A stretch of DNA of 44,275 nt from Candidatus Aphodenecus pullistercoris (lineage in GTDB: Bacteria > Spirochaetota > Spirochaetia > Sphaerochaetales > Sphaerochaetaceae). Each line of letters begins with the position of its first letter. The stretch's first letter is position 1. Under the pieces are notes generated by a model, which saw only the letters and a program-made list of their open reading frames with translations, was not told the DNA's origin and did no database searches. Location: the NCBI GenBank assembly GCA_017694495.1, contig JADIMU010000028.1, positions 1 to 44,275 of the forward strand, read 5' to 3'. Made by a program: the position numbers and the translations under genes. Positions 1 to 44,275 of the stretch are shown in pieces.

Positions 1-96
1 CTGGCAAACAGAGTTGCAAAGGCAAAAGCTAAAGGCGTCAACGAAGTTGCAAGAGATTCTCACAAGTACAAGAAGACAAAAAGAAAGGGCTGTTAA
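1..96 (+). CDS. C-terminal tail of a small basic protein (partial)
   Basis: An open frame runs in from the left edge and stops at TAA 94-96. The 31 visible residues are rich in Lys and Arg and end in KKTKRKGC. Codons such as GTT, GCA, AGA and AAA are used far more than in the neighbouring genes, which prefer GTC, GCC and AAG. That pattern is typical of a highly expressed gene, such as one for a ribosomal or nucleoid protein. I could not match the tail to a specific family, so no name is given. The stop codon lies inside the outer arm of the terminator structure that follows. Confidence 0.6.
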   Translation: MANRVAKAKAKGVNEVARDSHKYKKTKRKGC

Positions 97-99
97 TCC

Positions 100-122
100 C
101 TCTCTGTTGATGAGAGTTTTTT
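100..122 (+). terminator. Intrinsic terminator, probably bidirectional
   Basis: CTCTC (100-104) pairs with GAGAG (112-116) around a 7-base loop and is followed by six T. A larger inverted repeat, GGGCTGTTAA (87-96) with TTAACAGCCC (121-130), encloses it. Read on the minus strand, that larger repeat is followed by TTTCTTTTTG and could end the minus-strand gene at 154-573. Confidence 0.75.
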
Positions 123-153
123 AACAGCCCCCTTGGAGGAGGTCATGCCCTTC

Positions 154-573
154 TCAGAATGCGGAAGACGAGACCTTCCAGACGCTGGCCAGGATCAGCA
201 GATGTGTCACCAGCTGCTCGATCCAGTAGATCCACTCGTCGCCGTTGACGCCGCCAAGTCCATTGACGAAGTCGGTGATGACGATCGTCAGGACCCAGAC
301 CACCAGGATCGCGATCATGCTGATCTTCACGTAGGTCTTGTTGATGCCCTTCAGGAATGATGGGACGATCAGCAGGACGCCGCACAGCAGCAGGAGGACG
401 CCGAGGATGATCTCCAGCACCTCGTTGTCGAGGGCGCGGAAGAGACCGTTGCTCGTATCGCCCATCAGTCCCTCTATGCCGATGCAGATGAAGAGGAGGC
501 CGACGAGGACGCGCAGCAGCAGATCGCCGTTGAATTTCGTGTCCTTGATGAGACTTGTCTTTGCTTTTGCCAT
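154..573 (-). CDS. Small integral membrane protein, unknown function
   Basis: The 139-residue product has four likely membrane segments, one near residues 20-35 and others near 55-75, 85-105 and 115-135, joined by short loops. The size and layout resemble small DoxX-like or DUF308-like membrane proteins, but no family motif is secure. The start MAKAKTSLIKD is chosen because AGGAGG sits 8 bases upstream. An in-frame ATG three codons earlier would overlap that ribosome-binding site. The gene stands alone, facing away from pth, and probably ends at the bidirectional terminator near position 90-130. Confidence 0.7.
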   Translation of the reverse strand: MAKAKTSLIKDTKFNGDLLLRVLVGLLFICIGIEGLMGDTSNGLFRALDNEVLEIILGVLLLLCGVLLIVPSFLKGINKTYVKISMIAILVVWVLTIVITDFVNGLGGVNGDEWIYWIEQLVTHLLILASVWKVSSSAF

Positions 574-649
574 AGGAAACACCTCCTAAGTGTTGCACTG
601 ATTCTAGCACTCTTGGAAAGAAAAGGCGACATGTCTATCATAGGAGGCC

Positions 650-1186
650 ATGATCCGCCTCGCAGTCTTCCTGGGCAACCCCGGCAGGCAGTACGCCATG
701 ACGCGCCACAACGCAGCCTGGCTGCTGTGCTCGGCGCTCTTTCCCAACGAGACCTTCTCGGTCAAGTTCCACTCCTCATATGCGAAGGAGGGTGGACTTG
801 TCATCCTCAAGCCGCTCACGATGATGAACCTCTCAGGTACGGCCGTCAGCGAGGCGGCGACCTTCCTCCGCCTGAAGAGTGAGGAGATCCTCGTCGTCCA
901 CGACGACCTCGAGACTCCATTGGGAGTGATGCGCTGCCAGCTCGGCGGCGGCACGAAGGGCCACAACGGCCTCAAGAGCATAAGGGACAGGCTCGGAAGC
1001 AGCGATTTTATGCGCCTCAGGATCGGCATTGGCAGGCCCAAGTGGTCGGACGTCCAGAACCATGTCCTCTCCCCCTTCAGCGAGGACGAGAAGGCCACGC
1101 TGAACGCACTCTTCAGCCGCATCGACGCCTCAGCGCTGCCCCGTCTTGCTGACAACTGGACCCTATCTGTATTAATCAAAGCATGA
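650..1186 (+). CDS. pth: Peptidyl-tRNA hydrolase
   Basis: Cleaves the ester bond of peptidyl-tRNAs released from stalled ribosomes, recycling tRNA in the cytoplasm. The 178-residue protein is near the usual 180-195. It shows the N-terminal FLGNPGRQYAMTRHN motif with the catalytic His at residue 20, the substrate-binding Asn in KPLTMMNLSG (residue 60), the Asp pair in VVHDDLE (85-86) and the GGTKGHNGLKSI signature (99-111). AGGAGG lies just before the ATG. It is followed 88 bases later by the GH13 gene on the same strand. The family assignment is secure. Confidence 0.95.
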   Translation: MIRLAVFLGNPGRQYAMTRHNAAWLLCSALFPNETFSVKFHSSYAKEGGLVILKPLTMMNLSGTAVSEAATFLRLKSEEILVVHDDLETPLGVMRCQLGGGTKGHNGLKSIRDRLGSSDFMRLRIGIGRPKWSDVQNHVLSPFSEDEKATLNALFSRIDASALPRLADNWTLSVLIKA

Positions 1187-1274
1187 ATTAAAGCGTAAAT
1201 TTGCTCTATGTGGCGACCTCCCTTTTCTGTTATCATTGAAGACAGACAAAAGGAAAAAAGGGGGATTACCCGTC

Positions 1275-4200
1275 ATGCCTGACCGGGACTTCAGAATTGC
1301 ACGCACAACAAGGGAGGCGCTGGGCATTCAGCAGCCTGTTTTCGTCACCAATGGCAACCTGCAGTCGCTGTACAACGACGCCAATGCGCTGAGCTATGCC
1401 TACAACAAGGCCATCAAGGAGAGGGGGGATGCGGATTCCAGCTACCTTTCCGCCGGCAAGCTCCACGCCACAGCCGTCCTCCACATGCTCTACCAGAACG
1501 TTCTGGACACCTACCTGAGAGAGACGAACCCTGACCTCTTCAGCCGCATCCTTCCAGTGGTCGACGGTCAGGAACAGCTGAAGGAAGTCCTGCGCTTCTA
1601 TGACAACCAGTTCCCATCTCCCCTTCTCAGAAGCCGTCAGGTGGACATCGTGCTGTACAATCTCGAGGGAATCAGAGCCTTCTTCATCCATCAGGTGATG
1701 ATGAACAACCCCGCCCTCGTCAGCGCGGCCTCCCCGCTCGTCGAGCCGAAGGGAATCGTCTTTCCCCAGGCGACGGGAGCCCTCCAGAGCCTGATCGGCT
1801 CCTACACGCGCACGATGGATGGAAAGATCGGACACAGCGACGAGGATGACATCTTCGCCTTCCTGACCAAGCCCGCCCGCCTCTATCCCAACAGCCTGAC
1901 CCAGCAGATCGAGTACATACTGCGCGAATGGGCCGACCTGCTCTCGGACGAGCTCAAGCTTCTGCTCCAGTCCGGACTCGACTTCATCCACCAGGAGGAG
2001 AAGGACCACGGCGGCTTCGGCAATGGTGGAGGCGCCCCGATGGAGGTGCCCGACTACTCAGGCATGAACAACGAGTACGAGGCCTTCTCCGCCGACCTGG
2101 ACTGGATGCCTCGCGTCGTAATGATAGCCAAATGCACCCTGGTATGGCTCGACCAGCTGTCGAAGTTCTACCACAGGGACATCAGGACGCTCGACCAGAT
2201 CCCAGACGAGGAGCTCGACAAGCTCGCCCAGCGCGGCTTCACAGCCCTCTGGCTGATTGGTCTGTGGGAACGCTCGGACGCCTCGAAGAGGATCAAGGTC
2301 ATGTGCGGCAACCCTGACGCCGAGGCATCGGCCTACTCGCTGAAGAACTATGAGATCAGCCATACGATCGGCGGCTGGCCGGCCCTCGAGGATCTGCGCC
2401 GCCGCTGCGAGGCGCGTGGCATAAGGCTCGCCAGCGACATGGTCCCGAACCATACGGGACTCGACAGCGACTGGATGTACCAGCACCCCGAGTACTTCAT
2501 GAGCCAGGACTACTCGCCCTTCCCCTCATACACCTTCAACGGGCCTGACCTGTCGGACAACCCCGACATCGAGATCAAGCTCGAGGACCACTACTACGAC
2601 AGGACCGACGCTGCCGTCACCTTCCGCCGCGTCGACAGGCGCACAGGAGAGACGCGCTACGTCTTCCACGGCAACGACGGCACGAGCATGCCCTGGAACG
2701 ACACGGCCCAGCTGGACTACCTCAAACCGGAGACCAGGGAGGCCGTCATCCAGCAGATCCTCCATGTCGCACGAAACTTCCACATCATCCGCTTCGATGC
2801 CGCGATGACGCTCGCCAAGCGCCATATCCAGCGCCTGTGGTACCCCAAACCGGGCAACGGCGGCGACATTGCAGGCCGCTTCATGTACGCCCTCTCCGAC
2901 GAGGAGTTCAACCGCCTCATCCCGCAGGAGTTCTGGCGTGAGGTCGTCGACAGGATTGCCCAGGAGGTGCCCGACACCCTCCTCCTGGCCGAGGCCTTCT
3001 GGATGATGGAAGGCTACTTCGTCCGCACGCTGGGCATGCACCGCGTCTACAACTCGGCCTTCATGAACATGCTGAAGAACCAGGAGAACCAGAAGTACCG
3101 CATGGCGATCAAGAACACTCTGGTCTTCGAGCCCGAGATCCTGAAGCGCTACGTCAACTTCATGAACAACCCTGATGAGGAGACTGCCATCGCACAGTTC
3201 GGCGACGGCAACCGCTACTTCTCGATATGCACGATACTCGCGACCCTGCCCGGCCTGCCGATGTTCGGACACGGCCAGATCGAGGGCTTCCGCGAGAAGT
3301 ACGGCATGGAGTACAGGAGGGCCTACTGGGACGAGAAGCCCAACCAGTGGATGATCGACGAGCATGAGAGGCGCATCTTCCCGCTGCTGCGCAAGCGCTA
3401 CCTCTTCAGCGGAGTCGAGTACTTCAACATCTACGACGCCTGGAACAACGGCAAGGTCGAGGAGTCCATCTTCGCCTACGTCAATGGGCACGGTACGGAG
3501 AGGACTCTGGTCATAGTCAACAACCAGTTCGAGCGCGTGAGCGCCAACATCAAGCTCTCCTGCCCCAAGCTGAGGAAGGAAAGCGACGGCAACGAGACGG
3601 TCACCGTCTCCCTCGCCGAGAACCTGGGCCTCCACTTCGGTGGCAGGCACTATCTGGTCTGGGACAACTTCTCGACCGGACTGACCTACCTCATGCCTTC
3701 GATAAAGCTCTACGAGGAAGGCTACAACTTCACGATCGACGGCTACGACAGCCGTGTGCTGTGGAACATAAGGGAGGTCGAGGACTTCGACGGCTCCTAT
3801 GAGAAGCTGTACCGCTTCCTCGACGGCGGCGGCGTGAAGAACATCAACGTCGCGCTGACGCTGCTCAGGCTCAAGCCCGTGTACAAGGAGATGGAGGACC
3901 TGAGGAGCGACAACTTCTTCTCGCTACTCGAGGACCTGCTCTACGCCCGCGGCAATGCGGCCAGCGAGCGCAAGCTGCTGCTCCTGATCGCCCAGACCTT
4001 CACCCGCCTCAACGCCGTCGCAGAGACCTTCGACGAGTCCGTCATGGCGGCCCTGCCCCAGGCGCCGAGGGACATCGACCCGGCAGAGATGGTCAGCCAG
4101 ATCAGGGCGCTCAACCGCCTGATGCACGCCGAGGGAGAGAACGTCTATGCATCCTTCGCCCGTCTGACGCCGGAGACCAGCCTGGTCATCGCGGCGGCCA

Positions 4201-4757
4201 TCGCGCTCAAACCCTTCATCAACGAGAAGGAAGCGACGGTGCGCGATGCGATGAAGGCGAGCGACATGCTCCTGCTGCAGCACTTCTTCGAGGACCGCAA
4301 GGAGGCCCTCCACTACAGCGACAGCGACATGCACCAGCTGATGCATCTTGCGGCCTTCTTCTGCGTCGCCGGCTACCTCATGGCCGACAAGCTTTCCGAG
4401 AAACCTATCGACATCCTGGCCTACCTGCTCGCAGACGAGGACATAAGGAAGGTGGCGAACGTCAACGAGTACCAGGGCGTGACCTGGTACAACAAGGAGA
4501 TGATGCAGCTCATCATCGTCCTTGCGGCCATCTCCGCAGAAGTCTTCCTGGCGGACAGCCACAATGGCTTCGACGGACAGGCCTTCATCGCCGACCTGCT
4601 GGAGAGGGAGGAGAAGAGCGGCTACAAGCTCGAAGTCCTGCTCTCGCCCGTCATCGAGGAGAAGCGCAGGGAGAAGGAGCTCAAGGAGGCCGCCGACAAG
4701 GCGAAGGCAAACAGGAGGAAGGCCTCGTCCACAAAGACGGCCAAGACGAAGAAGTGA
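1275..4757 (+). CDS. Very large GH13 alpha-amylase-family protein
   Basis: The 1160-residue protein contains a central GH13 (TIM-barrel) glycosidase or transglycosylase domain at roughly residues 310-780. Recognisable GH13 regions are region I SDMVPNHTG (about 387-395), region II IRFDAAM with the presumed nucleophile Asp508, and region III LLAEAF with the presumed acid/base Glu573. Region IV reads NNPDEE, with the third catalytic Asp at 634, so the usual His before that Asp is replaced by Pro. About 310 N-terminal and 350 C-terminal residues lie outside the core, and the protein ends in a Lys/Ala-rich tail. No signal peptide is visible, so it is probably cytoplasmic and acts on alpha-glucans or a related sugar. 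ATG 1275 is preferred because AGGAAAAAAGGGGGA precedes it. A TTG 39 bases upstream is the longer alternative. The substrate is unknown. Confidence 0.85.
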   Translation: MPDRDFRIARTTREALGIQQPVFVTNGNLQSLYNDANALSYAYNKAIKERGDADSSYLSAGKLHATAVLHMLYQNVLDTYLRETNPDLFSRILPVVDGQEQLKEVLRFYDNQFPSPLLRSRQVDIVLYNLEGIRAFFIHQVMMNNPALVSAASPLVEPKGIVFPQATGALQSLIGSYTRTMDGKIGHSDEDDIFAFLTKPARLYPNSLTQQIEYILREWADLLSDELKLLLQSGLDFIHQEEKDHGGFGNGGGAPMEVPDYSGMNNEYEAFSADLDWMPRVVMIAKCTLVWLDQLSKFYHRDIRTLDQIPDEELDKLAQRGFTALWLIGLWERSDASKRIKVMCGNPDAEASAYSLKNYEISHTIGGWPALEDLRRRCEARGIRLASDMVPNHTGLDSDWMYQHPEYFMSQDYSPFPSYTFNGPDLSDNPDIEIKLEDHYYDRTDAAVTFRRVDRRTGETRYVFHGNDGTSMPWNDTAQLDYLKPETREAVIQQILHVARNFHIIRFDAAMTLAKRHIQRLWYPKPGNGGDIAGRFMYALSDEEFNRLIPQEFWREVVDRIAQEVPDTLLLAEAFWMMEGYFVRTLGMHRVYNSAFMNMLKNQENQKYRMAIKNTLVFEPEILKRYVNFMNNPDEETAIAQFGDGNRYFSICTILATLPGLPMFGHGQIEGFREKYGMEYRRAYWDEKPNQWMIDEHERRIFPLLRKRYLFSGVEYFNIYDAWNNGKVEESIFAYVNGHGTERTLVIVNNQFERVSANIKLSCPKLRKESDGNETVTVSLAENLGLHFGGRHYLVWDNFSTGLTYLMPSIKLYEEGYNFTIDGYDSRVLWNIREVEDFDGSYEKLYRFLDGGGVKNINVALTLLRLKPVYKEMEDLRSDNFFSLLEDLLYARGNAASERKLLLLIAQTFTRLNAVAETFDESVMAALPQAPRDIDPAEMVSQIRALNRLMHAEGENVYASFARLTPETSLVIAAAIALKPFINEKEATVRDAMKASDMLLLQHFFEDRKEALHYSDSDMHQLMHLAAFFCVAGYLMADKLSEKPIDILAYLLADEDIRKVANVNEYQGVTWYNKEMMQLIIVLAAISAEVFLADSHNGFDGQAFIADLLEREEKSGYKLEVLLSPVIEEKRREKELKEAADKAKANRRKASSTKTAKTKK

Positions 4758-4895
4758 CCAAGCCGGCCAGCTTAGCGGGGGACTGTGAAAGCTGGCTGGA
4801 GCGATGTTATAATCATGCCACGACAAGGTCTTGCGCCTTGTCCACGACATGAGGAGAGCGAAGGCGGGCTTTCCGGTCCGCCAGGAGAAAAAGAA

Positions 4896-6140
4896 ATGAA
4901 AAGCTGGATCACATACCTCACCTCGCTGTTCCTGGCCCTTGCCACGGCACTGCTGCTGGGAGACACGACCTGGATTCTGCCCCTGCTCTACGGCCTGAGC
5001 GATGTGGCCGTCAATGTAGGAAGCCTCATGGCCCTCGTCATGGTGGCTCTCAGCACCTCGAGCGCTGTGGCCTCGCTGAGGAAGGACCGCATGGGAGGTC
5101 AGGTCGTCTCGAGTTCCATCCTGTGGGCCCTGTTCACCGCCATCCTGCTGCCGCTCTTCGCCGCACTCGTCGCCGCAGCCTTCCCTGTCGCCTTCCCCGT
5201 CTCGACGACGGCGGGTACCGGAAGCGTGTCCGACACCTACCTCCAGAGCGTCTTCTCAGGCAGCTGGAGCCTTGTGGCCAGCGGAAACCTCGCATACTAC
5301 CTGACTGCGGCGGGCGACAGCCTCCTGCCAGTCATCATCCTGGCCCTCGTCCTCGGCGTCGCGCTCAAGCCCAGCAGCGACATCATCAAGCCGGCATACA
5401 TCACGATCAACTCGCTGTCGGAAGTCTGCTACCGCATAGCCCGCGGACTGTCCAACTTCGGCTACATCCTCGTCTACTTCACTTCGGCCCTCTTCTTCAC
5501 CTACATCTATCAGGAGAAGACATTCTTCGTGGACGCCGCATTCTCGACGATGCTCGTCGTCACCCCCATCGGCCTCTCCTTCGTCCTGCTTCCCGTCATC
5601 TTCGAAGCCTTCACGAGGGGAAAGAAGAACCCCTACAAGATCCTGTACAGGAACACCGCCAGCCAGCTGACGGCCCTGACCTCAGGCTCATACATCGCAT
5701 CCATGCCCTACATCATGGCAGGAGAGAGGATCAACGACGGCGTGCAGAAGAGGATCGCATCGACGACCTCGCCACTGTACTACATCATCGGCCATGGCGG
5801 CAGTGCGGCAGTGGCCACATTCTCCCTGATCGCAGTCATCGCAAATGTGACGGGCGCTCCCGTCCAGCTGAGCGTATGCGTTGCGATCGCCCTGGCGGCC
5901 ACAGTGTGCTCCTTCGCCTCCAGCCTCTCCAACGGCTTCGAGGTCATGTTCATCACGATCGCCATCCTCAGGCTGCTGAACATCGAGCTGTACTCCGCTG
6001 AGGTGACGATGCTCGGCATTCTGCCCCTGCTCTCCGGTCTTGGCGCCATCATGGACAGCCAGATCGCCATCCTCGGCGCCAACATGACGGCCTTCAAGGC
6101 CGGTGTGGACATCACGCCGAGCTACAAGGACATCCTGTGA
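4896..6140 (+). CDS. Dicarboxylate/amino-acid:cation symporter (SDF/DAACS family)
   Basis: The 414-residue inner-membrane transporter has many hydrophobic segments. The SDF-type core shows TSGSYIASMP followed by the re-entrant region TSPLYYIIGHGGSAAVATF and a late LLSGLGAIMDSQIAILGANM segment. Family members import glutamate, aspartate, serine or C4-dicarboxylates with Na+ or H+, and the substrate cannot be told from sequence. Start MKSWITYLT is preferred because AGGAGAAAA lies just upstream. The longer frame begins 111 bases earlier without support. The stop overlaps the GTG start of the next gene, so the two are probably cotranslated. Confidence 0.85.
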   Translation: MKSWITYLTSLFLALATALLLGDTTWILPLLYGLSDVAVNVGSLMALVMVALSTSSAVASLRKDRMGGQVVSSSILWALFTAILLPLFAALVAAAFPVAFPVSTTAGTGSVSDTYLQSVFSGSWSLVASGNLAYYLTAAGDSLLPVIILALVLGVALKPSSDIIKPAYITINSLSEVCYRIARGLSNFGYILVYFTSALFFTYIYQEKTFFVDAAFSTMLVVTPIGLSFVLLPVIFEAFTRGKKNPYKILYRNTASQLTALTSGSYIASMPYIMAGERINDGVQKRIASTTSPLYYIIGHGGSAAVATFSLIAVIANVTGAPVQLSVCVAIALAATVCSFASSLSNGFEVMFITIAILRLLNIELYSAEVTMLGILPLLSGLGAIMDSQIAILGANMTAFKAGVDITPSYKDIL

Positions 6141-6883
6141 ACGCTTCGCGCACCTCGAAGCTGATCTCGACCATCCAGATCTGCGTCTCGAGCCTGCTGA
6201 CGGCATTCATCGTCATCGGGCTCTACCAGAACTGGAACGGCGGCATCGGGACAATGCTTGCCGACATCTTCCCGGAGCTCGCCATCATCCTCGGCACCCT
6301 GATTCCAGTGCTCGTGCTGAGGATCAAGCACCGCTCGCAGGTCGCAGAGGGCTACCTTCTGCCACTCTTCCTCCTCTTCCTCTCGCTGCAGACGATAAGG
6401 ATACTGCCATCGCTCACAAGCTGGGCAGGAGGAGGCTTCCTCTCCTACTCGCGCATCACGATGCTCGAGCGCTTCTTCTTCATGTCGACCTATGTCGTCC
6501 TCCTCTATGCCGCGATACTCAACATGAAGAGCATGAACACGGTCAAGACGGGCACATACGTCATCTTCTCGCTGATCGCAGTCTTCGTCATCAGCTGCAT
6601 AATCCCCACACCGAGCTCGAGCGACCAGTACAACAAGCATGAGCTGATCTTCAGCCTCCTTGTGATGATGGTGCTCATATGTGCAGTCTCGACATACCTG
6701 GTCAGCTTCATCTCGGACAGGGAGAGCTACCATATGAAGCGCTTCCTGACCTTCCTCCTCCTATCGGCAGGAGACTTCCTGATCGTCACGCTGGAAGGGA
6801 ACCTCACCGGTTCGATCATCGGCACATGCCTCTTCGTCATTGGTGCCGTCATGCTCTCCGTCGTGAGTCCGAAGGGCTACTGA
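6137..6883 (+). CDS. Multi-pass membrane protein, unknown function
   Basis: The 248-residue protein begins at a GTG whose last two bases and the next A form the TGA stop of the symporter gene (GTGA overlap). This implies translational coupling. It has seven or eight hydrophobic segments spread over its length and a short soluble N-terminus (VNASRTSKLIST). I recognise no family. Its coupling to an SDF transporter suggests a membrane role linked to it, but that is only context. It is followed by a hairpin at 6902-6923. Confidence 0.75.
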   Translation: MNASRTSKLISTIQICVSSLLTAFIVIGLYQNWNGGIGTMLADIFPELAIILGTLIPVLVLRIKHRSQVAEGYLLPLFLLFLSLQTIRILPSLTSWAGGGFLSYSRITMLERFFFMSTYVVLLYAAILNMKSMNTVKTGTYVIFSLIAVFVISCIIPTPSSSDQYNKHELIFSLLVMMVLICAVSTYLVSFISDRESYHMKRFLTFLLLSAGDFLIVTLEGNLTGSIIGTCLFVIGAVMLSVVSPKGY

Positions 6884-6901
6884 GAGCCACCTGAAACAGG
6901 A

Positions 6902-6923
6902 GGGAGCGGCCAAGACCGCTCCC
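6902..6923. terminator. Hairpin between convergent genes
   Basis: GGGAGCGG (6902-6909) pairs with CCGCTCCC (6916-6923) around a 6-base loop. It sits between the convergent membrane-protein gene and the YbaK-like gene. T-tracts on either side are poor, so it is a probable rather than certain terminator. Confidence 0.55.
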
Positions 6924-6938
6924 TTGGGATGAAGAACT

Positions 6939-7418
6939 TCAGCCCTCAACCACCATCGGCTTCGTGATGTCTATCCACCTGGCATCAGGCAGCAGTGTGC
7001 CGAATTCGTCGACATGGACCTCAACGGCCGACGAAGGGGTTCCCGCCGCAGGATAGACGATGTCGAAGCGCCTGAGCGATTCATCGAGGAAGACCTCGAC
7101 GCCATCCTTGACACCGAAGGGACAGACTCCGCCGACAGGGTGGCCCACCCTTTCGGCCGTCTCGTCATGGGAGAGCATCTTCGCCTTCATGTGGAAGGCT
7201 TCCTTGTACTTGTGGTTGTCCACCTTGACGTCACCCGCGGCGAGGATGAGGACAGTCCTGCCATCCTGGTCGAAGGCCAGCGTCTTGGCGATGCGGCACT
7301 CCTCGCAGCCGAGGGCCTTGGCGGCCAGGGCGACAGTAGCGCTCGAGACATCAAAGAGCCTTATCCTGTCGGCAAAGCCCTTCCCATCCAAATAGGCGTA
7401 GGCTTCCTGGTAAGCCAT
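6939..7418 (-). CDS. YbaK/EbsC-family aminoacyl-tRNA deacylase
   Basis: The 159-residue protein of the YbaK/ProX editing family hydrolyses mischarged aminoacyl-tRNAs, classically Cys-tRNA(Pro). Visible family features are the N-terminal ALGCEECRIAKTLAF, the Lys-containing DVKVDNHKYKEAF segment, and GHPVGGVCPFG (about residues 92-102), the conserved glycine-rich active-site loop. Start MAYQEAYAYLDG is chosen because AAAGGAGGTG lies 4-10 bases before it. The longer frame would start inside the gpmI terminator. The U-tract of that terminator directly abuts this ribosome-binding site. The exact tRNA specificity is not determinable. Confidence 0.85.
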   Translation of the reverse strand: MAYQEAYAYLDGKGFADRIRLFDVSSATVALAAKALGCEECRIAKTLAFDQDGRTVLILAAGDVKVDNHKYKEAFHMKAKMLSHDETAERVGHPVGGVCPFGVKDGVEVFLDESLRRFDIVYPAAGTPSSAVEVHVDEFGTLLPDARWIDITKPMVVEG

Positions 7419-7434
7419 CTGTACACCTCCTTTC

Positions 7435-7462
7435 AAAAAAGGTGCGGCTGGAGTGCCGCACC
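7435..7462 (-). terminator. Intrinsic terminator after gpmI
   Basis: On the minus strand a perfect 8-bp stem, GGTGCGGC/GCCGCACC, encloses a 6-base loop and is followed by six T. The T run leads straight into the ribosome-binding site of the YbaK-family gene. Confidence 0.9.
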
Positions 7463-7486
7463 TCATCATGCAATCAGATTTCCACC

Positions 7487-9133
7487 CTACTCGAGCGTGA
7501 CGACCGAGGGATCATAGTCCGCAGGCGGAACGAAGCCCAGCAGCGTCATGCATGTCGCCGCAATCGAGCTGATTCCCAGACCTTCCTTGAGGTCCTTCGA
7601 ATACTCGCCCTTGTAGTCGGCGTCACAGATGATGCAAGGCACAGGGTTGAGGGAGTGGCTCGTCTTGCTCTTGGGCTCTCCGTCGGCGCGCTTCTTCAGG
7701 CTGCCGTCCTTGCCATGCTCATACATGTCGTCGGCGTTTCCGTGGTCCGCGGTGACGACCATGATGCCACCGGCGGCCTTCACGGCTTCCCAGATGCGTC
7801 CGATCTGGATGTCCATGCCCTCCATGGAGCACACGACAGCCTCGAAGACTCCAGTGTGGCCGACCATGTCTCCGTTGGGGAAGTTGAGCTTGATGAAGTC
7901 CCATTTGCCGCTCTCGACCTCGGCGATGACGCGGTCGGCGATCTCGGCGCACTTCATCCAGGGTCTCTGCTCGAAGGGGACGATGTCACTCGGAATCTCG
8001 ACGTAGTCCTCAAGCTTCTCGTCGAACTTGCCAGTCCTGTTGCCGTTGAAGAAGTAGGTCACGTGGCCGAACTTCTGCGTCTCGGAGATGGAGAACTGTC
8101 TGACGCCGCTGGCGCACAGGTACTCCGCCATCGTCCTGTCGATCGAAGGGGGATCGACCAGGTACTGCCTGGGGACATGGAGGTCACCGTCGTACTCCAT
8201 CATGCCGGCGTACTGTACCTTGGGATGCCTCTTGCGGTCGAACTCGGTGAAGTCCTCAGCCTCGAAGGCCTTGGTGATCTCGAGGGCGCGGTCGCCGCGG
8301 AAGTTGAAGAGGATGACGGAGTCGCCGTCGTTGATGGTTCCCACAGGCTTGCCGTCCTTCGCGATGACGAAGGGAGGCAGGTCCTGGTCGATGGCGCCGG
8401 TCTCCTCACGCAGCGTCGTGATGGCGTCGTGGGCGTTGTCGAACTGGCGGCCCTCTCCGAGGACGTGGGTCTCCCAGCCCTTGCGGACCATGTCCCAGTT
8501 GGCGTTGTAGCGGTCCATCGTGATGACCATCCTGCCACCGCCGGAGGCGATGCATGCGTCGAAGCTGTCATCGCACAGCTGGCTGAGGAAGTCGGCGAAG
8601 GGGTCGAAGTAGTCGAGTGCGCTCATCTCGCCCACATCACGGCCATCCAGCAGTGCGTGGACGCGAACCTTCCTGACGCCTTCCTTCTTGGCCTCGAGGA
8701 CCATGGCCTTGAGGTGGTCGATGTGGGAGTGGACATTGCCGTCGGACAGCAGACCGATGAAGTGGAGCGTACCTCCGCTCTCCTTGACGTTTTCCACGAG
8801 GTTCTGCCAGGTCTTTCCCTGGAAGATCTTTCCGCTCTGGATCGACTCGCTGACCAGGGCGGCACCCTGGTGGAAGACGCGTCCGCAGCCCATGGCGTTG
8901 TGGCCGACCTCACTGTTGCCCATGTCGGCGTCGGAAGGCAGTCCGACAGCCAGTCCGTGGGCCTTGAGCTTTGTCCAGGGGTAGGCCGCATAGAGCGAGT
9001 CGAGATGCTTCGTCATGGCGGCGGCAACCGCGTCGCCATCCTTATACTTGCCGAAACCGACACCGTCCATGATGACGAGGACCACAGGTCCCTTCCTGTC
9101 GATCTTTCCGTTCTTCTTCAAGGCTTCTACCAT
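7487..9133 (-). CDS. gpmI: 2,3-bisphosphoglycerate-independent phosphoglycerate mutase
   Basis: Interconverts 3- and 2-phosphoglycerate in glycolysis using two metal ions and a phosphoserine intermediate. The 548-residue protein is within the family range. Near the N-terminus VLVIMDGVGFG carries the first metal-binding Asp, and LPSDADMGNSEVGHNAMG carries the phosphorylated Ser and conserved His. Later TADHGNADDM gives the second metal cluster. A close AAGGA-like site precedes the ATG. It lies 42 bases after pepP on the same strand, in a probable lgt-pepP-gpmI transcript that ends at the terminator at 7435-7462. Confidence 0.95.
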   Translation of the reverse strand: MVEALKKNGKIDRKGPVVLVIMDGVGFGKYKDGDAVAAAMTKHLDSLYAAYPWTKLKAHGLAVGLPSDADMGNSEVGHNAMGCGRVFHQGAALVSESIQSGKIFQGKTWQNLVENVKESGGTLHFIGLLSDGNVHSHIDHLKAMVLEAKKEGVRKVRVHALLDGRDVGEMSALDYFDPFADFLSQLCDDSFDACIASGGGRMVITMDRYNANWDMVRKGWETHVLGEGRQFDNAHDAITTLREETGAIDQDLPPFVIAKDGKPVGTINDGDSVILFNFRGDRALEITKAFEAEDFTEFDRKRHPKVQYAGMMEYDGDLHVPRQYLVDPPSIDRTMAEYLCASGVRQFSISETQKFGHVTYFFNGNRTGKFDEKLEDYVEIPSDIVPFEQRPWMKCAEIADRVIAEVESGKWDFIKLNFPNGDMVGHTGVFEAVVCSMEGMDIQIGRIWEAVKAAGGIMVVTADHGNADDMYEHGKDGSLKKRADGEPKSKTSHSLNPVPCIICDADYKGEYSKDLKEGLGISSIAATCMTLLGFVPPADYDPSVVTLE

Positions 9134-9175
9134 ATTGCAATCCTTCCTTGTATATCAGTTTCCTTACGAATGCTA

Positions 9176-10972
9176 TCACTTGTCGCCACAGGCGGCTAGA
9201 GGACGCGTCGCCTCCCTGAGCCAGTCTACGGCAGAGGGCTCGACCTTGTCGACGAGCTCCTCATAGACGCGCTTGTGGTAGGCGTCAATCTGCCCAACCT
9301 CTTCAGATGTGAGCATCGAGATGTCGATCAGACGCTTCTCATATGGCACAAGAGAGAGGACTTCGAAGCACATGAACTGGCCGAACTCGGTCACGATGTC
9401 CTTCTGCACGGCGAGCAGGTTCTCGATCCTGATGCCATGGCGGCCCTCCTTGTATATGCCAGGCTCGTCGCTGAGCACCATGCCCTCTTCCAGGACGACG
9501 TCGATCGGCGCCGTCGAAATCCTCATCGGCCCCTCATGGACGTTGAGGTTGAAGCCGACTCCATGGCCGGTGCCATGGTAGAAGGACTCGCCCTCCTTCC
9601 ACATGAACTGTTTGGCCAGGACATCGAGCTGATAGCCCCTTGTCGGATGGATGAAGCGGGCGCGTGCGAGAGCCAGGTGGCCCTTGAGTGTGAGAGTGTA
9701 GTCCTTCTTCTGCTCCGCTGTGGCCTCTCCGAAGAGGAGGGTGCGCGTCAGGTCCGTCATGCCGTACTCGAACTGGCTGCCCGTGTCGAGGACGAGGAGA
9801 CCATCATGGTCTATCCTGGCATTGCTCTCGGGACTGGCGCTGTAGTGGCACATCGCACCATGCTCGCCGAAGCCGGAGATCGGGTTGAATGAGGGTCCAA
9901 GGTAGCCGGGCAGCTTCGCCCTCTCGCAAGCGAAGAGGTCGCTGATGGCGATCTCGTCGTAGGTGCCGTCGACCTTCGAGAAGTCGACCTTGCTGAAGGC
10001 GTTGGCGAAGGCGATGCCGTCCATGAGGTGGCTGCGCCTCATCCCCTCGAGCTCGACAGGATTCTTGCACGCCTTGAGGTCTGTCGAGATGTCGCGTCCG
10101 ATGACCTCGTCCTCGCATGAGAGGATGTCCATGAAGCGGCTGTTGACCTTCTCGTCGTTGTAGTATGGAAGACCATGGGCCAGCATGGCGAGGTCGTCGT
10201 AGACAGCCTCGTATGGCCGCACCTCGAAGTCCTTCGAGGCCTGGGCGAGGGATCCGCTTGAGAAGCGGCCGAGGTCCGTGAAGAGCACTGCCCTCTCCTG
10301 GTCGATGAAGAGGAAGGAGAGGAAGACGGGGTTGCACTCGACGTCATCCGCCCTCATGTTGCATATCCAGGCGATGTCGTCGATCATGGCAACGAGCGTG
10401 TAGTCTGCGCCGACGGCTGACAGGCGGCTGCGGATCAAGGCCAGCTTGTCGCGGGAAGAGAGGCCTGCGACGGCTTCGGGCACGAGGCGTATGGCCGTCC
10501 TGGGCAAGGAGGGACGGTCCTTCCAGATGCCGCAAAGCAGATCATCACAGCCGACGAGAGTGATGCCATGGCGGCGGTAGAGGGCTCCGTCCTTCCTGAA
10601 GTCCCTGATAGAGATCGTGGAGGCGTCGATGCCCACCTTGTCACCCTTGCAGGCACTGTTGCAAATGAAGGTCTGGAGTGTGGGCACTCCCTCCATGTCC
10701 ATCTTCATCAGCGTGATGCCGCTGCCCTCGATCTGGGAGGCGGCCTGGATGAAGTAGCGCGAATCCGTCCACAGCCAGGCGCCGTCCTTCGACACGAGGA
10801 CAGTGCCGGCGCTGCCGGTGAAGCCCGAGATGAAGGCCCTGGTCCTCCAGTATGGCGCGACATATTCGCTCAGATGGGCGTCTGTGCCGTTTATGATGTA
10901 CCAGTCGAGCCCATTGGCGGCCATGGCCGCCCTTAGCTCAGCGAGACGGTCCCTTGTTTCCTTTGACGACAT
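9176..10972 (-). CDS. pepP: Xaa-Pro aminopeptidase (M24B)
   Basis: The 598-residue peptidase of the XPNPEP1-like three-domain type removes an N-terminal residue before proline. The creatinase-like N-terminal domain shows LDWYIINGTDAHLSEY and WTDSRYFIQA. The C-terminal pita-bread domain shows LVLDTGSQFEYGMTDLTRT (metal Asp pair), FYHGTGHGVGFNLNVHEGP (catalytic and metal His) and SDEPGIYKEG followed by FEVLSLVPY (metal Glu). The start at 10972 has AAGGAGAGAGAAG directly upstream and overlaps the 3' end of lgt by 35 bases. The overlap therefore looks genuine. The gene symbol is used loosely for the family. Confidence 0.9.
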   Translation of the reverse strand: MSSKETRDRLAELRAAMAANGLDWYIINGTDAHLSEYVAPYWRTRAFISGFTGSAGTVLVSKDGAWLWTDSRYFIQAASQIEGSGITLMKMDMEGVPTLQTFICNSACKGDKVGIDASTISIRDFRKDGALYRRHGITLVGCDDLLCGIWKDRPSLPRTAIRLVPEAVAGLSSRDKLALIRSRLSAVGADYTLVAMIDDIAWICNMRADDVECNPVFLSFLFIDQERAVLFTDLGRFSSGSLAQASKDFEVRPYEAVYDDLAMLAHGLPYYNDEKVNSRFMDILSCEDEVIGRDISTDLKACKNPVELEGMRRSHLMDGIAFANAFSKVDFSKVDGTYDEIAISDLFACERAKLPGYLGPSFNPISGFGEHGAMCHYSASPESNARIDHDGLLVLDTGSQFEYGMTDLTRTLLFGEATAEQKKDYTLTLKGHLALARARFIHPTRGYQLDVLAKQFMWKEGESFYHGTGHGVGFNLNVHEGPMRISTAPIDVVLEEGMVLSDEPGIYKEGRHGIRIENLLAVQKDIVTEFGQFMCFEVLSLVPYEKRLIDISMLTSEEVGQIDAYHKRVYEELVDKVEPSAVDWLREATRPLAACGDK

Positions 10973-11924
10973 TCTTCTCTCTCCTTCTGTTCACGATGAT
11001 GAACAGCGCAATTGCGGAAATTATCATTATGAGGCAGAAGACCTGCCCCTTCGAAATGTTCAGGAAGGACTGGAACAGGGCAATGTTGTCGCAACCAGAT
11101 CCCCCACAGATGACGTAGCCGATGTCGGCGTCAGGCTGGCGGCAGTACTCGATGAAGAAGCGGAAGAGGCCGTAGCCGAAGATGTAGAAGGCGAGCATGG
11201 AACCCGGCTTCAGGGAAAGGCGACGGATCATGGGACGGCACACGAACCAGAGGATCAGGAAGAGCACGATCCCTTCGAAGAAGGCCTCGTAGAGCTGCGA
11301 GGGGTGGCGTGGAAGGTTCACCATGTCTCCTATGACGTACTCGATTCCGTGGGCGTCGGCGACATTCCTCACCCACTCCTGCGTCGTCGGGAAGGACGGG
11401 GCCGTCGGAAAGACCATGCCCCAGCTCTTCGTCGTCACGCGGCCGTACAGCTCGCCGTTGATGAAGTTGCCCAGGCGTCCGAAGGTGTAGCCCAGCGGAA
11501 TGCCTGCGACGATGTAGTCGACATACTTCAGCAGGGGGAACTTCTTGACGTGGGCGTAGATCATGCCGGCGACCAGAGCGCCTACGACGCCTCCGTGGTA
11601 GCTCATTCCAGGCAGGCCGACGAAGTGTCCGTTCCGGAAGGGCCAGAAGATCATCCAGGGATGGGTCAGGTAGTACTTCGTATCACCATAGAAGAGGATG
11701 GAGAAGAGGTGGGCGCCGATCAGGAGGCCGACGACTCCCCAGATGAAGAGCATCTCGCTCGTATCATCATCGATCGTCCTCGTCTTGTCCCTCCTCAGCT
11801 GCCAGCGGTAGAGCGCATAGGCGATCGCAAAGGCGACCAGATACATCACGGCATACCATCTGATGGGAAGGAAGGAGACCACGAATGGATCGATCCAGGA
11901 CGGGAACTCGATATACAGAGGCAT
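10938..11924 (-). CDS. lgt: Prolipoprotein diacylglyceryl transferase
   Basis: Inner-membrane enzyme that moves a diacylglyceryl group from phosphatidylglycerol to the lipobox Cys of prelipoproteins. The 328-residue, seven-segment protein shows SYHGGVVGALVAGMIYAH, the Lgt signature GRLGNFINGELYGR, and RHPSQLYEAFFEG near the end. MPLYIEFPSWIDP is the typical family start, though no clear Shine-Dalgarno is present. The last 35 bases overlap pepP. It is divergent from the S41 protease gene, with only 71 bases between the two start codons. Confidence 0.95.
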   Translation of the reverse strand: MPLYIEFPSWIDPFVVSFLPIRWYAVMYLVAFAIAYALYRWQLRRDKTRTIDDDTSEMLFIWGVVGLLIGAHLFSILFYGDTKYYLTHPWMIFWPFRNGHFVGLPGMSYHGGVVGALVAGMIYAHVKKFPLLKYVDYIVAGIPLGYTFGRLGNFINGELYGRVTTKSWGMVFPTAPSFPTTQEWVRNVADAHGIEYVIGDMVNLPRHPSQLYEAFFEGIVLFLILWFVCRPMIRRLSLKPGSMLAFYIFGYGLFRFFIEYCRQPDADIGYVICGGSGCDNIALFQSFLNISKGQVFCLIMIISAIALFIIVNRRREKNVVKGNKGPSR

Positions 11925-11959
11925 GCTGGAAGTTTAGTGAGGCGCACCAGCTAGGTCAA

Positions 11960-11988
11960 TTGCACCGCCAGTCCAATTGGACTACACT
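11960..11988 (+). promoter_or_regulatory. Candidate promoter of the S41 protease
   Basis: TTGCAC (11960-11965), a 17-base spacer and TACACT (11983-11988) end only 7 bases before the ATG at 11996, so the transcript would be almost leaderless. The -35 match is weak. No Shine-Dalgarno is present before the ATG. Confidence 0.4.
11970..11983. promoter_or_regulatory. 14-bp perfect palindrome, candidate operator
   Basis: AGTCCAATTGGACT reads the same on both strands. It fills the spacer of the candidate S41 promoter and lies between the divergent lgt and S41 genes, a good place for a repressor site. The binding protein is unknown. Confidence 0.45.
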
Positions 11989-11995
11989 TCTTGCC

Positions 11996-13414
11996 ATGCG
12001 AGCGATCAGAAGACTGGCCATGGCCGTCCTGCTGTCAGCAGTCCTGGCGGCACTCCTTCCAGCCCAGGGCCAGGGAGAGGAGCACAGTGGAATCTCCGTC
12101 CAGGGAAGCGGGATTTCCCGCATTCTGGCCGAGATCAACACCCTGTACCAGTACCTCAGTGCGAACTACCTCTACGACATCGACCTTGAGGATGTCGACG
12201 AATACCTCGTGAGGGCCCTGATGGCCTCCCTCGACGATCCCTACGCCGAATACATACCGGCAGATGAGGGGGAGGAGCTCGATGAGGACATCAGCGGCAC
12301 CTACGTCGGCATCGGCGTCTACGTCTCGAAGTACGACCCGGCCTTCATCGACTGGGATGACGAGGAGAGCTACATGCTCCTTGTCACCAGCCCCTTCCCC
12401 GGAGGACCTGCGGAAAGGGCTGGACTGCGTGCCCGCGACCTGATCAGCCATATCGACGGCGTCTTCATCGGTCAGATGGACGCTGACGAGGCGAGCCGCC
12501 TGCTCAGGGGTGAGGAAGGCGTTCCCATGACCGTCACCGTCCACCGTGGAGAGAGCGTCTTCGACATCACGCTGACACCGGAGGAGGTCACCACACCGAC
12601 TGTGAGCCATTGCATGGTCGAAGGAACACACGTGGGCTACATCGCCATCTCGACATTCAGCGAGGCGACATACCATCTGGTCAGCGAAGCCCTCATAGAC
12701 CTCACCGCACAAGGCATGGACAAGCTCATACTGGACCTGAGGAACAACTCTGGAGGCACAGTCAACTCGGCATGCCTCGTCGCGAACTTCTTCACCGACA
12801 CAGACGACGTCATCCTCTCGATCGAGTACAAGGAAGATTCTGGCAGGCCGACGACACGCCTGCTCTCCAGCGGTCAGACGCGCAAGCACGACATCGAGAC
12901 GGTCATCCTGATCAACGGGGGAAGCGCCTCGGCAAGCGAGATCCTCGCCGCCGCACTGCACGACAACGGCAAGGCGACACTCGTCGGCCAGCAGAGCTTC
13001 GGCAAGGGCATCATCCAGGACATCGTGCCCTGGAATGACGGCTACATACGCTACACGTCGGCCCACTACCTGACACCCAACGGCGACGACATCCACAACG
13101 TCGGCCTGACGCCTGACGTCGTCGTCGAGGAACCTGAGATGGACGACGGGCAGATCGTCGAGTACTACGACTTCATATACGCCCACCAGGATGACATCAT
13201 CGCCTGGATCGAGGACAATCCGGACTACACGAAGGAGAACATCGAAGCCTTCGCCGCCCAGTGGGAGGACGAGGTCGGCTTCGACCCGCTCTACCTCAAG
13301 ATACTCGTCAGGAACGAATACATCGCCAGCATGGACTACGAGGACAGGCCCCTCATCGACACAGACTACGACATCTACCTCAGGACCGCCCTCGAGGTGC
13401 TGGAGGGGGTATGA
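11996..13414 (+). CDS. S41 C-terminal-processing peptidase with PDZ domain
   Basis: The 472-residue exported serine protease has an N-terminal signal sequence (RRLAMAVLLSAVLAALLPAQG), so it acts outside the cytoplasmic membrane. A PDZ domain includes GGPAERAGLRARDLISHIDG. The tail-protease domain has LDLRNNSGGTV, the catalytic Ser in GGSASASEI and the catalytic Lys in QQSFGKGIIQ, at the normal Ser-to-Lys spacing. Such proteases trim C-termini or degrade envelope proteins. The true start is MRAIRRL. The longer frame runs back over the lgt start. Its stop overlaps the start of rsmE (ATGA). Confidence 0.92.
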   Translation: MRAIRRLAMAVLLSAVLAALLPAQGQGEEHSGISVQGSGISRILAEINTLYQYLSANYLYDIDLEDVDEYLVRALMASLDDPYAEYIPADEGEELDEDISGTYVGIGVYVSKYDPAFIDWDDEESYMLLVTSPFPGGPAERAGLRARDLISHIDGVFIGQMDADEASRLLRGEEGVPMTVTVHRGESVFDITLTPEEVTTPTVSHCMVEGTHVGYIAISTFSEATYHLVSEALIDLTAQGMDKLILDLRNNSGGTVNSACLVANFFTDTDDVILSIEYKEDSGRPTTRLLSSGQTRKHDIETVILINGGSASASEILAAALHDNGKATLVGQQSFGKGIIQDIVPWNDGYIRYTSAHYLTPNGDDIHNVGLTPDVVVEEPEMDDGQIVEYYDFIYAHQDDIIAWIEDNPDYTKENIEAFAAQWEDEVGFDPLYLKILVRNEYIASMDYEDRPLIDTDYDIYLRTALEVLEGV

Positions 13415-14154
13415 GGATCCTCCTGCTCTCGGCTGACCATGCAGGTCAGGAAGAATATGTCCTGAGCCAGAAGGAGAGGCGCTACCTCATGAAGGTCCTC
13501 CGCCTCGCTCCCGGCGCCGCCATCACGGCTCGGGACAGGCAAGGCAATTATTATGAAGGCATCCTGACTGAGGAAGGCACCGTGCGCCTGTCTCCCATAC
13601 ACAGACCGGAAAGCTCAGCCACGGACCAGCTATCCGGCTACCGCGCCAAGCTGCCCACCATCCACCTCTTCCAAGGCCTGTGCAAGGGACGCAAGAACGA
13701 GGACATAGCGAGGATGGCATGCGAGGCGGGCGTCAGTGGCATCACCTTCTTCACAAGCGCATTCTGCCAGCAGAAGGAGCTGAGGGAGCATGACGCACAG
13801 CGCATCGAGAGCATCATGAGGGAGGCCGTCCAGCAGAGCGGCTCGGAGACGGCCGTCTGCCGTCCCCAGGTCATCAGTTTCGCAAAGGCCCTGGAAGAGG
13901 CCGAAGGCCAGATCCTCCTGCTCCACCAGGGCGTCAGGACAAAGGGCATGCTCCTCGACGAGGCCATGGCCGGACTCAGGAAGGATTGTGAGATCTCCCT
14001 CTTCGTCGGCAGCGAGGGCGGCATCAGCGAGGAAGAGTGCGCTCTGGCAGAGGACAGGGGCGCCTGGTGCTGCCTGATGAGGACGAACATCCTGCGCGCC
14101 GAGACGGCGGGCATCTTCGCCCTGGGAGCACTCGAGAACTGCCTGGGCTGGTGA
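13411..14154 (+). CDS. rsmE: 16S rRNA m3U1498 methyltransferase
   Basis: Methylates N3 of U1498 in 16S rRNA using S-adenosylmethionine. The 247-residue SPOUT-fold protein shows the N-terminal PUA-like part EEYVLSQKERRYLMKVLRL and the C-terminal knot motifs LFVGSEGGISEEE and ILRAETAGIFALGAL, where the cofactor binds. ATG 13411 overlaps the protease stop (ATGA) and is preceded by GGAGGGGGT, so translation is coupled. The longer upstream frame is a shadow inside the protease gene. Confidence 0.92.
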   Translation: MRILLLSADHAGQEEYVLSQKERRYLMKVLRLAPGAAITARDRQGNYYEGILTEEGTVRLSPIHRPESSATDQLSGYRAKLPTIHLFQGLCKGRKNEDIARMACEAGVSGITFFTSAFCQQKELREHDAQRIESIMREAVQQSGSETAVCRPQVISFAKALEEAEGQILLLHQGVRTKGMLLDEAMAGLRKDCEISLFVGSEGGISEEECALAEDRGAWCCLMRTNILRAETAGIFALGALENCLGW

Positions 14155-14200
14155 GAGGACCGGACTCCACCACCCATCGGAAATGGCACTCAAGGCCCCA

Positions 14201-14220
14201 TGTGGGACAAATTTCCCACA
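14201..14220. repeat. 7-bp inverted repeat in the rsmE/AAA+ gap
   Basis: TGTGGGA and TCCCACA are separated by 6 bases. They lie in the 246-base gap before the AAA+ gene, which is more AT-rich than its flanks. No T-tract follows, so it is more likely a protein-binding site or weak structure than a terminator. I see no convincing sigma54 promoter (TGGCAC-N5-TTGC) in the gap. Confidence 0.35.
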
Positions 14221-14400
14221 GACTGGGATGTAGGCAAGAATTCCTTGAAAAATCTGGAAATATTCTTCACAGGAACTCCATACAAAGCTTTATTTCCACC
14301 GTCAGCTGCCATAAAGTGGAGACAGAGCGTTTGGAATAGGACCTCGTGGTAACACCGCTGTCTTAACCATTTTCTCGAATTCTGATGAGGGGTAGGCAGC

Positions 14401-15477
14401 ATGGTCTATTTTGTTAGCAACTCACGACAGACGAGGACTCGTTTCGAGACTCTGGCCAAAGACTTCGAATGCGCATTCTTCATGACGTTCACAGGCCTGG
14501 AGAGGGAGCTGAGGTCGCATGATGGCTGCTACTCGGTCGTCATCGACGAGAACCTTGAGATGGCGGCATGCCTGTCCTTCATCAGCAGGCATTACAGCGA
14601 CAGGAATCTGAAGAAGATCCTCATGATCAGCTCTCAGACGGAAGGAGTCCCTTCCCTCCCAGATGACAGGATCTCGATATGCTCATACAGCGACTTCGAG
14701 GACAGGCTCTCGCAGCTCAGGGGAAAGGATGAGGATGATGACGGACTGGCAAGCCTGCTTCTGGGCGACTCCCCTGCCATGGTCCACCTCAGGAGCGAGG
14801 TGAAGAGGATTGGAGCCGCCGGCCACAATGTCCTCGTCTATGGACCCACAGGAAGCGGCAAGGAACTGGTCGCCAAGGCCCTGCACGCCGCCTACAGCAA
14901 GAAGGCGCCGAGCATGCTCAACTGTGCGCTTCTGGACTCGAGCCTGCTCGAATCCCATCTCTTCGGCCATCGCAAGGGCTCCTTCTCCGGAGCAGACAGC
15001 GATTTCAAAGGCATAGCGGAGACGGCCAACGGATCGTCGATCATCCTGGACGAGTTCGAGGCCATGCCCATGCTCACGCAGGCGAAGCTGCTGCGCTTCA
15101 TCGACACGGGAGAGTACTACCGCGTCGGAGAGAATGTGCCCCGCTATTCCAAGTGCCGCATCATAGCGCTGAGCAACGAGCCGATCGGGCAGCTGCTTGA
15201 CGACAAGCGCCTGCGTTTCGACTTCCTGATGCGCATAGCGGTGACACGCATCAACGTCCCTGCGCTGAAGGACCATCTTGAAGACATAGGAACCCTGGTG
15301 CGCAGCCGTGAGGCGAAGTGCGTCTACAAGGACCACATCCGGGACATCGAGGGGCTGAAGCGCTATCCCTGGCCCGGAAACGTCAGGCAGCTGTTCAATG
15401 TCGTCGACTCGATCCATACGGACAACAAGTGCGACAAGAGCATAGATATGGAAGACTTCGCCAGAGGTTTCTACTGA
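14401..15477 (+). CDS. AAA+ sigma54-activator-like protein lacking a DNA-binding domain
   Basis: The 358-residue protein has a degenerate receiver-like N-terminus (residues 1-106) and a bacterial-enhancer-binding AAA+ domain. Asp49 in SVVIDENLE sits where the phospho-acceptor should be, but the acidic pair after strand 1 is missing (VYFVSNS). The AAA+ part has Walker A GPTGSGKELVAKA (148-160), a GSFSGA loop (193-198) in place of the sigma54-contacting GAFTGA, Walker B IILDEF (214-219), sensor-1 ALSNE, and WPGNVRQL. The chain stops right after the AAA+ lid, so there is no Fis-type helix-turn-helix. GAGGGG precedes the ATG. Whether it still activates sigma54 is unknown. Confidence 0.8.
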   Translation: MVYFVSNSRQTRTRFETLAKDFECAFFMTFTGLERELRSHDGCYSVVIDENLEMAACLSFISRHYSDRNLKKILMISSQTEGVPSLPDDRISICSYSDFEDRLSQLRGKDEDDDGLASLLLGDSPAMVHLRSEVKRIGAAGHNVLVYGPTGSGKELVAKALHAAYSKKAPSMLNCALLDSSLLESHLFGHRKGSFSGADSDFKGIAETANGSSIILDEFEAMPMLTQAKLLRFIDTGEYYRVGENVPRYSKCRIIALSNEPIGQLLDDKRLRFDFLMRIAVTRINVPALKDHLEDIGTLVRSREAKCVYKDHIRDIEGLKRYPWPGNVRQLFNVVDSIHTDNKCDKSIDMEDFARGFY

Positions 15478-15581
15478 CCTCAGAACCATGCAGGAGATGA
15501 GTGGATGAGGCGGTCAAGGCTCCCCTGCCCTGGCCGCCGAACTTTGTCCAGACACTAGGACGACAGAATGTTCGAAAAAAG

Positions 15582-15898
15582 TTTTCAACAGGGCTTATCT
15601 CATGTTTGCCAAGATACTTGGAGAGTTATGCACACTTTCAACAAGGCCTGTTGAAAACCTGTTGAAAACTTCTCCTTTGTAAAGCCTTGCGAACATCTTG
15701 AAAGAAGCTGGAAATAGGGCTTTCCTATATAATCTTTGAATTGGAACTTAATTGTACGTTTTCTTACAAATGATTGTGTTGAAACAATTTGACAAAGCGG
15801 TCGATGCTGTATGACTGACAGGGGAAGAGGCAACTTCCACCACAGCTTCCGGACTTCTTACAGACTTTTCCACAGCCCTGTTGAAAACTTGTGGAAAA
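15582..15898. repeat. Cluster of DnaA-box-like 9-mers in a non-coding gap
   Basis: Within the 428-base gap between two convergent genes are TTTTCAACA at 15582, its complement at 15649, 15660 and 15879, and TTTTCCACA at 15866 with its complement at 15890. Near matches lie at 15635 and 15778. These are the same 9-mers that crowd the dnaA-dnaN gap. The middle of the gap is AT-rich (about 15670-15790) and includes TATATAAT. No open reading frame of note or tRNA is seen here. Confidence 0.7.
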
Positions 15899-15905
15899 CC
15901 CACAT

Positions 15906-17192
15906 CTAGTGTTCGTTACGCCGAATGCTTGCGCCTATGGCCACGAGCTTGTCGAGAAGATGGTCATAGCCCCTCTCGATCTGTTCGATGTTGCTTATGA
16001 CGCTCTCCCCTTCGGCCGAAAGCGCTGCGACGACCAGAGCCATTCCGGCCCTGACGTCCGGGCTGATCACATGGCGTCCCTTGAGGATGCTTCTGCCCCT
16101 GACTACGGCACGGTGCGGGTCGCACAGGATGATGTCGGCCCCCATGCGGATCAGATAGTCGATGAAGAACATCCGGCTCTCGAACATCTTCTCGTGGATC
16201 AGGATGCTGCCTTCCATCTGGCTGGCGGTGACGCACATGATCGACAGCAGGTCGGCTGGAAAGCCGGGCCAGGGTCCATCGTCGAGCTTGTCGGTCAGAC
16301 CAGAGTAGGTACGCACTATCCGCCTCTCCTGCTCTCTCGGGACATGGATCGAGTCCTCTCCCTTCTCGAAGCGGATGCCGAGTTTCAGGAAGCCGTTCTC
16401 GATCGGTCTGAGCTGGCTGACGTCGACGTTGGTGAGGGTCAGACTGCTGTGTGTACATGCGGCAAGCCCGATGAAGGATCCGCATTCCATGTAGTCGAAG
16501 CACAGGCTGTGCCGGCAGCCGGAGAGCGAGTCCTGTCCATGGACTGTCAGATGATTGCTTCCTATGCCCTCTATGGGGCAGCCCATGGCGACGAGCATGT
16601 GGCACAGGTTCTGGACATGAGGCTCGCATGCGGCGTTGTATATTGTGCTGACGCCGTCCGCCAGACTTGATGCCATGATGACGTTCTCCGTCGCTGTGAC
16701 GGAGGCCTCGTCGAGGAAGATGTCGGCGGCCTTCAGGCGGCCATGCGGCTTCATCTCGAGGTTTCCATCCGGCCGCACGGTGCACTCCACACCCAGGGCG
16801 GAAAGTCCCGTGAAGTGGCTGTCCAGCCTCCTGAGCCCGATCACATCGCCACCAGGTGGCGGTATGACGAGGGACACGCCCCTTGCAAGGAGGGGGCCGG
16901 CGAACAGGATGGAACCTCGCACGGAATCGACAAGGGAGGGAGTCAGTCCGCTGAAGTGGATGTCGCTGTGGATGTGGCATGAGCCGTCACCCATGGGCAC
17001 GACCTCGCTGCCCAGCTCCTCCAGAAGCCGCATCATGACGCGCACATCCTGAATCATCGGAAGGTTGGAGATTGTGACTGTCCCATCCGTCAGCAGGCTT
17101 GCAGCCAGGCAAGGCAAGGCGGCGTTCTTGTTGCCGCTGATGCGCACGCTTCCGCTGAAGCCTCCCGATCCCTGGATGACGTATTCGCTCAT
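15906..17192 (-). CDS. murA: UDP-N-acetylglucosamine 1-carboxyvinyltransferase, Asp-type
   Basis: First committed step of peptidoglycan synthesis: transfers enolpyruvate from PEP to UDP-GlcNAc in the cytoplasm. The 428-residue protein shows SGNKNAALP with Lys22, the catalytic loop PPPGGDVIG with Asp116, and the GPWPGFPADL motif near residue 300. The loop residue that is Cys in most MurA proteins, the fosfomycin target, is Asp here, as known for chlamydial, mycobacterial and Borrelia enzymes. No Shine-Dalgarno is visible at the ATG. The gene is divergent from the NahK-like gene. Confidence 0.93.
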   Translation of the reverse strand: MSEYVIQGSGGFSGSVRISGNKNAALPCLAASLLTDGTVTISNLPMIQDVRVMMRLLEELGSEVVPMGDGSCHIHSDIHFSGLTPSLVDSVRGSILFAGPLLARGVSLVIPPPGGDVIGLRRLDSHFTGLSALGVECTVRPDGNLEMKPHGRLKAADIFLDEASVTATENVIMASSLADGVSTIYNAACEPHVQNLCHMLVAMGCPIEGIGSNHLTVHGQDSLSGCRHSLCFDYMECGSFIGLAACTHSSLTLTNVDVSQLRPIENGFLKLGIRFEKGEDSIHVPREQERRIVRTYSGLTDKLDDGPWPGFPADLLSIMCVTASQMEGSILIHEKMFESRMFFIDYLIRMGADIILCDPHRAVVRGRSILKGRHVISPDVRAGMALVVAALSAEGESVISNIEQIERGYDHLLDKLVAIGASIRRNEH

Positions 17193-17215
17193 GTCAGCAT
17201 GATACCATAATGTGC

Positions 17216-17244
17216 TTCAAATTATCATATTTTGACTGTAGAAT
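17216..17244 (+). promoter_or_regulatory. Candidate promoter for the kinase pair
   Basis: TTCAAA (17216-17221), a 17-base spacer and TAGAAT (17239-17244) lie 20 bases before the kinase ATG. This leaves room for the GGAG ribosome-binding site. The TTTTGACTGTA before the -10 recurs before the parA -10. Confidence 0.5.
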
Positions 17245-17263
17245 TGATGGACAAGGAGCTCTC

Positions 17264-18343
17264 ATGGACAACTACGAAGCAGCAAAGTCGGTCATCGACC
17301 ACTTCAAGATTGATGGTCGTCTGGAGGCCATCAAGGTAAACACCCAGGGCCACATCAACTCGACCTTCGTCTCCACATTCGTGGACGAGGATGGCAGGAG
17401 GACGAAGTACACTCACCAGAAGATCAACCAGAACGTCTTCCGCAAGCCGAAGGAGGTCATGGAGAACATCCTGGCCGTGACCCGGCATATAGAGTCGAAG
17501 GTCGCCGACATGCCCGACAGGGACCGCCGTGTGCTCCATGTCGTATTCACGAAGGACCACCAGCCCTTCTTCATCGACGCCGACGGAGAGTACTGGAGGA
17601 CCTACGTCTTCATCGAGAATGTGAACACATACGACAAGATTCCTTCCGCCGACGCGGCACGCTCCCTCGGACGCGGCATCGGAAACTTCCAGCAGCAGCT
17701 GTCAGACTTCGACGGATCCAGACTGAACATAACGATTCCCCACTTCCATGACATGGGACTGCGCTACAGACAGCTTGACGAGGCCATCGCCGCCGACGTC
17801 AAGGGCAGGCTTGCCGGTGTGAAGGACGAGGTCGACTTCCTCATGGCAAACCGCGAGCGTGGCTGCCACATCTGGGACGACTTCGAGAGCGGAAAGCTGC
17901 CCAACCGCGTCACCCACAACGACACGAAGATGAACAACGTCCTCTTCGATCCCGAGACGGACGAGGCGGTATGCGTCATCGACCTGGATACGATCATGCC
18001 AGGCACCATACTCTTCGACACCGGCGACATGATCCGCACGGCATGCAACACTGGAGAGGAGGACGAGAAGGACCTCTCGAAGGTCTCCTTCGACGTCGAG
18101 ATGTACAAGGCCCTCACAGGAGGCTATCTCGAGAAGGCCGAATCCTTCCTCACCGAGACGGAGAAGGCCGGCATCAAGGAGTCCGGAAGGACAATCACAC
18201 AGATCATGGCGGTACGCTTCCTGACGGACTACCTGGCGGGAGACGTCTACTACAACATCGCCTACAGCGACCACAACCTCGTGAGGACACGCACCCAGCT
18301 GGCCCTCATGAAGAGCATGGACGCCCAGTGGGATGCCTTTTGA
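17264..18343 (+). CDS. Sugar kinase, NahK-like aminoglycoside-phosphotransferase fold
   Basis: The 359-residue protein-kinase-like small-molecule kinase matches the length and motifs of N-acetylhexosamine 1-kinase (NahK), which makes HexNAc-1-phosphate. It shows N-terminal NTQGHINSTF (nucleotide loop), the catalytic THNDTKMNNVLFD (His218-Asn-Asp220) and the metal-binding VIDLDT (Asp240, Asp242). Start MDNYEAAKS is used because AAGGAGCTCTC directly precedes it. The longer frame begins upstream of the promoter. It overlaps the following PfkB kinase by one base (TGATG). The exact substrate is inferred, not shown. Other phosphotransferase-family sugar kinases are possible. Confidence 0.75.
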   Translation: MDNYEAAKSVIDHFKIDGRLEAIKVNTQGHINSTFVSTFVDEDGRRTKYTHQKINQNVFRKPKEVMENILAVTRHIESKVADMPDRDRRVLHVVFTKDHQPFFIDADGEYWRTYVFIENVNTYDKIPSADAARSLGRGIGNFQQQLSDFDGSRLNITIPHFHDMGLRYRQLDEAIAADVKGRLAGVKDEVDFLMANRERGCHIWDDFESGKLPNRVTHNDTKMNNVLFDPETDEAVCVIDLDTIMPGTILFDTGDMIRTACNTGEEDEKDLSKVSFDVEMYKALTGGYLEKAESFLTETEKAGIKESGRTITQIMAVRFLTDYLAGDVYYNIAYSDHNLVRTRTQLALMKSMDAQWDAF

Positions 18344-19335
18344 TGAAGGTATACGGAATCGGCAATCCCCTGATCGACATCCTGGCCACCGTCGACGACA
18401 GTGGCCTGGAGGCATTGTCGCTCCACAAGGGAACCATGCATCTCATCGACCGCGCCCGTCATGCCAGGATCATCGACTACCTCAAAGGCCATGACCTGGT
18501 CTACTCGCCCGGCGGCAGCTGTCCCAACACCATGGTGACGCTGAGGATGATGGGTGTGGAGACGACGATAGCAGGAGGAGTCGGACAGGATGAGCTTGCC
18601 GACATCTACCGCGACAAGCTGCGCCAGGTCGGCGTCCATGACGAGCTCGTGACCTACGACGAGTCGACAGGCACCTCCATCATCCTCCTCACGGCGGACA
18701 AGGAGAGGACGATGAACACCTACCTTGGAGCCAACAGGTGCTTCAAGAAGGAGGATGTCGATCTGGACAGCCTCTCACAGGCCGGCCTCTTCTATTTCAC
18801 CGGCTACATGTGGGACACGGAAGCCCAGAAGGGTGCCGTGATGAAGGCTCTGGAGTATTGCAAAGGGCATGGCATCAAGGTCGCCTTCGATGTCGCCGAC
18901 CCCTTCGCCGTCGGCCGCTACAGGCAGAAGTTCCTCTCCCTGATAGAAGAGCATTGCGACATCGTCTTCGCGAACAGCGAGGAGGCGCGCTACCTCTTCG
19001 ACAACTACGACGCATACGAGTGCTGCCGCAGCATGGCCAAGCTCTGCCCTACCGCAATCGTGAAGAACGGAAAGAAGGGCTCATTCGTCGCCGACCATGG
19101 CCGGATAATGGAGATTCCGGTCCAGGGATCCTCGCATCCAGTCGACACGACAGGCGCCGGCGACACCTACGCCGCCGGCTTCCTCTACGGTGTGGCCATG
19201 GGTCTGGATGCCAGGACTTCCGGCGAGATCGCCAGCTGCCTGGCAGGTGAGATCATATCCTCGCTCGGCGCCCAGTTCTCGAAGGAGGACGCCGCAAGGG
19301 TCAGGGACCACATCGAGAAGACCTACCTGAAGTGA
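18343..19335 (+). CDS. PfkB-family carbohydrate/nucleoside kinase
   Basis: The 330-residue ribokinase-like enzyme phosphorylates a sugar or nucleoside with ATP. It shows the N-terminal GIGNPLIDILA, the glycine pair in PGGSCPNTM, and the C-terminal PfkB signature DTTGAGDTYAAGF with catalytic Asp274. The adenosine-kinase branch is the closest in appearance because of GNPLIDI and the SCPNTM loop, but specificity is not certain. Its ATG shares one base with the stop of the NahK-like kinase, so the pair is translationally coupled and probably works in one salvage pathway. Confidence 0.85.
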   Translation: MKVYGIGNPLIDILATVDDSGLEALSLHKGTMHLIDRARHARIIDYLKGHDLVYSPGGSCPNTMVTLRMMGVETTIAGGVGQDELADIYRDKLRQVGVHDELVTYDESTGTSIILLTADKERTMNTYLGANRCFKKEDVDLDSLSQAGLFYFTGYMWDTEAQKGAVMKALEYCKGHGIKVAFDVADPFAVGRYRQKFLSLIEEHCDIVFANSEEARYLFDNYDAYECCRSMAKLCPTAIVKNGKKGSFVADHGRIMEIPVQGSSHPVDTTGAGDTYAAGFLYGVAMGLDARTSGEIASCLAGEIISSLGAQFSKEDAARVRDHIEKTYLK

Positions 19336-19348
19336 GAGGCCCCTGGCA

Positions 19349-19657
19349 TCACAGCCAGGGCAGGAAAAACCAGCTTATGAAGAGCGGCGTGAGCGCAAGG
19401 ACCACCAGTGCCACGATGCAAAGTCCCAGGCAAAGGCCTATGATTCCCATGATGAAACCGGCCTTCGCCTCACTGTCTGTGTACCTCAGCCGCCCTCCAA
19501 GGACGATGGCTATGATGCCGAGCACGATGCCCACAAGGCGCGAGAATGACAACGACAGGATGATGGACAGAAGGCCGAGCACGAAGGGCGTCGTACCGGA
19601 GGGAGACTTCGGACCGTTCTGCGGTCCTGCAGTATAGTTTTCATAAAATTCAGACAT
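19349..19657 (-). CDS. Small membrane protein (DUF4190-like)
   Basis: The 102-residue protein has a short Pro/Gly-rich N-terminal segment and two or three membrane helices (about residues 25-50 and 65-98). The layout, with small hydrophobic VLGLLSIILSL and AGFIMGIIGLCLGL blocks, resembles DUF4190-type proteins of unknown role. GGAGG lies 7 bases before this ATG and 4 bases before an adjacent in-frame ATG, so the second is preferred. It is convergent with the PfkB gene, from which only 13 bases separate it. Confidence 0.7.
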   Translation of the reverse strand: MSEFYENYTAGPQNGPKSPSGTTPFVLGLLSIILSLSFSRLVGIVLGIIAIVLGGRLRYTDSEAKAGFIMGIIGLCLGLCIVALVVLALTPLFISWFFLPWL

Positions 19658-19690
19658 CATCTGTCCTCCACTACATTCATATTAACGCAG

Positions 19691-19714
19691 AAAGGACTCC
19701 CGAAGGAGCCCTTT
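19691..19714 (-). terminator. Hairpin terminator after rubrerythrin
   Basis: On the minus strand a roughly 10-bp stem with one mismatch is closed by a TTCG tetraloop and followed by a short T-rich run (TTTCTGCGTT). It lies just downstream of rbr. Confidence 0.7.
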
Positions 19715-19735
19715 CATGCGCTTGTTGGGCCAGTC

Positions 19736-20278
19736 TTAGTAGTTCTTGGCCTGAAGCTCGAAGTAGGCCTGGGGATGAGCGCATACGGGGCAGACCTCAG
19801 GAGCCTTCTTGCCGACGCAGATGTGTCCACAGTTGGAGCACTTCCAGACCATCTCGCCGTCGCGGGAGAAGACGAGGCCGTTCTCGACGTTGTTGAGAAG
19901 GGCGAGGTACCTCTGCTCGTGCTCGGCCTCGATCTTGGCGACACCCCTGAAGAGGGCTGCGATCTTCTTGAAGCCTTCCTCGTCGGCCTCCTTGGCGAAG
20001 GTGGCGTACATGTCGGTCCACTCGTAGTTCTCGCCCTCGGCGGCTGCCTTCAGGTTCTCGGCGGTGGTGCCGATCTCGCCATTCTCCTGGAGGAGCTTGA
20101 ACCACAGCTTGGCGTGCTCCTTCTCGTTGTTGGCGGTCTCCTCGAAGATGTTGGCGATCTGGACATAGCCCTCCTTCCTCGCCTTGGATGCGAAGTAGGT
20201 GTACTTGTTCCTGGCCTGGCTCTCACCTGCGAACGCGGTCTGCAGGTTCTTCTCCGTCTTGCTGCCTTTGAGTTCCAT
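19736..20278 (-). CDS. rbr: Rubrerythrin
   Basis: Non-haem diiron peroxidase that reduces hydrogen peroxide in anaerobes. The 180-residue protein has an N-terminal ferritin-like four-helix domain with [29 protein letters not shown] and [10 protein letters not shown] (diiron Glu and His ligands). A C-terminal rubredoxin domain follows, with CSNCGHIC and [13 protein letters not shown] (four Fe-binding Cys). It lies 11 bases after the Fur/PerR-type gene on the same strand, a common oxidative-stress pair that suggests peroxide-controlled expression. Confidence 0.96.
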
Positions 20279-20289
20279 TTCCTGTTCTC

Positions 20290-20715
20290 CTATCTTTCTT
20301 CAGCCGGTTGGTCCAGCTTTCTTGCACATTCACCGCACAGTCCCGTCAGGACGAGCTCCACATCCTCAACCTTGAATGGAGATGAGAATGAGAAGTCGGA
20401 ATCCTTGCCAAGGCTGTACGCATCAACCATTCTACCACAGTTTCTGCACTTTGCGTGGAAGTGTGGAGACAGGTTGAAGTCGTAGCGGTCAGGCTCCGTC
20501 CCAGGCATCGGCACCTTCCTTATCTGGCCCATGGAGGCCAGGAGGGCGAGGTTGCGGTAGACGGTCGCCTTGCTGATCCTGCGGTCGCGGAGGATGACAT
20601 TCTCATAGACCTCTTCCGCAGTTGGATGACTGGCAAGCGACCTGACAGTCTCGAGCACGAGATTGCGCTGCATCGTGTTTCTGGTATTTGCCAATCGTTC
20701 CTTATCAGTAATCAT
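20290..20715 (-). CDS. Fur-family regulator, probably PerR-like
   Basis: The 141-residue metal-dependent repressor has a winged helix ([30 protein letters not shown]) and a metal domain with [10 protein letters not shown] and [11 protein letters not shown] (two Cys pairs for structural zinc). Its position 11 bases before rubrerythrin points to a peroxide sensor (PerR) rather than an iron regulator. ATG 20715 is preferred. A TTG 39 bases upstream would extend the protein but falls on TTGACT, which looks like a -35 box. No clear Shine-Dalgarno precedes either start. Confidence 0.85.
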
Positions 20716-20756
20716 TCTTAATTGGAGCTTATCTTCTACCTTTGAAATAGTCAATA

Positions 20757-20795
20757 CGAAAACAGGCAGGATGGGCCAGATGCCTTCCTGCCTGT
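20757..20795 (-). terminator. Terminator of the rpmH-rnpA-yidC-khpB transcript
   Basis: On the minus strand a 10-bp perfect stem, ACAGGCAGGA/TCCTGCCTGT, with a 14-base loop is followed by TTTT. It lies directly after khpB and before the perR-like gene. Confidence 0.85.
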
Positions 20796-20817
20796 CGATT
20801 CGGAGTCTTGAATGCGG

Positions 20818-21501
20818 CTACCTCTCGGTCGGTATGATCCTCACCTGCTTGTAGAGGCCTTCGCCCTCGCTCTTTGTCTCCACACCTTCGAAGTCGTTCA
20901 GTGCCGTGTGGATCAGCCTCCTCTCGAAGGGATTCATCGGAGGCATGAGGCGACTGCGGTGACTGCGGCGGACGATCTCGGCCGCCTTGAAGGCCTGGCG
21001 CACGATGGCCTCCTCATGGCGCATCCTGTAGTTCTCGCTGTCGACGATGATCTTGTAGTCCTTGTCGAGGTTGCCGGCATAGACGTTGGCCACCATCTGG
21101 ATGGCATCGAGATTGCGCCCCTTGCGGCCGATCAGGATCGAGGACGAAGAGGAGACGATGTCGATTCCAATCTTGCTGTCGCGGCGGAAGTTTATGTTCG
21201 CCTTGCCCTCGTAGCCCATCTTGGCGATCAGAGTCTCGAGGAAGGCGAGTATCTTCCTCTCATCCTCGCTCTGGGCCTCGAGGACCTGGCCGGGAACCAT
21301 GTAGTCGCCCTCGTCCTGGTCCTCAGGCAGCTCCTCCTCGTCGGGAACGTGGACGCGGATCGTCACGCTCCCCTTCTTGAAGAGCCCCTTCTTCTGGCTG
21401 GAGACGATCTCGACATCGAAGTCCTCCCTCTCCAGTCCGAGTTCATCTATGGCCTTGTCGATGGCCTCCTGTTCTGTCCTTCCTTCAAATTCCTTGTACA
21501 T
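20818..21501 (-). CDS. khpB: RNA-binding protein KhpB (Jag)
   Basis: The 227-residue RNA-binding protein is linked in other bacteria to cell-envelope and division control. Domains in order are Jag-N (residues 1-50, with GLEREDFDVEIVSSQKKGLF), an acidic linker (53-65), a type II KH domain with SSILIGRKGRNLDAIQ, and a C-terminal R3H-type domain (EAIVRQAFKAAEIVRRSHRS and MNPFERRLIHTAL). It starts 3 bases after yidC, the usual neighbour in origin regions. Confidence 0.93.
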   Translation of the reverse strand: MYKEFEGRTEQEAIDKAIDELGLEREDFDVEIVSSQKKGLFKKGSVTIRVHVPDEEELPEDQDEGDYMVPGQVLEAQSEDERKILAFLETLIAKMGYEGKANINFRRDSKIGIDIVSSSSSILIGRKGRNLDAIQMVANVYAGNLDKDYKIIVDSENYRMRHEEAIVRQAFKAAEIVRRSHRSRLMPPMNPFERRLIHTALNDFEGVETKSEGEGLYKQVRIIPTER

Positions 21502-21504
21502 TTC

Positions 21505-23277
21505 TCACTTCCTTTTCTTTGTCGGCTTGTACTTGTTGATCTTGGCCTCTTCACGCTCCTGGATCTCCTGTGCGTACTTCTTCGTCTTCTTCTTGTTGAC
21601 GTACATCTGCTGCAGGATCGAGATGAAGTTCATGACGGTCCAGTAGAGGATCAGGCCGGAAGGCGCATTGTAGAGGATGAAGAAGAAGATGATCGGCATG
21701 CCGTAGGTCATGAACTTCATCATGCCCTGCTGACCGGTCTGCTGTGTGCTGGTCGCCTGCGTCACCTTCATCGAATAGATCATCGAAGCCGTATAGATGA
21801 TCGGCAGCACATGGATGCCATTGCCGAGGAAGGGGATGTTGAAGGGCAGAGTGAAGACCGTGTCGGGAACCGAGAGGTCGGGAATCCAGCCGGGGATGAA
21901 CATGGCGCCACGCAGCTCATAGTGGGTGCTCAGCAGGCCGTAGAGGGCGATGAAGATCGGGAACTGTATCAGCATCGGCAGACAGGAACCCATGGGGCTG
22001 ATGCCCTCGTCCTTGTAGAGCTTGGCCATGGCGGCGTTCAGCGTCTGGGGATCGTCCTTGTACTTCGTCTGGAGCTCCTGGACCTTCGGTGCCAGGGCCG
22101 ACATCTTCGCAGTCGAATCCATACCCTTCTTCGAGATGGGCTGGATCAGCAGCTTGACCAGAATGGTCAGGAGGATGATGGCGACACCGTAGTTCGGAAT
22201 CAGGCGGTAGAAGAACTGGAGGACCCACCTCAGCAGTGTCTGGAGCCAGCCGAGCCATGACGATGAGTCGAGGACCTCGTCGAGCATCAGGCCACCAAGA
22301 CCGAAGACGTTGTTGTTCTGCACGTCGTACAAGTCGAGGAAGGTCGCAAGCTTGGGACCTGTGTAGTAGCGGTAGACGTCGCTGAACGATGTCCCGCTGA
22401 TACCGGTTCTGGTGAAATAGAAGCTGTTTACCTGGCTGATCAGGCTATCACCAGTGGTCTGGCGGAAGCTCGTCTCATAGCTTGTGGCCTGGTCTGGCAC
22501 GCCGATGACGGTGAAGTACTTGCCGTTTGTGGCGGCCCAGCCGACCTGCTCGTCATCGACGACGGACAGTCCGTTGTCGAATGATGTGACGTTGTGCGTG
22601 TTGTTGTCGTCCACCTCCCGGTACATCGCCCTCCTGTACTCGCCGTAGCTGTTGTCGAGCTGCTGGAACCAGGGTCCGACCTGCGGGTCGTAGCCGAGCG
22701 TATAGCTGTCGATGGGAATGGGATTGCCGTCCAGGCTCTCCATTGCGACGTTGACGCTGAAGAGGTACTCCTCAGCCTTCGGTATGGCGAAGCGCTTCTG
22801 TATCTGGAAGAGGCTGCCATCAGACTCGAAGTCGCGGGTGAAGACGACGCTCACGACCTCGTCATCCGAATCGTCGATGGCATAGTCGAATACTGCGTCC
22901 ACAGGATCCGAGAAGCTTTCATCCGTGTAGAGGAGGAAGGCGTTCCTTCCGCTGGAATCCTTGACGAGGAGCTCTACAGGCTCTCCGGTCGTGCTCTCCC
23001 TATGGTTGAGCAGCCTGATCGACTCGACGGATGCGCCAGCCGGGTCGAAGGTCATCTCGAAGGCTTGTGTCGTTACTGTGAAGGGCTGGCTGTCGCCCTC
23101 CTCTCCCACGGCTGTGATCACAGCGCCGCCCGAAGGCATGGAGGCGGGATCTACCGTCTGTGTCGTCTGTGTGCCCGCATCCACATACTCAGGTGGGAAG
23201 AAGACCATGTTTATGGTCATTCCCACTGTGATGACGATGACGGACAGAACGATTGCGATGATTGTGTTCCTATCCAC
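21505..23277 (-). CDS. yidC: Membrane protein insertase YidC
   Basis: Inserts and folds inner-membrane proteins, alone or with Sec. The 590-residue protein has the Gram-negative layout: an N-terminal membrane anchor (residues 5-27), a large periplasmic domain (about 40-350), and a conserved C-terminal five-helix core with LAPKVQELQTKYKDDPQ, GSCLPMLIQFPIFIALYG and YNAPSGLILYWTVMN, followed by a Lys-rich tail. Translation begins at GTG, with AGGAG five bases upstream. The yidD gene often found between rnpA and yidC is absent: the 73-base gap holds no reading frame. Confidence 0.95.
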   Translation of the reverse strand: MDRNTIIAIVLSVIVITVGMTINMVFFPPEYVDAGTQTTQTVDPASMPSGGAVITAVGEEGDSQPFTVTTQAFEMTFDPAGASVESIRLLNHRESTTGEPVELLVKDSSGRNAFLLYTDESFSDPVDAVFDYAIDDSDDEVVSVVFTRDFESDGSLFQIQKRFAIPKAEEYLFSVNVAMESLDGNPIPIDSYTLGYDPQVGPWFQQLDNSYGEYRRAMYREVDDNNTHNVTSFDNGLSVVDDEQVGWAATNGKYFTVIGVPDQATSYETSFRQTTGDSLISQVNSFYFTRTGISGTSFSDVYRYYTGPKLATFLDLYDVQNNNVFGLGGLMLDEVLDSSSWLGWLQTLLRWVLQFFYRLIPNYGVAIILLTILVKLLIQPISKKGMDSTAKMSALAPKVQELQTKYKDDPQTLNAAMAKLYKDEGISPMGSCLPMLIQFPIFIALYGLLSTHYELRGAMFIPGWIPDLSVPDTVFTLPFNIPFLGNGIHVLPIIYTASMIYSMKVTQATSTQQTGQQGMMKFMTYGMPIIFFFILYNAPSGLILYWTVMNFISILQQMYVNKKKTKKYAQEIQEREEAKINKYKPTKKRK

Positions 23278-23350
23278 AATGACTCCTTTTTACCACAAGG
23301 CGGAAACGGAAAGGCGAATAGGAAAGGCTCTGCTCAAAGAGGAAAGGGAA

Positions 23351-23713
23351 CTATTTCCCCGCCACCCTGTCCAACAGGGACAAGAAGTCGGACTCAAGCA
23401 AGGAATGGGAGGAAAGCTTTCCGGGGAAAACCACCAGGGCGAAATCGTGGCCAATGGCCGAATGTTCCGATTGGGGCATGAGTCTGCCATCGTACAGCCT
23501 GAAGATCTCCTTCATCTGCCTCCTGATGCGGTTGCGCTCGACGGAATTGCCGAACTTGCGCGCAGGAATGACGATGAAACGGTCATATCCCAGGCTGTTG
23601 GCGATGACTGACAATCGCATTCCCTTGCAGGAAAAACGTCTTCCCTGCTTGAAAATGCGATCTATGTCATGCTTTTTTCTGATTATTACCTGCTTAGTAA
23701 GGCTTCTTCTCAT
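23351..23713 (-). CDS. rnpA: Ribonuclease P protein component
   Basis: The 120-residue basic protein helps RNase P RNA bind precursor tRNA. It shows the family signature [17 protein letters not shown] and the N-terminal [22 protein letters not shown] 23713 is chosen because the longer frame reads back deep into rpmH. With this start the first 20 bases still overlap the rpmH end, so the two are probably coupled. The order rpmH-rnpA-yidC matches most bacterial origins. Confidence 0.92.
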
Positions 23714-23861
23714 CAGAAACGGTGAGAGAGTGCCTGCCCTTCGCCCTGCGGCGGGCCAGGACGAGGCGTCCACCCTTGGTTGCCATGCGAGCCCTGAACC
23801 CGAAGGTCCTGGTCCTCTTCGTCTTGCTGGGCTGATAAGTCCTTTTACCCTTGTAGCTCAT
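23694..23861 (-). CDS. rpmH: 50S ribosomal protein bL34
   Basis: The 55-residue strongly basic protein reads [20 protein letters not shown], then [22 protein letters not shown], the bL34 signature. The C-terminus ([11 protein letters not shown]) is about 8 residues longer than the usual 44-47. The extension is exactly the part that overlaps the rnpA start. GGAG lies 9 bases before the ATG. A promoter and a leader hairpin are upstream. Confidence 0.95.
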
Positions 23862-23895
23862 GTTCTATCTCCAATAACTTAGATATCAATTGGTC

Positions 23896-23911
23896 CGGAC
23901 GAAAGCGTCCG
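23896..23911 (-). promoter_or_regulatory. Hairpin in the rpmH leader
   Basis: CGGACG and CGTCCG form a 6-bp stem around a 4-base loop in the predicted 5' leader of rpmH, between the promoter and the start codon. No T-tract follows, so it is not a terminator. It could stabilise the leader or serve as a regulatory site. Confidence 0.45.
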
Positions 23912-23918
23912 AATTGCA

Positions 23919-23947
23919 ACTCTATAAAAGAAAAGGAAAACAGTCAA
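23919..23947 (-). promoter_or_regulatory. Promoter of rpmH-rnpA-yidC-khpB
   Basis: On the minus strand, TTGACT (23947-23942), a 17-base pyrimidine-rich spacer and TAGAGT (23924-23919). It would give a leader of about 50 bases. Confidence 0.65.
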
Positions 23948-24011
23948 TATTCCCCAAGCGTGTGACCTCAAATGACGCCAAAAATACAAAATGTTGAACC
24001 ACAAGGAATTG

Positions 24012-24314
24012 TCAACAGAAGACCTTGACTGTGCGTATGTCGAACTCCGGATGCAGCTCCTTCAGTCTGGCAACAATCTCCCTCTGATGGAGCTTGAGGA
24101 AGCTTGCGTAGGCGGGATGGGCGCAGCGTACAAGCATGCTGTGCTCGTCTATCGACTCGAGGAAGGTCGTGTCCTTGAGCTCGGGACCGACGATGTAGGC
24201 CCAGTGCTTTACGACAGGCACCTTGCCTCCGATCAGGCTGCTCATCTGGTCCTCGATCTCATCGAGGCAGTCCTTCAGCCTCACTTCCTCCCAGTCCTTG
24301 CGCCGCTTCAGCAT
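24012..24314 (-). CDS. DUF721 (DciA-like) protein
   Basis: The 100-residue protein shows the DUF721 pattern: WAYIVGPELKDTTFLESID, then LVRCAHPAYASFLKLHQREIV and LKELHPEFDIRTVKVF. DciA proteins of this family load the replicative helicase in many bacteria that lack DnaC, and a position next to recF and dnaN is typical. It overlaps the end of recF by 7 bases. The DciA role is inferred from the family and context. Confidence 0.85.
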   Translation of the reverse strand: MLKRRKDWEEVRLKDCLDEIEDQMSSLIGGKVPVVKHWAYIVGPELKDTTFLESIDEHSMLVRCAHPAYASFLKLHQREIVARLKELHPEFDIRTVKVFC

Positions 24315-25390
24315 TTCTCCGTCCTCCCGCCGCTGACAGTGTACTTCAGCGTCGATTCCTTGATCCTCGAAAAGTACTTCTCTTCGGGAAGGAAGGTGAA
24401 GAAGGCCTGGCTGTAATGGTCCAGAAGCTGGAGGAAGGCTCCCCTTTTCGCACTGTCAAGCTCAAGGAGTACATCATCCACAAGAAGTATGGGCTCCTTT
24501 CCACTCATACGGCTGAAGAAGCGGGCCTCGGCCAGACGGAAGAGGATCGATGCGAGCCTTATCTGCCCAGTCGATCCGGACTGGCTGAAAGGTCCGTTCT
24601 CGTCGTATACGAGGAAGCGGTCCCTGTGTATGCCGGAGCTGGTCGTCATCAGTCTGAGGTCACGGTCCCTGGTGGATTCGAGGTAGCTTGTGACCTCATC
24701 CTCGCTCCTGAGCTCCTTCCAGGAAGGCTGGTAGCGGATGACGAGCTCTGTATCCGTACCGGAAATCTGTCTGTAGAGGACAGGAAAGATCTCATTGAAC
24801 TCGGCGACTCCCTTCTCCCTTTCACGGAGGACTTCCAGTCCGTACTTGGCAAGACGCCCGTCATAGAGTCCCATCAGAGACTTCTGGTCACCTTTTATCG
24901 CAGCGTTGCGCTGGGCGAGGATCGTCTTGTAGCGGCGCAGCGAATCGAGATATGAGGGATTGTACAGACTGAAGGTCTGGTCGAAGAAGCGGCGGCGGAA
25001 CTCGGGCTCCCCTTTGACGAAGTTGATGTCCTCGTGGCTGAAGACGATGACCGGAAATGTGTAGATGAGCTCCTTGCGGTCCTTCACGTCCTTGCCATCG
25101 AGGATTATGCGCCTCTTGCCATCCTGGTTTATGTACTCGATCCTGCGCTGCTGGCCATCATCGTCCACAGCTGTGCCGACGATGTGCATCCTCTCCTGAT
25201 TGAAGGTGATCGCCTCCCTAACATTGGCGGTACGGAATGAAGAACCGTATGAGAGCAGATAGACGGACTCGAGGATGTTGGTCTTTCCCTGACCGTTGAC
25301 ACCCTCGAGGATGATGTTCTCCGCATCCGTGTCTATGCTGCTGTTGGCGAGGTTGCGGAAGTTGAAGTACTTGAGGTTCTTGAATCGCAT
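24308..25390 (-). CDS. recF: DNA replication and repair protein RecF
   Basis: ABC-type ATPase that helps load RecA at gaps and stalled forks. The 360-residue protein shows Walker A EGVNGQGKTNILE (about 31-43), a signature region SQSGSTGQIRLASILFRLAEA, and Walker B EPILLVDDVLLELD. ATG 25390 shares its first base with the dnaN stop (TGATG), so it is translationally coupled to dnaN. The longer frame is a shadow inside dnaN. Confidence 0.95.
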   Translation of the reverse strand: MRFKNLKYFNFRNLANSSIDTDAENIILEGVNGQGKTNILESVYLLSYGSSFRTANVREAITFNQERMHIVGTAVDDDGQQRRIEYINQDGKRRIILDGKDVKDRKELIYTFPVIVFSHEDINFVKGEPEFRRRFFDQTFSLYNPSYLDSLRRYKTILAQRNAAIKGDQKSLMGLYDGRLAKYGLEVLREREKGVAEFNEIFPVLYRQISGTDTELVIRYQPSWKELRSEDEVTSYLESTRDRDLRLMTTSSGIHRDRFLVYDENGPFSQSGSTGQIRLASILFRLAEARFFSRMSGKEPILLVDDVLLELDSAKRGAFLQLLDHYSQAFFTFLPEEKYFSRIKESTLKYTVSGGRTEKC

Positions 25391-26490
25391 CAGTGCATCG
25401 GCATGATGACGTAGAGATAGTCCCGCTCCGGCTCTGGTGTGACGACCATGGCCGTATTGGCGCTGTTGAAGCAGATCTTCACATCCTCCCCTTCCATGAG
25501 CTTGAGCGGCATCTGGAGGAAGCTGTAGTTGAAGGGAATCACAGTGTCGGGACCATCGTACTCGCATTCGACCATGATCTTCGCGTCTCCGATCTCAGCG
25601 TTCTCGCTGGACAGGAGCAGTCCGTTCTGCCTGAGCTCGATGAAGATCTTCTTGCTGCTGGAATCGACGCACAGCGCGACCTGGTTGACACCGTCGAGCA
25701 GGGCGGAGATCTTCGCCTTGCACTCATAGGTCAGCTTCGTCGGTATGACGCGCTGATAGCTGGGATAGGTTCCAGTGATCAGCGAGGAATAGATGCTGTG
25801 TCCGTTGACCTCGGCGAAGATGTTGCCTCCGCTGATCGCCAGCGACAGCAGGCCTTCCCCTGTTCCGATGGCCATGAGCTGGTTGAGGAACTTGATCGGC
25901 ATGATGCAAGGCTTGAACTCTGGGATGTCCTGCTCGAAGACCTTGCGCGAGATGCTCAGCCTCTTGCCGTCGGTGGACACGAGGACAAGCTGACCATCAG
26001 AGTTCTTCTCCATGTATACGCCTGTCAGGAAGTATTTGGTCTCGTCCGTTCCGACGGAGAAGCTCGTCTTTCGTATCATGTCGAAGAAGTCGCGCTGCGA
26101 GATCGGAAAGAAGGGTTCTTCGCAGGTGAGGAGCGTGGAGAAGCGGTCGGCTGCGATCGTCTTAAGGTTGAAGCTGATCGTAGTGTTGTTCTTCACGGAA
26201 ATGTTCATCATGTCGCTCTCATCGTTGAACACGAGGTCTGTCGACGGAAGGGCCTTGAGTATCGACTGGAACTTGTCGCAAGTGACTGTGGTCGCTCCAG
26301 GAATCTCTGTGATGACTGGGAAGCTGGTCGTGAAGCCCATCTTCGTATCAGTGCTCTTTATCGTGAGCGTGTTCTGATAGTTCTCGAGGAGCACGTTCGA
26401 GTTGATCGAGAGTGCGTTCCTCTGGCTCGTGAAGTTGTTGGCGTGCTCTATCTCTTTCAGGATCGTGTCTTTCTGGCAGATGAACTTCAT
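25390..26490 (-). CDS. dnaN: DNA polymerase III beta subunit (sliding clamp)
   Basis: Ring clamp that tethers the replicative polymerase. The 366 residues form three repeated clamp domains. The N-terminus MKFICQKDTILKEIEHANNF and the C-terminal TVIPFNYSFLQMPLKL and YLYVIMPMH are typical. AGGAAAAAG precedes the ATG. It lies on the same strand as dnaA but is separated from it by the 424-base putative oriC, so it probably has its own promoter. Confidence 0.95.
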   Translation of the reverse strand: MKFICQKDTILKEIEHANNFTSQRNALSINSNVLLENYQNTLTIKSTDTKMGFTTSFPVITEIPGATTVTCDKFQSILKALPSTDLVFNDESDMMNISVKNNTTISFNLKTIAADRFSTLLTCEEPFFPISQRDFFDMIRKTSFSVGTDETKYFLTGVYMEKNSDGQLVLVSTDGKRLSISRKVFEQDIPEFKPCIMPIKFLNQLMAIGTGEGLLSLAISGGNIFAEVNGHSIYSSLITGTYPSYQRVIPTKLTYECKAKISALLDGVNQVALCVDSSSKKIFIELRQNGLLLSSENAEIGDAKIMVECEYDGPDTVIPFNYSFLQMPLKLMEGEDVKICFNSANTAMVVTPEPERDYLYVIMPMH

Positions 26491-26566
26491 TTTCTTTTTC
26501 CTTTGCTGTGATTATAGGACATGGCGGCGAAAAAATGTAGTCATGGCGGGAAAATGGGATTTCGAC

Positions 26567-26861
26567 TTTTCAACAGCTTCGCGCGTATGAAGACTGCCCT
26601 TCTATGACTGAGACTGAAAATGTATATTCTATGCCGCCGTAATAGTAATAGTGCCCAATCAATTGTTGAAAACCATGTCATGCTGTTTCAATATATAGAT
26701 TTGTTTTGTGGAAAACTTCTGTTGAAAAGATGTTGGGACAAAGGTGGTAGATGTTGAAATGTTGAAAACTCCATGAGGCTTTGGAAAGTTTTCAACAGCA
26801 CATCGGCTTTTCAACAGACTTTTCAACAACTTATGAACGGCTTTTCAACAAGTTTTTAACA
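26567..26861. other. oriC: Probable chromosomal origin (oriC) with DnaA-box array
   Basis: The dnaA-dnaN gap holds exact TTTTCAACA boxes at 26567, 26789, 26808, 26820 and 26842, and the complement TGTTGAAAA at 26664, 26720 and 26760. TTTTCCACA is present as its complement at 26707. Near matches are at 26752 and 26853. All but the first are arranged as a left group on one strand facing a right group on the other. The 9-mer differs from the classical TTATCCACA at two positions. An AT-rich part (about 26680-26706) could be the unwinding element. Gene strand switches around dnaA, consistent with an origin here. Confidence 0.85.
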
Positions 26862-26888
26862 GAAAAATGGGAGCACGACGGCTCCCAT
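26862..26888 (-). terminator. Intrinsic terminator of dnaA
   Basis: On the minus strand ATGGGAGC/GCTCCCAT form an 8-bp stem with a 6-base loop, followed by TTTTT. It ends dnaA transcription at the edge of the origin box array. Confidence 0.9.
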
Positions 26889-26914
26889 AATCACGATTGG
26901 CTGGAACAGGATGT

Positions 26915-28282
26915 TCATTTCGCCTTGGCTTTGATGCTGCTCTCCAGAGTGTCGAGCGTCTGTGCGAGCTCGGCGTTCGACTTGCGCTCCTTCTCCACCT
27001 TGTCGATGGAATGTGTCACAGTCGAATGGTCACGGTCGAAGAAGCTTCCGATCTCTGTCGTAGAGTATTGGGTGATGCGCCGTGTGAGGTAGATGGCCAT
27101 GTTGCGCGCGTCGCGGATGATGGCGGTGCGCTTCTTGCTGCGGATGTCGCCCACATCGATGTTGAAGTAGTTGGAGACTTCCTTGACGATGCTGCCGATC
27201 GAGATGTCCTGCTCCCCCGCCATCGGACTTGCTATGATGTTCTTCAGCTGCTCCTGGGCGACATCCAGAGTGATCTCGCTCTTGATGAGGCTCGAATATG
27301 CGATGAGTGTCGTGAGCGTACCCTCGAGGTCCCTGACGTTCGTCTTGATGTTCTCGGCGATGTAGTTCAGGACGCTGTCGTAGATCTTCACGCCCTTCTC
27401 CTCGCACTTGCGTCTGAGGATCGCGACGCGGGTCTCGTAGTCGGGGGCCGTCAGGTTGATGTTCAGTCCTCTGGTGAAGCGCGATTTGAGCCTGTCCGTG
27501 AAGCCCTTGAGCTCGCTGATCGGCCGGTCGCAGGTGAAGACGATCTGCTTGTTCGTCTCGTAGAGGTCGTTGAAGGTGTGGAAGAGCTCCTCCTGGCTCT
27601 GGATCTTCTTCTCGAGGAAGTGGATGTCGTCGATGAGCAGTACGTCGGCCTTTCGGTACTTTATCCTGAACTGTGACGTGTTCTTGTTCGTCAGCGACTG
27701 GATGAAGTCGTTGGTGAATGTCTCTGCGGTGACGTAGATGACGTTCATCCTGGGATTCTCAGCCTCGATGTAGTTGCCGATCGATTCGAGAAGGTGGGTC
27801 TTGCCAAGTCCAACGCCTCCAAAGATGAGGCATGGGTTGTAGTTTGCTCCAGGATCCATCGCTATGGCCTTGCATGCATTGTATGCGAAGCTGGTGCTGT
27901 CGCACGGGATGAAGCTGTCGAAGGTGTAGGCAGGATTCAGCAGGCTGGTCCTCGTCCCCTTCTTCGAGCTCTCCTTCCTCTGATGGTCTTCATCACCATC
28001 CTGTCCACCGGTCTGTGAGAGCGTCGATTCGTCCGTCATCACGCTGACATCCAGCGTGATCGGGCGGCCGGTGAGCTCCTGCATCAGATTGAGCGCCTCC
28101 GTCATGCAGTTGCGCTCGAAGCTGTCCTTTGTCATGGCGGAGTTGCACTCGAGGTGCACCACATCACCATCCGCCTCCCTGAAGCTGACGTAGTCGAGCC
28201 ACATCGTCTTCGACGCAGGCATGGAGGAGACGAGCTGCTCCTCAACCTTCAACCATATGTCCTCGAGCATTTTCTTTTCCAT
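26915..28282 (-). CDS. dnaA: Chromosomal replication initiator protein DnaA
   Basis: The 455-residue AAA+ initiator binds DnaA boxes and melts the origin. Domain I covers residues 1-80 and domain II is a variable acidic/basic linker (about 82-112). Domain III has Walker A FGGVGLGKTHLL (about 154-165), Walker B VLLIDDIHF (214-222) and the arginine-finger region DRLKSRFTRGL. Domain IV ends with FDRDHSTVTHSIDKVEKE, the DnaA-box-binding signature. No Shine-Dalgarno precedes the first ATG. ATG 28270 is an alternative start. Confidence 0.96.
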   Translation of the reverse strand: MEKKMLEDIWLKVEEQLVSSMPASKTMWLDYVSFREADGDVVHLECNSAMTKDSFERNCMTEALNLMQELTGRPITLDVSVMTDESTLSQTGGQDGDEDHQRKESSKKGTRTSLLNPAYTFDSFIPCDSTSFAYNACKAIAMDPGANYNPCLIFGGVGLGKTHLLESIGNYIEAENPRMNVIYVTAETFTNDFIQSLTNKNTSQFRIKYRKADVLLIDDIHFLEKKIQSQEELFHTFNDLYETNKQIVFTCDRPISELKGFTDRLKSRFTRGLNINLTAPDYETRVAILRRKCEEKGVKIYDSVLNYIAENIKTNVRDLEGTLTTLIAYSSLIKSEITLDVAQEQLKNIIASPMAGEQDISIGSIVKEVSNYFNIDVGDIRSKKRTAIIRDARNMAIYLTRRITQYSTTEIGSFFDRDHSTVTHSIDKVEKERKSNAELAQTLDTLESSIKAKAK

Positions 28283-28291
28283 GTGGACTCA

Positions 28292-28321
28292 ATATTAAGG
28301 GCTGGCACCTCTGTTTTGCAA
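28292..28321 (-). promoter_or_regulatory. Candidate dnaA promoter
   Basis: On the minus strand TTGCAA, an 18-base spacer and TAATAT end 9 bases before the dnaA ATG, so the message would have almost no leader. Both boxes match only four of six consensus bases. Confidence 0.4.
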
Positions 28322-28403
28322 GTGTCGCAACGGCTTTTCTAATTTTCGAACATATATTTATATATAAAGGAAATATCTACAGATGCCCCAACTTGTGCGC
28401 CGG

Positions 28404-28430
28404 TTGAACAATGTTGGCGTTTGATATAAT
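28404..28430 (+). promoter_or_regulatory. Promoter of gyrB-gyrA
   Basis: TGATATAAT (28422-28430) is an extended -10 box with a perfect TATAAT. TTGAAC at 28404-28409 is a possible -35 at a short spacing of 15. The AT-rich stretch at 28349-28378 lies upstream and is another possible unwinding element. Confidence 0.65.
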
Positions 28431-28447
28431 ATATCTAAGGTTGATAA

Positions 28448-30520
<2,073 letters not shown>

Positions 30521-30531
30521 GGAAGAGATTT

Positions 30532-33069
30532 ATGGACGAAGATATCAAGAATGATGACATCGACAGCCGCACTCTGATTGTCGATGTGTCGAAGGAGATG
30601 CGGACAAGCTATCTGAACTATGCGATGTCCGTCATCGTCAGCCGCGCCCTTCCCGATGTCAGGGATGGTCTCAAGCCTGTCCACAGGAGGATCCTGTACG
30701 ATATGTTCGAGATGGGCCTCAAGGCCAGTGGCGGCTACAAGAAGTGTGCCCGTATCGTCGGTGACGTACTCGGTAAGTACCATCCGCACGGAGACGCTTC
30801 CGTATATGATGCCCTGGTCCGTCTGGCCCAGGACTTCTCGCTGCGCTACCCTGTCGTGAAGCCTCAGGGCAACTTCGGCTCCATCGATGGCGACCCACCT
30901 GCCGCAATGAGGTACACGGAGGCCAAGATGAGCCGCATCGGCGAGGAGATGCTGAGCGACATCGGCAAGGAGACCGTCGACTTCGGACCCAACTATGACG
31001 ACTCCCTCGAGGAGCCCAGCGTCCTGCCTGCCGCCTTTCCTTTCCTGCTGGCCAATGGAACCAGTGGCATCGCGGTCGGCATGGCGACGAACATGGCCCC
31101 CCACAATCTGGGCGAGATCGTCGATGCCGTATGCGCCATCATCGACAACCCTGAGATGGACAACATGGAGCTTCTTGACTACATCAAGGGCCCAGATTTC
31201 CCCTCTGCAGGCATAATCTGTGGCCGCAAGGGCATCATCGACGCCTTCACGACCGGCCGTGGAAAGATCGTCATCCGTTCCCGCTACGAAATCGAGGAGC
31301 ACGAGAAGGGACACGACAGGATCATCTTCACAGAGCTCCCCTATCAGGTGAACAAGGCCGAGCTGGTCAAGAAGATCGACGAGCTGAGGAAGGACAATGT
31401 CATCCCCAACATCGCCGCCATCCATGACGAGTCCGACAGGGACGGCATCCGTGTGGTCATCGACCTCAAGCAGGGTGCAGTGCCCAACATCGTACTCAAC
31501 ATGCTCTTCAACAGGACGGCGCTGCAGTCGAACTTCAACGTCTACAACCTCGCCCTCAAGGATGGCCGTCCGAAGGTCTTCACGCTGAAGGAGATGCTCC
31601 AGAGCTATGTCGACCACCGCGAGGAGGTCATCGAGAGGAGGACGCGCTACGACCTCAGGAAGGCCGAGGAGCGCGCACACATCCTTCTTGGTCTGAAGAT
31701 CGGTCTGGAGAACATCGATGAAGTCATCAGGATCATCAAGGAGAGCCAGGACAACAACGTAGCATCGATCGAGCTGCAGAAGGCTTTCGGGCTCACGAAG
31801 ATCCAGGCCGATGCCATCATCGACATGAAGCTTGGACGCCTCTCCCAGCTCGAGACGGAGAAGATCCTCGATGAACTGTCCGAGATCGAGCAGCGCATCG
31901 CCTACTACAAGGACCTGCTCTCCGACAGGCACAAGATTCTTGCTGTCGTCAAGGACGAGATCCGCGAGATCGGCCAGAAGTATGGAGACAGGAGGAGGAC
32001 TGAGATCCAGGAGCGTGAGCTGGAGGATACGACGGACGCCGACTTCATCAAGGAGGAGCAGGTCGTCGTCTCCATTTCCAGCAAGGGCTTCGCAAAGCGT
32101 CTGTCGACTGACGAGTACCGCGCCCAGAGCCGTGGAGGCAAGGGTGTAAAGGGTGCGAAGCTTGTCGATGGAGACTTCGTCGAGCACCTCTTCATCGCAT
32201 CCTCCCACGATATCGTCATGTTCGTGACGAACTTCGGAAAGGCCTATTACACCTATGTCTGGGAGATTCCTGAAGGTGCCAAGGTCTCCAAGGGAGCGAA
32301 CCTGAAGAACTTCCTCCAGATCGAGAATCAGGAGAAGGTCACTGGAATCATCTGCTTCAAGGAGTTCGTCGAGGACGAATATCTGATGATGGTCACCAGA
32401 ATGGGCATCACGAAGAAGGTCGAGCTCAACGCCTTCTCCAATGCCAAGAAGCGTGGCGTCAAGGCCATAATCCTCGATGAGGGCGATGAGCTCGTCACCA
32501 GCATCTTCGTCAAGCCTGGCGATGATGTCATGTTCATCTCGAAGCTTGGAAAGGGACTTAGGACCTCCTCCGACGATGTCAGGACCATGGGAAGGGCTAC
32601 ACACGGAGTCAGGGCGATGAAGCTCTCCGAGAACGACGAGATCATCGGCCTCGTGAAGGTTGAAGACGACAAGCGCATCCTGATGGTCACAGAGAATGGA
32701 AAGGGCAAGCAGGTCCGCTTCTCCGAGTTCATGTCCCATGGACGCGGCACGATGGGTCAGAAGATCTACTCCATCGATGACAGGACAAGCTATCTGGTCA
32801 ACGCCCTTGCCGTCAATGACGACAACGACGTCGTCTTCGTCACCCTCTCCGGGCAGACGATCAGGGTCCATGTCAAGGACATCTCGATACAGGGAAGGTC
32901 TGCAATGGGCGTCAAGGTCGTCAGCATGAAGAAGGCCAAGGACAAGATCGTCGCCATGGCTGCAACCGAATACCAGGTCGAGGAAGAGGACGAAGAGACA
33001 GCTGAGCCTGTTGAAGGAACGGAAGAAGCTCCTGAGAAAGGCAACGAAACTGCTCCGCAGACAGAATAA
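30532..33069 (+). CDS. gyrA: DNA gyrase subunit A
   Basis: Breaks and rejoins DNA for gyrase. The 845-residue protein carries the active-site Tyr128 in [11 protein letters not shown] and the quinolone region [10 protein letters not shown] (84-93). The C-terminal beta-pinwheel domain has a GyrA box QSRGGKG, which supports true gyrase rather than topoisomerase IV. An acidic Glu-rich tail closes the protein. Position 89, equal to E. coli Ser83, is Ala. The start ATG has GAGGAAGAG upstream, and the gyrB stop is part of the same stretch. It ends at a strong terminator. Confidence 0.96.
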
Positions 33070-33098
33070 CCGACTAAAAGTCAAATTATTCGCAATAA

Positions 33099-33131
33099 GG
33101 CTATCTGGAGAAGCTCCCAGATAGCCTTTTT
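33099..33131 (+). terminator. Intrinsic terminator of gyrBA
   Basis: GGCTATCTGG pairs perfectly with CCAGATAGCC around an 8-base loop and is followed by TTTTT. Confidence 0.95.
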
Positions 33132-33378
33132 AGTACCCCAAAAACACCGAAATTCTATTATATCAAATATAATAAAACTGGAAAAATGTCCAGAAAAAAC
33201 TGCTTCTATATATAGTAATTTTGCTCAAAAAACCGCAAATGGCGCGTTTATTTGCAGGTTTTGCCCAAGCCGAAGAAAAAACTGGATTTACTCAGCTGAG
33301 CGCCAACCATAAACCCCTCACACTGCTTTAATGCGGTCAAAATACTATTGAGTAGGTTCCTCTCGTTTGCCTAGTTCT

Positions 33379-33394
33379 TGTTTCACGTGAAACA
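33379..33394. promoter_or_regulatory. parS: parS site 1
   Basis: Perfect 16-base palindrome TGTTTCACGTGAAACA, identical to the well-known ParB-binding consensus. parA and parB are 1.7 kb downstream. Confidence 0.95.
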
Positions 33395-33594
33395 TGGAAT
33401 TGATGCGTGAAAGTGGTTGATAACTCTAGTTATGTAAGATAGAGGAGAGCAAGGAATAATATTAAAATCAAATCGTTTGTAAGAAACAGATGAAAACATA
33501 CTTGTCCTCGCTAGGTCAGGTTGAAATATAGAAAACCAATTGAGTATTCGCGAAAAAGGCCGATTCAGGTTCAAATGAAGATGAATATAGTGAC

Positions 33595-33610
33595 TGTTTC
33601 ACGTGAAACA
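33595..33610. promoter_or_regulatory. parS: parS site 2
   Basis: Perfect TGTTTCACGTGAAACA, 216 bases after site 1. Confidence 0.95.
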
Positions 33611-34001
33611 TGAAAAAAGGAAGGATTAATAATCCCTGTTCAATGCATTAGTTCATATTGAAAGAAGAAATTCATCGATCAAACTGGAGAAATTAATCTG
33701 AATAATCACATTGGATTTCAGTTTATTGTTGAATGGAAGATAGACTTTGTTTTGGTAGCTTTTATACGGAATCGGATTATTGGGAAGCAGAATTTGATTA
33801 AAAGACCGAATTCCATTACTCGAATACATAGCCTATAGGTACAGTAAAGTAGTTGAGCTTTCCTGCTTGGATACAACAACTAAAACGCAAAATATTGATT
33901 GTTTTCAATCGTTCGTTTGAGATGTTTGATGAGACTCTCCAGGAAAGATTGATGTGCTTGGTTTAGCGCAGTGGATTACTTCTTAATTCATTTTCCTAGA
34001 T

Positions 34002-34017
34002 TGTTTCACGTGAAACA
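34002..34017. promoter_or_regulatory. parS: parS site 3
   Basis: Perfect TGTTTCACGTGAAACA, 407 bases after site 2. Confidence 0.95.
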
Positions 34018-34553
34018 ATGATTCTAATTCTCATGAATTGAATTTGGGTTTTAGTTCATATCTACACCGTTTGATAATTCTTATGATTGATTATTACTGT
34101 TGTTTGTTTTGTTTCAATTGTATTGATCTGTCTCGAATCCACTGCTTGCACATAGGCTTTTTGTCCTGCACTTGATGTTTCGTTTTGTTCTCATGTGCAA
34201 ATCTCATTGTTAGCCCAAGTTTGTATTATGGATGAGCTGCTTTGTTTAATTCTGAACTTTCCGTAATGTGTAAAGAGAGTATTCGATTGTTTTGAGTACT
34301 CTATTTTTGATTTAATTTGTGCAATCGGGTTGATTATTTTAAATAATAATGCGTTTGTTTGCTGTTCAATCTGAAATCGTCCTGGTGATCGATCATTCCC
34401 CTGGGACCTTGGTGTTGTATCAAAATCTCTACATAGATCGTTTTTTTTGGTTCAATGTGGGTTGTGAAGGGAAGGGCTATCATTATATTTCGAATGTTTA
34501 GATAATGTTTAGATGATATTGTCTGATGGGGACTGGTTGTATGCGCTTTTTTT

Positions 34554-34569
34554 TGTTTCACGTGAAACC
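34554..34569. promoter_or_regulatory. parS: parS site 4
   Basis: TGTTTCACGTGAAACC: one change at the last base, with the inner 14-base palindrome intact. Confidence 0.9.
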
Positions 34570-34627
34570 ATCCATTCGTCTTTTTTTGTGGTATTTTTTT
34601 TGACGTTGGTCTTGATTTGAGTCTTAT

Positions 34628-34651
34628 AACTAATATATTAGTATATTAGTT
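34628..34651. repeat. AT-rich inverted repeat next to parS 5
   Basis: AACTAATATA and TATATTAGTT form a perfect 10-bp stem around TTAG. The left arm and loop also make a 14-base palindrome, ACTAATATATTAGT. Its role is unknown. Confidence 0.6.
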
Positions 34652-34652
34652 T

Positions 34653-34668
34653 TGTTTCACGTGAAACT
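34653..34668. promoter_or_regulatory. parS: parS site 5
   Basis: TGTTTCACGTGAAACT: one change at the last base. It lies directly after the AT-only inverted repeat at 34628-34651. Confidence 0.9.
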
Positions 34669-34729
34669 TAGTCCTTCCTTTATATGCAGTTCTTATATTT
34701 TGTTGTTTGCATTGATGATGTCTGGGCAT

Positions 34730-34761
34730 AAAAATGGTGCCAGGCAATGTACCCGGCACCA
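34730..34761 (-). terminator. Intrinsic terminator of nfu
   Basis: On the minus strand TGGTGCC/GGCACCA, extended by imperfect inner pairing, is followed by ATTTTT. It separates nfu from the parS island. Confidence 0.85.
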
Positions 34762-34785
34762 CTCGAAGTTCCTGTTGCTTGCTTC

Positions 34786-35037
34786 TCAGAGCATTGTCGC
34801 GTTGATGACTTCGATGTTGGGGTCGACTGTGGCCCTGAGGTATTTCTCGACTCCGTTCTTGAGCGTCATCTGTGACATCGGGCAGCCTGCGCAGGCGCCA
34901 ACGAGCTTCACATAGACGTCCTTGTCGTTCTCCATGCGGAGAAATTCGATATCACCACCATCATTCTGCAATGACGGTCTGATCTGATTTATTGCTTCGA
35001 CCACTTTCTGCTCGAGTGTGATTTCAGGCATTTCCAT
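34786..35037 (-). CDS. NifU C-terminal-domain Fe-S scaffold protein
   Basis: The 83-residue stand-alone NFU domain carries and delivers Fe-S clusters. It shows VVEAINQIRPSLQNDGGDIE and the cluster-binding CAGCPMSQMTLKNGVE (two Cys in CxxC, about residues 49-52). It is the normal length for a single-domain NFU protein. AGGAGG lies just before the ATG. Single gene, divergent from parA, with a terminator of its own. Confidence 0.92.
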   Translation of the reverse strand: MEMPEITLEQKVVEAINQIRPSLQNDGGDIEFLRMENDKDVYVKLVGACAGCPMSQMTLKNGVEKYLRATVDPNIEVINATML

Positions 35038-35099
35038 GATCCTCCTGTCTTATGTCGAAAAGGTACCCTATGTCATTTTTGCGGTCAAGTTTCTTTTTG

Positions 35100-35128
35100 T
35101 CGACAAGCTTTCTTTTTGACTGTATAGT
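35100..35128 (+). promoter_or_regulatory. Promoter of parA-parB
   Basis: TCGACA (35100-35105), a 17-base spacer and TATAGT (35123-35128) end 7 bases before the parA ATG at 35136. Transcription should start at or beside the ATG, giving a leaderless message. No Shine-Dalgarno is present. Confidence 0.6.
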
Positions 35129-35135
35129 TTATTAC

Positions 35136-35912
35136 ATGGCACGTATGGGTTCGAACAGGATCATTCTACTCAATCAGAAAGGCGGAGTCGGCAAGACGAC
35201 CATCTGTGTCAATCTGGGCTCCAGTCTTTGCGCAATGGGCTATAAAGTCCTGCTTGTCGACTTTGATAGTCAAGGAAACCTGACAGGTGCCGTCTCCGGT
35301 GACAGCAGGAGACCTACGATGTATCAGGTCATGACAGGTGCGGTCAGCGCTGAGGACGCCATACAGGAAACTCCTTTCCAGAACCTATATCTCATTCCTG
35401 GATCGATCGACCTCGCCGGACTTTCGATCGAGCTTGCGGATGAGGATGACAGGAACTACTATCTGAAGAAGGTCCTTGAAGGTGTGGACAGCCAGTTCGA
35501 CTACGTCTTCGTCGACTGCCCTCCAGCCCTTGGCGTCCTCACGATGAACGCCATGGCCTGGGCCGACTACATCATCATTCCCATGCAGTGCGAATACTTC
35601 GCTATGGAGGGCCTGAACCTCCTGATGAGGACCATCACGAATGTGAAGAAGTCGCTGAATCCGGACCTCAGGATCCTTGGAATAGCCTTCAACATGTTCT
35701 CTGGCCACAACAGGCTCAACGCTGAGGTCGTGAAGGATACTACGAGCTTTTTCCCCAATCTGGTCTTCAAGACGATCATCCCCAGGTCCGTGAGGCTGGC
35801 CGAGGCTCCGTCCTTTGGTCTCCCCATCAACGTGTACAACACCGCAGGAAAGGGAACATTGGCTTTTGCCAATCTGGCGAAGGAGGTCAGTGAACGTGTC
35901 AAGCAAGATTAG
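35136..35912 (+). CDS. parA: Chromosome-partitioning ATPase ParA (Soj)
   Basis: The 258-residue Walker-type ATPase moves ParB-parS complexes and, as Soj, can modulate DnaA. It shows the deviant Walker A NQKGGVGKTT (13-22), VLLVDFDSQGNLT (A') and YVFVDCPPALGVLT (Walker B). The short N-terminus is typical of chromosomal ParA. ATG 35136 is chosen from homology and because the promoter -10 is just upstream. The longer frame reads through the promoter. ATG 35145 is a second possibility. It overlaps parB by 17 bases. Confidence 0.93.
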   Translation: MARMGSNRIILLNQKGGVGKTTICVNLGSSLCAMGYKVLLVDFDSQGNLTGAVSGDSRRPTMYQVMTGAVSAEDAIQETPFQNLYLIPGSIDLAGLSIELADEDDRNYYLKKVLEGVDSQFDYVFVDCPPALGVLTMNAMAWADYIIIPMQCEYFAMEGLNLLMRTITNVKKSLNPDLRILGIAFNMFSGHNRLNAEVVKDTTSFFPNLVFKTIIPRSVRLAEAPSFGLPINVYNTAGKGTLAFANLAKEVSERVKQD

Positions 35913-36927
35913 CAGGAAGGGCCACAGCAGCCTTGGCAAGGGAATGGGTTCCCTTCTGGGGAACTTCGACTACAACAGCACCGACGACATCTTCTCCAAA
36001 CTGGAGAGCGCCCAGGCCGAGGCCCAGGACAGGCTCCATGACAAGAAGATCGAGGTGAAGACGGTAGAGATTCCTCGGGAACCTGTCGTGACGGTCGTGC
36101 AGACTCCTGCCGAGGACCAGGTCCACCATGTCAGACTCGACGACATCGAGCCCAATCCGGACCAGCCAAGGAAGTCCTTCGATGAGGCCGGCCTCGAGGA
36201 GCTTGCCGACTCGATCCGAAAACAGGGGATAATCCAGCCTCTGCTCGTCGAGGAGCGCAGTCCCGGCAAATATGTCATCATAGCGGGAGAGAGGCGCTAC
36301 AGGGCCGCCAGGCTTGCTGGACAGGAGACGGTTCCCGTCCTTGTGAAGAAGCTCACCGAGATCCAGCGCATCGAGATGGCCCTGATCGAGAACATACAGA
36401 GACAGGACCTCAATCCGGTCGAGGAGGCCGTCGCCTACCAGTTCCTTATCCAGAAGTCCGGCTTCACACAGGACGAGCTTGCCAAGAGGCTTGGAAAGAA
36501 CAGGACGACAATCACGAACAGCCTGCGTCTGCTTCAACTGCCAGATTCCATGAAGGACGACCTCATCTCTGGTCTTCTGACACCCGGGCATGCCAGAGCC
36601 ATCCTCTCCTGCGTCAATCCTGCCGACCGCATCCTGCTGCGCAACAGGATCGTCGAGAAGGATCTGTCTGTACGTGCCGCGGAGGCGGAGGCGCAGGCCC
36701 TCAACGAAGGCAAGAAGCTGATCCTCAAGAAGAAGGGTGGCGGCAAGGAGAAGGAGCCTGAAATCCAGGACGTCGAGGACAAGTTCCTCGAGGCTTTCGG
36801 TACCCGTGTGGAGCTCAAGGGCTCGCTGCGCCGTGGCCGTCTCGTCATTCCATTCAGGACGACGAAAGAGCTCGAGAGGCTCTATTCCCTGCTCAAGACA
36901 GACCCGCTCTTTGGGAGCGAAGAATAA
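35896..36927 (+). CDS. parB: Chromosome-partitioning protein ParB (Spo0J)
   Basis: The 343-residue CTP-dependent DNA clamp loads at parS. The N-terminal CTPase domain shows [12 protein letters not shown]-like spacing, [15 protein letters not shown] and [14 protein letters not shown]. The central helix-turn-helix [20 protein letters not shown] reads parS, and the C-terminal part is a dimerisation domain. GTG 35896 is preferred because AGGAGG lies 9 bases upstream, inside the parA end. GTG 35890 is the alternative. Its targets are the five parS sites in the island 2 kb upstream. Confidence 0.94.
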
Positions 36928-36944
36928 GTAAGGATTACAAATTT

Positions 36945-37898
36945 ATGGACAAGGACAAGCTGAAGGATGGCCTGTATGCCATCATTCATACTGAAAAGGG
37001 TGACATCACACTCTCTCTGGAGTACAAGAAGGTCCCGATGACCGTCATGAACTTCGTCGGACTGGCCGAAGGTGTGCTGAACATCGAGGAGCCTGACGAG
37101 CCCTTCTACGATGGACTCATCTTCCATCGTGTCATCCCCAACTTCATGATCCAGGGCGGCTGTCCCAAGGGTACTGGCACCGGTGGACCCGGCTACCGCT
37201 TCCCGGACGAGTTCGACCCGTCATTGAAGCATGACGCGCCCGGTGTGCTGTCGATGGCGAACGCCGGACCCGGCACCAACGGAAGCCAGTTCTTCATCAC
37301 CCACGTCCCCACACCCTGGCTTGACGGCAAGCACTCCGTCTTCGGCCACGTCGTCGAGGGACAGGATGTCGTCGACAGCATCACTGCGGGAGACCGCATC
37401 GACTCCGTCGAGATCGTCCGTGTCGGTGCCGACGCCGAAGCCTTCAAGGCCAGCAGGGAAGCCTTCGCCACCCTGGTGGAGGAGTGCGACAAGAGGGAGA
37501 GGGAGAAGGAGATCGAGGAGAGGCGCAAGCTCCTCAGGGAGCTGGACAACCGCTATCCTGGTGCCGTGAAGAAGCCTTCCGGCCTGTGGTACATCGTCGA
37601 GAAGGCCGGTGATGGAAAGGACAAGCCCAAGCTTGGAGACAAGGTCACTGTCCACTACCATGGCACCCTGCTCGATGGCCGCGTCTTCGATTCATCCGTC
37701 GCCCGCCGCCGTCCCGCCACCTTCCGTGTGGGAGAGGTCATAGACGGCTGGAACGAGGCCCTCGTCGAGATGAGCAAGGGCGAGAAGCGCACTCTGATCA
37801 TCCCGCCTGAGCTCGGATACGGCATCCACGGCGTACCTGGAGTCATTCCTCCCAACGCCTACCTCATCTTCGAGGTTGAGCTGATCGACTTCAAGTGA
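36945..37898 (+). CDS. Dual-family peptidyl-prolyl isomerase (cyclophilin-FKBP fusion)
   Basis: The 317-residue cytoplasmic prolyl isomerase joins two unrelated catalytic folds. The N-terminal cyclophilin domain (about 10-165) shows [13 protein letters not shown] and [15 protein letters not shown] charged helical linker (about 170-205, [12 protein letters not shown]) leads to an FKBP domain (about 210-317) with [18 protein letters not shown] and IPPELGYG. No signal peptide. The ATG has AAGGA upstream and the stop overlaps the radA start (GTGA). Fusions of this type are known in some spirochaetes and a few other microbes. Confidence 0.93.
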
Positions 37899-39265
37899 AG
37901 GCTCCCCAGACCCGTTTCGTCTGCTCCGCCTGTGGAAGGGTGGAGAACAAGTGGCTGGGGCGTTGTCCCAGCTGCGGAGCCTGGAACAGCTTCGAGGAGG
38001 AGAAGGTCGCCCCTTCTTCTCCTGGCATTCCTGCAAGCGCTCCAGTCAGCGCCCTGGACAGCCGGCTGAAGAAGCTGGCAGATGTCGTCGTCGGCAGCTC
38101 AAGCCGCTTCGAGTCCGGCATGGGCGAGTTCGACCGTGTCCTCGGTGGTGGCATAATGCGCCCCAGCTCTGTTCTGGTCGGTGGTGAGCCTGGAATAGGC
38201 AAGTCGACCATCATGCTTCAGCTCCTGTCCTCATGTGCCGATGTCGGGCCTGTGCTCTACGTCTCGGGAGAGGAGAGCCCCGGACAGGTCAGGCTGCGTG
38301 GCGAGCGGCTTCATGTGAGGCTGAAGGACATAAACATCTTCTGCGATACACGGCTCGAGGTCCTGATGGACGCAATAGAGTCGCTCAAGCCTGCAGTGGT
38401 CGTCATCGACTCGCTGCAGACCCTCGCCTCGTCATCCATCCCGTCCATGGCCGGCTCCGTCAACCAGATGAGGGCCTGTTGCATGGCGCTCTCGCTCGTC
38501 GCGAAGGCGAATGGCATCGCAATGTTCCTGATCGGCCATGTCACAAAGGATGGCATGTTCGCAGGACCCAAGATCGTGGAGCATCTGGTCGACACTGTCC
38601 TCTACTTCGAGAGCGCCCAGACGGGCGTCAGGATACTGCGCAGCATCAAGAACCGCTTCGGATCGGTCGACGAGATCGGCCTCTTCCGCATGGACGAGGA
38701 TGGACTGACTCCCGTCAAGGATCCGAGCCTCTTCTTCATCTCGTCACGCTCCGATGGGCAGCTTCCCTCCGGTGTCGCCTATACTGCGGTGACTGAAGGC
38801 TCGCGCACCTTCCTCGTCGAGATCCAGGCCCTGGTCGTACCAGGCAGGGGAGGCAGCGTGCGCGTCTACTCGGACAAGGTCGATGCGGCGAGGGTCAACC
38901 GGATCTGCGCCATACTTGAGCGCCATGCCGGTCTCAGGCTGTCGGACTGCGACATCTACATCAATGTCGCCGGAGGAATCCGGCTGAACGAAGTGTCAAT
39001 CGAGCTTGCCCTTGCCTTGGCCCTCTGGTCCGCGAAGTCCGGCACTCCGCTGTGTGCGCGACAGGTATGTTTCGGTGAGCTCTCACTTGCCGGTGAAGTG
39101 CGTCCTGTGGCTTTCCTTGAGCGCCGGATAAAGGCCTCCATCGATATGGGTTTCGACCGCATCCTCGCTCCGGCCGCCATGGAAAAGAAGGACAGCCGGG
39201 TCTCCGGCTGCCACAACATCCGCCAGGCTATCATGATCAGCAAGGCCTTTGATGAGGGCGCCTGA
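37895..39265 (+). CDS. radA: DNA repair protein RadA
   Basis: RecA-like helicase that processes recombination branches. The 456-residue protein has an N-terminal zinc finger ([20 protein letters not shown]), Walker [11 protein letters not shown], the RadA-specific [11 protein letters not shown], and a C-terminal Lon-protease-like domain lacking the catalytic Ser-Lys pair. The GTG start overlaps the isomerase stop by GTGA, which couples the two. The small minus-strand gene ends 3 bases after its stop. Confidence 0.95.
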
Positions 39266-39268
39266 CAA

Positions 39269-39457
39269 TCACTCCCTCTTGCCGTAGTTCCTTATGATGT
39301 AGCAGAGCATCAGGACCATGGCCACAATCAGCAGGACACCGTTGACGGCGGGCGGGAAGCCCACGCCGGCGGCGTCCGCGACCATGTAGCCGATGCATAT
39401 GGCCATCGAAAGGGCCAGCATCCAGAGACTTCTTCCACCTTTCTTGTCCGACAACAT
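39269..39457 (-). CDS. Small membrane protein next to the TraB-family gene
   Basis: The 62-residue protein has two hydrophobic helices (about residues 12-28 and 36-55) and charged ends, MLSDKKGGRS and IIRNYGKRE. It begins 2 bases after the TraB-family stop, so it is likely cotranslated and may be a partner. No known family. Confidence 0.6.
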   Translation of the reverse strand: MLSDKKGGRSLWMLALSMAICIGYMVADAAGVGFPPAVNGVLLIVAMVLMLCYIIRNYGKRE

Positions 39458-39459
39458 GG

Positions 39460-40650
39460 CTACAACCTGCTTATGAGGAGAGGGAAGGCGACGAGGGTGC
39501 CGAACATGCTTCCCAGAGAGGAGAGGAGGAAGACCAGCAAGGCATGGAGGATGCGGTTGCGGTACCAGCCTGACAGCTTCATGGCATCATTGTTGATGCC
39601 TTCGAAGTCCCTGACCTTCGGTTTGCGGAAGGTCGCCTCCAGGACGCCTCCGAGCATTCCGACGCCGAGGGCCGGATTGAGCGCGAAGAAGGGTGCCGTG
39701 ACAGAGCACGCCAGTATGTTGAGCGGGTGGGCGGCGGACAGGAGAGTCGCGACCAGTGTGCATCCGCAGTTTACGGCGACCCACAGGAGGAACATCCTCA
39801 GTCCCTGGTCCCAGCCTGCCGTCGCGAAGCCAGCCACGAGTATTGCGACGATCAGCAGCGGAATGGCGTAGCCGACGATCTTGCCGACCGGCTTGCCCTT
39901 GGGGATCTCGTCAAGGGCCTGGAGGGAAGGCGTCTTCTCCTTCCTCTCGAGCTTGGCTATCGTATCGATGACGCCCTTCGTGTGTCCGGCTCCGATGATG
40001 GCCACCTTCTTCCTGCCTTCGGCTTCGAAGATGGAACGGCCGAGGTACTGGTCCCTTTCGTCAATCAGGACCTCCTTCACTGGCGGGAGCTCCTTCGCCA
40101 TCTCCGCCATCATCTGCTGCAAGGTGTCCTGGCTCTTGAGCTCCTCAAGCTCCTCTGCCGTGATCTCCTCCTTGCTGAATGCCGCTGAGATCAGTGTCGC
40201 CAGCAGCTTGCACTTGTTCCACAGTGAACTCTTGGCCCAGGCCCGCTTGAAGGTCGTCTGGATCTCCCTGTCGCACAGCGAAAGGGGGATGCCCTTCTCC
40301 TTGGCAAGAGTGGCGGCGGACAGGATCTCCTCTCCGGGTTTGATCCCCGTCTGGCTGCCCATCCTGCGCTGGAAGGAGGCGAGGGCCGTATTGGCCAGAA
40401 GGAAGAAGCCACGCCCCTCCTTTATGACCTTGCGTATGTCCATGTCCTGCCACTTGCCCTCATCCTTCTTGGACTTCAGGCGGCTGGCGTCCAGCTCTAT
40501 GCATATCCTGTCAGGCTCCTCCTCGTCGATCAGTGTCCTGACCTCCTCGACGCTCGTCTGGCTGACGTGCGCCGTACCGATGAGCACAATCTCCTGTCCA
40601 TCGTCCAGGAAGAGCCTGTGTATCGTGTCGCTTGTCGTCTCTGTTCTCAT
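39460..40650 (-). CDS. TraB/PrgY-family membrane protein
   Basis: The 396-residue protein has a soluble TraB/TIKI-type domain (about 1-250), a possible metal-dependent protease with GTAHVS near the N-terminus and IIGAGHTKGV near residue 220. The C-terminal half has four to five membrane helices. Family members include PrgY, which limits peptide pheromone activity in enterococci. The role here is unknown. Start MRTETTSDTIHRL has no clear Shine-Dalgarno. A weak TTGCCA-N17-TAGTTT lies upstream. Followed by the coupled 62-residue gene. Confidence 0.82.
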   Translation of the reverse strand: MRTETTSDTIHRLFLDDGQEIVLIGTAHVSQTSVEEVRTLIDEEEPDRICIELDASRLKSKKDEGKWQDMDIRKVIKEGRGFFLLANTALASFQRRMGSQTGIKPGEEILSAATLAKEKGIPLSLCDREIQTTFKRAWAKSSLWNKCKLLATLISAAFSKEEITAEELEELKSQDTLQQMMAEMAKELPPVKEVLIDERDQYLGRSIFEAEGRKKVAIIGAGHTKGVIDTIAKLERKEKTPSLQALDEIPKGKPVGKIVGYAIPLLIVAILVAGFATAGWDQGLRMFLLWVAVNCGCTLVATLLSAAHPLNILACSVTAPFFALNPALGVGMLGGVLEATFRKPKVRDFEGINNDAMKLSGWYRNRILHALLVFLLSSLGSMFGTLVAFPLLISRL

Positions 40651-40689
40651 GACAACGTTAAACTAACCCATTGGGGGACTCTTGGCAAT

Positions 40690-41106
40690 TCAAGGCGCGG
40701 GAATGAGGAGCTGCATTACACATTCCAGCGGCCCTTCCTTGATGAAGCGGACGTAGACCTCTCCCTGCGCACTGGTGCCGGCAAGCTGGTAGCATTCCTT
40801 GCGCAGGGCCGTCCAGTCCTCAGCCGGAATGGTCTGCAGCAATGTGTATCGTCCACCTGGTATGGCGAGCTCGTAGCCCTCACGGTGGGCCACAGGCTGT
40901 CCCGCCTCAATCAGGGCCTTCTCCTCGGCGCTCCAGGCCTCCCTCCAGCCGGACCACAGGGGAGTGAGGGTGAAGATGACGTCATCGTAGCCGTGCTTGC
41001 ATAGCAGGCACAGCTCCTGGCCGATTTCCAGCGCCTCGACGTCGGCGAAGTCGAAGCTCCTGGCCTCGTATTCGATTGGACTGAGCAGGTTTACTGTGAA
41101 AAGCAT
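40690..41106 (-). CDS. Hypothetical protein
   Basis: The 138-residue soluble protein begins MLFTVNLLSPIEYEARSFDF and contains two Trp-rich stretches, PLWSGWREAW and PAEDWTAL. No signal peptide, membrane helix or familiar motif is seen. The longer frame starts 36 bases earlier, at the edge of the divergent fprA promoter region, so the inner ATG is preferred without ribosome-binding-site support. GC and codon use match the host, so it is probably real. Confidence 0.6.
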   Translation of the reverse strand: MLFTVNLLSPIEYEARSFDFADVEALEIGQELCLLCKHGYDDVIFTLTPLWSGWREAWSAEEKALIEAGQPVAHREGYELAIPGGRYTLLQTIPAEDWTALRKECYQLAGTSAQGEVYVRFIKEGPLECVMQLLIPAP

Positions 41107-41180
41107 GAATCCAAGGTAACACTTTGCGCCGCGCTCTTCCATTGTTGCCAGACCGTGTCCTTTGCTATATATTCAGAGCC

Positions 41181-42374
41181 ATGCTTAGCACAATCACAGA
41201 CAATGTACATCTCTTCCGCTACGAGAAGAACCATGACGACCTTTTCGAAGGTTGCTGGCCAATAAACAAGGGCGTTTCCATCAACTCCTACTGTGTTGTC
41301 GGAAGCGACAAGAAGGTCCTGGTAGACTATGTCGAGTCGGGTGCCTCCTTCGATGACGACCTCGCCCAGCTTGGACTGAAGCTTGAGGACCTCGACATCC
41401 TGGTGCTGAACCACATGGAGCCGGACCATACCGGCGCCCTGTCGACCCTCTTCGCCCGCAATCCCAACATCCTGGTCTATTGCACGAAGCTGGCCGCCAC
41501 GGAGACCGAGAGCCTGTACGGCTACAAGAACGTCCACGTGGTCGCCAATGGAGAGGAGCTCCAGATTGGAGGCAAGACGCTGGTCTTCTACGCCACGCCC
41601 AACATCCACTGGCCCGACACCATGATGACCTTCATCAAGGAGGACGGCATCCTCTTCTCCTGCGACGCCTTCGGTGCCTTCGGTGCCTATCAGAGCGTCT
41701 ATGACGACGAGCTCACCGAGAGCGAGTGGGCCCTCCTCAAGCCGGAGACCGAGCGCTACTACGCCAACATTGTGGCCAGCTTCTCCTCCTTCGTGCTGCG
41801 CGGCATCAAGGCCCTGGCCGATCTGCCGATCAAGACGATCTGCCCCAGCCACGGCATCGTCTGGAGGAAGGATCCCCTGTATGTCGTCAACTGGTTCGCG
41901 ACATTGGCCGGCTACGCGGAGGGCAGGAGGGAGAAGGAGATCACGATCCTCGTCTCCAGCATGTATGGCAACACGCTGTCCTACATCCAGACCCTCGAGA
42001 GGATGGCCAAGGACGAGGGAATCGTCGTCCACACTGTCCGCATCCCCGACACCAACTCCTCCTATGCCATCGAGAAGGCCTTCAGGAGCAAGGCCATCGT
42101 CGTGGCCGCCCCGACCTACGAGAGGCAGATGTTCCCGCCGATGGCCCATTGCCTCGACTGGTTCATCCGCAAGGAGATCAAGGGAAGGATCGCCATGCAC
42201 TTCGGTTCCTCCCTCTGGTCCGGTGGCGCGAGCGCCGAGTTCAAGAAGTACGCCGAGGCCCTCAAGCTAGATGTCGTCGACAGCTTCGACTTCCGCGGCA
42301 AGGGTACTGAGGCCGACCGCGAGAGGATCGTGTCCGCCTTCAGGACGGTGATCGAGCGCGTCAAGGAAGACTGA
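41181..42374 (+). CDS. fprA: FprA-type flavodiiron protein
   Basis: The 397-residue soluble A-type flavoprotein reduces oxygen or nitric oxide, protecting anaerobes. The N-terminal metallo-beta-lactamase-like domain has diiron ligands in HMEPDH (78-83), His143, Asp162 and His224. The C-terminal flavodoxin domain starts ITILVSSMYGNT, with an FMN phosphate loop. ATG 41181 is preferred. TATATA (41166-41171) lies 9 bases upstream, so the message probably has little leader. No Shine-Dalgarno. The longer frame is a shadow through the promoter. Confidence 0.95.
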   Translation: MLSTITDNVHLFRYEKNHDDLFEGCWPINKGVSINSYCVVGSDKKVLVDYVESGASFDDDLAQLGLKLEDLDILVLNHMEPDHTGALSTLFARNPNILVYCTKLAATETESLYGYKNVHVVANGEELQIGGKTLVFYATPNIHWPDTMMTFIKEDGILFSCDAFGAFGAYQSVYDDELTESEWALLKPETERYYANIVASFSSFVLRGIKALADLPIKTICPSHGIVWRKDPLYVVNWFATLAGYAEGRREKEITILVSSMYGNTLSYIQTLERMAKDEGIVVHTVRIPDTNSSYAIEKAFRSKAIVVAAPTYERQMFPPMAHCLDWFIRKEIKGRIAMHFGSSLWSGGASAEFKKYAEALKLDVVDSFDFRGKGTEADRERIVSAFRTVIERVKED

Positions 42375-42398
42375 GCGCGGCATTTGTAGCAATTCTAT

Positions 42399-42431
42399 GG
42401 GGAGTGTGGAGATTCTGCCACGCTCCCCTTC
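42399..42431 (+). terminator. Intrinsic terminator of fprA
   Basis: GGGGAGTGTGG (42399-42409) pairs with CCACGCTCCCC (42418-42428), including one G-T pair, around an 8-base loop. Only a weak TTCAT follows. Confidence 0.75.
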
Positions 42432-42462
42432 ATGTTCTCTGTATTAAACCCATACAAAAATC

Positions 42463-42490
42463 TTGACTAACATATCGATTGCCTTATAAT
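42463..42490 (+). promoter_or_regulatory. Strong promoter of the outer-membrane-like protein
   Basis: TTGACT (42463-42468), a 16-base spacer and a perfect TATAAT (42485-42490). It would give a leader of about 30 bases containing GGAGGGA before the ATG. Confidence 0.85.
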
Positions 42491-42526
42491 GAGCATGCAT
42501 TCAACCCTATGGAGGGACAAAAAAAA

Positions 42527-43102
42527 ATGAAAAAGAAGATCATCGTAATCCTTCTCGCACTTCTGGTCCCGGCCGCCAGCCTTATGGCTACTCCCTGGAT
42601 CCAGGTCGGTGCCAATGTCGGTTATAGTCCTGCCCTCAATTTCGAAGACACTTCCGACTTCGTCGACGGCTTCTCCGACCTCCAGAACTACAAGTTCGGA
42701 GCCGAGGCCCGCATCAACCTCTTCGACTGGGTCTCCCTTGCCGTTCCCGGAACATTCGCACTGGACTTCTCACAGTTTGACATTCAGCCTTCCGTCAACC
42801 TCAATCTGCCTCTCGGCTTCCTCGACATCGCTCTTGGTGTCGGAGCGAAGATGCAGATTTCCAACGACAATGGCAACTGGTATATGAATGGTTCCTCATT
42901 CTCTCAGGCAGGCAACGCCTTCCTCGACTCCAACTTCCTGTACAGGGGAGCCCTGACCTTCAACCTCGGCTTCCTTGGAATCGGTCTTGCCGCCGCAGTT
43001 CCTTCCAGCGGAACCTTCAGCGAGATGGGAGAACTCGATGCCTGGACGCCCCAGTGGGAGAGTACTGCAATCTCCGCATCAGTGCTTGTCAACTTCTTCT
43101 AA
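42527..43102 (+). CDS. Exported beta-barrel-like (outer membrane) protein
   Basis: The 191-residue protein has a clear signal peptide (MKKKIIVILLALLVPAASLMA, split point near residue 21). The mature chain alternates polar and hydrophobic residues, with Gly-rich strands such as VGANVGYSPALNF and RGALTFNLGFLGIG, and ends in a C-terminal Phe (LVNFF) as outer-membrane barrels do. No lipobox. The ATG follows GGAGGGA and an A-run. The strong promoter and ribosome-binding site suggest an abundant surface protein. No specific family recognised. Confidence 0.75.
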   Translation: MKKKIIVILLALLVPAASLMATPWIQVGANVGYSPALNFEDTSDFVDGFSDLQNYKFGAEARINLFDWVSLAVPGTFALDFSQFDIQPSVNLNLPLGFLDIALGVGAKMQISNDNGNWYMNGSSFSQAGNAFLDSNFLYRGALTFNLGFLGIGLAAAVPSSGTFSEMGELDAWTPQWESTAISASVLVNFF

Positions 43103-43124
43103 GATCAAGCGCTCTGATGAACAG

Positions 43125-43149
43125 ATGGCTGCCGGAATGGCAGCCATTT
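43125..43149 (+). terminator. Hairpin terminator after the barrel protein
   Basis: ATGGCTGCC and GGCAGCCAT form a perfect 9-bp stem around a 5-base loop, followed by TTTG. Confidence 0.75.
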
Positions 43150-43226
43150 GTCGTATATGGGCACAGAGCATGGAAAATTGTACAGAACAGACAATCTTCC
43201 TGTAGTGGTTGCAGGAGGATTCAGCC

Positions 43227-43622
43227 ATGCATCAGAACGCTGGAACAATCGTCGCCGTGAGCGGCAGCATCTTTTCAGACGACAGCGCATTCCTGTTCTT
43301 CGCATCCCATTGTGCGCAGTTCGTCGAGTTCATCATCGCCCAGACGGGGAATGTGGATGTGCGCATCAGTGAGTGTGGGACAAGGAGCATCCTTTGTGAT
43401 GGTGTGGAGGGCATCTACGCCCGCGACAGCGAGGGGGCCATATATTACATCGAGTCCCATTGCGTGCGCAAAGACGTCCCCCACAGCTATGAGCGTGGCG
43501 ACCTGCTGGTCAAGGCCATAGACGGTCAGCTCGTCGCCGGGGGAGCCGATCCCGATGGCTTGCCTCAGATCAACATCATCTTCATAAAATTCATGGAGGG
43601 GAGACCATCAGGCTCGTCCTGA
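43227..43622 (+). CDS. Hypothetical protein overlapping the iscB 3' end
   Basis: The 131-residue soluble protein shows MHQNAGTIVAVSGSIFSDDS at the start and a mid-region RSILCDGVEGIYARDSEGA. It has no signal peptide or recognised domain. AGGAGG lies 8 bases before the ATG, which favours a real gene. Its last 15 bases overlap the end of the iscB-like gene on the other strand. Confidence 0.5.
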   Translation: MHQNAGTIVAVSGSIFSDDSAFLFFASHCAQFVEFIIAQTGNVDVRISECGTRSILCDGVEGIYARDSEGAIYYIESHCVRKDVPHSYERGDLLVKAIDGQLVAGGADPDGLPQINIIFIKFMEGRPSGSS

Positions 43623-44275
43623 TGGAGGAACCTCCACAAGCTCCTTGTAGATAAGATTCGTATTCGCACGCTCGACGAGCGTAAGATGCCTATAGTGTAT
43701 TCCCGCATGGACCCTTGTCCCGTCCAGGCGCCGGATGTCGAAATAGCCCGAGCTCCTCCTGCCATGTATGTAGCACAGCTGACCGGCGTACATGACCTTG
43801 TCGCCCAGGCCATACCCTGCGACCTTCCTCGCCGCCTGGTTCGCCTTCCTCACGCCATTCTCCAGTATCGTGTCCTTGTGGATCTTCCTGTTGTGGCTCC
43901 TCCCTGCGACGATGTGCCAGAGGATGCCGTCGCCCTTGGCTGTGGCGTTGCCGCTTATGACCCTCGCGTCGATGAAGTGCCTCTTCTCAAGGCCAAGGCT
44001 CTTCCTCACATGGTTCGTGGCGTAGCCGTAGGTCTCTTCCACTGGAATGTCGGGATGGGCTTTCCTGACCCTGGCCAGAAGGATCCATCTCATAGTGGAC
44101 ATCTCCGTCGCCGCCTTGAAGCCGGGATCTGCCGACAATGTGACCATGTCCTTCTTCCCCTCATGCCAGGCCCTGTGGCACCCGTGGCACAAAGTAATGA
44201 GGTTGTCAGGGCTGTTGGAGCCTCCGTCCTTCCTCTGCCTGATGTGGTGCACCTCAAGATGGTCCCTCGAGCCGC
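43608..44275 (-). CDS. iscB: IscB-type RNA-guided nuclease, C-terminal part (truncated by window edge)
   Basis: 222 residues of a protein that continues beyond the right edge. Order of parts: an HNH nuclease domain (LEVHHIRQRKDGGSN, then LITLCHGCHRAWH), a RuvC-III-like motif (EKRHFIDARVISGN), and the C-terminal part with RSHNRKIHKD, GVRKANQAARKVAGYGLGDK, IHGRRSSGYFDIRRLDGT and HYRHLTLVERAN. These match the back half of IscB, the Cas9 ancestor carried by IS200/IS605-type elements. The internal GTG at 44252 is not the true start. The upstream half and any guide RNA lie outside the window. Confidence 0.85.
   Translation of the reverse strand, partial: GSRDHLEVHHIRQRKDGGSNSPDNLITLCHGCHRAWHEGKKDMVTLSADPGFKAATEMSTMRWILLARVRKAHPDIPVEETYGYATNHVRKSLGLEKRHFIDARVISGNATAKGDGILWHIVAGRSHNRKIHKDTILENGVRKANQAARKVAGYGLGDKVMYAGQLCYIHGRRSSGYFDIRRLDGTRVHAGIHYRHLTLVERANTNLIYKELVEVPPSGRA

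Follow-up and report, generated by a model that had tools for sequence, protein, structure and literature searches.

The 44,275-bp stretch of DNA analysed here (hereafter the window) carries DnaA-box-like words both between dnaA and dnaN and in the gap between two convergent genes, which raises the question of what the second group of boxes does. Dedicated chromosomal sites that control DnaA have been dissected mainly in Escherichia coli, and titrating clusters have been described in Bacillus subtilis and Streptomyces. By the relatives of its MurA, the genome belongs to the genus of Bullifex porci, in the family Sphaerochaetaceae. The preliminary description of the window had reported six exact 9-mers and near matches in a gap of 428 bp into which both neighbouring genes point. 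Our counts and positions agree, and the gap is indeed bordered by the stop codons of a sigma-54-activator-like gene on the plus strand and of murA on the minus strand (Table 1).

In the window, the word TTTTCMACA occurs 15 times against an expectation of 0.30, and no shuffled sequence reached 15. Six copies fall at 15582-15898 and nine at 26567-26850, in the dnaA-dnaN gap; the former also has a seventh strong box, the near match TTATGCACA at 15626. The whole genome (2.07 Mb in 70 contigs) holds 48 copies, 33 of them scattered, and just two clusters, namely the gap at 15478-15905 and the dnaA-dnaN gap, with no third. When the rate of the scattered sites is taken as background, six copies within 317 bp are expected about 5e-11 times anywhere in the genome. 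The preliminary description had held that the word crowds elsewhere only between dnaA and dnaN, and had named a high genome-wide frequency as a finding that would speak against it; the two-cluster pattern extends to the whole genome, and the word is not common but strongly enriched in the cluster.

The boxes in the gap do not form a loose cluster. Two tandem double boxes lie on the minus strand exactly 230 bp apart, both facing the same way, at 15649/15660 and 15879/15890, with 2 bp between the boxes of each; extra boxes on the opposite strand are found at 15582, 15626 and 15866. With at most one mismatch allowed, the whole genome has only four double boxes: two in the element, one between dnaA and dnaN and one close to guaA. 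The last is a lone double box with one mismatch, located past the 3' end of a guaA-like gene (L304, ~1442-1461; G000:C21:9941-9960).

Table 1. Components of the element, its flanking genes and the comparator gap, in window coordinates
Feature	Position	Strand	Remarks
Intergenic gap containing the element	15478..15905 (428 bp)		Stop codon to stop codon, convergent genes
DnaA box L0, TTTTCAACA	15582..15590	+	Position kept in congeners, partly as variants
DnaA box L1, TTATGCACA	15626..15634	+	TTATGMACA-like in most congeners
Left tandem double box, TGTTGAAAA-CC-TGTTGAAAA	15649..15668	-	Invariant in an 8-sequence alignment
Spacer	15669..15865		AT-rich motifs at fixed positions: TATATAAT 15726-15733, TTGACA 15789-15794
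DnaA box R1, TTTTCCACA	15866..15874	+	Faces the right double box head-to-head, giving a DARS-core-like triad
Right tandem double box, TGTTGAAAA-CT-TGTGGAAAA	15879..15898	-	230 bp from the left one
Conserved right flank, CACATCTAGTG	15901..15911	+	Overlaps the murA stop
Left neighbour, sigma-54-activator-like AAA+ protein	14401..15477	+	Pfam PF00158
Right neighbour, murA	15906..17192	-	Pfam PF00275
dnaA-dnaN gap with nine exact boxes	26567..26850		Site of the origin according to GC skew; used for comparison with the element

Retention of the cluster in close relatives had likewise been named beforehand as a check. Both the element and the dnaA-dnaN cluster were kept in every congener with a detected murA (14/14), at ~9-13 kb from each other compared with ~11 kb here. 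In Bullifex the distance between the doublets is 230.5 bp (SD 0.5) and the distance to the murA stop has an SD of 32 bp; identity is 96% in the four core boxes versus 48% in the spacer. In one congener (G005; L033, ahead of murA) the two neighbours are the same but the element between them is flipped as a unit, its 230-bp spacing intact. The spacing of the triad formed by box R1 and the right doublet is confined to the main Bullifex subclade, and in divergent Bullifex the plus box lies 24-36 bp away.

A sister genus, g16, has the same doublet pair, there written TGTGGAAAA, beside the same sigma-54-activator-like gene. At the g16 loci inspected murA is not the other neighbour; its place is taken by a pfkB-like gene, a transposase or a different gene. 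All 35 genomes of Bullifex and g16 with both exact doublets place them 229-231 bp apart (230 bp, n=27; 231 bp, n=6; 229 bp, n=2), and the spacer motifs of the TATATAA-like and TAATTnTTTTATATTA-like kinds also stand at fixed positions across the two genera. In the window, the product of this gene contains an AAA+ domain but none recognised as DNA-binding, and in other families a response-regulator gene takes its place, which in Gracilinema is next to pspA.

The Bullifex box word gave no match near murA in other genera, and an earlier impression had been that the feature is genus-specific. This was wrong, since a rescan near murA with TTATCCACA-type boxes, of the classical TGTGGATAA kind, showed the element in other genera. 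At 11 of the 12 loci inspected in other Sphaerochaetaceae, the gap adjoining murA contains two doublets of such boxes in the same layout; the exception is L023 (the same locus as L054), where the element lies ~2.9 kb downstream of murA. MurA itself is 50-80% identical to its homologues across most of the class. A MurA search gave no match in the one representative each of Sphaerochaetaceae genera g7, g8, g9, g11, g12, g13, g16 and g19, several of them with genomes of 1.2-1.5 Mb; peptidoglycan synthesis has possibly been lost.

Across the class, a strict pair (same-facing boxes 218-238 bp apart) was present in 94 of 297 Spirochaetia genomes versus 2 for the reversed control. Outside the family, 22 genomes had a strict pair in the same orientation no more than 6 kb downstream of murA, where ~0.2 were expected, after omission of strict pairs that are oriC itself (G053, G286, G311, G381 and G192); many of the genomes are draft MAGs, and the counts ignore phylogenetic kinship. 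A weight-matrix scan of named loci picked up strong elements in taxa that include Sphaerochaeta, Pleomorphochaeta, Gracilinema caldarium and Treponema lecithinolyticum; a spacing of 216-240 bp was preferred, and fewer pairs stood at other spacings. No element was seen in the 6-8 kb downstream of murA at many Treponema loci or in Brucepastera and the f19 genome, and elsewhere in the phylum, outside the class, the pattern was near background (~8/160 genomes). Outside Bullifex and g16 the spacing is 216-237 bp. The spacer varies from genus to genus (mostly 223-233 bp), so helical phasing is not strictly conserved.

The wording of the boxes indicates which protein reads them. In Sphaerochaeta, TTATCCACA is used in both the element and the dnaA-dnaN gap; TTTTCCACA predominates at both places in g16, and TTTTCAACA does so in Bullifex. 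Two separate loci thus shift their box word together, which argues that one protein, DnaA, reads both, and sequence evidence of this kind strongly supports DnaA as the ligand of the element. E. coli DnaA in vivo mainly binds boxes 2-3 bp apart (PMC11317965). The tandem boxes of the element, 2 bp apart, correspond to this preferred target (PMC11317965), whereas the tying of two such doublets at a fixed distance is a feature of the element. Some g16 genomes have a double box within the dnaA-dnaN gap as well (G072:C7:43519, G084:C44:83323, G096:C118:788).

DnaA boxes beside AT-rich DNA could also mean that replication starts here, and a part in a split origin was among the roles first suggested for the gap. 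The element does have an origin-like look, with DnaA boxes and box arrays on either side of an AT-rich segment, and B. subtilis provides a precedent for bipartite origins (PMC5295017). The skew of the window alone was too noisy, so GC skew was read on long congener contigs. In 10 of these the cumulative minimum falls at dnaN/dnaA. In four complete Sphaerochaetaceae genomes the minimum lies 0-5 kb from dnaA and the element 14.6-29 kb away, and two complete genomes from other families, with the element ~146 and ~113 kb away from dnaA, have a skew curve that continues unbroken across it. No inflection at the element was seen in the 10 congener contigs or in these six complete genomes of other genera. 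With the minimum at or near dnaA-dnaN everywhere examined, we have abandoned the split-origin suggestion and judge it very unlikely that the element is part of such an origin or a second one unwinding at the AT-rich spacer. Since skew reflects use over the long term, rare or auxiliary firing at the element may still occur.

DnaA acts elsewhere as a transcription factor, and the element might accordingly let DnaA switch the transcription of an adjacent gene, with murA, pfkB or the lptF/G-like genes as candidates. In several other families it does lie just upstream of a ~300-aa gene paired with an LptF/G-like gene. In the window, however, the genes converge on the gap, and a search of 15478-15905 found no promoter-like and no terminator-like site. 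Furthermore, the element stays constant while its surroundings change from the murA 3' end to a pfkB-like gene or transposase (g16) or lptF/G-like genes, and in G005 it is turned around as a whole. Because the neighbours vary and the genes converge in Sphaerochaetaceae, transcription control is unlikely as the common function, and we consider such a switch quite improbable, with a regulatory role upstream of the LptF/G-like genes of other families being possible. Regulation of murA in particular was rejected as a candidate, as the g16 genome G030 is without a detected MurA homologue yet has one doublet. Convergent genes need termination and the boxes make inverted repeats, so a terminator or a structured RNA also had to be weighed, along with a chance accumulation of AT-rich words. 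Beyond the missing terminator-like site, an Rfam search with the element returned no match above gathering, and its consensus fold had 9 pairs, 0 of them with a compensatory change, which merely pair a plus box with a minus box. The counts and the conservation rule out a chance pile-up, and boxes conserved as DNA words that track those of the dnaA-dnaN gap contradict all three readings, to which we attach almost no credence.

The element invites comparison with known DnaA sites outside origins. At E. coli datA, bending of the spacer lets boxes of one orientation come together, and DnaA-ATP is hydrolysed (PMC5742627); in MG1655, datA has a tandem pair and a further same-facing box 162 bp apart. 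Both datA and the element are non-coding DnaA-box loci on the origin side of the chromosome, outside oriC, and the element matches the same-facing direction and conserved spacing of the essential datA boxes, a spacing that is functionally relevant in datA. The second site of the element, in contrast, is also a double box, at ~230 bp. In addition, datA needs an IHF site between its boxes, and HU does not substitute for IHF there (PMC5742627), whereas the genome studied here has a single gene of the HU/IHF family (PF00216). An IHF-dependent form of datA is therefore inapplicable, and HU or intrinsic bending would have to serve. B. subtilis and Streptomyces, with genomes unlike that of E. coli, also have box clusters outside oriC, and the cluster found here is above chance; the fixed two-doublet geometry across many families distinguishes the spirochete element. 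This likeness was drawn from published descriptions of those clusters.

The right end of the element resembles a different E. coli system. In DARS cores, box I is opposed to boxes II and III (PMC5742627), and the triad at 15866 (+), 15879 (-) and 15890 (-) has this order, its gaps of 4 and 2 bp each being 1 bp shorter than the 5 and 3 bp in the + - - cores of MG1655 DARS1 and DARS2. On this basis, DnaA-ADP bound to the head-to-head triad could release its ADP and be recharged, promoting the next initiation. However, the triad spacing is absent outside part of Bullifex and most other genera have no strong plus box next to the right doublet, whereas the same-facing doublets are general; nor is an IHF/Fis pair evident or a Fis/IHF module identified, the HU/IHF family being the one searched for in the genome. 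Since the triad is mostly absent in relatives, we rank recharging of DnaA below restraint and think it unlikely.

On balance, and with restrained confidence, we favour a non-origin DnaA control element, with an architecture like that of datA, that would capture or inactivate DnaA once initiation has taken place. The preliminary description had proposed a DnaA control role by analogy with datA or DARS. Clustering, class-level conservation, fixed spacing and the drift of the boxes in step with those of the dnaA-dnaN gap uphold the part of this that concerns a non-origin DnaA-binding element; membership of either class is doubtful, as the IHF heterodimer is missing and the triad belongs to one Bullifex subclade. 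As a statement that the element may work like these sites, the analogy is reasonable.

We propose that DnaA would bind both tandem double boxes in the cell, one dimer per double box, and that the two same-facing complexes ~230 bp apart would meet in one looped complex, permitted by the AT-rich spacer and probably by its bending through an HU-type protein. Being replicated soon after oriC fires, the element would double early in copy number; it would then withdraw DnaA or aid hydrolysis of its ATP, so that the origin is kept from refiring too soon. Across the class the element lies ~7 kb to 146 kb from dnaA, so early doubling would not be equally tight everywhere. Occupancy, looping, the involvement of HU and the negative direction of control are predictions made from sequence. 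For the last, the guide is other bacteria: non-origin box clusters in B. subtilis and Streptomyces restrain initiation, and their loss advances it (PMC5742627, PMC5295017), while in E. coli the accumulation of boxes close to oriC has been proposed to serve titration (PMC12371093). These origin-proximal arrangements lead us to favour restraint by capture or inactivation of DnaA. More tentatively, the element may be an ancient possession of the Spirochaetia, whose two double boxes, at a fixed ~230 bp, make a single DnaA loop that needs only HU; it would then have evolved independently of datA and DARS and would keep its function while neighbours, distance to oriC and box sequence change; we are close to undecided on this, inclining slightly against it.

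In the open-access literature searched we found no earlier report of the element, a provisional statement. If a site of fixed geometry is indeed shared by many spirochete families, control of this kind would be older, or have arisen more often, than thought, and the element might offer a way into spirochete replication control. The drift of its boxes together with the origin boxes in two genera would also amount to a natural experiment on the coevolution of an initiator and its sites. On the opposite side of dnaA from the element, the window contains an AT-rich segment at 33390-34665 (GC ~0.38) in which GTTTCACGTGAAAC occurs about five times, an arrangement that resembles a parS centromere cluster.
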